From: Verrucomicrobiota bacterium
Lineage (GTDB): Bacteria > Verrucomicrobiota > Verrucomicrobiia > Opitutales > Opitutaceae
Direction: 5' to 3'
Assembly (NCBI GenBank): GCA_026398135.1
Contig: JAPLTN010000091.1
Coordinates: forward strand, 1-39,561
DNA length: 39,561 nucleotides
The notes below the pieces were generated by a model, which worked only from the letters and a program-made list of their open reading frames with translations, did not search any database and was not told the origin of the DNA. Both the position numbers and the translations under genes were made by a program. This document shows positions 1 to 39,561 of this stretch, piece by piece (position 1 is the first letter of the stretch; each line of letters opens with the position of its first letter).

Positions 1-30
1 ACCAACCTTCCGCCTCCGGCTGCTCCCCAC

Positions 31-160
31 CCCGCCTTGCGGCGACGCAGTTGCCTTCGACTGCCCCGCGCTCTCTGTCTGCGCGAGGGATTAGACTTTC
101 ACTTTCTGAGTTCATGGTTTCATGGACGCACTAGGGCGGGGTCGCCGCACCCCGCCGCTC
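31..160. repeat. GC-rich REP-like pair in opposite orientation
   Basis: Positions 137-160 contain a near-perfect hairpin with arms GGCGGGGT and ACCCCGCC around a CGCCGC loop. A related unit sits at 31-48 in the opposite orientation; both share GTCGCCGCA and ACCCCGCC words. Two inverted GC-rich units about 90 bases apart resemble the REPIN arrangement of REP elements. The pair lies exactly where the reading frame of the HrpB-like helicase ends, so it has probably displaced or interrupted the helicase 3' end. No transposase is visible here. The family assignment is inference. Confidence 0.5.
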
Positions 161-1390
161 CGTCTTCACCTCCAGCGCCCCCAAATCCGCCAGCAACAAC
201 TCCGCCCGCTCCAGCGCCTTCGCCTCCGGTTTTTCCAGCCACGGAAACCCCGCCACATCGTCGATCCCGCTCGCCTTCAAGGTCAGCACCACCTCGGCCA
301 GATCCAGCCGCTTCACCTCGGGCAACTCCTGCGCCGCCCGCTGCGCGTGCTCGCGCTCCGTCCACAAACGCACGCAACGCCCCGGTGCCGTGCGCCCCGC
401 CCGCCCCGCCCGCTGGTCCGCGCTCGCCCGCGAGATTTTTTCCACTAGCAGCGTATTGATTCCCCGGTTGGGATCGAATTTCGCCTGCCGAGCCAAACCG
501 GCGTCCACCACGATCGTCACCCCGTCGATGGTCAGCGAGGTCTCGGCCACGTTGGTCGAAACGATGATCTTGCGCGCCGCCGTTCTCGCCACCGCGCGAT
601 CCTGCGCCTCCGGCGGCAGCTCGCCGTGCAGCGGCAGCACCACGCAGCCGTTGAGCGCCCGCTGCTCCGCCAGCGCCTGCACCGTGCGCCCGATCTCATA
701 CGCGCCGGGCAAAAACACCAAAAAATCCCCCTCCGTCTGCCCCGCCACCCGCGCGCACTCCCGCGCCGCCACCTCCCACACCGGCTCGTTCTCGAAACTC
801 ACCGCCTTGGGCAGATACTCGATCGCCACCGGAAAACTCCGCCCCTGCGAGGTCAGGATTTCGCAGGGCGCGAGGTAGGTCCGCAGCACTTCCGCGTCCA
901 GCGTGGCCGACATCACCACGATCTTCAGATCCGGCCGCGTCGTCGCCTGGATTTGCAAGGCCCGCGCCAGCGAGATGTCCCCGTAAAGGTGCCGTTCGTG
1001 AAACTCGTCAAACACCAGCGCCGCCACCCCGCGCAGCCGGGTGTCGAACGACATCTGCCGGAGCAAAATCCCCTCGGTCACGAAGCGGATGCGCGTCGCC
1101 GCCGACACCCGCGATTCCAGCCGGATTTGGTAACCCACCTCCGCTCCCAGCTCGCACCCCACCTCCTCCGCCACCCGCCGCGCCAGCATGCGCGCCGCCA
1201 GGCGACGCGGTTGCAGCACCACCACCTCGCCTTCGGCCAAAAATCCATGCGCGCGCAGCATCTGCGGTATCTGGGTGGATTTGCCCGAACCCGTCGGCGC
1301 CTGCACCACAACCCGCCCCTGCGCGCGCAACGCCGCGACCAGTTGATTTTCGAGTTCGTAGATCGGGAGCTCCCGGGAAAGTGCGGCCAT
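131..1390 (-). CDS. hrpB: HrpB-like DEAH-box ATP-dependent helicase, 3'-truncated
   Basis: Superfamily 2 DEAH-type helicase. Walker A GSGKST is at residues 34-39 and motif II is DEFH at 128-131. A SATLD motif III follows, and QRAGRAGR motif VI lies near residue 335-345. The 419 residues cover only the two RecA-like domains and the beginning of the winged-helix/HA2 part; family members of the HrpB type are about 800 residues. The frame ends in a stop within a GC-rich palindrome at 137-160, and no continuation of the HA2 region (the usual LTPLGRR stretch) is seen in any frame down to position 1. It is therefore a truncated gene, or one interrupted by an insertion that runs past the window edge. 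The start at 1390 fits the family N-terminus. It is divergent from the esterase, with a 51-base spacer for both promoters. Confidence 0.8.
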   Translation of the reverse strand: MAALSRELPIYELENQLVAALRAQGRVVVQAPTGSGKSTQIPQMLRAHGFLAEGEVVVLQPRRLAARMLARRVAEEVGCELGAEVGYQIRLESRVSAATRIRFVTEGILLRQMSFDTRLRGVAALVFDEFHERHLYGDISLARALQIQATTRPDLKIVVMSATLDAEVLRTYLAPCEILTSQGRSFPVAIEYLPKAVSFENEPVWEVAARECARVAGQTEGDFLVFLPGAYEIGRTVQALAEQRALNGCVVLPLHGELPPEAQDRAVARTAARKIIVSTNVAETSLTIDGVTIVVDAGLARQAKFDPNRGINTLLVEKISRASADQRAGRAGRTAPGRCVRLWTEREHAQRAAQELPEVKRLDLAEVVLTLKASGIDDVAGFPWLEKPEAKALERAELLLADLGALEVKTERRGAATPP

Positions 1391-1441
1391 GGGTCTGTTC
1401 TTGTTTTACGCCGCGCCGCGTATGTCCAGCCTGCGTCTCTT

Positions 1442-2359
1442 ATGCTTCGGTCTTTACCTCTCCGCGTTGCCCTCCTGCTTCTTACCATGCTCGGCTTAAG
1501 CGCCTCCCTCCCCGCCGCCCCGCTCCCGCTCTGGCCCGACGCCGCTCCCGGTGCGCTCGGCACGGAAGCCAAGGATATTCCCGACCTTACCGCCTACGCT
1601 CCGCCCGCCGGCCAGGCCAACGGCGCGTCCATGGTCATCCTGCCCGGCGGCGGCTACGGCGGTCTCGCCCCGCACGAAGGCGAAGGCTACGCCCGCTGGC
1701 TCGCCGCCCAGGGCGTCACGTCCTACGTGCTAAAATACCGCCTCGGCTCCGCCGGTTACCGCCACCCCGTTATGCTCAACGATGCCGCCCGCGCCCTGCG
1801 CACCGTGCGCGCCTGGGCCCGCCGCGACGGCCTCGATCCCCAGCGTATCGGCATCATCGGCTCCTCCGCCGGCGGCCACCTCGCCGCCACCCTGCTCACC
1901 CACTTCGACCCCGGCCAGCCCGACGCCACCGACCCCATCGAGCGCGAAAGCTCCCGTCCCGACCTCGGCATCCTTTGCTACCCCGTTATCACCCTCGGAG
2001 AATTCACCCACCAACGTTCCAAAAACAATCTCCTCGGGCCGACACCCGATCCCGCCTTGGTGCAGCTCCTTTCCAACGAACTTCAGGTCACGCCCCAGAC
2101 GCCGCCCTGCTTCCTCTGGCACACCGCCGACGACCCTGCCGTGCCGGTGGAGAATTCCCTGCTCTTCGCCACCGCCCTGCGCCGCGCCCGCGTGCCCTTC
2201 GACCTGCATGTTTACCAACACGGCCCGCACGGCCTCGGCTTGCCGTCCCACAACCCCAAGGCCCCCGCCTGGGACGTCGCCTGCCTGACTTGGCTGCAGG
2301 AGCGGGGTTTCCTCGCCGCCGCCATAGTGAAAAGTGACGGCACCGGACAGCGCCCTTGA
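1442..2359 (+). CDS. Secreted alpha/beta-hydrolase, acetyl-xylan-esterase/BD-FAE-like
   Basis: A 305-residue hydrolase with an N-terminal signal peptide (basic start, hydrophobic core at about residues 8-22, AxA-like end near 26), so probably periplasmic. The oxyanion segment HxGGGY-like (LPGGGYGG) is at 68-74, and the nucleophile elbow GSSAG is at 140-144 with Ser142. The probable Asp is D231 in HTADDPAVP, and His is H263 in HGPHG. This pattern is typical of the dienelactone-hydrolase/acetyl esterase group that removes acetyl groups from plant polysaccharides; the substrate here is not shown by sequence. The ATG at 1442 is chosen because the signal peptide begins there. The longer open frame upstream is only antisense to the helicase. 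Confidence 0.85.
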   Translation: MLRSLPLRVALLLLTMLGLSASLPAAPLPLWPDAAPGALGTEAKDIPDLTAYAPPAGQANGASMVILPGGGYGGLAPHEGEGYARWLAAQGVTSYVLKYRLGSAGYRHPVMLNDAARALRTVRAWARRDGLDPQRIGIIGSSAGGHLAATLLTHFDPGQPDATDPIERESSRPDLGILCYPVITLGEFTHQRSKNNLLGPTPDPALVQLLSNELQVTPQTPPCFLWHTADDPAVPVENSLLFATALRRARVPFDLHVYQHGPHGLGLPSHNPKAPAWDVACLTWLQERGFLAAAIVKSDGTGQRP

Positions 2360-2437
2360 CACCCCCGCGCCACCGCCTTTTCTCGCCGCTCTGATTTGGC
2401 GCTTCCTTGGGAGCGCCGAGCACAGCGCAAGTTAACC

Positions 2438-2512
<75 letters not shown>

Positions 2513-2593
2513 CTTGCAAGCAGTGAGTGCCCCACGAACACTGAGAAGGAGGGGCTGCCTTTCCCGCCCGCCCCCCTTCCCCTTTCCTTCCTC

Positions 2594-4107
2594 ATGTTCG
2601 AACAAGCCTTTAAAAACATCGACGACGTCCTCTGGAAGGACGCCGGCTGCACCAGCGAACTCGATTACACCGAACAGACTTCCTGGCTCCTCTTCCTCAA
2701 ATACCTCGACGCCCTCGAGCACGACAAAGCCACCGAGGCCGCCCTCGACGGCAAGAAATACACCCACATCCTGACCTCCCCTACCGCTGGGAATCGTGGG
2801 CCGCGCCCCGTTCGACAAGCTCACGGCAGGCCAGTGACAACGTGAGCCTGTCGAACGAGCGGTCCCTGAGCCTGTCGAAGGGGATCGACCACAACACCGC
2901 CCTGTCCGGCGATGACCTCATCCAGTTCGTCAACGCCAAGCTCTTCCCCTACCTGCAAGGCTTCAAAGCCAAGGCCTCCGGCCCCAACACCATCGAATAC
3001 AAGATCGGCGAGATCTTCGATGAGATCAAAAACCGCATCCAGAGCGGCTACAACCTGCGCGAAATCATCGACCACATCGATGGGCTCCGCTTCGCCTCCC
3101 AGACCGAGAAGCACGAGCTGTCCCACCTCTACGAGGCCAAGATCAAAAACATGGGCAACGCCGGGCGCAACGGCGGCGAATACTACACCCCGCGCCCGCT
3201 CATCCGCGCCATCGTCGCCGTCACCGCGCCGAGCCTCGGCGAGACCATCTGCGACCCCGCCGTCGGCTCCGCCGGCTTCCTTTGCGAAGCCTTCGATTAC
3301 CTCCGCGCCGCCCATCCCCAGCGCACCACCGCCCAGGACCGCGCCCTGCAGGAGCGCACTTTTTACGGGAAGGAGAAGAAGTCCCTGGCCTACGTCATCG
3401 CGATCATGAACATGATCCTGCACGGCATCGAGGCGCCCAATATCATCCACACCAACACGCTCGCCGAAAACCTCGCCGACGTGCAGGAGAAGGACCGCTT
3501 CCACGTCATCCTCGCCAACCCGCCCTTCGGCGGCAAAGAGCGCAAGGAGGTGCAGCAAAACTTCCCCATCCGCACCGGCGAGACCGCCTTCCTCTTCCTC
3601 CAGCACTTTATCAAAATCCTCAAGGCCGGCGGCCGCGCGGGCGTCGTCATCAAAAACACCTTCCTCTCCAACACCGACAACGCCTCCGTCAGCCTCCGCA
3701 AAAAACTCCTCGAGGAGTGCAACCTTCACACCGTGCTCGACTGCCCCGGCGGCACCTTCATCGGCGCCGGCGTGAAGACCGTCGTGCTCTTTTTCGAGAA
3801 AGGCGCGCCCACCCGCAAAGTCTGGTTCTACCAACTCGACCCCGGCCGCAATATGGGGAAGACCAACCCGCTCAACGACGCCGACCTCGCCGAGTTCATC
3901 GCCCTGCAAAAGACCAAGCCCGACTCGCCCAAATCCTGGTCGGTGGACGTCGCCGCCATCGATCCGACGACCTGCGATCTCTCCGCCAAGAACCCCAACC
4001 GCGTCGAGGAGATCGCGCACCGCAGCCCGCAGGAGATCCTCGACGAGATCGCCAGCCTCGACCAAGAGGCCGCCGAAGTGCTCACTGGTATCCGCGCGCT
4101 GTTATGA
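2594..4107 (+). CDS. hsdM: HsdM, type I DNA adenine methyltransferase subunit, with one-base frameshift
   Basis: Modification subunit that methylates adenine with SAM and joins HsdS and HsdR. The N-terminal helical domain starts at 2594 (MFEQAFKNIDD). Motif I-like DPAVGSAGF is at 3253-3279 and catalytic NPPF at 3517-3528; the C-terminus ends in AEVLTGIRALL. The frame changes near 2778-2781: the codons before it are in one frame, and the family-conserved PYRWESWAAP is read one base over, as if one C of the run is missing. After this the frame is open to the stop at 4107, so a GTG at 2842 could only make a protein lacking the N-terminal domain. Between WESWAAP and DHNTAL lies an in-frame palindromic repeat (2810-2880) not expected in the family. 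It may be a pseudogene, or the frame break may be a sequencing error. Confidence 0.85.
2810..2884. repeat. CTGAGCCTGTCGAAGG-type palindromic repeat inside hsdM
   Basis: Arms at 2810-2825 and 2841-2856 are inverted copies with one mismatch, and a third copy in direct orientation follows at 2864-2880 (CTGAGCCTGTCGAAGG). In the methyltransferase frame this encodes about 25 extra residues rich in Ser and Leu between WESWAAP and DHNTAL, without a stop. The same word occurs twice more in this window, both times inside hsdR. Confidence 0.8.
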
Positions 4108-4772
4108 AAAACCAGGGGAAAAATGAGAAGCATGGGAGTCATGGGAAACCTACCTCCCCTAATTCCCCTATCTCCCATAATTCCCATCCTCCGGCCCCTC
4201 AGCCGCTCGACCCCGAGCGCATCCTCCCCCCGCGCGGCGATTATCAGACGCTCCTCTCCTACCAAAAAGCCGAGGTCGTCTACGACATCACGCACCGCTT
4301 CGCCCACAAATACCTCGGTCGTGGCGACCGCACCGTGGATCAAATGATCCAGTCCGCGCGCTCGGGTAAGCAGAACATCCTTGAGGGCAGCAAAGCCGCT
4401 CAGACCTCCAAGGAAACCGAGATCAAGCTCACCAACGTGGGCCGGGCCAGTCTCGAAGAACTGTTAGCTGACTACCGAGATTACCTGCGCGTGCGCGACC
4501 ACGCCATCTGGGACAAGGATTCCAAAGAGGCCCAGTTCGTGCGCCGCCTTGGCCGCAAGACCCCGCATACCTTTGAGCTTTACCGGGAATTTCTAGAGAC
4601 CCGCCCGCCGGAGGTGATTGCCAATATTGCGATCTGCCTGATTCACCAGACCAACTACCTGCTAGACCAGCAGCTCAAGAGTCTGGAGAAGGATTTTCTC
4701 AACCAAGGAGGCCTCCGCGAGCGGATGTTCCAAGCCCGCCTCGCCCACCGCAATCGCCCGCCGGGCAAATAA
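4104..4772 (+). CDS. Four-helix-bundle suffix-domain protein between hsdM and hsdS
   Basis: 222 residues. About the first 35 are low-complexity, rich in Ser, Pro, His and Asn, and come from a palindromic ATGGGA-type repeat (4132-4187). The rest is a helical protein of the S23/Avd-like four-helix-bundle group. Conserved stretches are YQKAEVVYDIT, GDRTVDQMIQSARSGKQNILEGS and SLEELLADYRDYL, as in the four-helix-bundle suffix family. Relatives include proteins encoded in 23S rRNA intervening sequences and the Avd accessory protein of diversity-generating retroelements; they bind nucleic acid and form oligomers. The ATG overlaps the hsdM stop (ATGA). Role in the restriction locus is unknown. A copy of the hsdM 3' end follows the gene, suggesting it came in as a cassette. 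Confidence 0.8.
   Translation: MKNQGKNEKHGSHGKPTSPNSPISHNSHPPAPQPLDPERILPPRGDYQTLLSYQKAEVVYDITHRFAHKYLGRGDRTVDQMIQSARSGKQNILEGSKAAQTSKETEIKLTNVGRASLEELLADYRDYLRVRDHAIWDKDSKEAQFVRRLGRKTPHTFELYREFLETRPPEVIANIAICLIHQTNYLLDQQLKSLEKDFLNQGGLRERMFQARLAHRNRPPGK
4132..4187. repeat. ATGGGA-type inverted repeat within the four-helix-bundle gene
   Basis: Arms ATGGGAGTCATGGGA (4132-4146) and TCCCATAATTCCCAT (4173-4187) are inverted copies with two mismatches. They are translated in frame as the low-complexity N-terminus of the four-helix-bundle protein. Related TCCCAT-word tracts occur at 4773-4833 and inside hsdR at 10559-10612. Confidence 0.7.
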
Positions 4773-4886
4773 CTCCCATTCCCCCATTCTTCCCATGCTT
4801 CCCCTAAATCCCATCCCACCCATCTGCCGACCCGCCGAGAGCGCCGAAGTGCTGGGCAACCTCAAGGCGCTGTTATGAAGCAGGGG
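4773..4886 (+). repeat. TCCCAT-word tract followed by a duplicated hsdM 3' end
   Basis: 4773-4833 is a run of degenerate CCCAT/TTCCC words. Then 4842-4886 repeats the end of hsdM (4071-4118): both begin CGCCGAAGTGCT and both have GCGCTGTTATGAA, with a diverged middle. In translation the copies end AEVLTGIRALL-stop and AEVLGNLKALL-stop. The second copy also supplies the ATG of hsdS. The copy next to hsdS is probably the ancestral hsdM-hsdS junction; this is inference. Confidence 0.75.
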
Positions 4887-6017
4887 TGGCAGATAAAGAC
4901 GATTGGCGATGTGTGCGACGTGGTAAACGGCGGCACACCCAAGACCGGCGTTCCCGAATACTGGGACGGCAACCATCGTTGGATTACTCCGGCTGAAATG
5001 GGCAAGCGTCTCAGCCCATACGTCAGCGATACCGAGCGAAAGATCACCGACCTGGGTTTGCGCGACAGCTCTGCGCGGATGCTGCCGCCAAACTCCGTGA
5101 TTCTTTCTTCACGCGCCCCGATTGGGCACTTGGTCATCAACACCGAACCGATGGGAACGAACCAAGGCTGCAAAGGCCTAGTTCCACGCAGCCAGGTAGA
5201 CCACAAATTTCTCTATTACTACCTCAGCAGCATTGTTGACCTGCTGAACTCACTCGGAACAGGCGCGACGTTCAAAGAGTTGTCGGGAGGGAAACTCAAA
5301 GAAGTCAGCGTTCCTGCCCCCCCGCTGGCCGAACAGCAGCGGATCGTCGGCCTGCTGGACGAAGCGTTTGAGGGCCTCGCCACCGCCAAAGCCAACGCCG
5401 AAAAGAACCTCCAAAACGCCCGCGCCCTCTTCGAAAGCCACCTCCAATCCGTCTTCACCCAGCGCGGCCCAGGGTGGGTGGAGACCACGCTGGAAAATTG
5501 CTGTGCACAAATTTTTGCTGGCGGCGATGTTCCGAAAGATCGCCTTTCGGATGAGCGGACTCCGAAATTCAGCGTTCCGATTTACTCCAATGGTGAGAAG
5601 AACGATGGCTTGTATGGATTCACGGACGTAGCGCGGGTGACGAAGCCGAGCATCACGGTTTCGGCCCGAGGCACACTAGGCTTTACCGCGATCAGAACCG
5701 AACCCTTCTTGCCCGTAGTGCGCTTGATCGTCCTCGTTCCTGACGAAACCCAAATCACGCTGTCGTTTTTGTATTATGCGGTAGTGGGGATGGATTTCGG
5801 AAATACGGGAACTTCGATACCTCAGTTGACCGTCCCAAATTTCAAGGAGTCGAAGCTCCATATTCCCTCCCTTCCAGAGCAAGAAGCTATCATGGAGAAA
5901 CTCGACACCCTGTCGGAAGAAACCCAACGCCTCGCCCGCCTCTACGAGCAAAAACTCGCCGCGCTGGAGGCCTTGAAGAAGTCGCTCCTGCACCAAGCCT
6001 TCACCGGCCAGCTCTGA
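4875..6017 (+). CDS. hsdS: HsdS, type I specificity subunit
   Basis: 380 residues, full length for the family. Two target-recognition domains (about residues 5-150 and 205-340) are each followed by a helical conserved region (about 150-195, starting PLAEQQRIVGLLDEAF, and 340-375, starting LPEQEAIMEKLDTL). Each TRD reads one half of a bipartite DNA site and the helices set the spacing. The two helical repeats are intact and no internal stop is seen. The ATG lies within a TTATGA junction derived from the duplicated hsdM end, with no strong ribosome site, which suggests translational coupling in the ancestral operon. The recognition sequence cannot be read from the protein. Confidence 0.92.
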   Translation: MKQGWQIKTIGDVCDVVNGGTPKTGVPEYWDGNHRWITPAEMGKRLSPYVSDTERKITDLGLRDSSARMLPPNSVILSSRAPIGHLVINTEPMGTNQGCKGLVPRSQVDHKFLYYYLSSIVDLLNSLGTGATFKELSGGKLKEVSVPAPPLAEQQRIVGLLDEAFEGLATAKANAEKNLQNARALFESHLQSVFTQRGPGWVETTLENCCAQIFAGGDVPKDRLSDERTPKFSVPIYSNGEKNDGLYGFTDVARVTKPSITVSARGTLGFTAIRTEPFLPVVRLIVLVPDETQITLSFLYYAVVGMDFGNTGTSIPQLTVPNFKESKLHIPSLPEQEAIMEKLDTLSEETQRLARLYEQKLAALEALKKSLLHQAFTGQL

Positions 6018-6094
6018 GCCTCACGCAAGCGTCACGTCCTATGGATAATGGCTCGCTATGAGAACGACTTTCGGACTTCTTGCCTAAACCCTGC

Positions 6095-6658
6095 ATGGCC
6101 AACCCGATTCCAGATTTTGATCACAATCTGGTGCTTCCACCGCACTTGGGAGACCCGGTGGATAGCAACCAGCTTTCGCCGTATCGCTGCACCACCGTCG
6201 ATCTATGCCGAAAACTCGGAAAAACGCCGGAACGAAGGGCGATCCTTGATCGATTCCTTGATTTTCGCGACCGGTTGCGTGCCTCTGGCCTCACGAACGG
6301 TTTCCAATGGATCGACGGGAGTTTTCTTGAGGACGTCGAAACCCGTGAGGGTCGAGCGCCCAATGATCTCGACGTCGTAACAGTTTACTGGGGCTACGAT
6401 TTGGCCTTTCAGACCAGTCTCATGACTTCTTTTCCAGAGGTAGCCAACCCGCCACTGGCCAAAGCGAACTACTCACTGGATCACTATCCCTTCGATGCGG
6501 GCCATAGTCCCACCATGACGCTGGAACAAACGAGATACTGGATTCTGCTTTTTTCGCATAATCGCCTGGGGGTTTGGAAAGGTATGCTCCAGATTGACCT
6601 CAACACCCCCGCCGAGGATGGTGTCGCCAGGCAGGAACTCGCAGCCCTGACGCCATGA
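6095..6658 (+). CDS. DUF6932-like nucleotidyltransferase-fold protein
   Basis: 187 residues. The N-terminus has the PDFDHNLVLPPHLG stretch typical of DUF6932 proteins. A polymerase-beta-type nucleotidyltransferase signature follows: GS at 75-76 and DLD at 91-93 (GS-x14-DxD), inside a GFQWIDGSF...PNDLDVVT context. The two Asp residues that would bind metal are present, so it could be catalytic. The gene is followed by an overlapping ATGA start of an unknown 332-residue protein, so the two are made together. ATG 6095 is preferred over the TTG at 6080 because the family start MANPIPDFDH begins there. Target and nucleotide are unknown; a toxin-antitoxin or phage-defence role is inferred only from position inside the hsd operon. 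Confidence 0.7.
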   Translation: MANPIPDFDHNLVLPPHLGDPVDSNQLSPYRCTTVDLCRKLGKTPERRAILDRFLDFRDRLRASGLTNGFQWIDGSFLEDVETREGRAPNDLDVVTVYWGYDLAFQTSLMTSFPEVANPPLAKANYSLDHYPFDAGHSPTMTLEQTRYWILLFSHNRLGVWKGMLQIDLNTPAEDGVARQELAALTP

Positions 6659-7653
6659 CCACCCGCTCCCAACGAGAATTCCTTAAGGTTCAACTGCTCG
6701 ATACCGAGCGGCTGAAGGAAGCTGCGGGCACGCACCCCTTGATGTCGGCCGCGTTTGGATACCGTGAACAAGAGCTGCGTGAAAAAATCGACGCACTTCC
6801 TCTCGGCCATAAGGAAGCGCGCACCGTCCTGTTTTTCTCCGGTGAGCCGGTTAAAGGTTCGCTGGGTATCGATGCCAGCTTTGCCGGACGCGTGCTCGAA
6901 CCGTTCCAAAGCATGGTGATGACCGATTACGCCGACCGCTGGCATGGCGTTGTCGGAAGCCGTGGCCGCCGGTCGGGTGAAGCGGATTCACGCATGCTTC
7001 TCACCAGCCTGCCGCGCGGCTCATTCGGCCTGGAACTTAGCCGAGCACCCGACGACGAGATTTTTGGCGACGAACAACTGGCCGACACTCTCGCCCACGT
7101 CACCCGACTCGTTGAGGCTGCAGCGCGCAGTGACGAAGACTTCGCGGCCGAACTCGACGAAACCGCGCCGCGCGTCATCCAAAAACTCCGGGATTTCCTT
7201 GAGGTCGTCGCCAAGGGTAAGGCCGGACTGCGTTTGGAGAGCGGTGATTTCCGCTGCACGATGAATCCATTGGAGGCGCACAACGCGTTTACTCGCGTCG
7301 CCGGCACCATCACCAAGGAAGAGCCCGTGGAGCTGACCGGTGTGTTTCAGGGCGTCCTTTTGGACTCTTGGCGCTTCGGGTTTTCCACCGAAGAGAGTCA
7401 TAGTGTCGGCGGGAAGATCGACGAAAACCTGACCGAAGAGCAGGTCGTCGCGCTCGGGCGTGAATTTTTTAACGAGCGTTGCCGGGCATCGCTTCTTAAG
7501 ACCACGGTTCTTTTCAAGAACGGTCGCGTGCGGACGACTTACGTTCTGAAAAATCTATCTTCTCTAGCCGAAAATCCACCAAGCGCATCCAGCTTTGGCG
7601 CCAGTCCGAGGAAGATAATTCAGCGACCGGATCAAGAATCTGCGGGAGCATAA
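6655..7653 (+). CDS. Unknown partner of the DUF6932-like protein
   Basis: 332 residues; I do not recognise the family. The central part (about residues 110-135) has a compact LLTSLPRGSFGLEL motif. Residues 140-200 are strongly helical and acidic. The C-terminal third (about 225-310) alternates strands, with ELTGVFQGVLLDSWRFGF and KNGRVRTTYVLKNL, suggesting a beta-barrel-like ending. No signal peptide or membrane segment is seen. It overlaps the upstream nucleotidyltransferase-fold gene by four bases (ATGA), which points to an obligate pair. It contains no HEPN Rx4-6H motif, so this is not a second copy of the HepT/MntA arrangement that follows. Confidence 0.6.
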   Translation: MTTRSQREFLKVQLLDTERLKEAAGTHPLMSAAFGYREQELREKIDALPLGHKEARTVLFFSGEPVKGSLGIDASFAGRVLEPFQSMVMTDYADRWHGVVGSRGRRSGEADSRMLLTSLPRGSFGLELSRAPDDEIFGDEQLADTLAHVTRLVEAAARSDEDFAAELDETAPRVIQKLRDFLEVVAKGKAGLRLESGDFRCTMNPLEAHNAFTRVAGTITKEEPVELTGVFQGVLLDSWRFGFSTEESHSVGGKIDENLTEEQVVALGREFFNERCRASLLKTTVLFKNGRVRTTYVLKNLSSLAENPPSASSFGASPRKIIQRPDQESAGA

Positions 7654-7764
7654 GCCTCTTTGAATGCCCGTTCCTCCTCGAATGGCTCGCAGGCACTCAG
7701 GCCCATCACCCGCGACAGCCGTTTTCTATTTCCCTAGCTCCGAGGTCCCTGCAACTTTTCACGC

Positions 7765-8196
7765 ATGAGCCAGGCCGACATCCGTTGGATTCAACGATTC
7801 CAAAACTACCGCAAGGCCCTCTCCCGCCTGTCGGAGGCGGTGGCGCTGGCGGGGGAGCGTCCGCTTTCCGACTTGGAGCAACAGGGTCTCATCCAAGGCT
7901 TCGAATACACCCACGAATTGGGTTGGAACGTCCTCAAGGATTATTTGGAGCACCAGGGTTTCGTAAACATCATCGGCTCCAAGGGCGCGTCGCGGGAGGC
8001 GTTCAAGAACGCGTTGATCACCGATGGCGAGGCGTGGATGGACATGATCAAGGCGCGCAACGCCACCTCGCACACCTACAAGCCGGAAGTCGCCGACGAG
8101 ATCACCCGGGATGTTCTCGGCCGTTTTTATCCCGCCTTGGTCTCCTTGGAACAGCGTATGGCGGAGTTGGCCAAACAGGAGACCGGCGGACTATGA
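7765..8196 (+). CDS. hepT: HepT-type HEPN toxin (HI0074 family)
   Basis: 143-residue all-helical protein of the nucleotidyltransferase substrate-binding (HI0074) family. The HEPN RNase motif is complete: R98-NATS-H103-T-Y105, i.e. RX4HXY. In studied HepT/MntA pairs this motif gives ribonuclease activity, and the Tyr is blocked by AMP added by MntA. Conserved helices FEYTHELGWNVLKDYL and AFKNALITDGEAWMDMIKARN are present. The gene overlaps mntA by an ATGA junction. It sits in the middle of the hsd operon upstream of hsdR, where it may act as an addiction or back-up defence module; that role is inference. Confidence 0.88.
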   Translation: MSQADIRWIQRFQNYRKALSRLSEAVALAGERPLSDLEQQGLIQGFEYTHELGWNVLKDYLEHQGFVNIIGSKGASREAFKNALITDGEAWMDMIKARNATSHTYKPEVADEITRDVLGRFYPALVSLEQRMAELAKQETGGL

Positions 8197-8510
8197 ATCA
8201 CGGCCTGTCTGCCACGACGGTCGAGAAAATCCACAAAGTGCTGTCGCTGCATCCGCAAGTCGAACGAGCCATCCTCTACGGCTCTCGGGCCAAGGGGAAC
8301 TTCAAGCCCGGCTCGGATATTGACCTGACGCTGGTCGGTGAAGGACTGGCCGAACGTATCCGCGGCCAGATAGACGAGGAGCTGGACGATCTGCTGCTGC
8401 CCTACGAGTTCGACCTGTCCGTGCTTGACGAGATTACGCACGCGGAGCTGCTCGATCACATCAAGCGGGTGGGCGTGGTCTTTTACGAAAAGCAACCGTT
8501 GCCCGCATGA
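8193..8510 (+). CDS. mntA: MntA-type minimal nucleotidyltransferase antitoxin
   Basis: 105 residues, a minimal nucleotidyltransferase (HI0073-like). It carries G30-S31-x10-D42-I43-D44, the GSx10DxD signature with both metal ligands. The downstream region PYEFDLSVLDEI holds the third acidic position. In the HepT/MntA toxin-antitoxin system this enzyme adds AMP units to the Tyr of the HEPN toxin and silences it. It overlaps hepT upstream and hsdR downstream, each by ATGA, so toxin, antitoxin and restriction subunit are co-translated. Confidence 0.88.
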   Translation: MNHGLSATTVEKIHKVLSLHPQVERAILYGSRAKGNFKPGSDIDLTLVGEGLAERIRGQIDEELDDLLLPYEFDLSVLDEITHAELLDHIKRVGVVFYEKQPLPA

Positions 8511-11245
8511 ACGAAGCCGAGACCCGTGCCGAGCACATCGACCCCGCCTTGAAGGCAGCGGGCTGGGGCGTCGTCGAGGGCAGCAAGATCCTGCGCGAGC
8601 ATCGCATCACCGCCGGTCGCATCGAGGGACACGGGCGGCGTGGCAAGGCCGACATCGCCGATTACGTACTCGTCTATCGCAACACCAAGCTCGCCGTCAT
8701 CGAGGCCAAGGCGTGGGACGAGGCGCTCACCGAGGGCGTCGGCCAGGCCAAGGACTACGCCGCCAAGCTGGCGATCCGCTTCGCCTACTCCACCAACGGA
8801 AAGGGAATCTACGCCATCGACCTGGAGACGGCCAAGGAGGGCGAAATCGCCGCCTACCCGACCCCCGACGAACTCTGGGCGCTCACCTTCGCCGAAGCGA
8901 ACGCGTGGCGCGACCGTTTCGCCGCCGTGCCGTTTGAGGACAAGGGCGGATCGCATCCCGGCCGCTATTATCAAGACATCGCCGTCGAGCGCGTCATGCA
9001 GGCCATTGCGGAGGATCGCCAGCGCATCCTGCTCACCCTCGCCACGGGCACGGGCAAGACCTTCATCGCCTTCCAGATCGCTTGGAAACTCTTTCACGCC
9101 CGCTGGAACCTGAGCCGCGAAGCCACCCGCCGCCCGCGCATCCTTTTCCTCGCTGACCGGAACATTCTGGCAAACCAAGCCTACAACGCGTTCTCCGCCT
9201 TCCCCGAGGACGCGCTGGTGCGTATCGAGCCCGCCGACATCAAGAAGAAGGGCAAGGTCCCCAAGAACGGCAGCCTGTTCTTCACCATCTTCCAGACCTT
9301 CATGGCTTCGGCAGGCTCAGCCACCGGGGCCTCGGTCCCTGAGCCTGCCGAACAGGTAGTCACCGAAGACTTAAAACAACCGGTCAGTGAGCGTGACGAA
9401 CTGGTCGAACTGCCAGTGCCCACTGAAAAAGCGGATGGCTGCATGTATATTCTCGAATGTGGAGACGGCAGTTTCTACACAGGAAGCACGACCGATTTGC
9501 GCATACGGTTGGATCAACACCGAATGGGTGAAGGCGCAAAACACACCGCAGCACGGCTCCCCGTCAAACTCGTCTACTATGCGCCGTTTGACCGGATCGA
9601 TAAGGCCTTTGATCGCGAGAAACAGGTGCAGGGTTGGAGCCGCGCCAAAAAAATCGCCCTGATCCAAGGTAACGTCAGTAAATTGAAGCAGCTGTCATCG
9701 AGCTATTCAATTCCTGCGCCTGTCAGAAGGATGGTTCCTGAGCCTGTCGAAGGATACTTTGGCGAGTATCCGGCGGACTTTTTCGACTTTATCGTCATCG
9801 ACGAGTGCCATCGCGGCGGCGCCAACGACGCGAGCACCTGGCGGGAGATTTTGGAGTATTTCTCCCCAGCGGTTCAGCTCGGCCTCACCGCCACGCCCAA
9901 GCGCAAGGACAACGTCGATACCTACGCCTACTTTGGCGAGCCGGTGTATATCTACTCGCTTAAGCAGGGCATCAACGACGGCTTCCTGACTCCGTTCAAG
10001 GTGAAGCAGATTCAGACCACCCTGGACTACTACATCTACACCCCCGACGACGCCGTGGTGGAGGGTGAGATCGAGCAGGGGAAACTTTACGAGGAGGCGG
10101 ATTTTAACCGCAGAATCGAGATCCGTGAGCGGGAGAAGAAGCGGGTGCAGCTCTTTCTCGCCCAGATCAACCAGAACGAGAAGACCCTGGTCTTCTGCGC
10201 CAACCAGTCGCACGCCCTGCTCGTGCGCGATCTCGTAAACCAGCTCAAGACGAGCAAAGATCCGAACTACTGCGCGCGGGTTACGGCCGACGACGGCGAG
10301 CGCGGCGAGCAGGCCTTGCGGGATTTCCAAGACAACGAGAAGACCATCCCCACGATTCTCACCACGTCGCAAAAACTCTCGACCGGCGTGGATGCGCGCA
10401 ACATCCGCAACATCGTCCTGATGCGGCCGGTCAACTCGATGATCGAGTTCAAGCAGATCATCGGCCGGGGCACGCGCCTCTACGACGGGAAGGACTATTT
10501 CACGATCTACGACTTCGTAAAGGCGCACCTAAACTTCCAAGACCCCGAGTGGGACGGCGAGCCCATCACTCCCATCAGTCCCATTTCTCCCACAGCTCCC
10601 ATCACCCCGCCGCCGGGGCCACCCACGCCCCCCGAACCGCCCATCGCCCCACCCCGCCAGAAAGTGAAAGTCCGTCTCGCCGACGGCAAAGAGCGCAGCA
10701 TCCAGCACATGATGACGACGACCTTCTGGCACCCCGATGGGACGCCGATGAGCGCGCAGCAATTCATGGAACTGCTCTTCGGCAAACTGCCCGACTTCTT
10801 CCAAAGCGAAGCCGAACTCCGCGCCCTCTGGAGCGCGCCCGACACCCGCGCCAAACTCCTTCAAGGCCTCGCCGAAAAGGATTTCGGCCACGATAAGCTG
10901 GTCGCGATGCAGCAACTGATCGACGCGGAAAAAAGCGACCTCTTCGACGTGCTCGCCTACGTCGCCTATTTGTTACCCCCGGTTACGAGGGCCGAACGGG
11001 CAGACCATGCGCGGGTGTATATCAACTCCCACTTCACCGCGAAACAGCAGGCGTTCCTCAATTTTGTGCTTCAGCACTACGTCACGGAGGGCGTCACGGA
11101 ACTGGATCAGAGCAAGTTGAAGCCGTTGTTGCGGCTCAAGTATCACGACTCCATCGCCGACGCCGTGGCGGACTTGGGCGGAAAACCGGAGGAAATCGGC
11201 CAAGTTTTCGCGGGTTTCCAGAAACACCTCTACGCCAAGACGTAA
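8507..11245 (+). CDS. hsdR: HsdR, type I restriction subunit (EcoEI-like) with embedded GIY-YIG domain
   Basis: 912 residues. The N-terminal PD-(D/E)xK nuclease shows D52 and E66-A-K68. The SF2 translocase has Walker A TGTGKT at 180-185, DECH at 432-435, a TATPKR motif III near 461, and QIIGRGTR at 650-657. A C-terminal EcoEI-type helical domain spans about 740-905. HsdR cuts unmethylated DNA after ATP-driven translocation in complex with HsdM and HsdS. Between motifs I and II, where the family reads IFQTFM then YFGEYPADFFD, this protein carries about 140 extra residues: a palindrome-coded stretch, a complete GIY-YIG nuclease domain (313-395) and a second repeat-coded stretch (402-417). A Pro-Thr-Ser-rich repeat linker lies at about 685-715. 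The frame stays open throughout. Whether the restriction activity survives is unknown. Confidence 0.92.
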   Translation: MNEAETRAEHIDPALKAAGWGVVEGSKILREHRITAGRIEGHGRRGKADIADYVLVYRNTKLAVIEAKAWDEALTEGVGQAKDYAAKLAIRFAYSTNGKGIYAIDLETAKEGEIAAYPTPDELWALTFAEANAWRDRFAAVPFEDKGGSHPGRYYQDIAVERVMQAIAEDRQRILLTLATGTGKTFIAFQIAWKLFHARWNLSREATRRPRILFLADRNILANQAYNAFSAFPEDALVRIEPADIKKKGKVPKNGSLFFTIFQTFMASAGSATGASVPEPAEQVVTEDLKQPVSERDELVELPVPTEKADGCMYILECGDGSFYTGSTTDLRIRLDQHRMGEGAKHTAARLPVKLVYYAPFDRIDKAFDREKQVQGWSRAKKIALIQGNVSKLKQLSSSYSIPAPVRRMVPEPVEGYFGEYPADFFDFIVIDECHRGGANDASTWREILEYFSPAVQLGLTATPKRKDNVDTYAYFGEPVYIYSLKQGINDGFLTPFKVKQIQTTLDYYIYTPDDAVVEGEIEQGKLYEEADFNRRIEIREREKKRVQLFLAQINQNEKTLVFCANQSHALLVRDLVNQLKTSKDPNYCARVTADDGERGEQALRDFQDNEKTIPTILTTSQKLSTGVDARNIRNIVLMRPVNSMIEFKQIIGRGTRLYDGKDYFTIYDFVKAHLNFQDPEWDGEPITPISPISPTAPITPPPGPPTPPEPPIAPPRQKVKVRLADGKERSIQHMMTTTFWHPDGTPMSAQQFMELLFGKLPDFFQSEAELRALWSAPDTRAKLLQGLAEKDFGHDKLVAMQQLIDAEKSDLFDVLAYVAYLLPPVTRAERADHARVYINSHFTAKQQAFLNFVLQHYVTEGVTELDQSKLKPLLRLKYHDSIADAVADLGGKPEEIGQVFAGFQKHLYAKT
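9303..9757 (+). mobile_element. Putative GIY-YIG cassette bracketed by CTGAGCCTGTCGAAGG-type repeats, in frame inside hsdR
   Basis: The left end is a perfect 14-base inverted repeat, TTCGGCAGGCTCAG (9307-9320) with CTGAGCCTGCCGAA (9339-9352). The right end has two direct copies, a degenerate one at 9711-9730 and CCTGAGCCTGTCGAAGG at 9737-9753. Between them, 9443-9673 encodes an 80-residue GIY-YIG nuclease that begins with its own ATG: Y314-I-L, Y324-T-G, R332 or R334, H338 and metal-binding E371 (REKQVQGW). The core residues are intact. The cassette replaces nothing obvious in HsdR and preserves the frame. The mobile nature is inferred from the repeats and the abrupt break in HsdR homology. 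Confidence 0.65.
10559..10612 (+). repeat. TCCCAT-word tract in the hsdR linker
   Basis: A run of (A/T)CTCCCATCA-like words coding EPITPISPISPTAPITPP in frame, between the helicase core and the C-terminal domain of HsdR. It resembles the tracts around the four-helix-bundle gene (4132-4187 and 4773-4833). It could be a flexible linker made from the same repeat family. Confidence 0.55.
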
Positions 11246-12833
11246 ACCTCAGGCAAAACAGCCTAAAAGCCTTTATCGCAAACCTTACGACTTGGGCGCC
11301 GCCAGCACGTGGAAATTGGCCATGCTGATGCCGGAGAGCATCGCCGAGAAAACCCTGGTCGGTGCCGGCTAGATAGACGTTGGCCAGGGGCGTGCGGCCG
11401 TCGCGGATTTTCTTGGGTGACCCGTAGATCGCCCCGCCGAAGTGCCCGGTGAACTTGGTAATGGTGCGCGGCGTAAACATATCCGTCGCCACCGTGGCTT
11501 GTGCTAGCGCGTCGGTGCCGGGGTGCGGTGGAAGGAAACGCAGCGCGCTGCGCTGGATGTCAGCATACCAGCGTTGTTTCTCCGCTTGATAGGCGGCCTC
11601 GTCGGGGAGGGTCGTCCAGTAATCGTAGTTCGCCAGACAGGTGCAGCGGAAAAGACCTTCGGTAAGCGCCTGACCTTCGGGAAACGCGAAGTTGTTGGGC
11701 AGGCAAATCACGCCGCTGCGCGCATCGACCGGGCCGGCTGACTGCTCGTAGCTGAAGCGCTCCGAGTCGTTGAAAAAGATGATCGTATCGTCGCCCCAGC
11801 CCAGTGCAGCGGGCGCACGGTCGAGCACCGTGATGGTCTCGCAGTAGCTCAGGCGACCGAAGGGGTGCGGGCGCAGGTAGCGGGGAGCGGGGAGCAAGGA
11901 ACCTGAGGCGGACGGAGAAAGCTCGGATATGTTTCTGTGGTTCGGGCCGGTTTCTTCAACTCCTCTCTCCTCGCTCCTTGCTCCCTGCTCGCACAGCCGC
12001 TCCGTCTCCGCCGCGCCGATGGTGCTGATCACGTGGGTGGCGGTGATCTCGGTGCCGTCGTCGAGCACGAGCCGGTCGGCGCTGCCGGCCCCGGCGATGA
12101 TTTGGCGGACGCCGCATTTCATCCGGCGTTCGCCGCCAGCCTGGCGGTATTTTTCCAACAACACCCGTAGCACCAAGCGCACGCCCTCGACCGGACGGGC
12201 GAAACCTTCGAGGAAGAGGGCTTTGAACATGATCACGAACTGGCCGAACTCCATGTCGTGCTCGGTGGCGCTGCCGTAATACATCAACGGGCAGAAAAGC
12301 ATGTCCTCCAGCAGCGGATCGCACAGGTGGCGGCGCACCACGGCGCGGGCGCTTTCGGGCACGGCATCAAGCGAGACGTCGTCGTAGGTTTTCACCAGCG
12401 CCACGAGGCGGCGGAAACCGTCGATCTGGGCGGGGAATTTCTGCGCCACCTCGGCCTCCAGCACGGCGAAGTCGTTGGTGAACGTGAGCGAGGTTTCGCC
12501 CGCCGGTCCGAAGGCGATGCGGGAGCGTTTTTGCGGGTGCAGGGCGAACTCCTCGCGGTCGATGCGGAGCTGGCGCAGGAGTTTGCCCAGCGGCGTGCCC
12601 TTGGTGCCGGGTGGCACCCAGTTGGTCATGGCGTGCAGACCCACATCGTATTTGCGGCCGGAAATCGAGTAGAACGAGTTGAGCCCGCCGACGACGTTGT
12701 GGCGCTCGAAGATGCACACGCGTTTGCCGAAGTGCGCCAGGCGGATGCCGGCGGCGAGCCCGGCCATGCCCGCGCCGATGATGGCGACGTCGTAGTGGGA
12801 TGAGGTGTTCAAAGTTAAAACGGGGAATTCCAT
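11136..12833 (-). CDS. FAD-dependent phytoene-desaturase-like oxidoreductase with shifted C-terminus
   Basis: NAD(P)/FAD-binding amine-oxidase-superfamily protein of the CrtI/RetSat-like group. The N-terminal dinucleotide fold is AIIGAGMAGLAAG (about residues 18-30) followed by FERHNVVGGLNS, and the C-terminal FAD segment VYLAGTDQGFLG is present. Substrate unknown; a carotenoid or other lipid desaturase/isomerase is likely. After GFLG the frame shifts: the expected ending AMLSGISMANFHVLAAPKS-stop is present in another frame, with its stop at 11285-11287. As written, the protein runs on with about 70 unrelated residues and overlaps the convergent hsdR by 110 bases. Probably a deletion of a few bases near 11345. 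Residues about 282-317 are an in-frame palindromic insert. Either effect could inactivate it. Confidence 0.78.
   Translation of the reverse strand: MEFPVLTLNTSSHYDVAIIGAGMAGLAAGIRLAHFGKRVCIFERHNVVGGLNSFYSISGRKYDVGLHAMTNWVPPGTKGTPLGKLLRQLRIDREEFALHPQKRSRIAFGPAGETSLTFTNDFAVLEAEVAQKFPAQIDGFRRLVALVKTYDDVSLDAVPESARAVVRRHLCDPLLEDMLFCPLMYYGSATEHDMEFGQFVIMFKALFLEGFARPVEGVRLVLRVLLEKYRQAGGERRMKCGVRQIIAGAGSADRLVLDDGTEITATHVISTIGAAETERLCEQGARSEERGVEETGPNHRNISELSPSASGSLLPAPRYLRPHPFGRLSYCETITVLDRAPAALGWGDDTIIFFNDSERFSYEQSAGPVDARSGVICLPNNFAFPEGQALTEGLFRCTCLANYDYWTTLPDEAAYQAEKQRWYADIQRSALRFLPPHPGTDALAQATVATDMFTPRTITKFTGHFGGAIYGSPKKIRDGRTPLANVYLAGTDQGFLGDALRHQHGQFPRAGGAQVVRFAIKAFRLFCLRFTSWRRGVSGNPRKLGRFPPVFRPSPPRRRRWSRDT
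11885..11990. repeat. GGAGCAAGGA-type palindromic insert within the FAD oxidoreductase gene
   Basis: Arms GAGCGGGGAGCAAGGA (11885-11900) and TCCTTGCTCCCTGCTC (11975-11990) are inverted with one mismatch, separated by 74 bases. The insert is read through in frame as a Ser/Glu-rich stretch (ARSEERGVEETG...SGSLLPAPRY) that interrupts conserved sequence of the enzyme. It is unrelated in sequence to the repeats in hsdM and hsdR. Confidence 0.7.
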
Positions 12834-12885
12834 TCATCGAAGGACCACCGGCAAGTCCCGTCCGACGATTACCAATCCCAAGCTC

Positions 12886-13423
12886 TCACGCCGCCCGATT
12901 CAGGTCGCGCACGCGGTCGGTGACGAAGCGACGGAAGAATTTGTTTTCGAAGAACTGCTTAAATAACTGGGTATCATCCTTGAGCAGCGTTACTTCGATG
13001 CGTTTAAGCGCGGCATCGTGTTCGATATCGGCGCTGGCCGGGGTGTTTTTTTCGGGCGTTTTGATAGGCCGCATCCGCCGCCACCTTCGGCGCGATGTCG
13101 TCGCTAATGCGCTTCATCACCAGATCTGCGTCGCTGAAGAGGGTGCCGAAGTGCTGATTGAAGGTTTTGAGTATGTTGCTCAGGCGATCCAGTTCGGACT
13201 CCCGTTTGAAGCCGCCACCCTCGACGGGCGCGGGGGCTATCTCCGCCTCCGTGTTGGCGAGCCGGATGCTTTCTATGGCTTTTTTCTCCACCCGGTAGTT
13301 GTCCATGTCGATGGATTCGAGTATGCCTTTTGAAAGATCTTCCTCCTTCGGCGCGGGCAGCTTCGGCACGAGCAGATTTAGCAGGATGGAGCGTTTTTCC
13401 CACGCGACATTGGCATAGGGCAA
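12886..13423 (-). pseudogene. C-terminal remnant of a second type I hsdR (EcoR124-like)
   Basis: About 175 codons match the helical C-terminus of EcoR124-type HsdR: DRLSNILKTFNQHFGTLF, DDIAPKVAADAAYQNA, then HDAALKRIEVTLLKDDTQLFKQF in the next frame. The change of frame falls in a run of seven T at 13046-13052; six would restore KNTPAS. The 5' part (nuclease and helicase) is absent and the fragment stops against transposase sequence near 13425. This type differs from the EcoEI-like hsdR upstream, so it is debris of another restriction system, not a duplication. Confidence 0.75.
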
Positions 13424-13429
13424 AACCGA

Positions 13430-13890
13430 AGCGAGAAACTCATAGGTATCTTTACTCCGCGCTTGAGGTGGCTGGCGATGGATTGGCCGAAGCCATGTTC
13501 GCCGACGGCGTCAGCTTGGAAATGAGCCACGCCTTCCTGCGCCAGCTCGGCGCACGCGATCCTCAAGCCGTGCATGTGGTCATCTGGGATCAGGCAGGCT
13601 TTCATCAAAACACCGAAACCCCGATCGAGGAATTACCCTCGAACGTCCGTATTGTTTCGCTGCCGCCCTACAGCCCGGAACTCAACCCAGTCGAAAAACT
13701 CGGCGATCTGATCAAAGACCGCATCGGCAACATCCTTTACGAAACGCTGCCAGACATCGAAGCCGCCATAAGCGAAAAAACACGCCCTATCTGGCACGGC
13801 CCGGAGCGCGTTCGCAGCTTGATTGGCGACGGCTGGCTCCTGACTAAAATAAACTCTACCTTCAATCCCTATAGACCCGTTTTGATCTAG
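13430..13890 (+). pseudogene. IS630-family transposase fragment (C-terminal DDE domain)
   Basis: About 150 codons of a DDE transposase: RYLYSALEVAGDG, VHVVIWDQAGFH with the second catalytic Asp, LPPYSPELNPVEKL with the third acidic residue, and GNILYETLPDIEAAI. The N-terminal helix-turn-helix and first catalytic Asp are missing; the 5' end fuses with hsdR remnant sequence near 13425, so the element is dead. Similar LPPYSPELNP motifs are diagnostic of IS630. Downstream 13891-14173 holds no gene or clear inverted repeat that I can support. Confidence 0.8.
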
Positions 13891-14173
13891 AAAGAGTATA
13901 ACACGACTTTAAAACCGACAACGGTTAAATTAAACTCGGTGTGTGTCGATATCAGAGGCAGACATCGCGACTCCGCCCCATTCCCGCCGCCACCCGCTCG
14001 AAGCTCTCGCCAAGACCTATACCCCCCCAGCGCCACCCTGCCTTACCCGCCGGTGGCCAACCCCCGCACAGGTGCAGACGACCCTTCAGCGCAGTCCTCG
14101 GGAATGAGGCGGACGCGATCAGTCCCGCAATCACCCTAACCGGGGCGCGTGGCTGATCACCTTCCTGCCGCCC

Positions 14174-15631
14174 CTACCACTGGCAAGGACACGGTTCCGC
14201 GATCGGCACATCGCGATGCCGGATCAAAACCCGCTCAAACCACGACAGCGGACGCATTAGCAGATGGTCGTCGGTCAACCCGCGCCGACGCCCGATCAGG
14301 AAGCGCTCACCGCGATAGATTCCGATCACGTAATAATCCGTTTTTATGTCCGCTGCCAGGCGGCGAAACTCCGGCTCGGTCAACAACCGCGAACCATCCC
14401 GATACGCGGCAAACTCGGGATGATTGCTGCCCAGCACCCGCACCACCTCCGTGCGGGTCCAAAACCACTCGGGGCGCGCCACCAAATGGTTGGGCGAGTC
14501 GCCCTGCAAACGCAGGTTGCTGAACATCGTAAACGTGCCCTGCGTCCCAAAACCCACGTAGGGCGACACCCCCAACACCACCACCGGGGCGAGCATAGCC
14601 AACAGCCAGCGTGGTCGGGGTCCGGCCACCTCCGCCACCCCGACTGCCGCTTTGCGCTCCACCCACAGCGCCCACCCCGCCAACCCGACCGCCGGCAACG
14701 ACCACGCCAGCCAAAGCACGGTCACGAAATGCGGCCTCGGGTGAAAAAACCGATACTCCGTCGTAATAGCCAAAAAGACCGCCATCGCCCCCATCGCCTT
14801 AAGAATCCGCGCCCGCCCATCTCGTCGTTCTAAAAACGCCACCACCGGCGCGACCTTGTCCGCCCAGCGGTCAAATGCCCGGTCCGGCATCCACGGCAGC
14901 AAACAGACAAACGCCAGACTCGAAAAACTGCTGATTCCCAAAATCGGCACCAAGCCCATCGCCACATGAAAACCCAGCGCCAGCGCCAAGCCCCACGTCC
15001 GAGTGCGTCGCCACCCGAGCAAAACGGGCAAGGCCAGCTCCAGCCCGAGCGTCAACCCGATGGCCACACGCTGTGGCCACCCCGCCGCCAAGGCGGCGGC
15101 GACCCCCGGCCACGTCCCCAGTCCGTAGGCGTTGACCGCCTTGACCAAAAACACCGCTGCGCAGCTCGCCTGCGGGTCAAAAAATCCGGTGTTCAACTTC
15201 GCCCACAACGAAAACCCGTAGAGCATCAGAAACGCCACGCGCAACAGCGGAGCCGCCGCCGCGTATAGCCGCTCCGGCGACCCCCTTTCGACGCCTTCTC
15301 GCCGCCGCCACGTCTCCGCCAGCGCGACCAAAAACGCCAGCGCCAGCCAAAATTCCAAAACCATGTGGTTCGAGAGCACTTCATACTCGCGCCCCAGCAC
15401 GACCACCGTCGACACGAGAAATCCGGCCAGGCGTCCGATCGACGAGGGACGGGCCACCAACGCCAGCGTGGCGATCAGGTACCACGCCCCCGGCACACTG
15501 CCAAAGCCCAGCCGCTCAAACGTGAGGTGGTGCACCACGCCCGCCACGCCCCACGCCAGAGCAAGCAAAGTCAGCCTCTGTCGGCCGCGCGTTGCTTGGC
15601 TGGCATGCAACTCCGGCCTCATCGTGGTCAC
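14174..15631 (-). CDS. Multi-pass membrane protein, HTTM-like
   Basis: 485 residues with about 9-11 hydrophobic segments between residues 20 and 365, then a soluble C-terminal domain of about 120 residues. A YGFSLWAKLNTGFFDP stretch (about residue 140-155) and long Leu/Ala-rich helices recall the HTTM (vitamin-K-dependent carboxylase-like transmembrane) family. No catalytic Lys of the carboxylases can be assigned. Function unknown. The C-terminus ends close to a CPCQW motif. The stop of the Fe-S gene lies 26 bases upstream, so the two may share a transcript with pdxA and lpxA. Confidence 0.6.
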   Translation of the reverse strand: MTTMRPELHASQATRGRQRLTLLALAWGVAGVVHHLTFERLGFGSVPGAWYLIATLALVARPSSIGRLAGFLVSTVVVLGREYEVLSNHMVLEFWLALAFLVALAETWRRREGVERGSPERLYAAAAPLLRVAFLMLYGFSLWAKLNTGFFDPQASCAAVFLVKAVNAYGLGTWPGVAAALAAGWPQRVAIGLTLGLELALPVLLGWRRTRTWGLALALGFHVAMGLVPILGISSFSSLAFVCLLPWMPDRAFDRWADKVAPVVAFLERRDGRARILKAMGAMAVFLAITTEYRFFHPRPHFVTVLWLAWSLPAVGLAGWALWVERKAAVGVAEVAGPRPRWLLAMLAPVVVLGVSPYVGFGTQGTFTMFSNLRLQGDSPNHLVARPEWFWTRTEVVRVLGSNHPEFAAYRDGSRLLTEPEFRRLAADIKTDYYVIGIYRGERFLIGRRRGLTDDHLLMRPLSWFERVLIRHRDVPIAEPCPCQW

Positions 15632-15657
15632 ATTGCCCGACGCCTACACCGCCCGCA

Positions 15658-16053
15658 TCAAACCGAAAAACTCTCCCCGCAGGAGCACGAGGCTTTGGCG
15701 TTGGGATTGGTAAACTTGAAGCCGCCCGCGATCAGGGCCGAGGAATAGTCGATGTGCGTGCCCTTCAGATAGAGTGCGGTCTTCGTATCCACGATCACCC
15801 GCACGCCGGCGGAGGGCACCAAAATGTCGCCTTTCCTGGCCTCGGGTGCGAACCGCAGTTTGTAGCTGAGCCCGTTGCAACCACCGCCAGAAATGGCGAC
15901 CCGCAGGAACTCGCCTTGTTTCTCGCGCGCGATCAAAGCCGCCACTTTGCGACCCGCCGCCTCGGTCAACTGCACCAGACGCTCATCGCCCACCCGCACC
16001 CCTTCCGGCAAAGGCGGCAAAACAGGTTCGGACACGAGGGCGGTGGTTTCCAT
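15658..16053 (-). CDS. A-type iron-sulfur carrier (IscA/ErpA/SufA family)
   Basis: 131 residues. The A-type carrier signature is complete: GGGCNGLSY with Cys, and C-terminal CSCGESF with the two further Cys. These three Cys hold an Fe-S cluster, which is passed to apo-proteins. The ATG at 16053 is chosen; an earlier in-frame start would overlap pdxA. It follows pdxA by 17 bases on the same strand. Which of IscA, ErpA or SufA it equals cannot be decided without relatives. Confidence 0.9.
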   Translation of the reverse strand: METTALVSEPVLPPLPEGVRVGDERLVQLTEAAGRKVAALIAREKQGEFLRVAISGGGCNGLSYKLRFAPEARKGDILVPSAGVRVIVDTKTALYLKGTHIDYSSALIAGGFKFTNPNAKASCSCGESFSV

Positions 16054-16070
16054 GACAACAACGAAACGAC

Positions 16071-17030
16071 TCACCCCGCCGCGCGCAAGCGACGCCACGC
16101 CACCAGCGAGCGCGCCACGCGCACCGCACTGGCGAAGCTGTTGGCCGAGGCGACTCCGCGACCCGCGATGTCGAACCCCGTGCCATGATCCGGGCTGGTC
16201 CGCACATGGGGCAGGCCGAGGGTCACGTTCACCGCCTGGTCAAACTCCAGGGTCTTCAACGGAGCCAGTCCCTGATCGTGATAAAGCGCGATCACACCGT
16301 CGAAATCGCCGCGCAGCTGACGTCCGAAAACCGTGTCGCCGGGCAGAGTTTTCGACAAACCCGTGTGCCGCGCCCGCAACCGGTTGAGGATGGGGTCGAT
16401 CGAATCGCGCTCTTCCTTGCCCAGCAAACCCTCCTCTCCCGCGTGCGGGTTGAGCCCGCAAACCGCGATACGGGGCGTGCCCAGCACGCCGTCGGCCGCG
16501 CAGAGTTCCACCGCCGCGTCGGCCGCGCGCGCCAGCACCGGCTCGGTCAGGGCCGCCGGCACCTCGCACAAGGGTATGTGCCAGGTCGCCAGCACCACGC
16601 GCAAGCGCCCGCCGCAAAACGCCATGACGGGCTCGCCGCCCCAGGCAGACGCGAAAAACTCCGTCTGGCCCGCGTGTCTCCAGCCCACCTTGGCCATCCA
16701 GGATTTTGCCACCGGACCCGTGACCACTCCCGCGACCCGGCCCGCGCGCGCCGCCGCCGTCGCCGCCAGCAAAGCCAGATCGGCCACCCGTGCGCCCGCC
16801 TCGGAAGGTTTGCCCGGCGTGGCGGCAAAATCCTCCGCGCCTACCACCGGACACGCGCGGAACTGATCGGCGCGCGGCAAAGTCTCCAGCCAGCGCGCCG
16901 GGCCATGCACCTCGACCCGGGCCAGATCGGCGGCCGGCGCTTCGTTGAGCCAGGTCGCTATGATCTCAGGGCCGACCCCCGCCGGATCTCCGCAGGTAAA
17001 GGCCAGGCGATCAGTCGTGGTCGTGCTCAT
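16071..17030 (-). CDS. pdxA: 4-hydroxythreonine-4-phosphate dehydrogenase PdxA
   Basis: 319 residues. PdxA oxidises 4-phosphohydroxy-L-threonine with NAD; the product decarboxylates to 3-amino-2-oxopropyl phosphate, the substrate of PdxJ. The N-terminal FTCGDPAGVGPEI motif, the metal-binding His stretch GLNPHAGEEGLLG, and LYHDQGLAPLK are all seen, as is HVRTSPDHGTGFDIAG near the end. It overlaps lpxA by four bases (ATGA), so it is translated from the same message. pdxJ is in this window too, about 4 kb away, giving two consecutive steps of vitamin B6 synthesis. Confidence 0.96.
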   Translation of the reverse strand: MSTTTTDRLAFTCGDPAGVGPEIIATWLNEAPAADLARVEVHGPARWLETLPRADQFRACPVVGAEDFAATPGKPSEAGARVADLALLAATAAARAGRVAGVVTGPVAKSWMAKVGWRHAGQTEFFASAWGGEPVMAFCGGRLRVVLATWHIPLCEVPAALTEPVLARAADAAVELCAADGVLGTPRIAVCGLNPHAGEEGLLGKEERDSIDPILNRLRARHTGLSKTLPGDTVFGRQLRGDFDGVIALYHDQGLAPLKTLEFDQAVNVTLGLPHVRTSPDHGTGFDIAGRGVASANSFASAVRVARSLVAWRRLRAAG

Positions 17031-17797
17031 GCGGCGTCCTCCTCGCGGTTTGCCGCCGTGCCGCCAAACGCCTTTTGCGGCGAGCGCGCAAAGCCCCGTT
17101 TCCCTTCGGCGAAAAACGCCAGAAAGCGCCCCGCCTCCGGCGAAGTAAACGCCCCCGAAGCCAGAGCCTCGGCGGCGAGCACGCGTATGTTACCCGGGCC
17201 GAGATACACGCTGCGAAACGCCTCCTTGAGCTCGCGCAAGGTCTCGCGGCTGAAACCACGTCGTTTTAAACCCACCAAATTAAGCCCGCTCACTTCATCG
17301 CGCTCCGCCACGATCGTAAACGGCGCCAGATCGCGCGATATGCGGGACAACCCGCTCAACATCACGCTTTCGCCGATGCGCACGAATTGATGCACCCCCG
17401 CGCCGCCGCCCAGAAAGGTGTAGGAGCCGACGTCCACGTGGCCGGCCAGCATCACGTTGTTGGCCAGCACCACATCGTCGCCCAGCACGCAGTCATGACC
17501 GGCGTGGCTGTTGGCCATGAGAAAACACCGCGCGCCGATCACCGTGGCCTTGGCCTCGTAGATCGAGCGATTTACCGTCGCATGCTCGCGAATGACCGTG
17601 CCCTCGCCGATCTGGACAAAGGTCGGCGTGCGCCGGTCGAATTTCAAAAACTGCGGGTCGCCGCCCACCACCGCGTAAGGATGCACGACCACGCGGTCGC
17701 CGAGCACGGCATGCCGGGTGATGATGGCTCCCGCCATGATTTCGCAGTCGGCGCCCAGTTGCGCACCCGGTTCGATGATCGCGGAAGGATGAATCAT
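17027..17797 (-). CDS. lpxA: UDP-N-acetylglucosamine acyltransferase LpxA
   Basis: 256 residues. First enzyme of lipid A synthesis, which moves a 3-hydroxyacyl chain from ACP to UDP-GlcNAc. The left-handed beta-helix of hexapeptide repeats runs over about residues 1-190 (MIHPSAIIEPGAQLG onwards), with catalytic His in MANSHAGHDC and the HQFVRIG strand. A C-terminal helical domain starts near RGFSRETLRELKEAF. Length is normal; the last residues are charged and variable. Presence of lpxA indicates a Gram-negative envelope with LPS-type lipid A. Confidence 0.96.
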   Translation of the reverse strand: MIHPSAIIEPGAQLGADCEIMAGAIITRHAVLGDRVVVHPYAVVGGDPQFLKFDRRTPTFVQIGEGTVIREHATVNRSIYEAKATVIGARCFLMANSHAGHDCVLGDDVVLANNVMLAGHVDVGSYTFLGGGAGVHQFVRIGESVMLSGLSRISRDLAPFTIVAERDEVSGLNLVGLKRRGFSRETLRELKEAFRSVYLGPGNIRVLAAEALASGAFTSPEAGRFLAFFAEGKRGFARSPQKAFGGTAANREEDAA

Positions 17798-17875
17798 GAG
17801 AGTATGTAGGGCGCACGTTCACCGCCCCGTTCGCCAGTTTCAAGCCCCGCCGCCTTTGCCGCGCCACCACCCGAA

Positions 17876-18532
17876 TCACCGCCCGGGCCGAGTCGGCAGA
17901 AAGTCGAGCTGCGGATCACGCAGCAGATCGTAGTTTTTCAAGATACGCAGCACCTCCAGGGTGTCGCTCTTGCGGTAGCTGCGGTTGATTTCCACCTTGT
18001 CGATCAGGTCGAGCAGGATGGCGCGAAAGGAAATAATGCCATCCACGCCGCGAGCCTTGAGCAACTCCACGCTCTGACTTCGGAACGGCTCCTGCGTCGG
18101 CAGCGCCGGCAAAACCAAAATCTTGGCGAACACCTCCGGCCCCTCCGCCCCCTCGCCCTCCTCGGGCGGAAAAAAGCGCTCAGCCCCGCGCTGCACCTCC
18201 GCTTCCAGAAACCGGAAAATCTCCGGCGAACTTTTCAACATGCCCGGGGTAAACACATCGGTGTGCCACGGCTTCACCGCCACGATCGCACGGTGCAAGT
18301 AGGGCAGCTCGTTCGCGAACAGGAAAAAGTCCGGTTTTCGACTTTCCCGGTTCCAGCTCGGATTAAACACCACCAGATCGATTTCTTCCGCGCTGGTTTT
18401 TTTGCGCGCCTGCACCGCGTGTTTGCGGACCTGACGCACGAAAAACCCGTTTTGTTCAAAATATTCCCGGACAATTCCTTCGTCGATGGCGGCCACGCGG
18501 CGCAGCAAAATGCCAAAGCGGCAAAAATCCAA
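17876..18532 (-). CDS. Hypothetical protein with possible nuclease-like fold
   Basis: 218 residues, no signal peptide or membrane segment. I do not recognise a named family. The first half has alternating strands with SAEEIDLVVFNPSW and RAIVAVKPWHT. This order (helix, D on a strand, then xVK) resembles the PD-(D/E)xK fold, but the usual E before x-K is Ala here, so activity is doubtful. The C-terminal half is helical (VDGIISFRAILLDLIDKVEINRSYRKSDTLEVLRILKNYDLL). It reads away from the creatininase-like gene, sharing a 50-base spacer. Likely expressed alone. Confidence 0.55.
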   Translation of the reverse strand: MDFCRFGILLRRVAAIDEGIVREYFEQNGFFVRQVRKHAVQARKKTSAEEIDLVVFNPSWNRESRKPDFFLFANELPYLHRAIVAVKPWHTDVFTPGMLKSSPEIFRFLEAEVQRGAERFFPPEEGEGAEGPEVFAKILVLPALPTQEPFRSQSVELLKARGVDGIISFRAILLDLIDKVEINRSYRKSDTLEVLRILKNYDLLRDPQLDFLPTRPGR

Positions 18533-18582
18533 AGCCCAAAATCTGCCCTCGCCCCGTCAACGGCATTTTCCAAGCTGACGGC

Positions 18583-20154
18583 ATGACCATGACCTGGCTC
18601 GCACAAGCCTGCTTCTCCAGCGCCTGGGCCCACCTGCCCACCACTGAGTTTCGCGCCCGAGCCGCCATGCCCGGAGCGCTCGCGATCCTGCCCGTTTATG
18701 GCTGCGCCCACCATGGCCTCGGCCTGCCGCTGGATGCGGAGGAAGCCGTCGGCGACGCGCTGCTTTCCGCCGCCGGCGCCGCCAATCTCGCCTCCGGCAA
18801 CGCCGCTCCCGTGGTGCTGCCGCCGCTTCGATTCGGCCCCGCCCCGCAAACCGCTTCCGCGTGGTTCGGCATATCGCTGGAACTGACCCTCGAAATCGTG
18901 CGCGAAATCGCCCTCGGGGTGAAATTTTCCGGCTTCGGGAAACTCCTGATTTACTCCACCAGCCCCTGGCATCGCGAAGCGCTCGACGCCGCCGCCCGCG
19001 ACATTCGGGTGGAAACCGGCCTGACGGTTTATCGGGTGCACCTCGCCTCGCTCGGCTTCGATTTTCACCCCGCCGCGCCCGCCGATGTGCGTCTCGCCAC
19101 CCAGGCGCTCGCCGCCTCCCTGCTCAACGCCGAGCCGGTCAGCTCGCCGCCGCAAGACTCCGCCGATGAGAATTTCCGCCCCGGCCGTTGGGTTCAGGCC
19201 CCGCCCCTGCCCGCCGGCATGATCGGCGTCGAACTGAACAAATCCGCCGCCGCCATTCGCACCGCCGCCACGATGCGGCTCTCCCGCATCATCACCGAAG
19301 CCGCCTGGCATAATCGCGTGAGGCCCGTTGTGACCGAACCGGAGGATGCCACGTCCCCCGCCCCGCATCCCGGACCCATCGCTCCGCGCTGGCGGCCCTT
19401 CGGCGCGCGTCAACTCGCCGCGCTAACCCGCGAGCAATTGCGCGCCGCCGCCCTGGCTCCCAGGGCACTCGCCGTGCTGCCCACCGGCGCGATCGAGCAA
19501 CACGGTCCCCACCTGCCGGTCGGGGTGGATGCGATTCTGGGCCAGGGCTTGCTCGCCCGCGCCCTCACCCGCCTGCCAGCCAGCACTCCCGTCTTCGTCG
19601 CTCCGCCCATTACGGTCGGGAAAAGCAACGAACACGCCGATTGGCCCGGCACGCTCACCCTTTCCGCCCGCAGCTTCATCGCGCTGGTGCGCGCCCAGGT
19701 GGGCGAACTCCACCGGCTCGGCTTCCGTCGCATTGCGATTTTCAACACCCACGGCGGCAACAGCGCGGTGCTCGTGCCCCTCATCCGCGAACTGCAAAAC
19801 CTGCCCGGCCTGCGCATCGGCATGCTCCAAAGCACCTACAAAGCCGACCAGAGCGCGCAGGAAGCCGCCTACGGTTTCCATGCCGGCGAATGGGAAACCG
19901 CCCTCATGCTGGCCCTGGCCCCCGAAGTGGTGCGCATGCAGCACGCGCTTTGTCATTACCCGGCCCGCCTCGACGACCCGGCCGAGCTCCGTCCCGAAGG
20001 CGCGGCGCTGAATCTGGCCTGGACCACCCGTGACATCGCGCCCGAGGGCGTGATGGGCGACGCCACGCTCGCGAACGCCGCCCAGGGCACCGCCTGGGTC
20101 GAAGCCACCGCCCGCTCCCTCGCCGAACGTCTCACCGCCCTGAGTTCGGGTTGA
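18583..20154 (+). CDS. Tandem creatininase-family protein with degenerate first domain
   Basis: 523 residues with two creatininase-type domains. The second (about 285-520) has the full metal site: GAIEQHGPHLPVGVD (E, H, D), NTHGGN and FHAGEWETAL. The first (about 1-245) keeps the layout but not the ligands: the matching loop reads YGCAHHGLGLPLDAE and the second reads YSTSPWHREA, so Glu, His and Asn ligands are lost. Family members hydrolyse cyclic amides such as creatinine or formamide-type bonds; several act in cofactor synthesis. Substrate unknown. The ATG at 18583 precedes a second in-frame ATG two codons on. Convergent with the membrane-protein gene, seven bases apart. Confidence 0.82.
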   Translation: MTMTWLAQACFSSAWAHLPTTEFRARAAMPGALAILPVYGCAHHGLGLPLDAEEAVGDALLSAAGAANLASGNAAPVVLPPLRFGPAPQTASAWFGISLELTLEIVREIALGVKFSGFGKLLIYSTSPWHREALDAAARDIRVETGLTVYRVHLASLGFDFHPAAPADVRLATQALAASLLNAEPVSSPPQDSADENFRPGRWVQAPPLPAGMIGVELNKSAAAIRTAATMRLSRIITEAAWHNRVRPVVTEPEDATSPAPHPGPIAPRWRPFGARQLAALTREQLRAAALAPRALAVLPTGAIEQHGPHLPVGVDAILGQGLLARALTRLPASTPVFVAPPITVGKSNEHADWPGTLTLSARSFIALVRAQVGELHRLGFRRIAIFNTHGGNSAVLVPLIRELQNLPGLRIGMLQSTYKADQSAQEAAYGFHAGEWETALMLALAPEVVRMQHALCHYPARLDDPAELRPEGAALNLAWTTRDIAPEGVMGDATLANAAQGTAWVEATARSLAERLTALSSG

Positions 20155-20161
20155 TCGCGTT

Positions 20162-20872
20162 TCACTTGGCTGGCGGCGGTGGCGCGTGGAAAACCTGCTC
20201 CAGCTCCATGCCGGTCAGACGCTTGATCCCGTTGAGCAGCCCCCAAAGCGCCGCCATCATCATCGCCATGCTGGGCAGCACGATCACCGGCCAGCTCAGC
20301 CACTGCATGCGCCCGAGTTGCTCGTTAAACTCCACTGTTCCGGCCGGTGCGGTCAGCATCCAGCGAGCGAGACCAAAATTTAACCCCGCGCTGATAAAAA
20401 ACGACCCCGTCACCCACCAGCCCGCCCGTGCCAAAAGCAGCGCGAACGCGTCCTGCGCCCCTCGTTCATCTAGGGCGGCATCCACCTTGGGCACATCGAT
20501 CACCTGATCGTTGTAAATAAACTCCCGGATCAGCGGACGCTTGGATTTGGTCGAGAGCAGCACCATCATCCCGATGACCGCCGGCACCGACGCCTCCTTG
20601 ATCGCGAACCACATTCCATCGAGCTTCGCCAAGCCAAAACCGCCGGTTAATAAAGTGCTTACGAAACCAATGCCCGCCACGAAGTTGAAGGCGCGCCGCC
20701 GGTTAAAATCCCACACCCCGTAACCCAGCGGAAACGCCAAGGCCACCACCAGCGCCACTTCAGGCCCCAGGCGCTCCGGCGCGCTGAGCTTGGACAACAC
20801 CAGCGCAGGCGCGGCGATGTTGCAGACGAGGTTGAGCAAGAGATTTTCGCGTTTGGCCGGCACGTTGGACAT
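20162..20872 (-). CDS. VC0807-like integral membrane protein
   Basis: 236 residues. About six hydrophobic segments: LLLNLVCNIAAPALVL, VALVVALAFPLGYGVW, FVAGIGFVSTLLTGGF, PAVIGMMVLLST, WWVTGSFFISAGLNF and WPVIVLPSMAMMMAALWGLL. The layout, with NRRRAFN and LNFGLARW in the loops, matches the VC0807-type family often named septation-protein-A-like or MFS-like; the function is not established. The ATG at 20872 is used because hydrophobic sequence begins right after it; the longer open frame upstream is antisense to pdxJ. Confidence 0.68.
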   Translation of the reverse strand: MSNVPAKRENLLLNLVCNIAAPALVLSKLSAPERLGPEVALVVALAFPLGYGVWDFNRRRAFNFVAGIGFVSTLLTGGFGLAKLDGMWFAIKEASVPAVIGMMVLLSTKSKRPLIREFIYNDQVIDVPKVDAALDERGAQDAFALLLARAGWWVTGSFFISAGLNFGLARWMLTAPAGTVEFNEQLGRMQWLSWPVIVLPSMAMMMAALWGLLNGIKRLTGMELEQVFHAPPPPAK

Positions 20873-20971
20873 GACCCTTAGGCAAGGTGGAAAATTCCTG
20901 CGCAGGAAGCGAAAAGCGGACCGTCGGCATACCGGCTTGGCGTTTGGCACATTTGGTGCAGAGGTGTGTCC

Positions 20972-21721
20972 ATGATACTCCTCGGTGTTAATATCGACCA
21001 CTGCGCCACTGTCCGCCAAGCCCGCTACCGCGGCTACTCCGCCACCGTCGGCGGACCGGTCGAGCCCGATCCCGTTACCCTCGCCGTTCTCTCTGAGCGC
21101 GCCGGAGCGGACGGCATCACGATCCATCTTCGTGAAGACCGCCGCCACATTCAGGAGCGCGATGTTTACCGCCTGCGCGAGGTCGCCCAGACCCGCATCA
21201 ACCTGGAAATGGCCTGCACTCCGGCCATGATCGAATTCGCCCTGGCGGTGAAACCGGAGTCGGTCTGCCTCGTCCCCGAAAACCGCGAAGAAGTCTCCAC
21301 CGAAGGCGGCCTTGATGTCGTCGGACAGCGCGAGCGCGTGCGCGCCGTGTGCGATGCCATGCGCGAAGCCGGCATCATGGTAAGCCTTTTTATCGACGCC
21401 GACGCCGCCCAAATCGACGCCACCGTGGAGCTTCAAGCCCCGTGGATCGAGCTTCACACCGGCGCATGGGCCAACGCCTACTATGGCCCGAAACGCGCCG
21501 AAGAATTCGCCCGTCTGGTTTCTGGCGCGCGCCTCGCTCACTCCGCCGGTCTGGTGGTCAATGCCGGACACGGCATCAACTACATCAACGTTTCCGAGAT
21601 TCGCACCCTGCCCCATCTCCACGAGTTAAACATCGGCCACAGCATCATCAGCCGCGCGCTTTACACCGGCATCGATGAAGCGGTCCGCGAGATGAAGCAA
21701 CGCATCAACCCTATCGGTTAA
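20972..21721 (+). CDS. pdxJ: Pyridoxine 5'-phosphate synthase PdxJ
   Basis: 249 residues, TIM barrel. PdxJ condenses 1-deoxyxylulose 5-phosphate with 3-amino-2-oxopropyl phosphate to give pyridoxine 5'-phosphate. Family signatures: LLGVNIDHCATVRQAR at the start, GADGITIHLREDRRHI, LEMACTPAMI, VCLVPENREEVSTEGGLDV, and NAGHGINYINV with HELNIGHSIISRAL near the end. A possible GTG start lies two codons earlier, but ATG at 20972 has an AGAGG ribosome site 7 bases upstream. Together with pdxA it shows the DXP-dependent B6 route. Confidence 0.97.
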   Translation: MILLGVNIDHCATVRQARYRGYSATVGGPVEPDPVTLAVLSERAGADGITIHLREDRRHIQERDVYRLREVAQTRINLEMACTPAMIEFALAVKPESVCLVPENREEVSTEGGLDVVGQRERVRAVCDAMREAGIMVSLFIDADAAQIDATVELQAPWIELHTGAWANAYYGPKRAEEFARLVSGARLAHSAGLVVNAGHGINYINVSEIRTLPHLHELNIGHSIISRALYTGIDEAVREMKQRINPIG

Positions 21722-21722
21722 A

Positions 21723-21739
21723 TTCGGCCGCAGGCCGAA
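21723..21739. terminator. Hairpin between convergent pdxJ and arsenite pump gene
   Basis: Perfect 7-base stem TTCGGCC / GGCCGAA with a GCA loop, directly after the pdxJ stop and just beyond the end of the arsenic operon on the other strand. No T run follows, so it may only stall or protect transcripts. Confidence 0.4.
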
Positions 21740-21749
21740 CCGACGAGAA

Positions 21750-22811
21750 CTACGCCTTAACTAGGCGTTTCCAACGCAGGGCCACGCTGACCAACGCGAT
21801 CAGCGCCGGCACCTCCACCAGCGGCCCCACCACTGCCGCAAAAGCTGCGCCCGAGGTCAGCCCGAACACCCCCACTGCCACTGCGATGGCCAGTTCGAAG
21901 TTATTTCCCGCCGCCGTAAACCCCAGCGTCGCCGCCTTCGCGTAGTCCGTCCCCGCCTTCACGCTCAGCCAGAAGGTCGCCGTGAACATGATCGCGAAAT
22001 AAACCACCAACGGCGCTGCGATGTGCAAGACATCCAACGGACGCGCCAGCACCTGTTTACCCTGCAGGCTGAACATCACCACAATCGTAAATAACAGCGC
22101 ACCAAGCGTGAGCGGGCTGACCGCAGGCAGAAACTTCCCGTCAAACCACGCCTTGCGCTTCGCTCCGCCGCGCCGCAGCAGCACTCGCGTCAGCCAACCC
22201 GCGATAAACGGAATCCCGAGGTAAATAAACACGCTCCAAGCGATATTTCCGATGCTGATCGCCGAAAGATCCAGCACCCCGAGATCCACGCCGACTATCG
22301 GCGGCAGCACTTTCAAAAACAGCCACGCCAAGGGCGCGAAGGCGAAGACTTGGAAAAGCGCATTCGCCGCCACCAACCCCGCGCAATATTCGCGGCTCCC
22401 GCCCGCCAGATCATTCCACACGATCACCATTGCGATGCACCGGGCGATGCCCACCAGCACCAACCCGGCGAAATACTCCGGCTGATCGCGCAGGAAAATC
22501 ACCGCCAGCGTGAACATCAGGACCGGCCCGAGCACCCAGTTTTGCACCAGAGAAAGAGCCAGCACACGCCGGTCGCGAAACACATCCGGCAGCTCCTCAT
22601 ACCGCACCTTCGCCAGCGGCGGATACATCATCACGATCAAACCAATCGCAATGGGGATCGAGGTCGTGCCCACGCTCCAAGCCGTCAGCGTCTCCGCCAG
22701 CGCGGGCGCGAAGCGGCCCAGCGCCACGCCCACCCCCATCGCCAGAAAAATCCACAGCGTTAACCAGCGGTCCAGAAACGAAAGCCGACCCGCCAGCGTC
22801 GCATTGCTCAC
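21750..22811 (-). CDS. arsB: ACR3-type arsenite efflux permease
   Basis: 353 residues with about ten membrane helices. Arsenite/H+ antiporter of the ACR3 (bile-acid/arsenite transporter) family. Recognisable stretches: [53 protein letters not shown] with the essential Cys in the CxA-type site, and [20 protein letters not shown]. It overlaps arsC by ATGA and is the last gene of an arsR-DUF6428-arsC-pump operon. Many ACR3 genes are named arsB although unrelated to the E. coli ArsB. Confidence 0.95.
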
Positions 22812-23275
22812 GCTCTGCCCTCCTTGGCCACCGCGCTCTTTCGCTCGTCGCGCCGCCCATCTGCGTAGGCGGTGAAGCGCCGGCGAATCTCGTCCCGCAC
22901 ACGTCGGAACACTGCCAGCTTTTCCTCATCCGTGCCCACCGCATGCGCCGGATCCTCGAACGGCCAGTGGTGGCGATTCACCTGTCCCGGATAAATCGGA
23001 CAGGCCTGGTCGGCGTTGCCGCACACCGTAATCACGGTCTCCACCTCACCTTCGAGAAATGTATTCATGTGCTTCGAGGTGTGGGCCGAGATATCGATGC
23101 CGATTTCCTTCATCGCGACGATGGCGAGCGGATGCACATAACCGGCCGGCTTCGAGCCCGCGCTGGCCACGTTAAACAAATCCCCGCCCGCCGCACGCAA
23201 CACCCCTTCCGCGAGGTGGCTGCGACATGAGTTGCCCGTGCAAAGAATCAGGATGGTAGGTTTTTCTTTGTTCAT
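22808..23275 (-). CDS. arsC: Thioredoxin-coupled arsenate reductase ArsC
   Basis: 155 residues, low-molecular-weight phosphatase fold. The P-loop is C12-TGNSC-R18 (CX5R). The relay cysteines C85 and C92 in [10 protein letters not shown] have the same spacing as C82/C89 of the thioredoxin-type ArsC from plasmid pI258. Reduces arsenate to arsenite for the pump next door. Also fits the family in the [12 protein letters not shown] and HWPFEDPA stretches. The C-terminus is slightly extended and charged. Confidence 0.95.
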
Positions 23276-23294
23276 AAATTTTCGTTAAAAGTGC

Positions 23295-23783
23295 TTAGCA
23301 GCAGCCCGACCCCGGCTTGCAGGACCCGACCGCAGGCAGGCATAGCTCTTTCGCCAGGCAGTCCGTGTGTTTTTTACCAAGCCGGATGACCCACGCATCC
23401 GCAGTGCGCTCCACCGCGACGACACGCAACTGCACCACATTGCAGGCCTCGTATTCTAATTCCACTGGCAGGTCCTCTCCGCGCAGCACTGGCGCGGCAT
23501 ACTCAAACGCCCGCAAGAGTTTCGCGGCGGTTATGCGATGGTCCGTGTCGTCGCCCACCCAAGTCTGCAAGAGGCAGCTCGTCAAAGAGCGCACGGTGCC
23601 GCCGCAATCGACAAAATCCTTTTGCACGCGCCCGACCTCCGTCACGTGAAAATGCGTCTCGATCGGCTCGCCGTCCGTCCAAACGACGGTGAGCGGTAAT
23701 TCGGGCGCAGCCGCCAAAGCGGAGCACAGTTCGGAAATGGTCAAAGCGGCCGGTCCGGCTTCGATGGTGTTCGAGGTGATCAT
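23295..23783 (-). CDS. DUF6428-family protein of the arsenic operon
   Basis: 162 residues. The family, seen often next to arsR/arsC genes, has the conserved THFHVTEVG and DFVDCGGTVR stretches, a TWVGDDTDHRITAAKLL block, and a C-terminal KHTDCLAKELCLP. The protein ends in a Cys-rich tail (GSCKPGSGCC), which could bind arsenite or metal; that is inference. Biochemical role not known to me. It lies between arsR and arsC in the same operon. The ATG at 23783 gives the usual family length. Confidence 0.8.
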   Translation of the reverse strand: MITSNTIEAGPAALTISELCSALAAAPELPLTVVWTDGEPIETHFHVTEVGRVQKDFVDCGGTVRSLTSCLLQTWVGDDTDHRITAAKLLRAFEYAAPVLRGEDLPVELEYEACNVVQLRVVAVERTADAWVIRLGKKHTDCLAKELCLPAVGSCKPGSGCC

Positions 23784-23796
23784 AAGAAAATCAAGT

Positions 23797-24174
23797 TCAG
23801 TCACAGCATGCCTTGCCCTTGCCGCCTGCCGCCGCGACCGGCGCGCATGCGAGATCCAACTTTCGCAGCCGGGCAAGATCGCGTTTAAACCCCGTCTGCT
23901 CCGCCGCGCAGTCCTGCAAACAAGCCAGGTTCGCCTTCAATTCGGCCGAACGCTCCCGCTCCGGAGGCAATGCATATATTATCCAGTTCCCCTGCCTGCG
24001 CGAGCGCACCAATCCACGCGTTTTCAGGTAGCCCAAATGCTTGGAAATCTTGACCTGCGGCTCGACCAGTGCCGCCTGCAAGTGACACACGCACAGCGGA
24101 CCTTCCAGCAACAGATTAAGCAAACGCAGCCGCGTCTCGTCGCACAGGCATTGGTAGATTTGCACCAGCTTCAT
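23797..24174 (-). CDS. arsR: ArsR-family arsenic-responsive repressor
   Basis: 125 residues, winged helix-turn-helix of the ArsR/SmtB family. Recognition helix region VEPQVKISKHLGYLKTRGLV; wing GNWIIYAL. The CxC pair in GPLCVCHL (C28, C30) is at the usual arsenite-binding place, and the tail ends in CC. It should release the operator when arsenite binds. First gene of the arsenic operon, divergent from the aquaporin gene with a 132-base spacer. Confidence 0.93.
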   Translation of the reverse strand: MKLVQIYQCLCDETRLRLLNLLLEGPLCVCHLQAALVEPQVKISKHLGYLKTRGLVRSRRQGNWIIYALPPERERSAELKANLACLQDCAAEQTGFKRDLARLRKLDLACAPVAAAGGKGKACCD

Positions 24175-24186
24175 GAGCGAAACTAC

Positions 24187-24202
24187 ATTCCGATTCAGGA
24201 AT
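24187..24202. promoter_or_regulatory. Probable ArsR operator in the arsR-aquaporin spacer
   Basis: Inverted repeat ATTCC-GATTCA-GGAAT, 13 bases upstream of the arsR start. ArsR-type repressors bind short inverted repeats of this size close to their own gene, and a site here could control both divergent units. The assignment is inference from position. Confidence 0.45.
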
Positions 24203-24306
24203 ACAGCACAAGCCTCAATCGCGGCGTTACGAGATTGTCACCGCGCAATCCAGCCATTGCCAAGCGCCCCGGAAGTGCCCATCCCGATGCGCCACTCCCT
24301 CTTAAT

Positions 24307-24936
24307 ATGAAAAAATACATCGTCGAACTCATCGGCACCTTCTTCCTGGTTTTCACCATCGGCATGTCCGTGCGCGGTGGCGCGGCCCTTCCGCCCGTCG
24401 CCATCGGCGGCATCCTCATGGTCATGATCTTTGCTGGCGGCCACGTCTCCGGCGGACATTTCAACCCGGCCGTGTCCCTGGCCGCCTTCCTGCGCGGCGC
24501 GCTTTCCAAGGCCGACTTGCTCCCCTACTGGTTCGCCCAGCTGGCGGGCGCTCTCATCGCCGGTCTGATCGTCGTCGCCATCCACGGAAAACCCGTGCTC
24601 GGCCCCGTTTCCTTCGCGCTGGTTCCTTCGCTGGTCGTGGAGTTTCTCGCCACCTTCGCCCTCGCCTGGACCGTGCTCAACGTCGCTACCTCCAAAGGCA
24701 CGGCCAACAATTCCTTTTACGGACTCGCCATCGGCGGCACGGTCATGGCCATGGCCTTCGCGGTCGGCAGCGTCTCCGGCGGTGCCTTCAACCCCGCCGT
24801 CGGCTTTGCCCTGCCCCTGATGGGTCTGGTCGAGAACGGCCAATGCCTCGTTTATCTGGCCGCCGATCTTGCCGGCGGTGCCGCCGCCGGTCTCGCATTC
24901 AACGCCTTGGTTCGCTCCTCTGAAACCAGCGCCTGA
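24307..24936 (+). CDS. Aquaporin/aquaglyceroporin (AqpS-like) next to arsenic genes
   Basis: 209 residues, six membrane helices and two NPA boxes (HFNPAVS and AFNPAVG). MIP family channel. In Sinorhizobium an aquaglyceroporin, AqpS, stands in the arsenic operon and lets arsenite leave the cell; the position here beside arsR, arsC and an ACR3 pump makes the same role plausible. Water or glycerol transport is the alternative. ATG 24307 starts MKKYIVELIGTF, the family start; no strong ribosome site is visible. Confidence 0.85.
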   Translation: MKKYIVELIGTFFLVFTIGMSVRGGAALPPVAIGGILMVMIFAGGHVSGGHFNPAVSLAAFLRGALSKADLLPYWFAQLAGALIAGLIVVAIHGKPVLGPVSFALVPSLVVEFLATFALAWTVLNVATSKGTANNSFYGLAIGGTVMAMAFAVGSVSGGAFNPAVGFALPLMGLVENGQCLVYLAADLAGGAAAGLAFNALVRSSETSA

Positions 24937-24961
24937 TTCGCCGCCCTAACTCGCTCCCGCG

Positions 24962-24996
24962 CAAAAAAAGGCTCCCCACTACGGGGAGCCTTTTTT
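24962..24996. terminator. Bidirectional rho-independent terminator
   Basis: Stem GGCTCCCC / GGGGAGCC (24970-24977, 24983-24990) with a five-base loop, an A run before and a T run after. It can end both the aquaporin transcript and the convergent DEAD-box helicase transcript. Confidence 0.92.
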
Positions 24997-25014
24997 GTGT
25001 CGTCGCATCACCGT

Positions 25015-26583
25015 TTAGCGCCGCGCTCTTGGACCGCCGCGCGTGCCGCGCGTCAGCCGACCAGCCGGTTTAGGCCCCGCCGCCTCGGCCTCAGCCAAGG
25101 TCTTCTCATCAAATAGGGCCGAGTAAATGTACGGGAAATCCTCCAGCTTCTTGCGATCGATGCTGGCCCCGATGAACCGCTCGATGGATCGCGCGTCGCG
25201 CACGTCCTCCTCGGTCACCAGGGTAAACGCATCCCCCGTGGTCTGCGCCCGCCCGGTGCGGCCGATACGGTGCACGTAGTCTTCCGCGTTTTCCGGCACG
25301 TCGTAATTCACCACGTGCGAAACCCCTGCGATATCGAGCCCGCGCGCGGCAATATCAGTCGCCACCAACACCTCAAAGCGCCCGTCCTTAAAGCCCTGCA
25401 GAGCCTCCACCCGCTCACGTTGGCTGCGATCCGAGTGGATCACGCCCACGGTGTGTTGCTCGCGCTCCAGCCGGGCGGCAATACGGTCCGCTCCCATCTT
25501 GGTGCGGGTAAAAATGATCACGCTCTTAAACTCGGTGCGCTTCAAAAGCTCGATCAACAGGTCGAATTTCTGCGTCGCCACCACCGGGTAAAACGCGTGC
25601 GAAACCGTCTCCGCCGCCGAGCGACGTGCTCCGATCTTGATCTCCACCGGATCCTTCAGTGCCCACCCCGCCAGTTGCGCCAATTCGGGCGGCATGGTCG
25701 CGCTAAAAAACAAGGTCTGCCGCACCTGCGGACATTTTTGAATGATCCGTTTCACGTCGGGCAGGAAACCCATGTCCAGCATGCGATCCACCTCATCCAA
25801 AACCAGAATCTCCACCCCGGCCAAACTCGCCGTTCCCTGCTCCAAATGGTCCAGCAAACGCCCCGGCGTCGCCGCGATCACGTCCACCCCGCGCGCCAGA
25901 TCCTCGCGCTGTTTTCCGTAGCCCACGCCGCCATAAACCACCGTTACGCTCAGATCGGTGTATTTGGCGTATTTCTGAAACGCCTCCTCCACTTGAAGCG
26001 CCAGCTCGCGCGTGGGCTCCAACACGAGGCACCGCGTCTGCCGCTGATGCGAACCCAGCCGATGCATGAGCGGCAGCGCGAAGGCCGCCGTCTTGCCCGT
26101 GCCGGTCTGAGCCGAACCGATCACATCCTGCCCCGCCAGCACCACAGGAACCGCCTGCGCCTGGATCGGCGTCGGCTCGGTGTACCCCATTTCCGCCACC
26201 GCGAAAGCGATCGCGTCGTTTAGACCCAATTTGGTAAACGCCGTATCCTGCGGCGGGATAACGACCGCGTTCTTGGGCTTGATTGGCGAGCGCGTCGGAC
26301 CGTCAAAGCTTTGGTCGATCTTCGGACGCTCCAAGCTTTCTGGCCGCTCAAACTTGGGACCGCGCTGCACGCGGCCGCCCGGACCATTTCCGCCCAACGC
26401 CCGCGGCTCGCGCCGCCCTGGGTCGCGAGAACCCTCACGTTCACGAGGAGGCCGGGGGGTGTGCGGTTTGCTTGGGCGAGCCGGGGCGGCAGGCGCGGAA
26501 ACGGGCGCGATGTTTACGGAAGCTGGCTTGGCGGACGAAGGCGCGATGACCGCGCGAATCTTCGAGATGAGTTTCTTAAGCAT
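25015..26583 (-). CDS. rhlE: DEAD-box RNA helicase, RhlE-like
   Basis: 522 residues. A low-complexity, basic N-terminal extension of about 115 residues rich in Arg, Pro and Gly precedes the helicase core. Core motifs: Q motif (FTKLGLNDAI... and PTPIQAQAVP), AQTGTGKT, PTRELALQ, DEVD in place of DEAD, SAT, and HRIGRTGR. RhlE-type enzymes remodel RNA in ribosome assembly and decay, often in the cold. The ATG at 26583 (MLKKLISKIRAVI) is preferred; an upstream ATG would add a stretch with no family support. The C-terminal tail ends in a short Arg/Gly-rich stretch. Confidence 0.9.
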   Translation of the reverse strand: MLKKLISKIRAVIAPSSAKPASVNIAPVSAPAAPARPSKPHTPRPPREREGSRDPGRREPRALGGNGPGGRVQRGPKFERPESLERPKIDQSFDGPTRSPIKPKNAVVIPPQDTAFTKLGLNDAIAFAVAEMGYTEPTPIQAQAVPVVLAGQDVIGSAQTGTGKTAAFALPLMHRLGSHQRQTRCLVLEPTRELALQVEEAFQKYAKYTDLSVTVVYGGVGYGKQREDLARGVDVIAATPGRLLDHLEQGTASLAGVEILVLDEVDRMLDMGFLPDVKRIIQKCPQVRQTLFFSATMPPELAQLAGWALKDPVEIKIGARRSAAETVSHAFYPVVATQKFDLLIELLKRTEFKSVIIFTRTKMGADRIAARLEREQHTVGVIHSDRSQRERVEALQGFKDGRFEVLVATDIAARGLDIAGVSHVVNYDVPENAEDYVHRIGRTGRAQTTGDAFTLVTEEDVRDARSIERFIGASIDRKKLEDFPYIYSALFDEKTLAEAEAAGPKPAGRLTRGTRGGPRARR

Positions 26584-26656
26584 GTCTATTAAAGCCAACC
26601 TTTCGCGTCCCCACCACCTTGGCAACACCCGAGACTCCCCCGGCTAACGAGAATCC

Positions 26657-26703
26657 CTCCCCCAGCCACAAGTAGCCTAATAGGTTACTTGTGGCTGGGG
26701 GAG
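26657..26703. repeat. Long palindrome with GGTTAC core in a spacer
   Basis: 21-base arms 26657-26677 and 26683-26703 with a TAATA loop and one G-T wobble. It ends in CTCCCCCAGCC and has a GGTTAC core. A related perfect palindrome occurs inside the TatD gene at 30699-30737. It may act as a terminator or as an mRNA end structure for the rhomboid and helicase genes around it. Confidence 0.75.
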
Positions 26704-26778
26704 CAGGGACGGGGGAGAACGGCACGTAACGGGCCATGGTCACGCACCCAACTCGCCAATCACGATGCTACCGGCCGT

Positions 26779-27450
26779 TCATCGACGGCCCGCACGCGGC
26801 CAATTCCACGCCAAAAACACCCCGGCCAAAAACCCTCCCGCGTGCGCCCACCACGCCACTCCGCCCGCGCCCGGCGCACCCGCCAGCAAAGCCCCCACCC
26901 CCGCGTAGGTTTGCACGAAAAACCACATCAACAAAAACACCACCGCCGGCACCGGCAGCACCGGCACGATCCAGGGCACCAGCGACACGACCCACGCGCG
27001 CGGAAAAAATACCAGATACGCCCCTAGCACCCCCGAAATCGCCCCGCTCGCCCCCACCATCGGCACGCTCGATCCCGGATCCACCGCCACCTGCACCAAA
27101 GCCGCTGCCGCCCCCGTAAATACATATAGCGCCGCGAACCCAAAAAACCCCAACCGGTCCTCCACGTTGTTTCCAAACACCCACAGGAACCAGCAATTAC
27201 CCAACACGTGCGCAACTCCTCCGTGCAAAAACATCGAGGTGAGCACCGTCTGCCACTGCGCCGCATCCGCCCAGCCCGCCAGCAACCTCCCCGGCACCAG
27301 CGCGTGCCGCGTCATCCAGACCGCAAAGTTCTTTTCATCCGCAAGCAACAGCGACACTTCGTAACCGAAAACCCCAAGACACGCCGCGATCAACAACGCG
27401 GTCAGGATCGGCGTGCGCCGATGCGGTTGAGTATCCCAAAGCGGTAACAT
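26779..27450 (-). CDS. Rhomboid-family intramembrane serine protease
   Basis: 223 residues with six membrane segments. Catalytic Ser is in GASGAISG (helix 4) and His in WWAHAGGFLAG (helix 6); the HGGVAHVLGNCWFLWVFG stretch matches the family oxyanion region of helix 2. Cleaves membrane proteins within the bilayer. ATG 27450 (MLPLWDTQPHRRTP) is chosen because homologous sequence with the typical PxxT start begins there; the longer open frame lacks support. Substrates unknown. Confidence 0.92.
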   Translation of the reverse strand: MLPLWDTQPHRRTPILTALLIAACLGVFGYEVSLLLADEKNFAVWMTRHALVPGRLLAGWADAAQWQTVLTSMFLHGGVAHVLGNCWFLWVFGNNVEDRLGFFGFAALYVFTGAAAALVQVAVDPGSSVPMVGASGAISGVLGAYLVFFPRAWVVSLVPWIVPVLPVPAVVFLLMWFFVQTYAGVGALLAGAPGAGGVAWWAHAGGFLAGVFLAWNWPRAGRR

Positions 27451-27565
27451 CCCGCCAACCCACCGCTTCGCGCTGCCCGCGCAACTCCCAAAAATACCCG
27501 CTCCGCCGCGCTTGCCCCGCATCCCGCCTGCCTCGCACACTTCGCCCCTTATCTCGATTCTTCGC

Positions 27566-30070
27566 ATGTCCATGTCGTCGGCCAACGGCCTTCCCACCCT
27601 TCACCCCGCCCAGCGTCGGACTCTTCGGCCTCGCCTGCGCCTATCCATTCGCGACGCGAGCCTGACCGATCTTTCCCACCCCGACGACGCCTCCGGGAGC
27701 TCCGCCCACAAGTTTTGGAAACTGGAACCCACGCCGCTCGTCCTCACCGCCGAGGACTGGGCCCCGTTGGAAGCAGGCCTTCGCCAGCGCGCCCGTCTCG
27801 TCAACGCCCTCCTGGTTGACCTCTACCAGGGCCAGCAAGCTCTGCGCGAAAAAATCCTCCCGCCCGAGGCCGTGCTCTCCGACCCCTTCTATCGCCGCCC
27901 CTGCCTCGGCCTCGAACCCGCCCGCGCCAACCCCGCCACGCTGCTGCGCTTCGACCTCGTCCGAACCCCTGAAGGCTGGCGCTGCGTGCAGACCCGCGCC
28001 AACACCCCCATCGGACTCAGCTACGCGGTGCAAAACCGACGCTTCATGACCCAGGAGGCGGGCGACCTCTATCGCGCCCTCCCCGATTACCACAGCGTCA
28101 TCAACTTCCCGCTTCAGCTCCTCGCCGCGCTCCGCGCCCTCGCCCCCCGCGATCGCGCCTCGCCTTCCATCGTCGTGCTTACCGCCGGCCCCGGCGACGC
28201 CTTTTATTCAGAGCACAGTTTCCTCGCCCGCAAGATGGGCCTGCCCCTCGCCCGCGGCGACGACCTCCTCGTCCTCGACAACACCGTTTACTTCAAAACG
28301 GTCGGCGGCCTCGAACGCGTTGATGTCCTTTACCGCCGTCTCAACGACGCCCACATCGACCCCGTCGTTTTCTCCACCGACCGCGAGACCGCCGGCATTC
28401 CCGGCCTGCTCCAATGCATCCGCGCCGGACGAGTCGCCATCGCCAACACCATCGGCACCGGCCTGGCCGAAAGCCGCGTCATCGACGCCTACCTCCCCCG
28501 CCTCGCCAAATTCTACCTCGGCGAGAAACTCCTCCTCCCCTCCCCCGAGACCTACGCCTGCGGCGACCCCGACCGCATGGAGCAAATCCGCGACCAACCC
28601 GAGCGCTTCACCATCCACGAGGCCCACGAATCACCCGACAACTACACCGTCGCGCGCCCCGGCCACTCCCGCCCCCTGCTCACCGCGCGCGGCCTGGACC
28701 GCCGTGTGCTGCAAAACCCCCACGCCTACGTCGCGCAAGTAGAGCCAGAAGCCCTCTCCATCGACGGCCGCCGACCCGGTCGCGGCGTGGATCCGTTTTG
28801 CCTGAGCACCTTCGTTATCGCCGACTCCCGTAGCTACGACGTTTTCCCCGGCGGACTTATCCGCCTCGGCGACACCCTTCCCCCCGCCGGACGCGTGGGC
28901 GAATCCGCCGATACGCTTGTCCTTCTCGGCCTTCACAATTCCGGCGGCGTTGCCGACCTCGAAAACCACGACCCTGGCGAGTCCCCCCGCCCCGCCCGCC
29001 TTGGCTCCCGCGCCGCTGAAAATCTCTTCTGGCTCGGTCGCTACCTGGAACGCGCCGAAGCCACCGCGCGCATGCTCGCCATTCTCGACGACGTCGCCCT
29101 GGAAGAAATTCCCGCCCGCGACCGCAAACACTGGCTCCCCGTCTGGCGCGGCCTGCTCGAAGCCACCGGCCACGCCGGCGCCGCCCGGCTCGATGCCCGC
29201 ACCCGCCCCCACGAAACCCTCGGCACCGACCTCGCCTGGCGACTTACCCTCGACCCCGATACCCCTGGCTCCGTCGTCGCCGCCACCAGCTCCGTGCTCT
29301 ATAACGCCAGCCAGCTCCGCGATTACCTCTCCCCCGAGGCCTGGAGCGTGCTCACCCGCCTCCACGACCGGCTCGACGTGCTGCGCAATCGCAACATCCC
29401 CGCCCCTCGCGCAGCCGGCGAAAAAGCCCGCCAACTCCTCGCCGTCGAAGCCGCCCGCATCGTGCTCGATCACGTGCCCACCTTTCTGGCCACCGCCGAC
29501 CACACCATGCTGCATGACGCAGCCTGGCATTTCCTTCGCCTCGGCGTGCTGCTCGAACGCGCCATCATGACGTGCAGCGCCCTGCGCCACGTCCTCGGTG
29601 CCCACGCCAAACCCGACGCCAGCCGCCCCGGCCACTACCGCGACAACCCCGAACTATCCGCTCTCCTGCGCATGCTCGGCTCGCAGGACGCGTATCGTCG
29701 CCTATACCAATCGCGCAGCCAGCCCCGCTACGTGGCCGAGTTTTTCCTCCAGCAAGCCGATGCCCCGCACAGCATTTTCCACCTCGTCCACGAGATGAAA
29801 AAAAGCCTCCTCGCCGTGCGCCAGGAAAACGATCCGTCGCTACCTCCCGGCGCTCCCGAACTCGCCGCTCTCAAACTCCTCCTTTTTCTCCAAGAGCTAA
29901 AGCCCGCCCGCCACTTCAGTGGCGAAGCCGGCCTTCCGCCCCTCGGCCAGCTTCTCTCCGAACTTTTGGAACGCCTCTACGATCTGTATCCGGTGATGAA
30001 CGACCTCCACTTCAGCCACCAAGCCCGCCTCGCCACCCGCGAAGACCAGGCCGTCCTCCCCCTTCACTAG
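27566..30070 (+). CDS. Circularly permuted type 2 ATP-grasp / alpha-E fusion protein
   Basis: About 835 residues. The N-terminal two-thirds (to about residue 470) is a circularly permuted ATP-grasp domain: GYRRPCLG-like FYRRPCLGLEP, DLVRTPEGWRCVQTRANTPIGLSYAVQNR, VVLTAGPGDAFYSEHSFLA, and ISTFVIADSRSYDVFPGGLIRLG. The rest (from about SRAAENLFWLGRYLERAEATARML) is an alpha-E helical domain, rich in Arg/Leu helices. These two often occur fused or adjacent and next to transglutaminase and peptidase genes; a peptide-ligating reaction has been proposed but the product is not known. ATG 27566 or 27572 could be the start. Confidence 0.87.
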   Translation: MSMSSANGLPTLHPAQRRTLRPRLRLSIRDASLTDLSHPDDASGSSAHKFWKLEPTPLVLTAEDWAPLEAGLRQRARLVNALLVDLYQGQQALREKILPPEAVLSDPFYRRPCLGLEPARANPATLLRFDLVRTPEGWRCVQTRANTPIGLSYAVQNRRFMTQEAGDLYRALPDYHSVINFPLQLLAALRALAPRDRASPSIVVLTAGPGDAFYSEHSFLARKMGLPLARGDDLLVLDNTVYFKTVGGLERVDVLYRRLNDAHIDPVVFSTDRETAGIPGLLQCIRAGRVAIANTIGTGLAESRVIDAYLPRLAKFYLGEKLLLPSPETYACGDPDRMEQIRDQPERFTIHEAHESPDNYTVARPGHSRPLLTARGLDRRVLQNPHAYVAQVEPEALSIDGRRPGRGVDPFCLSTFVIADSRSYDVFPGGLIRLGDTLPPAGRVGESADTLVLLGLHNSGGVADLENHDPGESPRPARLGSRAAENLFWLGRYLERAEATARMLAILDDVALEEIPARDRKHWLPVWRGLLEATGHAGAARLDARTRPHETLGTDLAWRLTLDPDTPGSVVAATSSVLYNASQLRDYLSPEAWSVLTRLHDRLDVLRNRNIPAPRAAGEKARQLLAVEAARIVLDHVPTFLATADHTMLHDAAWHFLRLGVLLERAIMTCSALRHVLGAHAKPDASRPGHYRDNPELSALLRMLGSQDAYRRLYQSRSQPRYVAEFFLQQADAPHSIFHLVHEMKKSLLAVRQENDPSLPPGAPELAALKLLLFLQELKPARHFSGEAGLPPLGQLLSELLERLYDLYPVMNDLHFSHQARLATREDQAVLPLH

Positions 30071-30090
30071 GCATTTTAATCGGCTGTCGC

Positions 30091-30993
30091 ATGACGCTGC
30101 ACGACGCCCACAACCACCTCCAAGACGATGCGCTGGCCCCGCACCTGGAGCGCATAGAAGCCGCCTGGACCGACCTCGCCGGCCCGACCGGACGCATGGT
30201 GGTAAACGGCACCCACCCCGACGACTGGCCGCGCGTCGCCGCCCTCGCCGCCAAGTATCCCTGCGTGCTGCCCGCCTACGGTCTGCACCCATGGGACGCC
30301 GGTGCTCCCCGCGCCCAAGATTGGCTGGAGCGACTCCGCGCTCTCCTCGTCGCCAACCCGCGCGCCAGCGTCGGAGAAATCGGCCTTGATCGCTGGATAC
30401 TCGACACCGCCCGCCCCGATGATCCCCGACTGGCCGGTGTCCGCCGAGCCCCGATGGAAGAGCAAATCGCCGCGTTTCTTCCCCAGCTCGCCCTCGCCGC
30501 CGAGCTCGACCGCTCCGCCAGCATCCACTGCCTGCACGCCTACCCCGATTTGCTCCCGCTGCTGCGAACCCACCCGCGCCCCCGCCGAGGCTTTCTCCTC
30601 CACGCCTACTCCGGCCCCTCCGACCTCATTCCCGAGCTCGCCGCCCTCGGCGCCTACTTCTCCTTCAACCCCAACTTCCTCGCCAACACCACCCTCCCCC
30701 CGGCAAAGTGTAACCAAATTGGTTACACTTTGCCGGGCACCCTAAACTCTCGCTTGGCAAATTTTCGCGTCATACCTGCCGACAGACTGCTGTGCGAAAC
30801 CGACGCTCCCGCCATGCTCCCGCCGCAAATCTGGCGTACCCACAAACTCCCGCCCGCTGCCGACGGCACCCCGGTCAACCACCCGGGCAATATCGAGGCC
30901 GCCTACTCCGGCCTCGCCGCCTTGCGCGGCACCGAAACCGCGGCCCTCGCCGAATGCCTCGCGTCTAATTTCACGCGTCTATTTGGCCCGTGA
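30091..30993 (+). CDS. TatD-family metal-dependent hydrolase with palindrome-coded insert
   Basis: 300 residues. Metal ligands: DAHNH at the start (HxH), EIGLD (Glu), SIHCLHAY and LLHAYSG (His), ETDAPAM (Asp). TatD proteins are two-metal deoxyribonucleases or tRNA-hydrolase-like enzymes. Between NTTLPP and NSRLANFRV the gene holds a perfect palindrome (30699-30737) that is read in frame as about 13 extra residues (AKCNQIGYTLPG) in a region expected to be a loop. All metal ligands are intact, so the enzyme may tolerate it. The gene starts 20 bases after the ATP-grasp gene and overlaps the convergent tcdA by 23 bases. Confidence 0.87.
   Translation: MTLHDAHNHLQDDALAPHLERIEAAWTDLAGPTGRMVVNGTHPDDWPRVAALAAKYPCVLPAYGLHPWDAGAPRAQDWLERLRALLVANPRASVGEIGLDRWILDTARPDDPRLAGVRRAPMEEQIAAFLPQLALAAELDRSASIHCLHAYPDLLPLLRTHPRPRRGFLLHAYSGPSDLIPELAALGAYFSFNPNFLANTTLPPAKCNQIGYTLPGTLNSRLANFRVIPADRLLCETDAPAMLPPQIWRTHKLPPAADGTPVNHPGNIEAAYSGLAALRGTETAALAECLASNFTRLFGP
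30699..30737. repeat. Perfect 39-base palindrome within the TatD gene
   Basis: Arms CCCGGCAAAGTGTAACCAA and TTGGTTACACTTTGCCGGG, 19 bases each, around a single central A. The length is a multiple of three and the frame has no stop, so the gene stays open. The GGTTAC core and GCYGGG ends recall the spacer palindrome at 26657-26703. Confidence 0.9.
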
Positions 30994-31795
30994 CCGCCCC
31001 CTGCGGCTCGATCACCAAACGCACTGCTTCCTGCGCCGCCGCAAAGCCAAACGCCGCGGTCACCCAAACCGCCGCCCCCAGCCCCGCCGCGCAATCCAGC
31101 CGCGTACTGCTACCCGGTTCCGGTGCACTCCCGCAGGTGCCATCCGCCCACGGATAAACCGGCGGCTCCGTGCTCCACACCGCGCGGATTCCATAACGAT
31201 GCCCCTCTCCGCCGGGAAACCCGTGCTCCTTGCGCAGGGTCTTGCGCACCTGACGCAGCAAATCATCGCCGCCAGACTCGCCCAGATCACCCAGCCGCAG
31301 CCTTGTGCCATCGCGTTTTCCTCCCGCTCCCCCCGTCGTCACCACAGGCAAACCCCGCGCCGCGCAGGCCGCGAGCAGCCGGGCCTTGTGCGCCACCGAA
31401 TCAATCGCGTCCACCACCACCGAATAAGCCGGAGCCAGCAATTCAGCGGCGTTCGACGCCACAAAAAACTCCTGCACCGCCTCCACCCGGCACTCCGGAT
31501 TAATCGCCCGTATCCGCTCAGCCAAAACCACAACCTTGGGACGGCCGATTTGCCCGTCGAGCGCATGCAACTGCCGGTTCACATTACTCACACAGACTTC
31601 GTCGAGGTCGATAAGCGTGATATTTCCCACCCCGCCGCGCGCCAGCGCCTCCGCCGTCCAGGAACCCACCCCACCGACGCCCACCACGCACGCATGAGCC
31701 GTCCGCAACCGCTCCAGCGCCTCGCGCCCGAGCAAACGCCCCAACCCGCCAAAGCGGGATTCGTGATCAACAGAATTCCCCGAGTGCATCAGCAT
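30971..31795 (-). CDS. tcdA: tRNA threonylcarbamoyladenosine dehydratase TcdA
   Basis: 274 residues, ThiF/MoeB/E1-like. Nucleotide-binding GVGGVGSWTAEALARGGVG, then ITLIDLDEVCVSNVNRQLHAL, then VVDAIDSVAHKARLL; the GGAGGKRDGTRLRLGDL stretch identifies the TcdA (CsdL) group. It closes t6A37 in tRNA into the cyclic form with ATP. Family members are about 270 residues, so the gene is complete. Convergent with the TatD gene. Confidence 0.92.
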   Translation of the reverse strand: MLMHSGNSVDHESRFGGLGRLLGREALERLRTAHACVVGVGGVGSWTAEALARGGVGNITLIDLDEVCVSNVNRQLHALDGQIGRPKVVVLAERIRAINPECRVEAVQEFFVASNAAELLAPAYSVVVDAIDSVAHKARLLAACAARGLPVVTTGGAGGKRDGTRLRLGDLGESGGDDLLRQVRKTLRKEHGFPGGEGHRYGIRAVWSTEPPVYPWADGTCGSAPEPGSSTRLDCAAGLGAAVWVTAAFGFAAAQEAVRLVIEPQGAVTGQIDA

Positions 31796-31902
31796 CGAAC
31801 CTCTGAGTGTGTATCATCTATTCCGTCCCGTACGGCTGCGGCCATTCGACGAAACAGGCTTCCGTAGCGAACAATGTGGTCGGCGGCGTTCATTCTCGTT
31901 GG

Positions 31903-32484
31903 CTACCCCCGCACCGAGCAGCGCGCAAGCACGCCCTCCACCGCCAACGCGGCCCGCGCCTCGCGCTCCGCGAACTCGCTCCCCCACACCCGCGCCCAGC
32001 GCGCGCCGGTGCGCTCCAGAGTCTCCAAAAACACCCGCCGGCACATCACCCGCCCCGCCTCGTCCGGGAAACACCGCTGCGGATCAGGCGACCACGGTAG
32101 ATCCGTGTCGCAAAACAAAAACAAATCCGTCGCCTTCGCGCGCAGCGCCGCCTCAGCCCTTGCCCACTCGGGACATGCCCCGGGAAACAACAAATCATCC
32201 CACACCGTACAGGTAAGCAGGTCAGTGTCGTGAACCACCACTTTGCTACCGTCCGCCACAGCTTTCCCCAATGCAGCGTCTTCTCCTGCCAACTGCCCGC
32301 GGGCGATCGCGTCCAAATCGAGGGCGGTAATCACCCCGCCGTGCGCATCCCAGTATTCGCGAACATATTCGGGCGACCAAGGCGCGGAAAAACGCGCCGC
32401 CAGCGCCTCCGCCAAAGTCGACTTTCCTGTCGATTCCGGTCCGAACAAAACCACCCGAACGATCCTCGCGTTCGCCCCGTTCAT
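31903..32484 (-). CDS. NadR-like ATPase, ribosylnicotinamide kinase
   Basis: 193 residues with P-loop GPESTGKSTLAEALA and EYVREYWDAHGG; HDTDLLTCTVWDDLLFPGACP matches the kinase domain of NadR. It should phosphorylate nicotinamide riboside to NMN. The adenylyltransferase half of the long NadR is not present here. It overlaps pnuC by ATGA, giving import and trapping of nicotinamide riboside in one unit. The start is ATG 32484, inside the pnuC end. Confidence 0.88.
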   Translation of the reverse strand: MNGANARIVRVVLFGPESTGKSTLAEALAARFSAPWSPEYVREYWDAHGGVITALDLDAIARGQLAGEDAALGKAVADGSKVVVHDTDLLTCTVWDDLLFPGACPEWARAEAALRAKATDLFLFCDTDLPWSPDPQRCFPDEAGRVMCRRVFLETLERTGARWARVWGSEFAEREARAALAVEGVLARCSVRG

Positions 32485-33107
32485 ACGCCCCCGTCTCCAC
32501 CGCGTTCTCCAGTCCGCAGCGCGCGGCTCCACTCCCGCCAACCGATTAAACCCAGAACGAGAAAAATCGCGTAAAGGAACGCGGTAAACGCCCCCACCGC
32601 CGACCAATAACTCACCACCGCGACCGCGTTCACCGCCGTCCACACCGGCCAGTTTTCCACCCGCTTGCGCACCTGCCAGACCTGGCCGAGCAGACTGAAC
32701 GAGGCGATAAATGTATCCCGATACGGCATCACCGCGTCGGTATAAGCCGCCTGCCAAGCACCCCACGCCACCGTCAACGCCGCCGCCAAGCCTACGCCAA
32801 CGCAACGCGCGCGCCAGCTCAGGCGAGTCACCGGCAATTCAGCCGTCTCGTCCTTTGGCTTTGCCCAGTGCCACCAGCCATAAGCGAGGCACGCGAAAAA
32901 AAAGCCCTGCAGCTTCGCGTCCGCATAGAGTTTTGCATCCCAGAACAAAATTCCCTGCACCGTGACCGCCGCCAGCCCGACCGGGAACGCCCACAAGCTG
33001 CGGCGCGTCATCAGCCAGACCCCCGCCACCCCCAAGACCAGGTTCAACAGGTCAAGCGGACTGGAAGCGGCGAAGCCTTCGAGGATCGTTTTCCAGACCT
33101 CGCTCAC
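32481..33107 (-). CDS. pnuC: Nicotinamide riboside transporter PnuC
   Basis: 208 residues with about seven membrane helices. Family stretches: GVWLMTRRSLWAFPVGL, LFWDAKLYADAKLQGFFFACLAYGWWHW and ENWPVWTAVNAVAVVSYW. PnuC lets nicotinamide riboside enter by facilitated diffusion, and the downstream kinase traps it. It overlaps hslO upstream by four bases and the kinase downstream by four, so the three are one operon. Confidence 0.93.
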   Translation of the reverse strand: MSEVWKTILEGFAASSPLDLLNLVLGVAGVWLMTRRSLWAFPVGLAAVTVQGILFWDAKLYADAKLQGFFFACLAYGWWHWAKPKDETAELPVTRLSWRARCVGVGLAAALTVAWGAWQAAYTDAVMPYRDTFIASFSLLGQVWQVRKRVENWPVWTAVNAVAVVSYWSAVGAFTAFLYAIFLVLGLIGWREWSRALRTGERGGDGGV

Positions 33108-33907
33108 GGATGCTCCGCCAAGTAGGCTTCCAGCGATTCACGCGTCACGGTGTGGAGCGCGGCGCAGCGCGGACAATGGATCGTCAACGAATCCGTCGCG
33201 CCAAAAAGTCCTTCGGCATCTTGTTTCATCACCGGCGCGAGCACTTGTAGCATGCGCTCCTGATTACAGCCGCAATGCCAGCGGTAATGCCTCGTTTCCA
33301 TCGGCGTCGCCGTTTCACGGGTTTCCAAGGTCCGCACCGCCTCGGCATCCAGCGCCTCAAACCAAGGCCGGTCGCAATCCGGGTGTTCCGTCACCAAAGC
33401 GAACTCTTCCTCGGCGAGCTGGAAAAACCGCACCGGACGCTGCTCGCTGCGGGCGTAAAACGTCTCCGCTCCGACCACCGGATCCCCACTGGTAAACTGC
33501 ACCACGCTGCGCCGTTTCGGCTCCGCCCCGCGAATGACATCGGAATAAAACAGGTTTTCGGGAAACTCCTTCACGTTCTCCGCGAAAATCCGCCCGGTGA
33601 TCGCCCCGATGCTATTGTTGCCGGTGAGGAACAGGTTCACCCGGGGCTCCTGCAGGTTGATCGTCCAGGCCGTGATCTCGTTTTGAGGCCGCGATGCGCA
33701 GTGCAAGACGAACACCGCCAGCGCACGTTTAAACACCGCATCGTGCGCCGGGTCGGGCTTCAGTTTGTTCTCCCCCAGGTGCAGGTAATAATCGACGTAG
33801 AGCTCGCTCAAAATGGCCTGCGCCACGAGCACATTGCGCTCCCGCACGTAGCGGGTCCGCACCTCCAGACCGGATGACAGTGGATCGCTGGGTAGAATGT
33901 CAGACAT
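33104..33907 (-). CDS. hslO: Redox-regulated chaperone Hsp33
   Basis: 267 residues. The C-terminal zinc site has Cys in HCGCNQ and CPRC (CxC...CxxC); oxidation releases zinc and switches the chaperone on. N-terminal domain stretches VRTRYVRERNVLVAQAIL and LHLGENKLKPDPAHD, and NLFLTGNNSIGAITG in the middle, fit the family loosely. ATG 33907 is used. First gene of the hslO-pnuC-kinase operon. Confidence 0.87.
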   Translation of the reverse strand: MSDILPSDPLSSGLEVRTRYVRERNVLVAQAILSELYVDYYLHLGENKLKPDPAHDAVFKRALAVFVLHCASRPQNEITAWTINLQEPRVNLFLTGNNSIGAITGRIFAENVKEFPENLFYSDVIRGAEPKRRSVVQFTSGDPVVGAETFYARSEQRPVRFFQLAEEEFALVTEHPDCDRPWFEALDAEAVRTLETRETATPMETRHYRWHCGCNQERMLQVLAPVMKQDAEGLFGATDSLTIHCPRCAALHTVTRESLEAYLAEHP

Positions 33908-34019
33908 GAGACAGACACGGAGCAACAGCCCGCCGCTCTTGTCCAACGCGGAAACGATGTCGCGCGGTCAAGCGACGAACAACCCGGGGCAAATTAAAAC
34001 CGATTCACTGGCTCCTGCA

Positions 34020-34955
34020 TCACGCCACGCGCACTCCGCTCATAGCCTCGGCTAGTTTCTCCGGCGTCTCGCCCCGCAGCAAAATCCCCAAAGCATACTG
34101 CGTCGCCCGCCGTCCGGTTTCCTCCAGTGAAAGCCCCTCCAGTTGCGCCGCCACCACCCCCGCCACCATCGCGTCGCCCGCCCCCACCGTGCTACGCACC
34201 GCGATAATCGGCGGCTTCACCCACACCCGCTGCGTTGCGGTCGTAAACACCGCCCCGTCCGCTCCGCACGATACCACCACCAAGCCCACCCCGAGGGCGC
34301 ACAGCTCGCTCGCCGCCGCCTCCACCGCCGCCGTATCCGGCAGCGGTCGGCCGACGAGTTCCGCCAGCTCGTGCAGATTGGGTTTAATAAAATCCGGCCC
34401 CGCCGGCACCGCCTGCCGCAGTGACTCCCCGCTGGTATCGAGACCGACTCTCACGCCCCTCGCGCGCAGGCGTCGAATCGATTCCGCATAATAATCCGCC
34501 GGCACTCCCGGCGGCAAACTCCCGGCCAGGACGCACCACTCCGCTTTCACGGCATCCAAGCTTCGCCTCAAGTCCGCCAGATTCGCCGCCGTGGGCGTGA
34601 GTCCGGGGAAATTCAAATCCGTGGTCTCACCGCGCACCGGATCGACCACTTTCAGCCCGGTTCGGGTCGCGCCGGGCAAACGCACACACCGGTCTTCAAT
34701 CCCCAGCACGGAAAAAAAGCGTTCAAAAACCTCCGCGTTATCCGCACCCAAAAACCCCAACGCCACACACCGCTGCCCCCGCTCCGCGAGCGCGGCCGCC
34801 ACGTTTACGCCCTTGCCTCCGGCGCGTTCTTCGCTCCAGCGGGCCCGGTTGACCGAGCCAGGTTTCAAGTCCTCGACCACAAGCGTGCGGTCGATCGCGG
34901 GGTTCAGGGTCACAGTGGCAACCACAGGAGCATGCGAGAAAGGAGATAAAACCAT
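34020..34955 (-). CDS. PfkB-family hexose kinase (1-phosphofructokinase-like)
   Basis: 311 residues. N-terminal VTLNPAIDRTLVVEDLKPGSVNRA and AGGKGVNVAAALA are the PfkB sugar-binding signature of the 1-phosphofructokinase/tagatose-6-phosphate kinase group. KPNLHELAEL and the C-terminal STVGAGDAMVAG (catalytic Asp) follow. Which phosphorylated hexose is used is not decided by the sequence; no PTS genes are adjacent. ATG 34955 has a GGAAGA-like ribosome site; a start at 34973 does not. Confidence 0.85.
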   Translation of the reverse strand: MVLSPFSHAPVVATVTLNPAIDRTLVVEDLKPGSVNRARWSEERAGGKGVNVAAALAERGQRCVALGFLGADNAEVFERFFSVLGIEDRCVRLPGATRTGLKVVDPVRGETTDLNFPGLTPTAANLADLRRSLDAVKAEWCVLAGSLPPGVPADYYAESIRRLRARGVRVGLDTSGESLRQAVPAGPDFIKPNLHELAELVGRPLPDTAAVEAAASELCALGVGLVVVSCGADGAVFTTATQRVWVKPPIIAVRSTVGAGDAMVAGVVAAQLEGLSLEETGRRATQYALGILLRGETPEKLAEAMSGVRVA

Positions 34956-34994
34956 GGGTGTCTTCCCGCACATAAACAGACGTTTGGCCAGAAT

Positions 34995-35017
34995 GGGTTC
35001 CGCCGATTGGCGAACCC
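34995..35017 (-). terminator. Hairpin after the transglutaminase-like gene
   Basis: GGGTTC-(C)GCC-GATT-GGC-GAACCC, nine paired bases with one bulge, between the end of the gene at 35037 and the start of the sugar kinase. No T run follows. Confidence 0.35.
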
Positions 35018-35036
35018 CCTTACTTCCGCCCTTTCG

Positions 35037-36857
35037 TTAAGGGCTGGTGCTTGGTTTCGCAGGCTTTTTCTCCCCGGCTGCCATGCGCGCTTCCACCGTC
35101 GCCATCTCGGCCCAGGTCTGCGAATCCGGTGACACCGCCATCTGCTCCCGCGCCGTGCGCAATGCCAACCGCGCTTCGTTCAGCATGCCCTGGTTCACCA
35201 AGTGATTTAGAAAAGGACGCACCACCTCATCCCACATCGCCGTGCCCGAGCCCCGGCCAAACTGCCGCAACAAAGTGCCGTAGAGTTTAATCTGCTGCTC
35301 GATGCTTTGCTCCGTTCGCGCGCGCGTCATCTGCTCGGCGACTTGTTGCACGCTTAGATCATCCCGCGTGGCGCGGAATTTACGAATTCGTTCCCGCTCC
35401 TCAAAATCGGCCCGGGCTCCTTCCCCTCGACGCCGCAAACTATCGGTCGCCACGCCCAGATACCGGGCCTGTAACTCGGGATAACTCGCCAGCCCTCCCG
35501 CCGCCTCATAGGCGACAGACTCGCGCTCGCGACCCGGCTCGGGCCGCAACTCCAGCAAGATATCCCACCCCTCCAGCGTGCGACGCTCCAGCCGGACTGC
35601 CGCGCGCGCCGCCTGCTCCGCCCCGGCCCGATTGCCGTCCGCCAGTCGCCAGCGGGCGAAGCCCGCATGCACCGCCGCCTCGCGGGCATTGCGTTCGTTA
35701 CGAAACCCCTCGCTCAGAAACGCGATTTCATGATCCGAAATCTCGGTCCAGCTCAAGGGGTCGATCGCACCGCCGGTCAAGAAGCGCTGATCCGCATAAC
35801 GCCCCGCATCCATTTTCCACTTTTTCCCCACCCCCAGATAACCGAACCAGGCGTGACGCCCGTCTTTGCCCGCGCCGGAAAAAAGCAAGGTCGGCACCCC
35901 GCGCGCCTTGCCTGCCTGGGTCGCATAGTAAGCCTGATCCACACAAATCCCGCCCTCGCGCAGAATTTCCGCCAACGAGTAATCCTTCCCCGGCCAGACA
36001 TACGCTCCCTGCTGAATGCGGTCCTCGCGGTAGCGAATATCGGTGTAGGTTGCCTCCAATTTGGAGAGCGGGGTCTTCACCCGCTCCAAGGCCCAGCGGC
36101 GCTCCGCTTCGGGCAAGGCCAGATCGACCTGAAAGCGCAGTTCGGCAGCGTCCAATTTGGACAAGGGCTGCAAACTCTTCCCCGACCGATCCAGCCCCGC
36201 AAAATAAGTGAAAGCCTCCGACGGCCTGGCCAGGCGACGCGGCAAGACCTCCGGACTCACCTGCCAATGCGGCCATTCGGGCGGTGGTCGAGTATCGTAA
36301 ACCAAGGCGATTGCCGCGGCCAGAGAGGCGTAAGTGGCGAAAAGCGACCGGTCGGTCGCATACAACTCGCTTAATATCTCGTAAACCCTGGGCCTGAAAT
36401 CCGCCTCTCCCTCTAACTTAAAATATTCCGCCGAAAACGCCGGATTCGCCAGCACCCACTGGCGCAGCGGTGCCGCCATCGCGCCCGCCACCGCTTGCTC
36501 GATACGGGGCCCCTCGGCCTCCGCTGGCGCTGCTTGCCACCCGGCCGACTTCATCGCGGTCCGCCATCGCTCCAAATGTTCCCCGGTCGGCTCGGCCCAC
36601 GCCGCCGCCCAACGCGCGACATTGCGCCATGCTTCCGCCACTGGCAGGTTGCCGCGCGCGTACACCGTCAGGGCCGAACTGCGCAACGCGGCCGCCATGT
36701 CCGGCCAACCATACCGGCTGGCCCCCTCCTCAATCGCTTGCGCCTGCGCCAAACCGGGCGGCGCGCTTAACCACGTTTCAGGTATCGTTTGCGCAACCGC
36801 GTTAAATCGTACCGACAAGCCAAGCAAAACGACCAGCCAGATGGCGCGTAAACGCAT
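35037..36857 (-). CDS. Exported protein with transglutaminase-like core
   Basis: 606 residues with a signal peptide (MRLRAIWLVVLLGLSVRFNAVAQ). The middle has REGGICVDQAYYATQAGKARGVPTLLFSGAG, then GRHAWFGYLG, then KWKMDAGRY: a Cys (C305), His and Asp in the order of a transglutaminase/papain-like catalytic triad. About the last 200 residues are helical and repeat-like, rich in Arg/Glu/Ala (TPR-like). Probably periplasmic protein cross-linker or protease; target unknown. It starts 10 bases after the downstream end of the next gene (36867) and is likely co-transcribed with it. Confidence 0.7.
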   Translation of the reverse strand: MRLRAIWLVVLLGLSVRFNAVAQTIPETWLSAPPGLAQAQAIEEGASRYGWPDMAAALRSSALTVYARGNLPVAEAWRNVARWAAAWAEPTGEHLERWRTAMKSAGWQAAPAEAEGPRIEQAVAGAMAAPLRQWVLANPAFSAEYFKLEGEADFRPRVYEILSELYATDRSLFATYASLAAAIALVYDTRPPPEWPHWQVSPEVLPRRLARPSEAFTYFAGLDRSGKSLQPLSKLDAAELRFQVDLALPEAERRWALERVKTPLSKLEATYTDIRYREDRIQQGAYVWPGKDYSLAEILREGGICVDQAYYATQAGKARGVPTLLFSGAGKDGRHAWFGYLGVGKKWKMDAGRYADQRFLTGGAIDPLSWTEISDHEIAFLSEGFRNERNAREAAVHAGFARWRLADGNRAGAEQAARAAVRLERRTLEGWDILLELRPEPGRERESVAYEAAGGLASYPELQARYLGVATDSLRRRGEGARADFEERERIRKFRATRDDLSVQQVAEQMTRARTEQSIEQQIKLYGTLLRQFGRGSGTAMWDEVVRPFLNHLVNQGMLNEARLALRTAREQMAVSPDSQTWAEMATVEARMAAGEKKPAKPSTSP

Positions 36858-36866
36858 GGTATCGGC

Positions 36867-38594
36867 TCAACGATTGATCGGGAGTTCCACCACGAACCGA
36901 AAACCAATATGCCGGGCTCGATCAATTTTCGCCCGATCTTCCATCGGCAGCTTGGCGATGACTTCAGGCATTTCCAGCACACTGCCGCCAGCCAGCGGAG
37001 CTCGGGTGGCGTCCGCTGATGCGGCCAGCCACTCGGCCAAATTGCCGAGCAAATCACGGTAGCCATTCGGGTTGGGCCGGCCGCCATCGGTCGTGCCGAC
37101 CTTGCCGACGCCGGCCGCACTGCGAATTTCGCCCGCATAGTCACCCAGCGCTGTTTTATACTCCTCCATCGTGGGTAAACGCACCGGCAACCCGAGGATC
37201 CAGCCCAACCGGGTGCAAAACTCCTGGGCGTCATTCCAGTTGACCGAATCCACTGGCATGGAACGCCCCGGATTGCGGCTCGGGTTGGTATTCATGACCG
37301 CTTGGTAAAGGCCCTGCGAGGTCTCCGAGCCGAGCATCAAGCGGTCGCGCAAGCCGATCAAGGGCAGCAAGCGGTCAAAGGTCTCGTCCTGCAAACGCCG
37401 CAGTTCCTCCCGTTTCAAGCCGAGATAACTCAGTTTAATGCGGATGGCGCCGTCCACGTAACGACTGCGCGGAAACTCGGTCGCCAGTCGCTCGGTCAAG
37501 CGCAGCGCCTCAGGCAAGGCCTGATCCACCGCGACCAAGCGGCGGCGGCGCAAATCGTCGCCCAGACTGCGATCCAGCCGCGCGAGCTCGGCCGCCAGCG
37601 GCTGGGAGCGCGCGGTCTGGAGCTTTGCTTCCAGCGCTTCGATCCGGGTGGAGGACATGAAGCGGCTCTTGCTGTAAAGCTGGTTGATTTGCTGCTGCCG
37701 CGCCAGTGCCTCGGCATAGAAGTCGGCCGCATCCCCAATCTCACCCGCGCGCTCCGCGACATCGCCGGCCTGCTCGCGTTGATCCACCTCCTTGGCGATG
37801 CCTGCCGCGTTGAGCGAAGCGATCTCGGCCTCGATGCGGTCAAATTCCGAAAGATTGGCGTAACGCGTGCGGGCAAAGTCCTGGTTGATTTTGCTCAAAG
37901 CATCCCGCGCGGCGGTGTAGGCCGCGAGCGCGTCAGCCCAGCGTTTTTCGTCCATCGCGGTCCTGGCCTTGGCCAAGGCCGCCTCCTTCTCGCTGTGCAA
38001 CGGATAGACCCGCAAGGATACCAGCGCCCGCTCGATTTCCGCCTCGCGAACATAGTTTTTATAACGCGAAGCCGCGCCACCCGTATTGATGCCGCGCTGG
38101 AGTTGAAGCGCGGTCTTGTAAGCTTCTTCCGACTCGGCCAGCCGCATGGCCGCCTGATCTTCTTCGCCTGCCCGCATCAGCCGCTCGATCTGGTCGAGCT
38201 CGCGACGGGCGCGCACGGTGGCCAGTTCGCCCTCCAGTCGCTCCAAAGTTTGTTGCTGCGCGTAGTCGCCGTAGCGCGGAGACCGGGCAATCGCGCGCTG
38301 CTTTTCCACCGCTTCACTCAGCACGATGAGCGCCTCGTCCGAAACGACCCCGGCGGCTTCAAACGACTTAAACCGCTGCTCGATGCCCGCCACCTCGGCG
38401 ACTTTGCGTTCAAAATCGGCGTCCGTGACCGCCGCAGGCAAATTTGCCCCGGTTTCCACCGCCGATCCCGGGCCGGTGTTGGCCAGTAAATACCACAAGC
38501 CGCTAAGCGCGGCCAACCCGAGCAGGGAAAAAACCCAAGGCAAGCTCACGGTCCAGGCGTGAGCCAGTTTATGACGAAGACGGCGGGAAAACAT
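36867..38594 (-). CDS. Membrane-anchored coiled-coil protein with FGE/sulfatase-modifying-factor-like C-terminus
   Basis: 575 residues. One membrane helix (about residues 15-38: VSLPWVFSLLGLAALSGLWYLL). Residues about 55-380 are long charged helices, predicted coiled coil. The C-terminal 180 residues have the formylglycine-generating-enzyme fold: VDSVNWNDAQEFCTRLGWILGLPVRLPTMEEY, GYRDLLGNLAEWL, AGGSV and IGFRFV. No paired active-site Cys like that of true FGE can be identified, so it is probably a non-catalytic or binding member. The neighbour with a transglutaminase-like core suggests a shared envelope role. ATG 38594 chosen; an upstream start at 38687 has no family support. Confidence 0.72.
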   Translation of the reverse strand: MFSRRLRHKLAHAWTVSLPWVFSLLGLAALSGLWYLLANTGPGSAVETGANLPAAVTDADFERKVAEVAGIEQRFKSFEAAGVVSDEALIVLSEAVEKQRAIARSPRYGDYAQQQTLERLEGELATVRARRELDQIERLMRAGEEDQAAMRLAESEEAYKTALQLQRGINTGGAASRYKNYVREAEIERALVSLRVYPLHSEKEAALAKARTAMDEKRWADALAAYTAARDALSKINQDFARTRYANLSEFDRIEAEIASLNAAGIAKEVDQREQAGDVAERAGEIGDAADFYAEALARQQQINQLYSKSRFMSSTRIEALEAKLQTARSQPLAAELARLDRSLGDDLRRRRLVAVDQALPEALRLTERLATEFPRSRYVDGAIRIKLSYLGLKREELRRLQDETFDRLLPLIGLRDRLMLGSETSQGLYQAVMNTNPSRNPGRSMPVDSVNWNDAQEFCTRLGWILGLPVRLPTMEEYKTALGDYAGEIRSAAGVGKVGTTDGGRPNPNGYRDLLGNLAEWLAASADATRAPLAGGSVLEMPEVIAKLPMEDRAKIDRARHIGFRFVVELPINR

Positions 38595-38738
38595 GAAAGG
38601 GGTCGCACACAGAAAATTGTTGCCCCGCAAAACGCAACGCCGAGTCCCCGCCTCGCGCGAAACTCGGTTTTCACGGCACTCCCTCACTTTCGGCTAGCGA
38701 CCGGCTCGGGAACCCAGCCAACTGAGCGCACTATTCCC

Positions 38739-39425
38739 ATGTCCGACCGTCCCGCCGACCACGCCCCGCGCGCAGAATCCCCCGCCCCCGAGCCCTTGCC
38801 CCCGCCCCCACCTGAGGCTGCGGCGCGCTTCGCTCCTGAAATTCTGGCCCGCCTGCAAGACTACGGCCAGCAACTTGCCACCTCCGGGGTCGTGCGCGGC
38901 TTGATCGGGCCGCGCGAAGTGCCGCGTCTCTGGGATCGTCACTTGCTTAATTGCGCCGCACTCGCCGAGGCCATTCACGACCGGGAAACCGTCGCCGACA
39001 TCGGTACCGGTGCCGGCCTGCCCGGCTTGGTGCTCGCGCTGGTCCGGCCCGATCTGAAAATTATCTTGGTCGAACCACTGGAACGCCGCTGTTCCTTTCT
39101 CCACGAAATGATCAAGCGCTACCAACTCGCCCAACGAGTCACCGTGCGGCGCGGCAAGGCGCATAGGATCCCCGACTGCGCCGCCGACGTGGTCACCTCG
39201 CGCGCCGTGGCCTCGCTCGATACCCTGGCCGGATGGTGTTTTCCCCACCTGCGAGTGGGCGGACGCTTGCTCGCACTCAAAGGCGACCGCGCCGATGAGG
39301 AACTCGCCACCGCCAGTCCGCTCCTCGCCGCCTGGGGGGCCGACACCGAGGCCACCGTCTTATCCTGCGGAGCCGCTTGGTTGCCCCAGCCAGTAAAAGT
39401 GGTCAGCGCCACGCGCCGACGCTAG
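38739..39425 (+). CDS. rsmG: 16S rRNA m7G527 methyltransferase RsmG
   Basis: 228 residues. Methylates G527 of 16S rRNA with SAM. Family features: PREVPRLWDRHLLNCAAL, VADIGTGAGLPGLVLAL (SAM motif I), VEPLERRCSFLHEMIKRYQL and VVTSRAVASLDTLAGWC. The first 30 residues are Pro/Ala-rich and not conserved. The stop codon overlaps the stop of the transposase fragment on the other strand. Confidence 0.94.
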   Translation: MSDRPADHAPRAESPAPEPLPPPPPEAAARFAPEILARLQDYGQQLATSGVVRGLIGPREVPRLWDRHLLNCAALAEAIHDRETVADIGTGAGLPGLVLALVRPDLKIILVEPLERRCSFLHEMIKRYQLAQRVTVRRGKAHRIPDCAADVVTSRAVASLDTLAGWCFPHLRVGGRLLALKGDRADEELATASPLLAAWGADTEATVLSCGAAWLPQPVKVVSATRRR

Positions 39426-39561
39426 TGTTCTGACCCTTTAATATCTTTACGATTAAGTGCGGCACGGGCGGCGCTGATTTTCTTTAGGATGGAGGCGCCG
39501 TCTGCACGCCACCGGTAGGGCTTTGGAGTGAGGTTTCGTTCGGCCAGGTAGGTTTCGATGG
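39422..39561 (-). mobile_element. Transposase C-terminus, probably IS630-like, cut by window end
   Basis: On the minus strand the frame reads IETYLAERNLTPKPYRWRAD then GASILKKISAARAALNRK and stops at 39422-39424, four bases into the rsmG stop region. The YLAERN...P..YRW...A..IL.KI.AAR pattern is like the C-terminus of IS630-type transposases. The rest is outside the window. It is a different element from the fragment at 13430. Confidence 0.6.

Follow-up and report, generated by a model that had tools for sequence, protein, structure and literature searches.

Introduction

Homing endonuclease genes are usually, if not universally, carried in a self-splicing intron or an intein, and to our knowledge the prevailing view is that one or the other is required if homing elements are to enter protein genes safely. 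The homing endonuclease genes found in mitochondrial rps3 belong to the LAGLIDADG family and are not known to show a palindrome-bounded insertion within a loop. The palindromic elements described in Rickettsia place palindromic DNA in frame in protein genes, where it is tolerated, and they are not known to carry a nuclease gene.

A GIY-YIG domain of the Slx1 cluster was reported inside the Methylococcus capsulatus HsdR protein MCA0838, which has an 80% identical homologue without the domain, and that insertion was judged to be very recent (Dunin-Horkawicz et al. 2006, PMC1564403). In the available text of that report MCA0838 is a single case, described as a 'unique insertion' and located near position 800, whereas here ten distinct HsdRs carry the domain at one site, its ends are palindromic and the trees point to repeated transfer. 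The main text of PMC1564403 contains none of the terms palindrom, inverted repeat, direct repeat and in-frame. The sequence-only reading of the present DNA had known no description of such an arrangement; this must be narrowed, as a GIY-YIG domain in one HsdR was already on record (PMC1564403, in its available part), while the recurrence, the site-specificity and the palindromic ends look new among the literature searched.

Results

The window, that is, the whole stretch of DNA analysed (39,561 nt), comes from a verrucomicrobial genome of 3.39 Mb in 117 contigs that is 99.86% complete. Its HsdR protein scored 808 bits against the NCBIfam model NF046051 (EcoAI/FtnUII HsdR; cut-off 550), in a match split into two stretches of which residues 413-909 formed the better one, and the nuclease and ATPase motifs were invariant across the aligned rows, with the insert (filled) and without it (empty) alike. 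On this equivalog score and these conserved motor and nuclease motifs, the protein is a type I HsdR of the EcoAI/FtnUII family. The in-frame GIY-YIG cassette with palindromic repeats that had been proposed inside the gene was confirmed by the single open frame, the Pfam match and the located repeats (Table 1). The cassette consists of an inverted pair of 14-nt repeats, a linker, the GIY-YIG domain, a second linker and the repeat again. Third-position G+C was 57% in the insert versus 87% and 82% in its two flanks, and is foreign to the host gene.

Table 1. Positions of the features in the window
Feature	Position	Strand	Remarks
hsdM	2594..4107	+	loop with palindromes; change of reading frame near 2770
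Repeat copy in hsdM, loop WAAP..IDHN	2809-2824	-	first of three
Repeat copy in hsdM, same loop	2842-2857	+	second of three
Repeat copy in hsdM, same loop	2866-2881	+	third of three
hsdR	8507..11245	+	type I restriction subunit, EcoAI/FtnUII family; single frame through insert, 912 aa
In-frame cassette	9305..9753	+	about 450 nt; replaces the short FQTFM-YFGEYP loop of empty HsdRs
5' palindrome arm TTCGGCAGGCTCAG	9307..9320	-	
Inverted partner CTGAGCCTGCCGAA	9339..9352	+	18 nt beyond the first arm
GIY-YIG catalytic domain	9437..9652	+	Pfam PF01541; Y314/Y324/E371
Internal in-frame ATG (M313)	9443..9445	+	M also in aligned stand-alone relatives; putative start only
Degenerate extra repeat copy ATTCCTGCGCCTGTCAGAAGG	9710..9730	+	
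3' repeat CTGAGCCTGTCGAAGG	9738..9753	+	cassette end
Host sequence resumes	codon 9755 (Y417)	+	

The Pfam GIY-YIG family matched residues 311-382 of HsdR (E 6.5e-14), and the three catalytic residues and the in-frame methionine were all as first read. With its GIY and YIG motifs and their catalytic residues, the domain belongs to the GIY-YIG superfamily, and the catalytic motif residues were conserved in all ten cassettes. Values of dN/dS were 0.05-0.20 in the 15 of 45 pairs that were computable, and by these estimates the domain is under purifying selection. The AlphaFold model (mean pLDDT 77-95 over 10-residue blocks, residues 301-400) shows a compact GIY-YIG domain flanked by flexible linkers. 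A search of solved structures with a 15-row profile (E<=0.01) returned 1zg2 and 1ywl only, both single-domain UPF0213 proteins, and 1zg2 was also among the Foldseek matches (E 2.7e-4). These nearest solved relatives place the domain in the UPF0213/Slx1-like subgroup, and the description of GIY-YIG domains as homing-type nucleases was too broad here, I-TevI not being among the solved relatives found.

The perfect 14-nt inverted repeat was present as described; of the two repeat copies claimed at the far end, one was clean and the other degenerate. As single-stranded DNA, the 46 nt of the inverted repeat folded at -21.3 kcal/mol (z -6.5 versus shuffles). The 16-nt repeat word occurred six times in the window with up to three mismatches versus 0.47 expected, a count reached by 0 of 100 shuffles, and six sites within one mismatch of CTGAGCSTGTCGAA were found in the 3.39-Mb genome, five of them inside this restriction-modification locus; the shuffle test and the genome-wide count rule out chance repeats. 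Exact repeat sites numbered 1-14 per genome in ten other carrier genomes and were rare in most, and the high palindrome copy number expected of a REP/REPIN-RAYT element is absent. In the frame that is read, the palindromes contain no stop (..PSTSSGT.. / ..VPEPVEG..). The repeat had also been noted in hsdM of the same operon as a possible empty or partner site. Its presence there is real, but the role is not upheld: these are separate in-frame palindromes, and the hsdM loop carries palindromes in three genomes. None were found in the sole same-genus HsdM read (L191).

Two HsdRs of the same genus lacked the insert, so the domain is not a general feature of these proteins, and nine further distinct HsdRs carried it at the same site and in the same frame and orientation, the other filled HsdRs coming from genomes labelled Chloroflexota, Planctomycetota and Bacteroidota. 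Each of the ten is one open frame of 896-981 aa; the cassette linkers vary widely among them, with tandem expansions. Filled and empty alleles therefore occur at one hsdR site, as for a homing endonuclease gene. Beyond the window and the initial set, no further filled HsdR was found in loci from two sets of 337 and 345 genomes, with 30 loci taken from each set and part of the loops unread. No filled and empty pair was seen within one species, the closest such pair being 89% identical, and no clear target-site duplication was found at the hsdR junctions. The palindrome motif occurred in none of the 49 readable empty HsdR loops (63 empty loci, 14 loops unread). Since all ten cassettes occupy one codon site and these empty loops are free of the motif, hsdR sequence seems to be the target and the repeats seem to be the ends of the cassette itself; the earlier suggestion that the cassette homes into repeat sites is not supported. 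In L100 and L102 this HsdR loop is occupied by a different repeat (GNATLRSG), and the EcoR124I-type HsdR of L087 holds a second, independent GIY-YIG insertion.

The phylogeny of the nuclease conflicts with that of the host gene. On the HsdR tree of 60 rows, the ten filled rows need nine changes, of which the starred branches force at least eight, and a single clade of filled HsdRs was rejected (p-AU 2.5e-25). On the GIY-YIG tree of 46 rows, however, the ten cassettes form one clade (support 99/94), as they do on a quick tree of 78 rows (SH-aLRT 90); a 24-row tree, to which closer relatives had not yet been added, left the cassettes unresolved as a clade and gave two changes, with a single origin in only 30% of bootstraps. 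Across two HsdR subfamilies, the cassettes of L012 and L016 share 79-86% identity with those of L014, L015 and L019, versus 59-65% for the C-terminal halves of the HsdRs. Because the hosts are scattered on the HsdR tree, while the cassettes form one clade and are more alike than their hosts, the cassette itself has moved repeatedly into one codon site. In L012, the parts of hsdR before and after the insert both track the empty L159 while the cassette tracks L014 and L016, and a transfer of all or half of the gene was accordingly rejected as the sole cause. No clear tract of flank co-conversion was found: in 75-nt windows beside the site, L012 and L014 were 82% identical, the same as L014 and L173. 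An 88% block of 40 residues shared by L012 and L014 was rejected as such a tract, because it overlaps the cassette's own start and finer windows disagree.

Stand-alone GIY-YIG relatives often adjoin this repeat family, so the pairing of nuclease and repeat is not confined to hsdR, and those from the window's phylum are often located at tRNA 3' ends. A looser repeat motif was found near the stand-alone genes at 12 loci versus 5 far from them (68 loci), and a stricter motif at 11 versus 1. The stricter motif had been shaped on these same 68 loci; in an independent test on 57 further loci it was found near the gene at 14 and far from it at none. A tRNA 3'-end copy behind the GIY-YIG gene was present at only 3 of 20 tRNA-linked loci and is therefore given no weight as a sign of target-site duplication. 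A viral reservoir was set aside, as two scans of viral contigs gave no confirmed relative and the phage and plasmid matches listed were less than 50% identical.

Discussion

Judged by sequence comparison, the same cassette is demonstrated at the same codon site in the motor domain of distant HsdRs, and it has moved between HsdR lineages on its own, separately from the remainder of the gene. The mobile, frame-keeping cassette that yields a two-nuclease fusion, as first suggested, is thus supported. We read it as a palindrome-bounded mobile cassette with the behaviour of a homing endonuclease gene that lacks both intron and intein, an interpretation that we consider evenly balanced and whose cleavage step is inferred. 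The missing within-species pair of filled and empty alleles, the absence of a clear target-site duplication or co-converted flank, the rarity of filled HsdRs and of the exact repeat, the 24-row GIY-YIG tree and the transposase beside three filled loci weigh against it. The GIY-YIG nuclease, made within the HsdR fusion, would cut hsdR alleles with an empty loop; the filled copy would then serve as the repair template, the cassette would be written into the cut allele, and the insertion would destroy the cut site. The cost to the host may be limited without splicing by a tolerant loop, a length that is a multiple of three and palindromic ends that are open in frame. The pattern suggests a selfish element whose spread leaves the host gene unbroken, and the product is probably a still-working HsdR to which a second nuclease is tethered. 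Stand-alone GIY-YIG genes associated with this repeat family are the probable source of the element.

As in the mitochondrial rps3 insertions, a homing endonuclease sequence would here lie in a protein gene and lack an intron of its own, but the nuclease family and the host differ. The tolerated in-frame palindromic DNA resembles that of Rickettsia palindromic elements, but here a nuclease is carried. No intron RNA was matched in Rfam (E<=0.1) and no intein (Hint/splicing) domain was among the Pfam matches, and on these results an intron and an intein, respectively, were rejected. Unlike the homing genes of introns and inteins, then, the nuclease stays in the HsdR protein, and the solved relatives found are UPF0213 proteins. 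The patchy filled and empty alleles at one conserved site, the nuclease clade spreading independently of its host and the GIY-YIG nuclease itself are shared with those homing genes (background in the available part of PMC1564403). The short palindromes, also inside coding genes, and the Y1 transposase beside hsdR in three of ten filled loci recall REP/REPIN-RAYT systems with GTAG/CGTC REPs, as presented in the available part of PMC3733652, but the cassette encloses a GIY-YIG nuclease and its repeat is rare in the host genome; the term 'GIY-YIG' has no occurrence in PMC3733652.

This last likeness underlies the main rival, rather unlikely in our estimate, that a composite REP element (REP, GIY-YIG passenger, REP) is moved in trans by a REP-associated Y1 (IS200-like) transposase into many places, and that only in-frame insertions in tolerant restriction-modification loops survive. 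Three of the ten filled loci (L012, L014 and L019) have a Y1_Tnp gene immediately upstream of hsdR, and in L014 and L019 this gene follows hsdS; its copies in L012 and L014 share 92% identity, while the HsdRs of these two loci are 64% identical. Moreover, Y1_Tnp matches were present in 11 of the 13 genomes searched, the window's included, and the palindromes of the hsdM loop and the GNATLRSG repeat of the HsdR loop would agree with many insertion places. However, the ten cassettes share one GIY-YIG clade, one codon and one orientation, from which the untargeted insertion of many stand-alone lineages would differ, and the empty HsdR of L173 is also adjoined by a closely related transposase. No Y1_Tnp match came from the carrier genomes G387 and G388, and the matches in the window's genome all lay on contigs other than the window's, but these negatives are not firm because the same search missed the L019 gene.

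It is distinctly unlikely, in our view, that the GIY-YIG domain serves HsdR as a useful second nuclease, retained for improving or altering restriction, and has spread by selection and ordinary recombination between restriction-modification loci. The purifying selection, the catalytic residues kept in ten of ten cassettes and the compact domain predicted between flexible linkers would fit such a role, as would the independent insertion in L087 and a third case in print (MCA0838, in the available part of PMC1564403). An active selfish nuclease would show purifying selection too, however, and filled HsdRs are rare among those seen, the linkers are widely variable with tandem expansions, and the authors of 2006 judged the MCA0838 case very recent and perhaps unimportant for function (PMC1564403, available part).

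An ancestral HsdR domain lost many times would explain the site and frame common to all ten, but this very improbable origin was rejected on the conflict of the trees, and neither the absence of palindrome remnants from the 49 empty loops read nor the foreign third-position composition agrees with it. Although all ten filled records are titled as MAGs, the chance of an assembly or binning artefact is negligible given the same architecture in ten different open HsdR sequences and the completeness and contig number of the window's genome.

Returning to the homing-like cassette, we tentatively propose a wider scheme, possible rather than probable, in which a family of REP-like palindromes (TTCGAC-n-GCTCA / TGAGC-n-GTCGAA) has UPF0213/Slx1-type GIY-YIG nucleases as its partner enzymes. 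In the window's phylum these would insert at tRNA 3' ends, and one lineage would have become an hsdR-specific, in-frame, splicing-free homing cassette that crosses phyla; such a family of mobile elements is undescribed in the literature searched. If true, REP-like palindromes would gain a second kind of enzyme partner. The hsdR cassette seems to persist because it lies in a tolerant loop and preserves the frame, and since it is hosted by a defence gene that is swapped between bacteria, it would have a route between phyla. Moreover, the cassette-bearing genes offer natural two-nuclease HsdRs.

Results

The hsdR gene of the window is a single open frame encoding 912 residues, which the EcoAI/FtnUII HsdR model matched at 808 bits, split over two stretches. 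The GIY-YIG domain that the sequence-only reading had placed in frame inside this gene was confirmed by Pfam at residues 311-382 (E 6.5e-14), with the catalytic residues Y314, Y324 and E371 all retained. The palindromic repeats said to bracket it were borne out in part: the inverted pair at the start is perfect and a clear repeat lies at the end, and the second end copy is degenerate. Third-position G+C was 57% in the insert and 87% and 82% in the hsdR flanks. Across the genome, five of the six repeat sites within one mismatch fell in this restriction-modification locus; therefore, the repeat is not general to the genome.

Coordinates of the insert, its repeats and neighboring features
Feature	Position	Remark
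hsdR, window	8507-11245	
Insert in hsdR, window	about 9305 to 9753	
14-nt perfect inverted repeat	9307-9320 / 9339-9352	insert start
End repeat CTGAGCCTGTCGAAGG	9738-9753	insert end; degenerate extra copy directly before
hsdM, window	2594-4107	
hsdM-loop palindromes	window 2809-2881; L019 1114-1127; L189 (G192) hsdM	
Two overlapping small genes, window	7765-8510	before hsdR
Y1 (IS200-like) transposases	L012 449-919; L014 4488-4955; L019 3734-4456	after hsdS in L014, L019

The GIY-YIG segment served as query in a pattern-based search of a genome collection covering 84,980 species, which yielded 49 loci. In ten loci (L009-L017 and L019), an HsdR carried the window's insert in the corresponding position (filled genes, as opposed to empty genes without it). 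L009 and L010 were identical over the insert, giving nine distinct filled HsdRs, or ten distinct rows with the window. By record title, the hosts were Anaerolineae (Chloroflexota), Candidatus Anammoximicrobium (Planctomycetota) and several Bacteroidota groups; L010 and L016 were titled only 'bacterium', and the L016 genome was drawn among Bacteroidota. The proposed comparison with relatives lacking the insert recovered empty HsdRs reading FQTFMSG-(few residues)-PYFGEYP, including L089 and L090 from the same genus. At the DNA level, the filled genes shared one frame through the 5' repeat (TCG-ACA-AGC-TCA or variants) and one through the 3' repeat (GAG-CCT-GTC-GAA or variants). The cassette ends resembled terminal inverted repeats (CCTTCGACAAGCTCAGGCACC in L012, GGTGCCTGAGCTTGTCGAAGG in L015), and the cassette start was GCTTCGGCAGGCTCAGCCACC in the window, L009 and L011. 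The loop measured 133-206 residues in the nine filled genes besides the window. Among 63 empty loci, it was readable in 49 (14 were left out), with 14-38 residues in 46 and 67, 74 and 76 in the other three, and the palindrome motif occurred in none of these 49. Two of the long loops at the cassette site (L100 and L102; 74 and 76 residues) carried two copies of a GNATLRSG repeat without GIY-YIG, and the HsdR loop is therefore a tolerant insertion site.

In a tree of 60 HsdRs (10 filled, 50 empty; 792 columns, insert columns excluded), the filled state needed nine changes, and strongly supported branches forced at least eight (quick method). Forcing the filled HsdRs together cost 1481 log-likelihood units (p-AU 2.5e-25). 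The window hsdR was sister to the two empty genes of the same genus (support 99), and L012 was sister to the empty L159 (support 100; 89% identical), which it tracked on either side of the insert. A co-conversion tract of the flanks seemed possible in coarse blocks and was not borne out in finer windows. The ten cassettes formed one clade in a 46-row GIY-YIG tree (99/94; counted over all 200 bootstrap trees) and also in a 78-row quick tree (SH-aLRT 90); a 24-row tree omitting the closest stand-alone relatives gave no such resolution, needing two changes, with one change in 30% of bootstraps. Cassette identity was 79-86% between L012 or L016 on one side and L014, L015 or L019 on the other, and all five grouped as a clade (96/96, 46-row tree); identity of the corresponding HsdR C-halves was 59-65%. 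Silent divergence pointed the same way: between L016 and L014 or L015, pS was 0.47 and 0.42 for GIY-YIG and 0.79 and 0.89 for HsdR. Cassette identity showed no significant correlation with that of the host across 45 pairs (Spearman 0.18, p 0.23); in 33 pairs the cassette was more similar than the host.

The GIY-YIG motif residues were kept in all ten cassettes, and the domain's dN/dS was 0.05-0.20 in 15 of 45 pairs, the remaining 30 being saturated. The HsdR nuclease and ATPase motifs were invariant across the aligned rows, filled and empty alike. AlphaFold (33 HsdRs) predicted a compact, confident domain at about 310-398 between segments of pLDDT <50 (268-295 and 400-415); the overall pTM was 0.53, and domain placement is unreliable. 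Foldseek ranked HsdR 3h1t first and the UPF0213 protein 1zg2 42nd. Tandem expansions that keep the frame were present in the linkers of L012 and L016, the units being the 8-residue AHKASSGT and the 7-residue PELVDSV, respectively.

Related GIY-YIG genes are common. In the window's phylum, 113/387 genomes had matches (E<=1e-3; window counted; some not stand-alone genes), as did 124/296 Bacteroidota (E<=1e-15; two HsdR seeds counted) and 52/201 Chloroflexota (E<=1e-12; HsdR seed counted). The first set comprised 68 loci, among them the HsdR-embedded L087; 11 had a TGAGC-n-GTCGA-type motif no more than 400 bp from the domain, versus one in the control at 900-1300 bp; a looser motif gave 12 near and 5 far. 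An independent set had the motif near 11/28 Bacteroidota and 3/29 Chloroflexota loci and far from none of either. The association is an enrichment, and the majority of loci lack the motif. A related unit, GCCATTCGAC-n-GCTCATGGC, occurred in 30/387 genomes of the window's phylum (reversed control: 0 in the rows listed), 28 of which had a GIY-YIG match versus 113/387 overall (Fisher p 2e-14, uncorrected for relatedness and for the adjacency of the two features). Among Bacteroidota (L225-L252), 11-mers of a second shared word, GCGCGTATCGAGGCG, occurred close to 6-7 of 28 GIY-YIG genes, as against 1-2 at the far distance; this is possibly another palindrome family linked to these genes.

In the window's phylum set (29 loci besides the window, L059-L087, best match per genome), a same-strand tRNA gene lay within 700 bp upstream in 18 loci and an opposite-strand tRNA in three more. 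Outside titled Verrucomicrobiota, the same-strand link occurred in 1/38 other loci of the first set (L042), and in the independent set in 1/29 Chloroflexota and 0/28 Bacteroidota. Among 20 tRNA-linked loci (the 18, L023 and L042), the tRNA end passed directly into ATTCGAC in 12, with variants in three more. In many such loci printed, the inverted partner came next and then the nuclease gene, and the order of inverted palindrome pair and GIY-YIG is common to the tRNA loci and the window hsdR. The tRNA types (L061-L085, L023) were Ser, Gln, Asn, Met, Gly, Ala and Arg, often with palindromes between tRNA and GIY-YIG; the tRNA 3' end was copied downstream in 3/20. In genome G192, the relative L059, flanked by palindromes of the tRNA-locus kind, directly follows an hsdM.

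A GIY-YIG domain also separated, in frame, the nuclease and motor parts of an EcoR124I-type HsdR (L087 / L188, G278:C207). Eight listed plasmid relatives (of 2161 records) aligned over 1980-1986 nt, about 660 codons, versus 807 query residues. Two 97% identical copies of a 30-nt repeat lay before the domain and 478 nt on; this 30-mer is unlike the window repeat, and its imperfect hairpin was barely better than shuffles (z -2.1, -1.7). L087 is a second, independent GIY-YIG insertion in HsdR. Repeats and GIY-YIG are thereby joined in two HsdR families, although the second repeat is weakly palindromic.

The window hsdM runs in two frames, its N-terminal part offset near 2770, just before the palindromes; a broken gene and an assembly error are both possible, and hsdR is intact. 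In three genomes, the corresponding hsdM loop (WAAP..DHN/DNN) contained in-frame palindromes of the window repeat family, and none was found there in the same-genus L191 or in L011. The two small genes before hsdR resemble a HEPN/MNT toxin-antitoxin pair; the same slot contained Phd/PIN-type pairs in three of the plasmid relatives examined.

Discussion

A single HsdR with a GIY-YIG domain at about position 800, MCA0838, was described in 2006 as a unique insertion with function perhaps unaffected (PMC1564403); the palindrome and repeat terms searched were absent from its main text. REPs, as PMC3733652 describes, occur within coding genes and resemble the cassette in being palindromic DNA there. 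Searches of the open-licence literature gave no paper on GIY-YIG together with 'repetitive extragenic palindromic' and none on six repeat words. The cassette was rated as belonging with a known kind, the homing-like elements; this variant is apparently new, because titles and abstract openings in that literature (subscription papers and preprints lie outside this scope) gave no description of a palindrome-bounded, in-frame GIY-YIG cassette.

One cassette lineage occupies one site, in one frame, in many hosts. In a homing-like mechanism, the cassette nuclease would cut empty alleles, bringing the cassette in. The main rival is that a REP-type Y1 transposase moves the cassette, and such a gene lies directly upstream of hsdR in 3/10 filled loci (L012, L014 and L019), the L012 and L014 copies being 92% identical. 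As the sole mover, however, it is opposed by the single cassette clade at one codon, by the empty locus L173, which has the transposase too, and by two carrier genomes without a match, although the same search overlooked the L019 gene. The cassette may also have a functional role in restriction. The comparison of cassette and host trees indicates that the cassette moves on its own, apart from the hsdR that hosts it.
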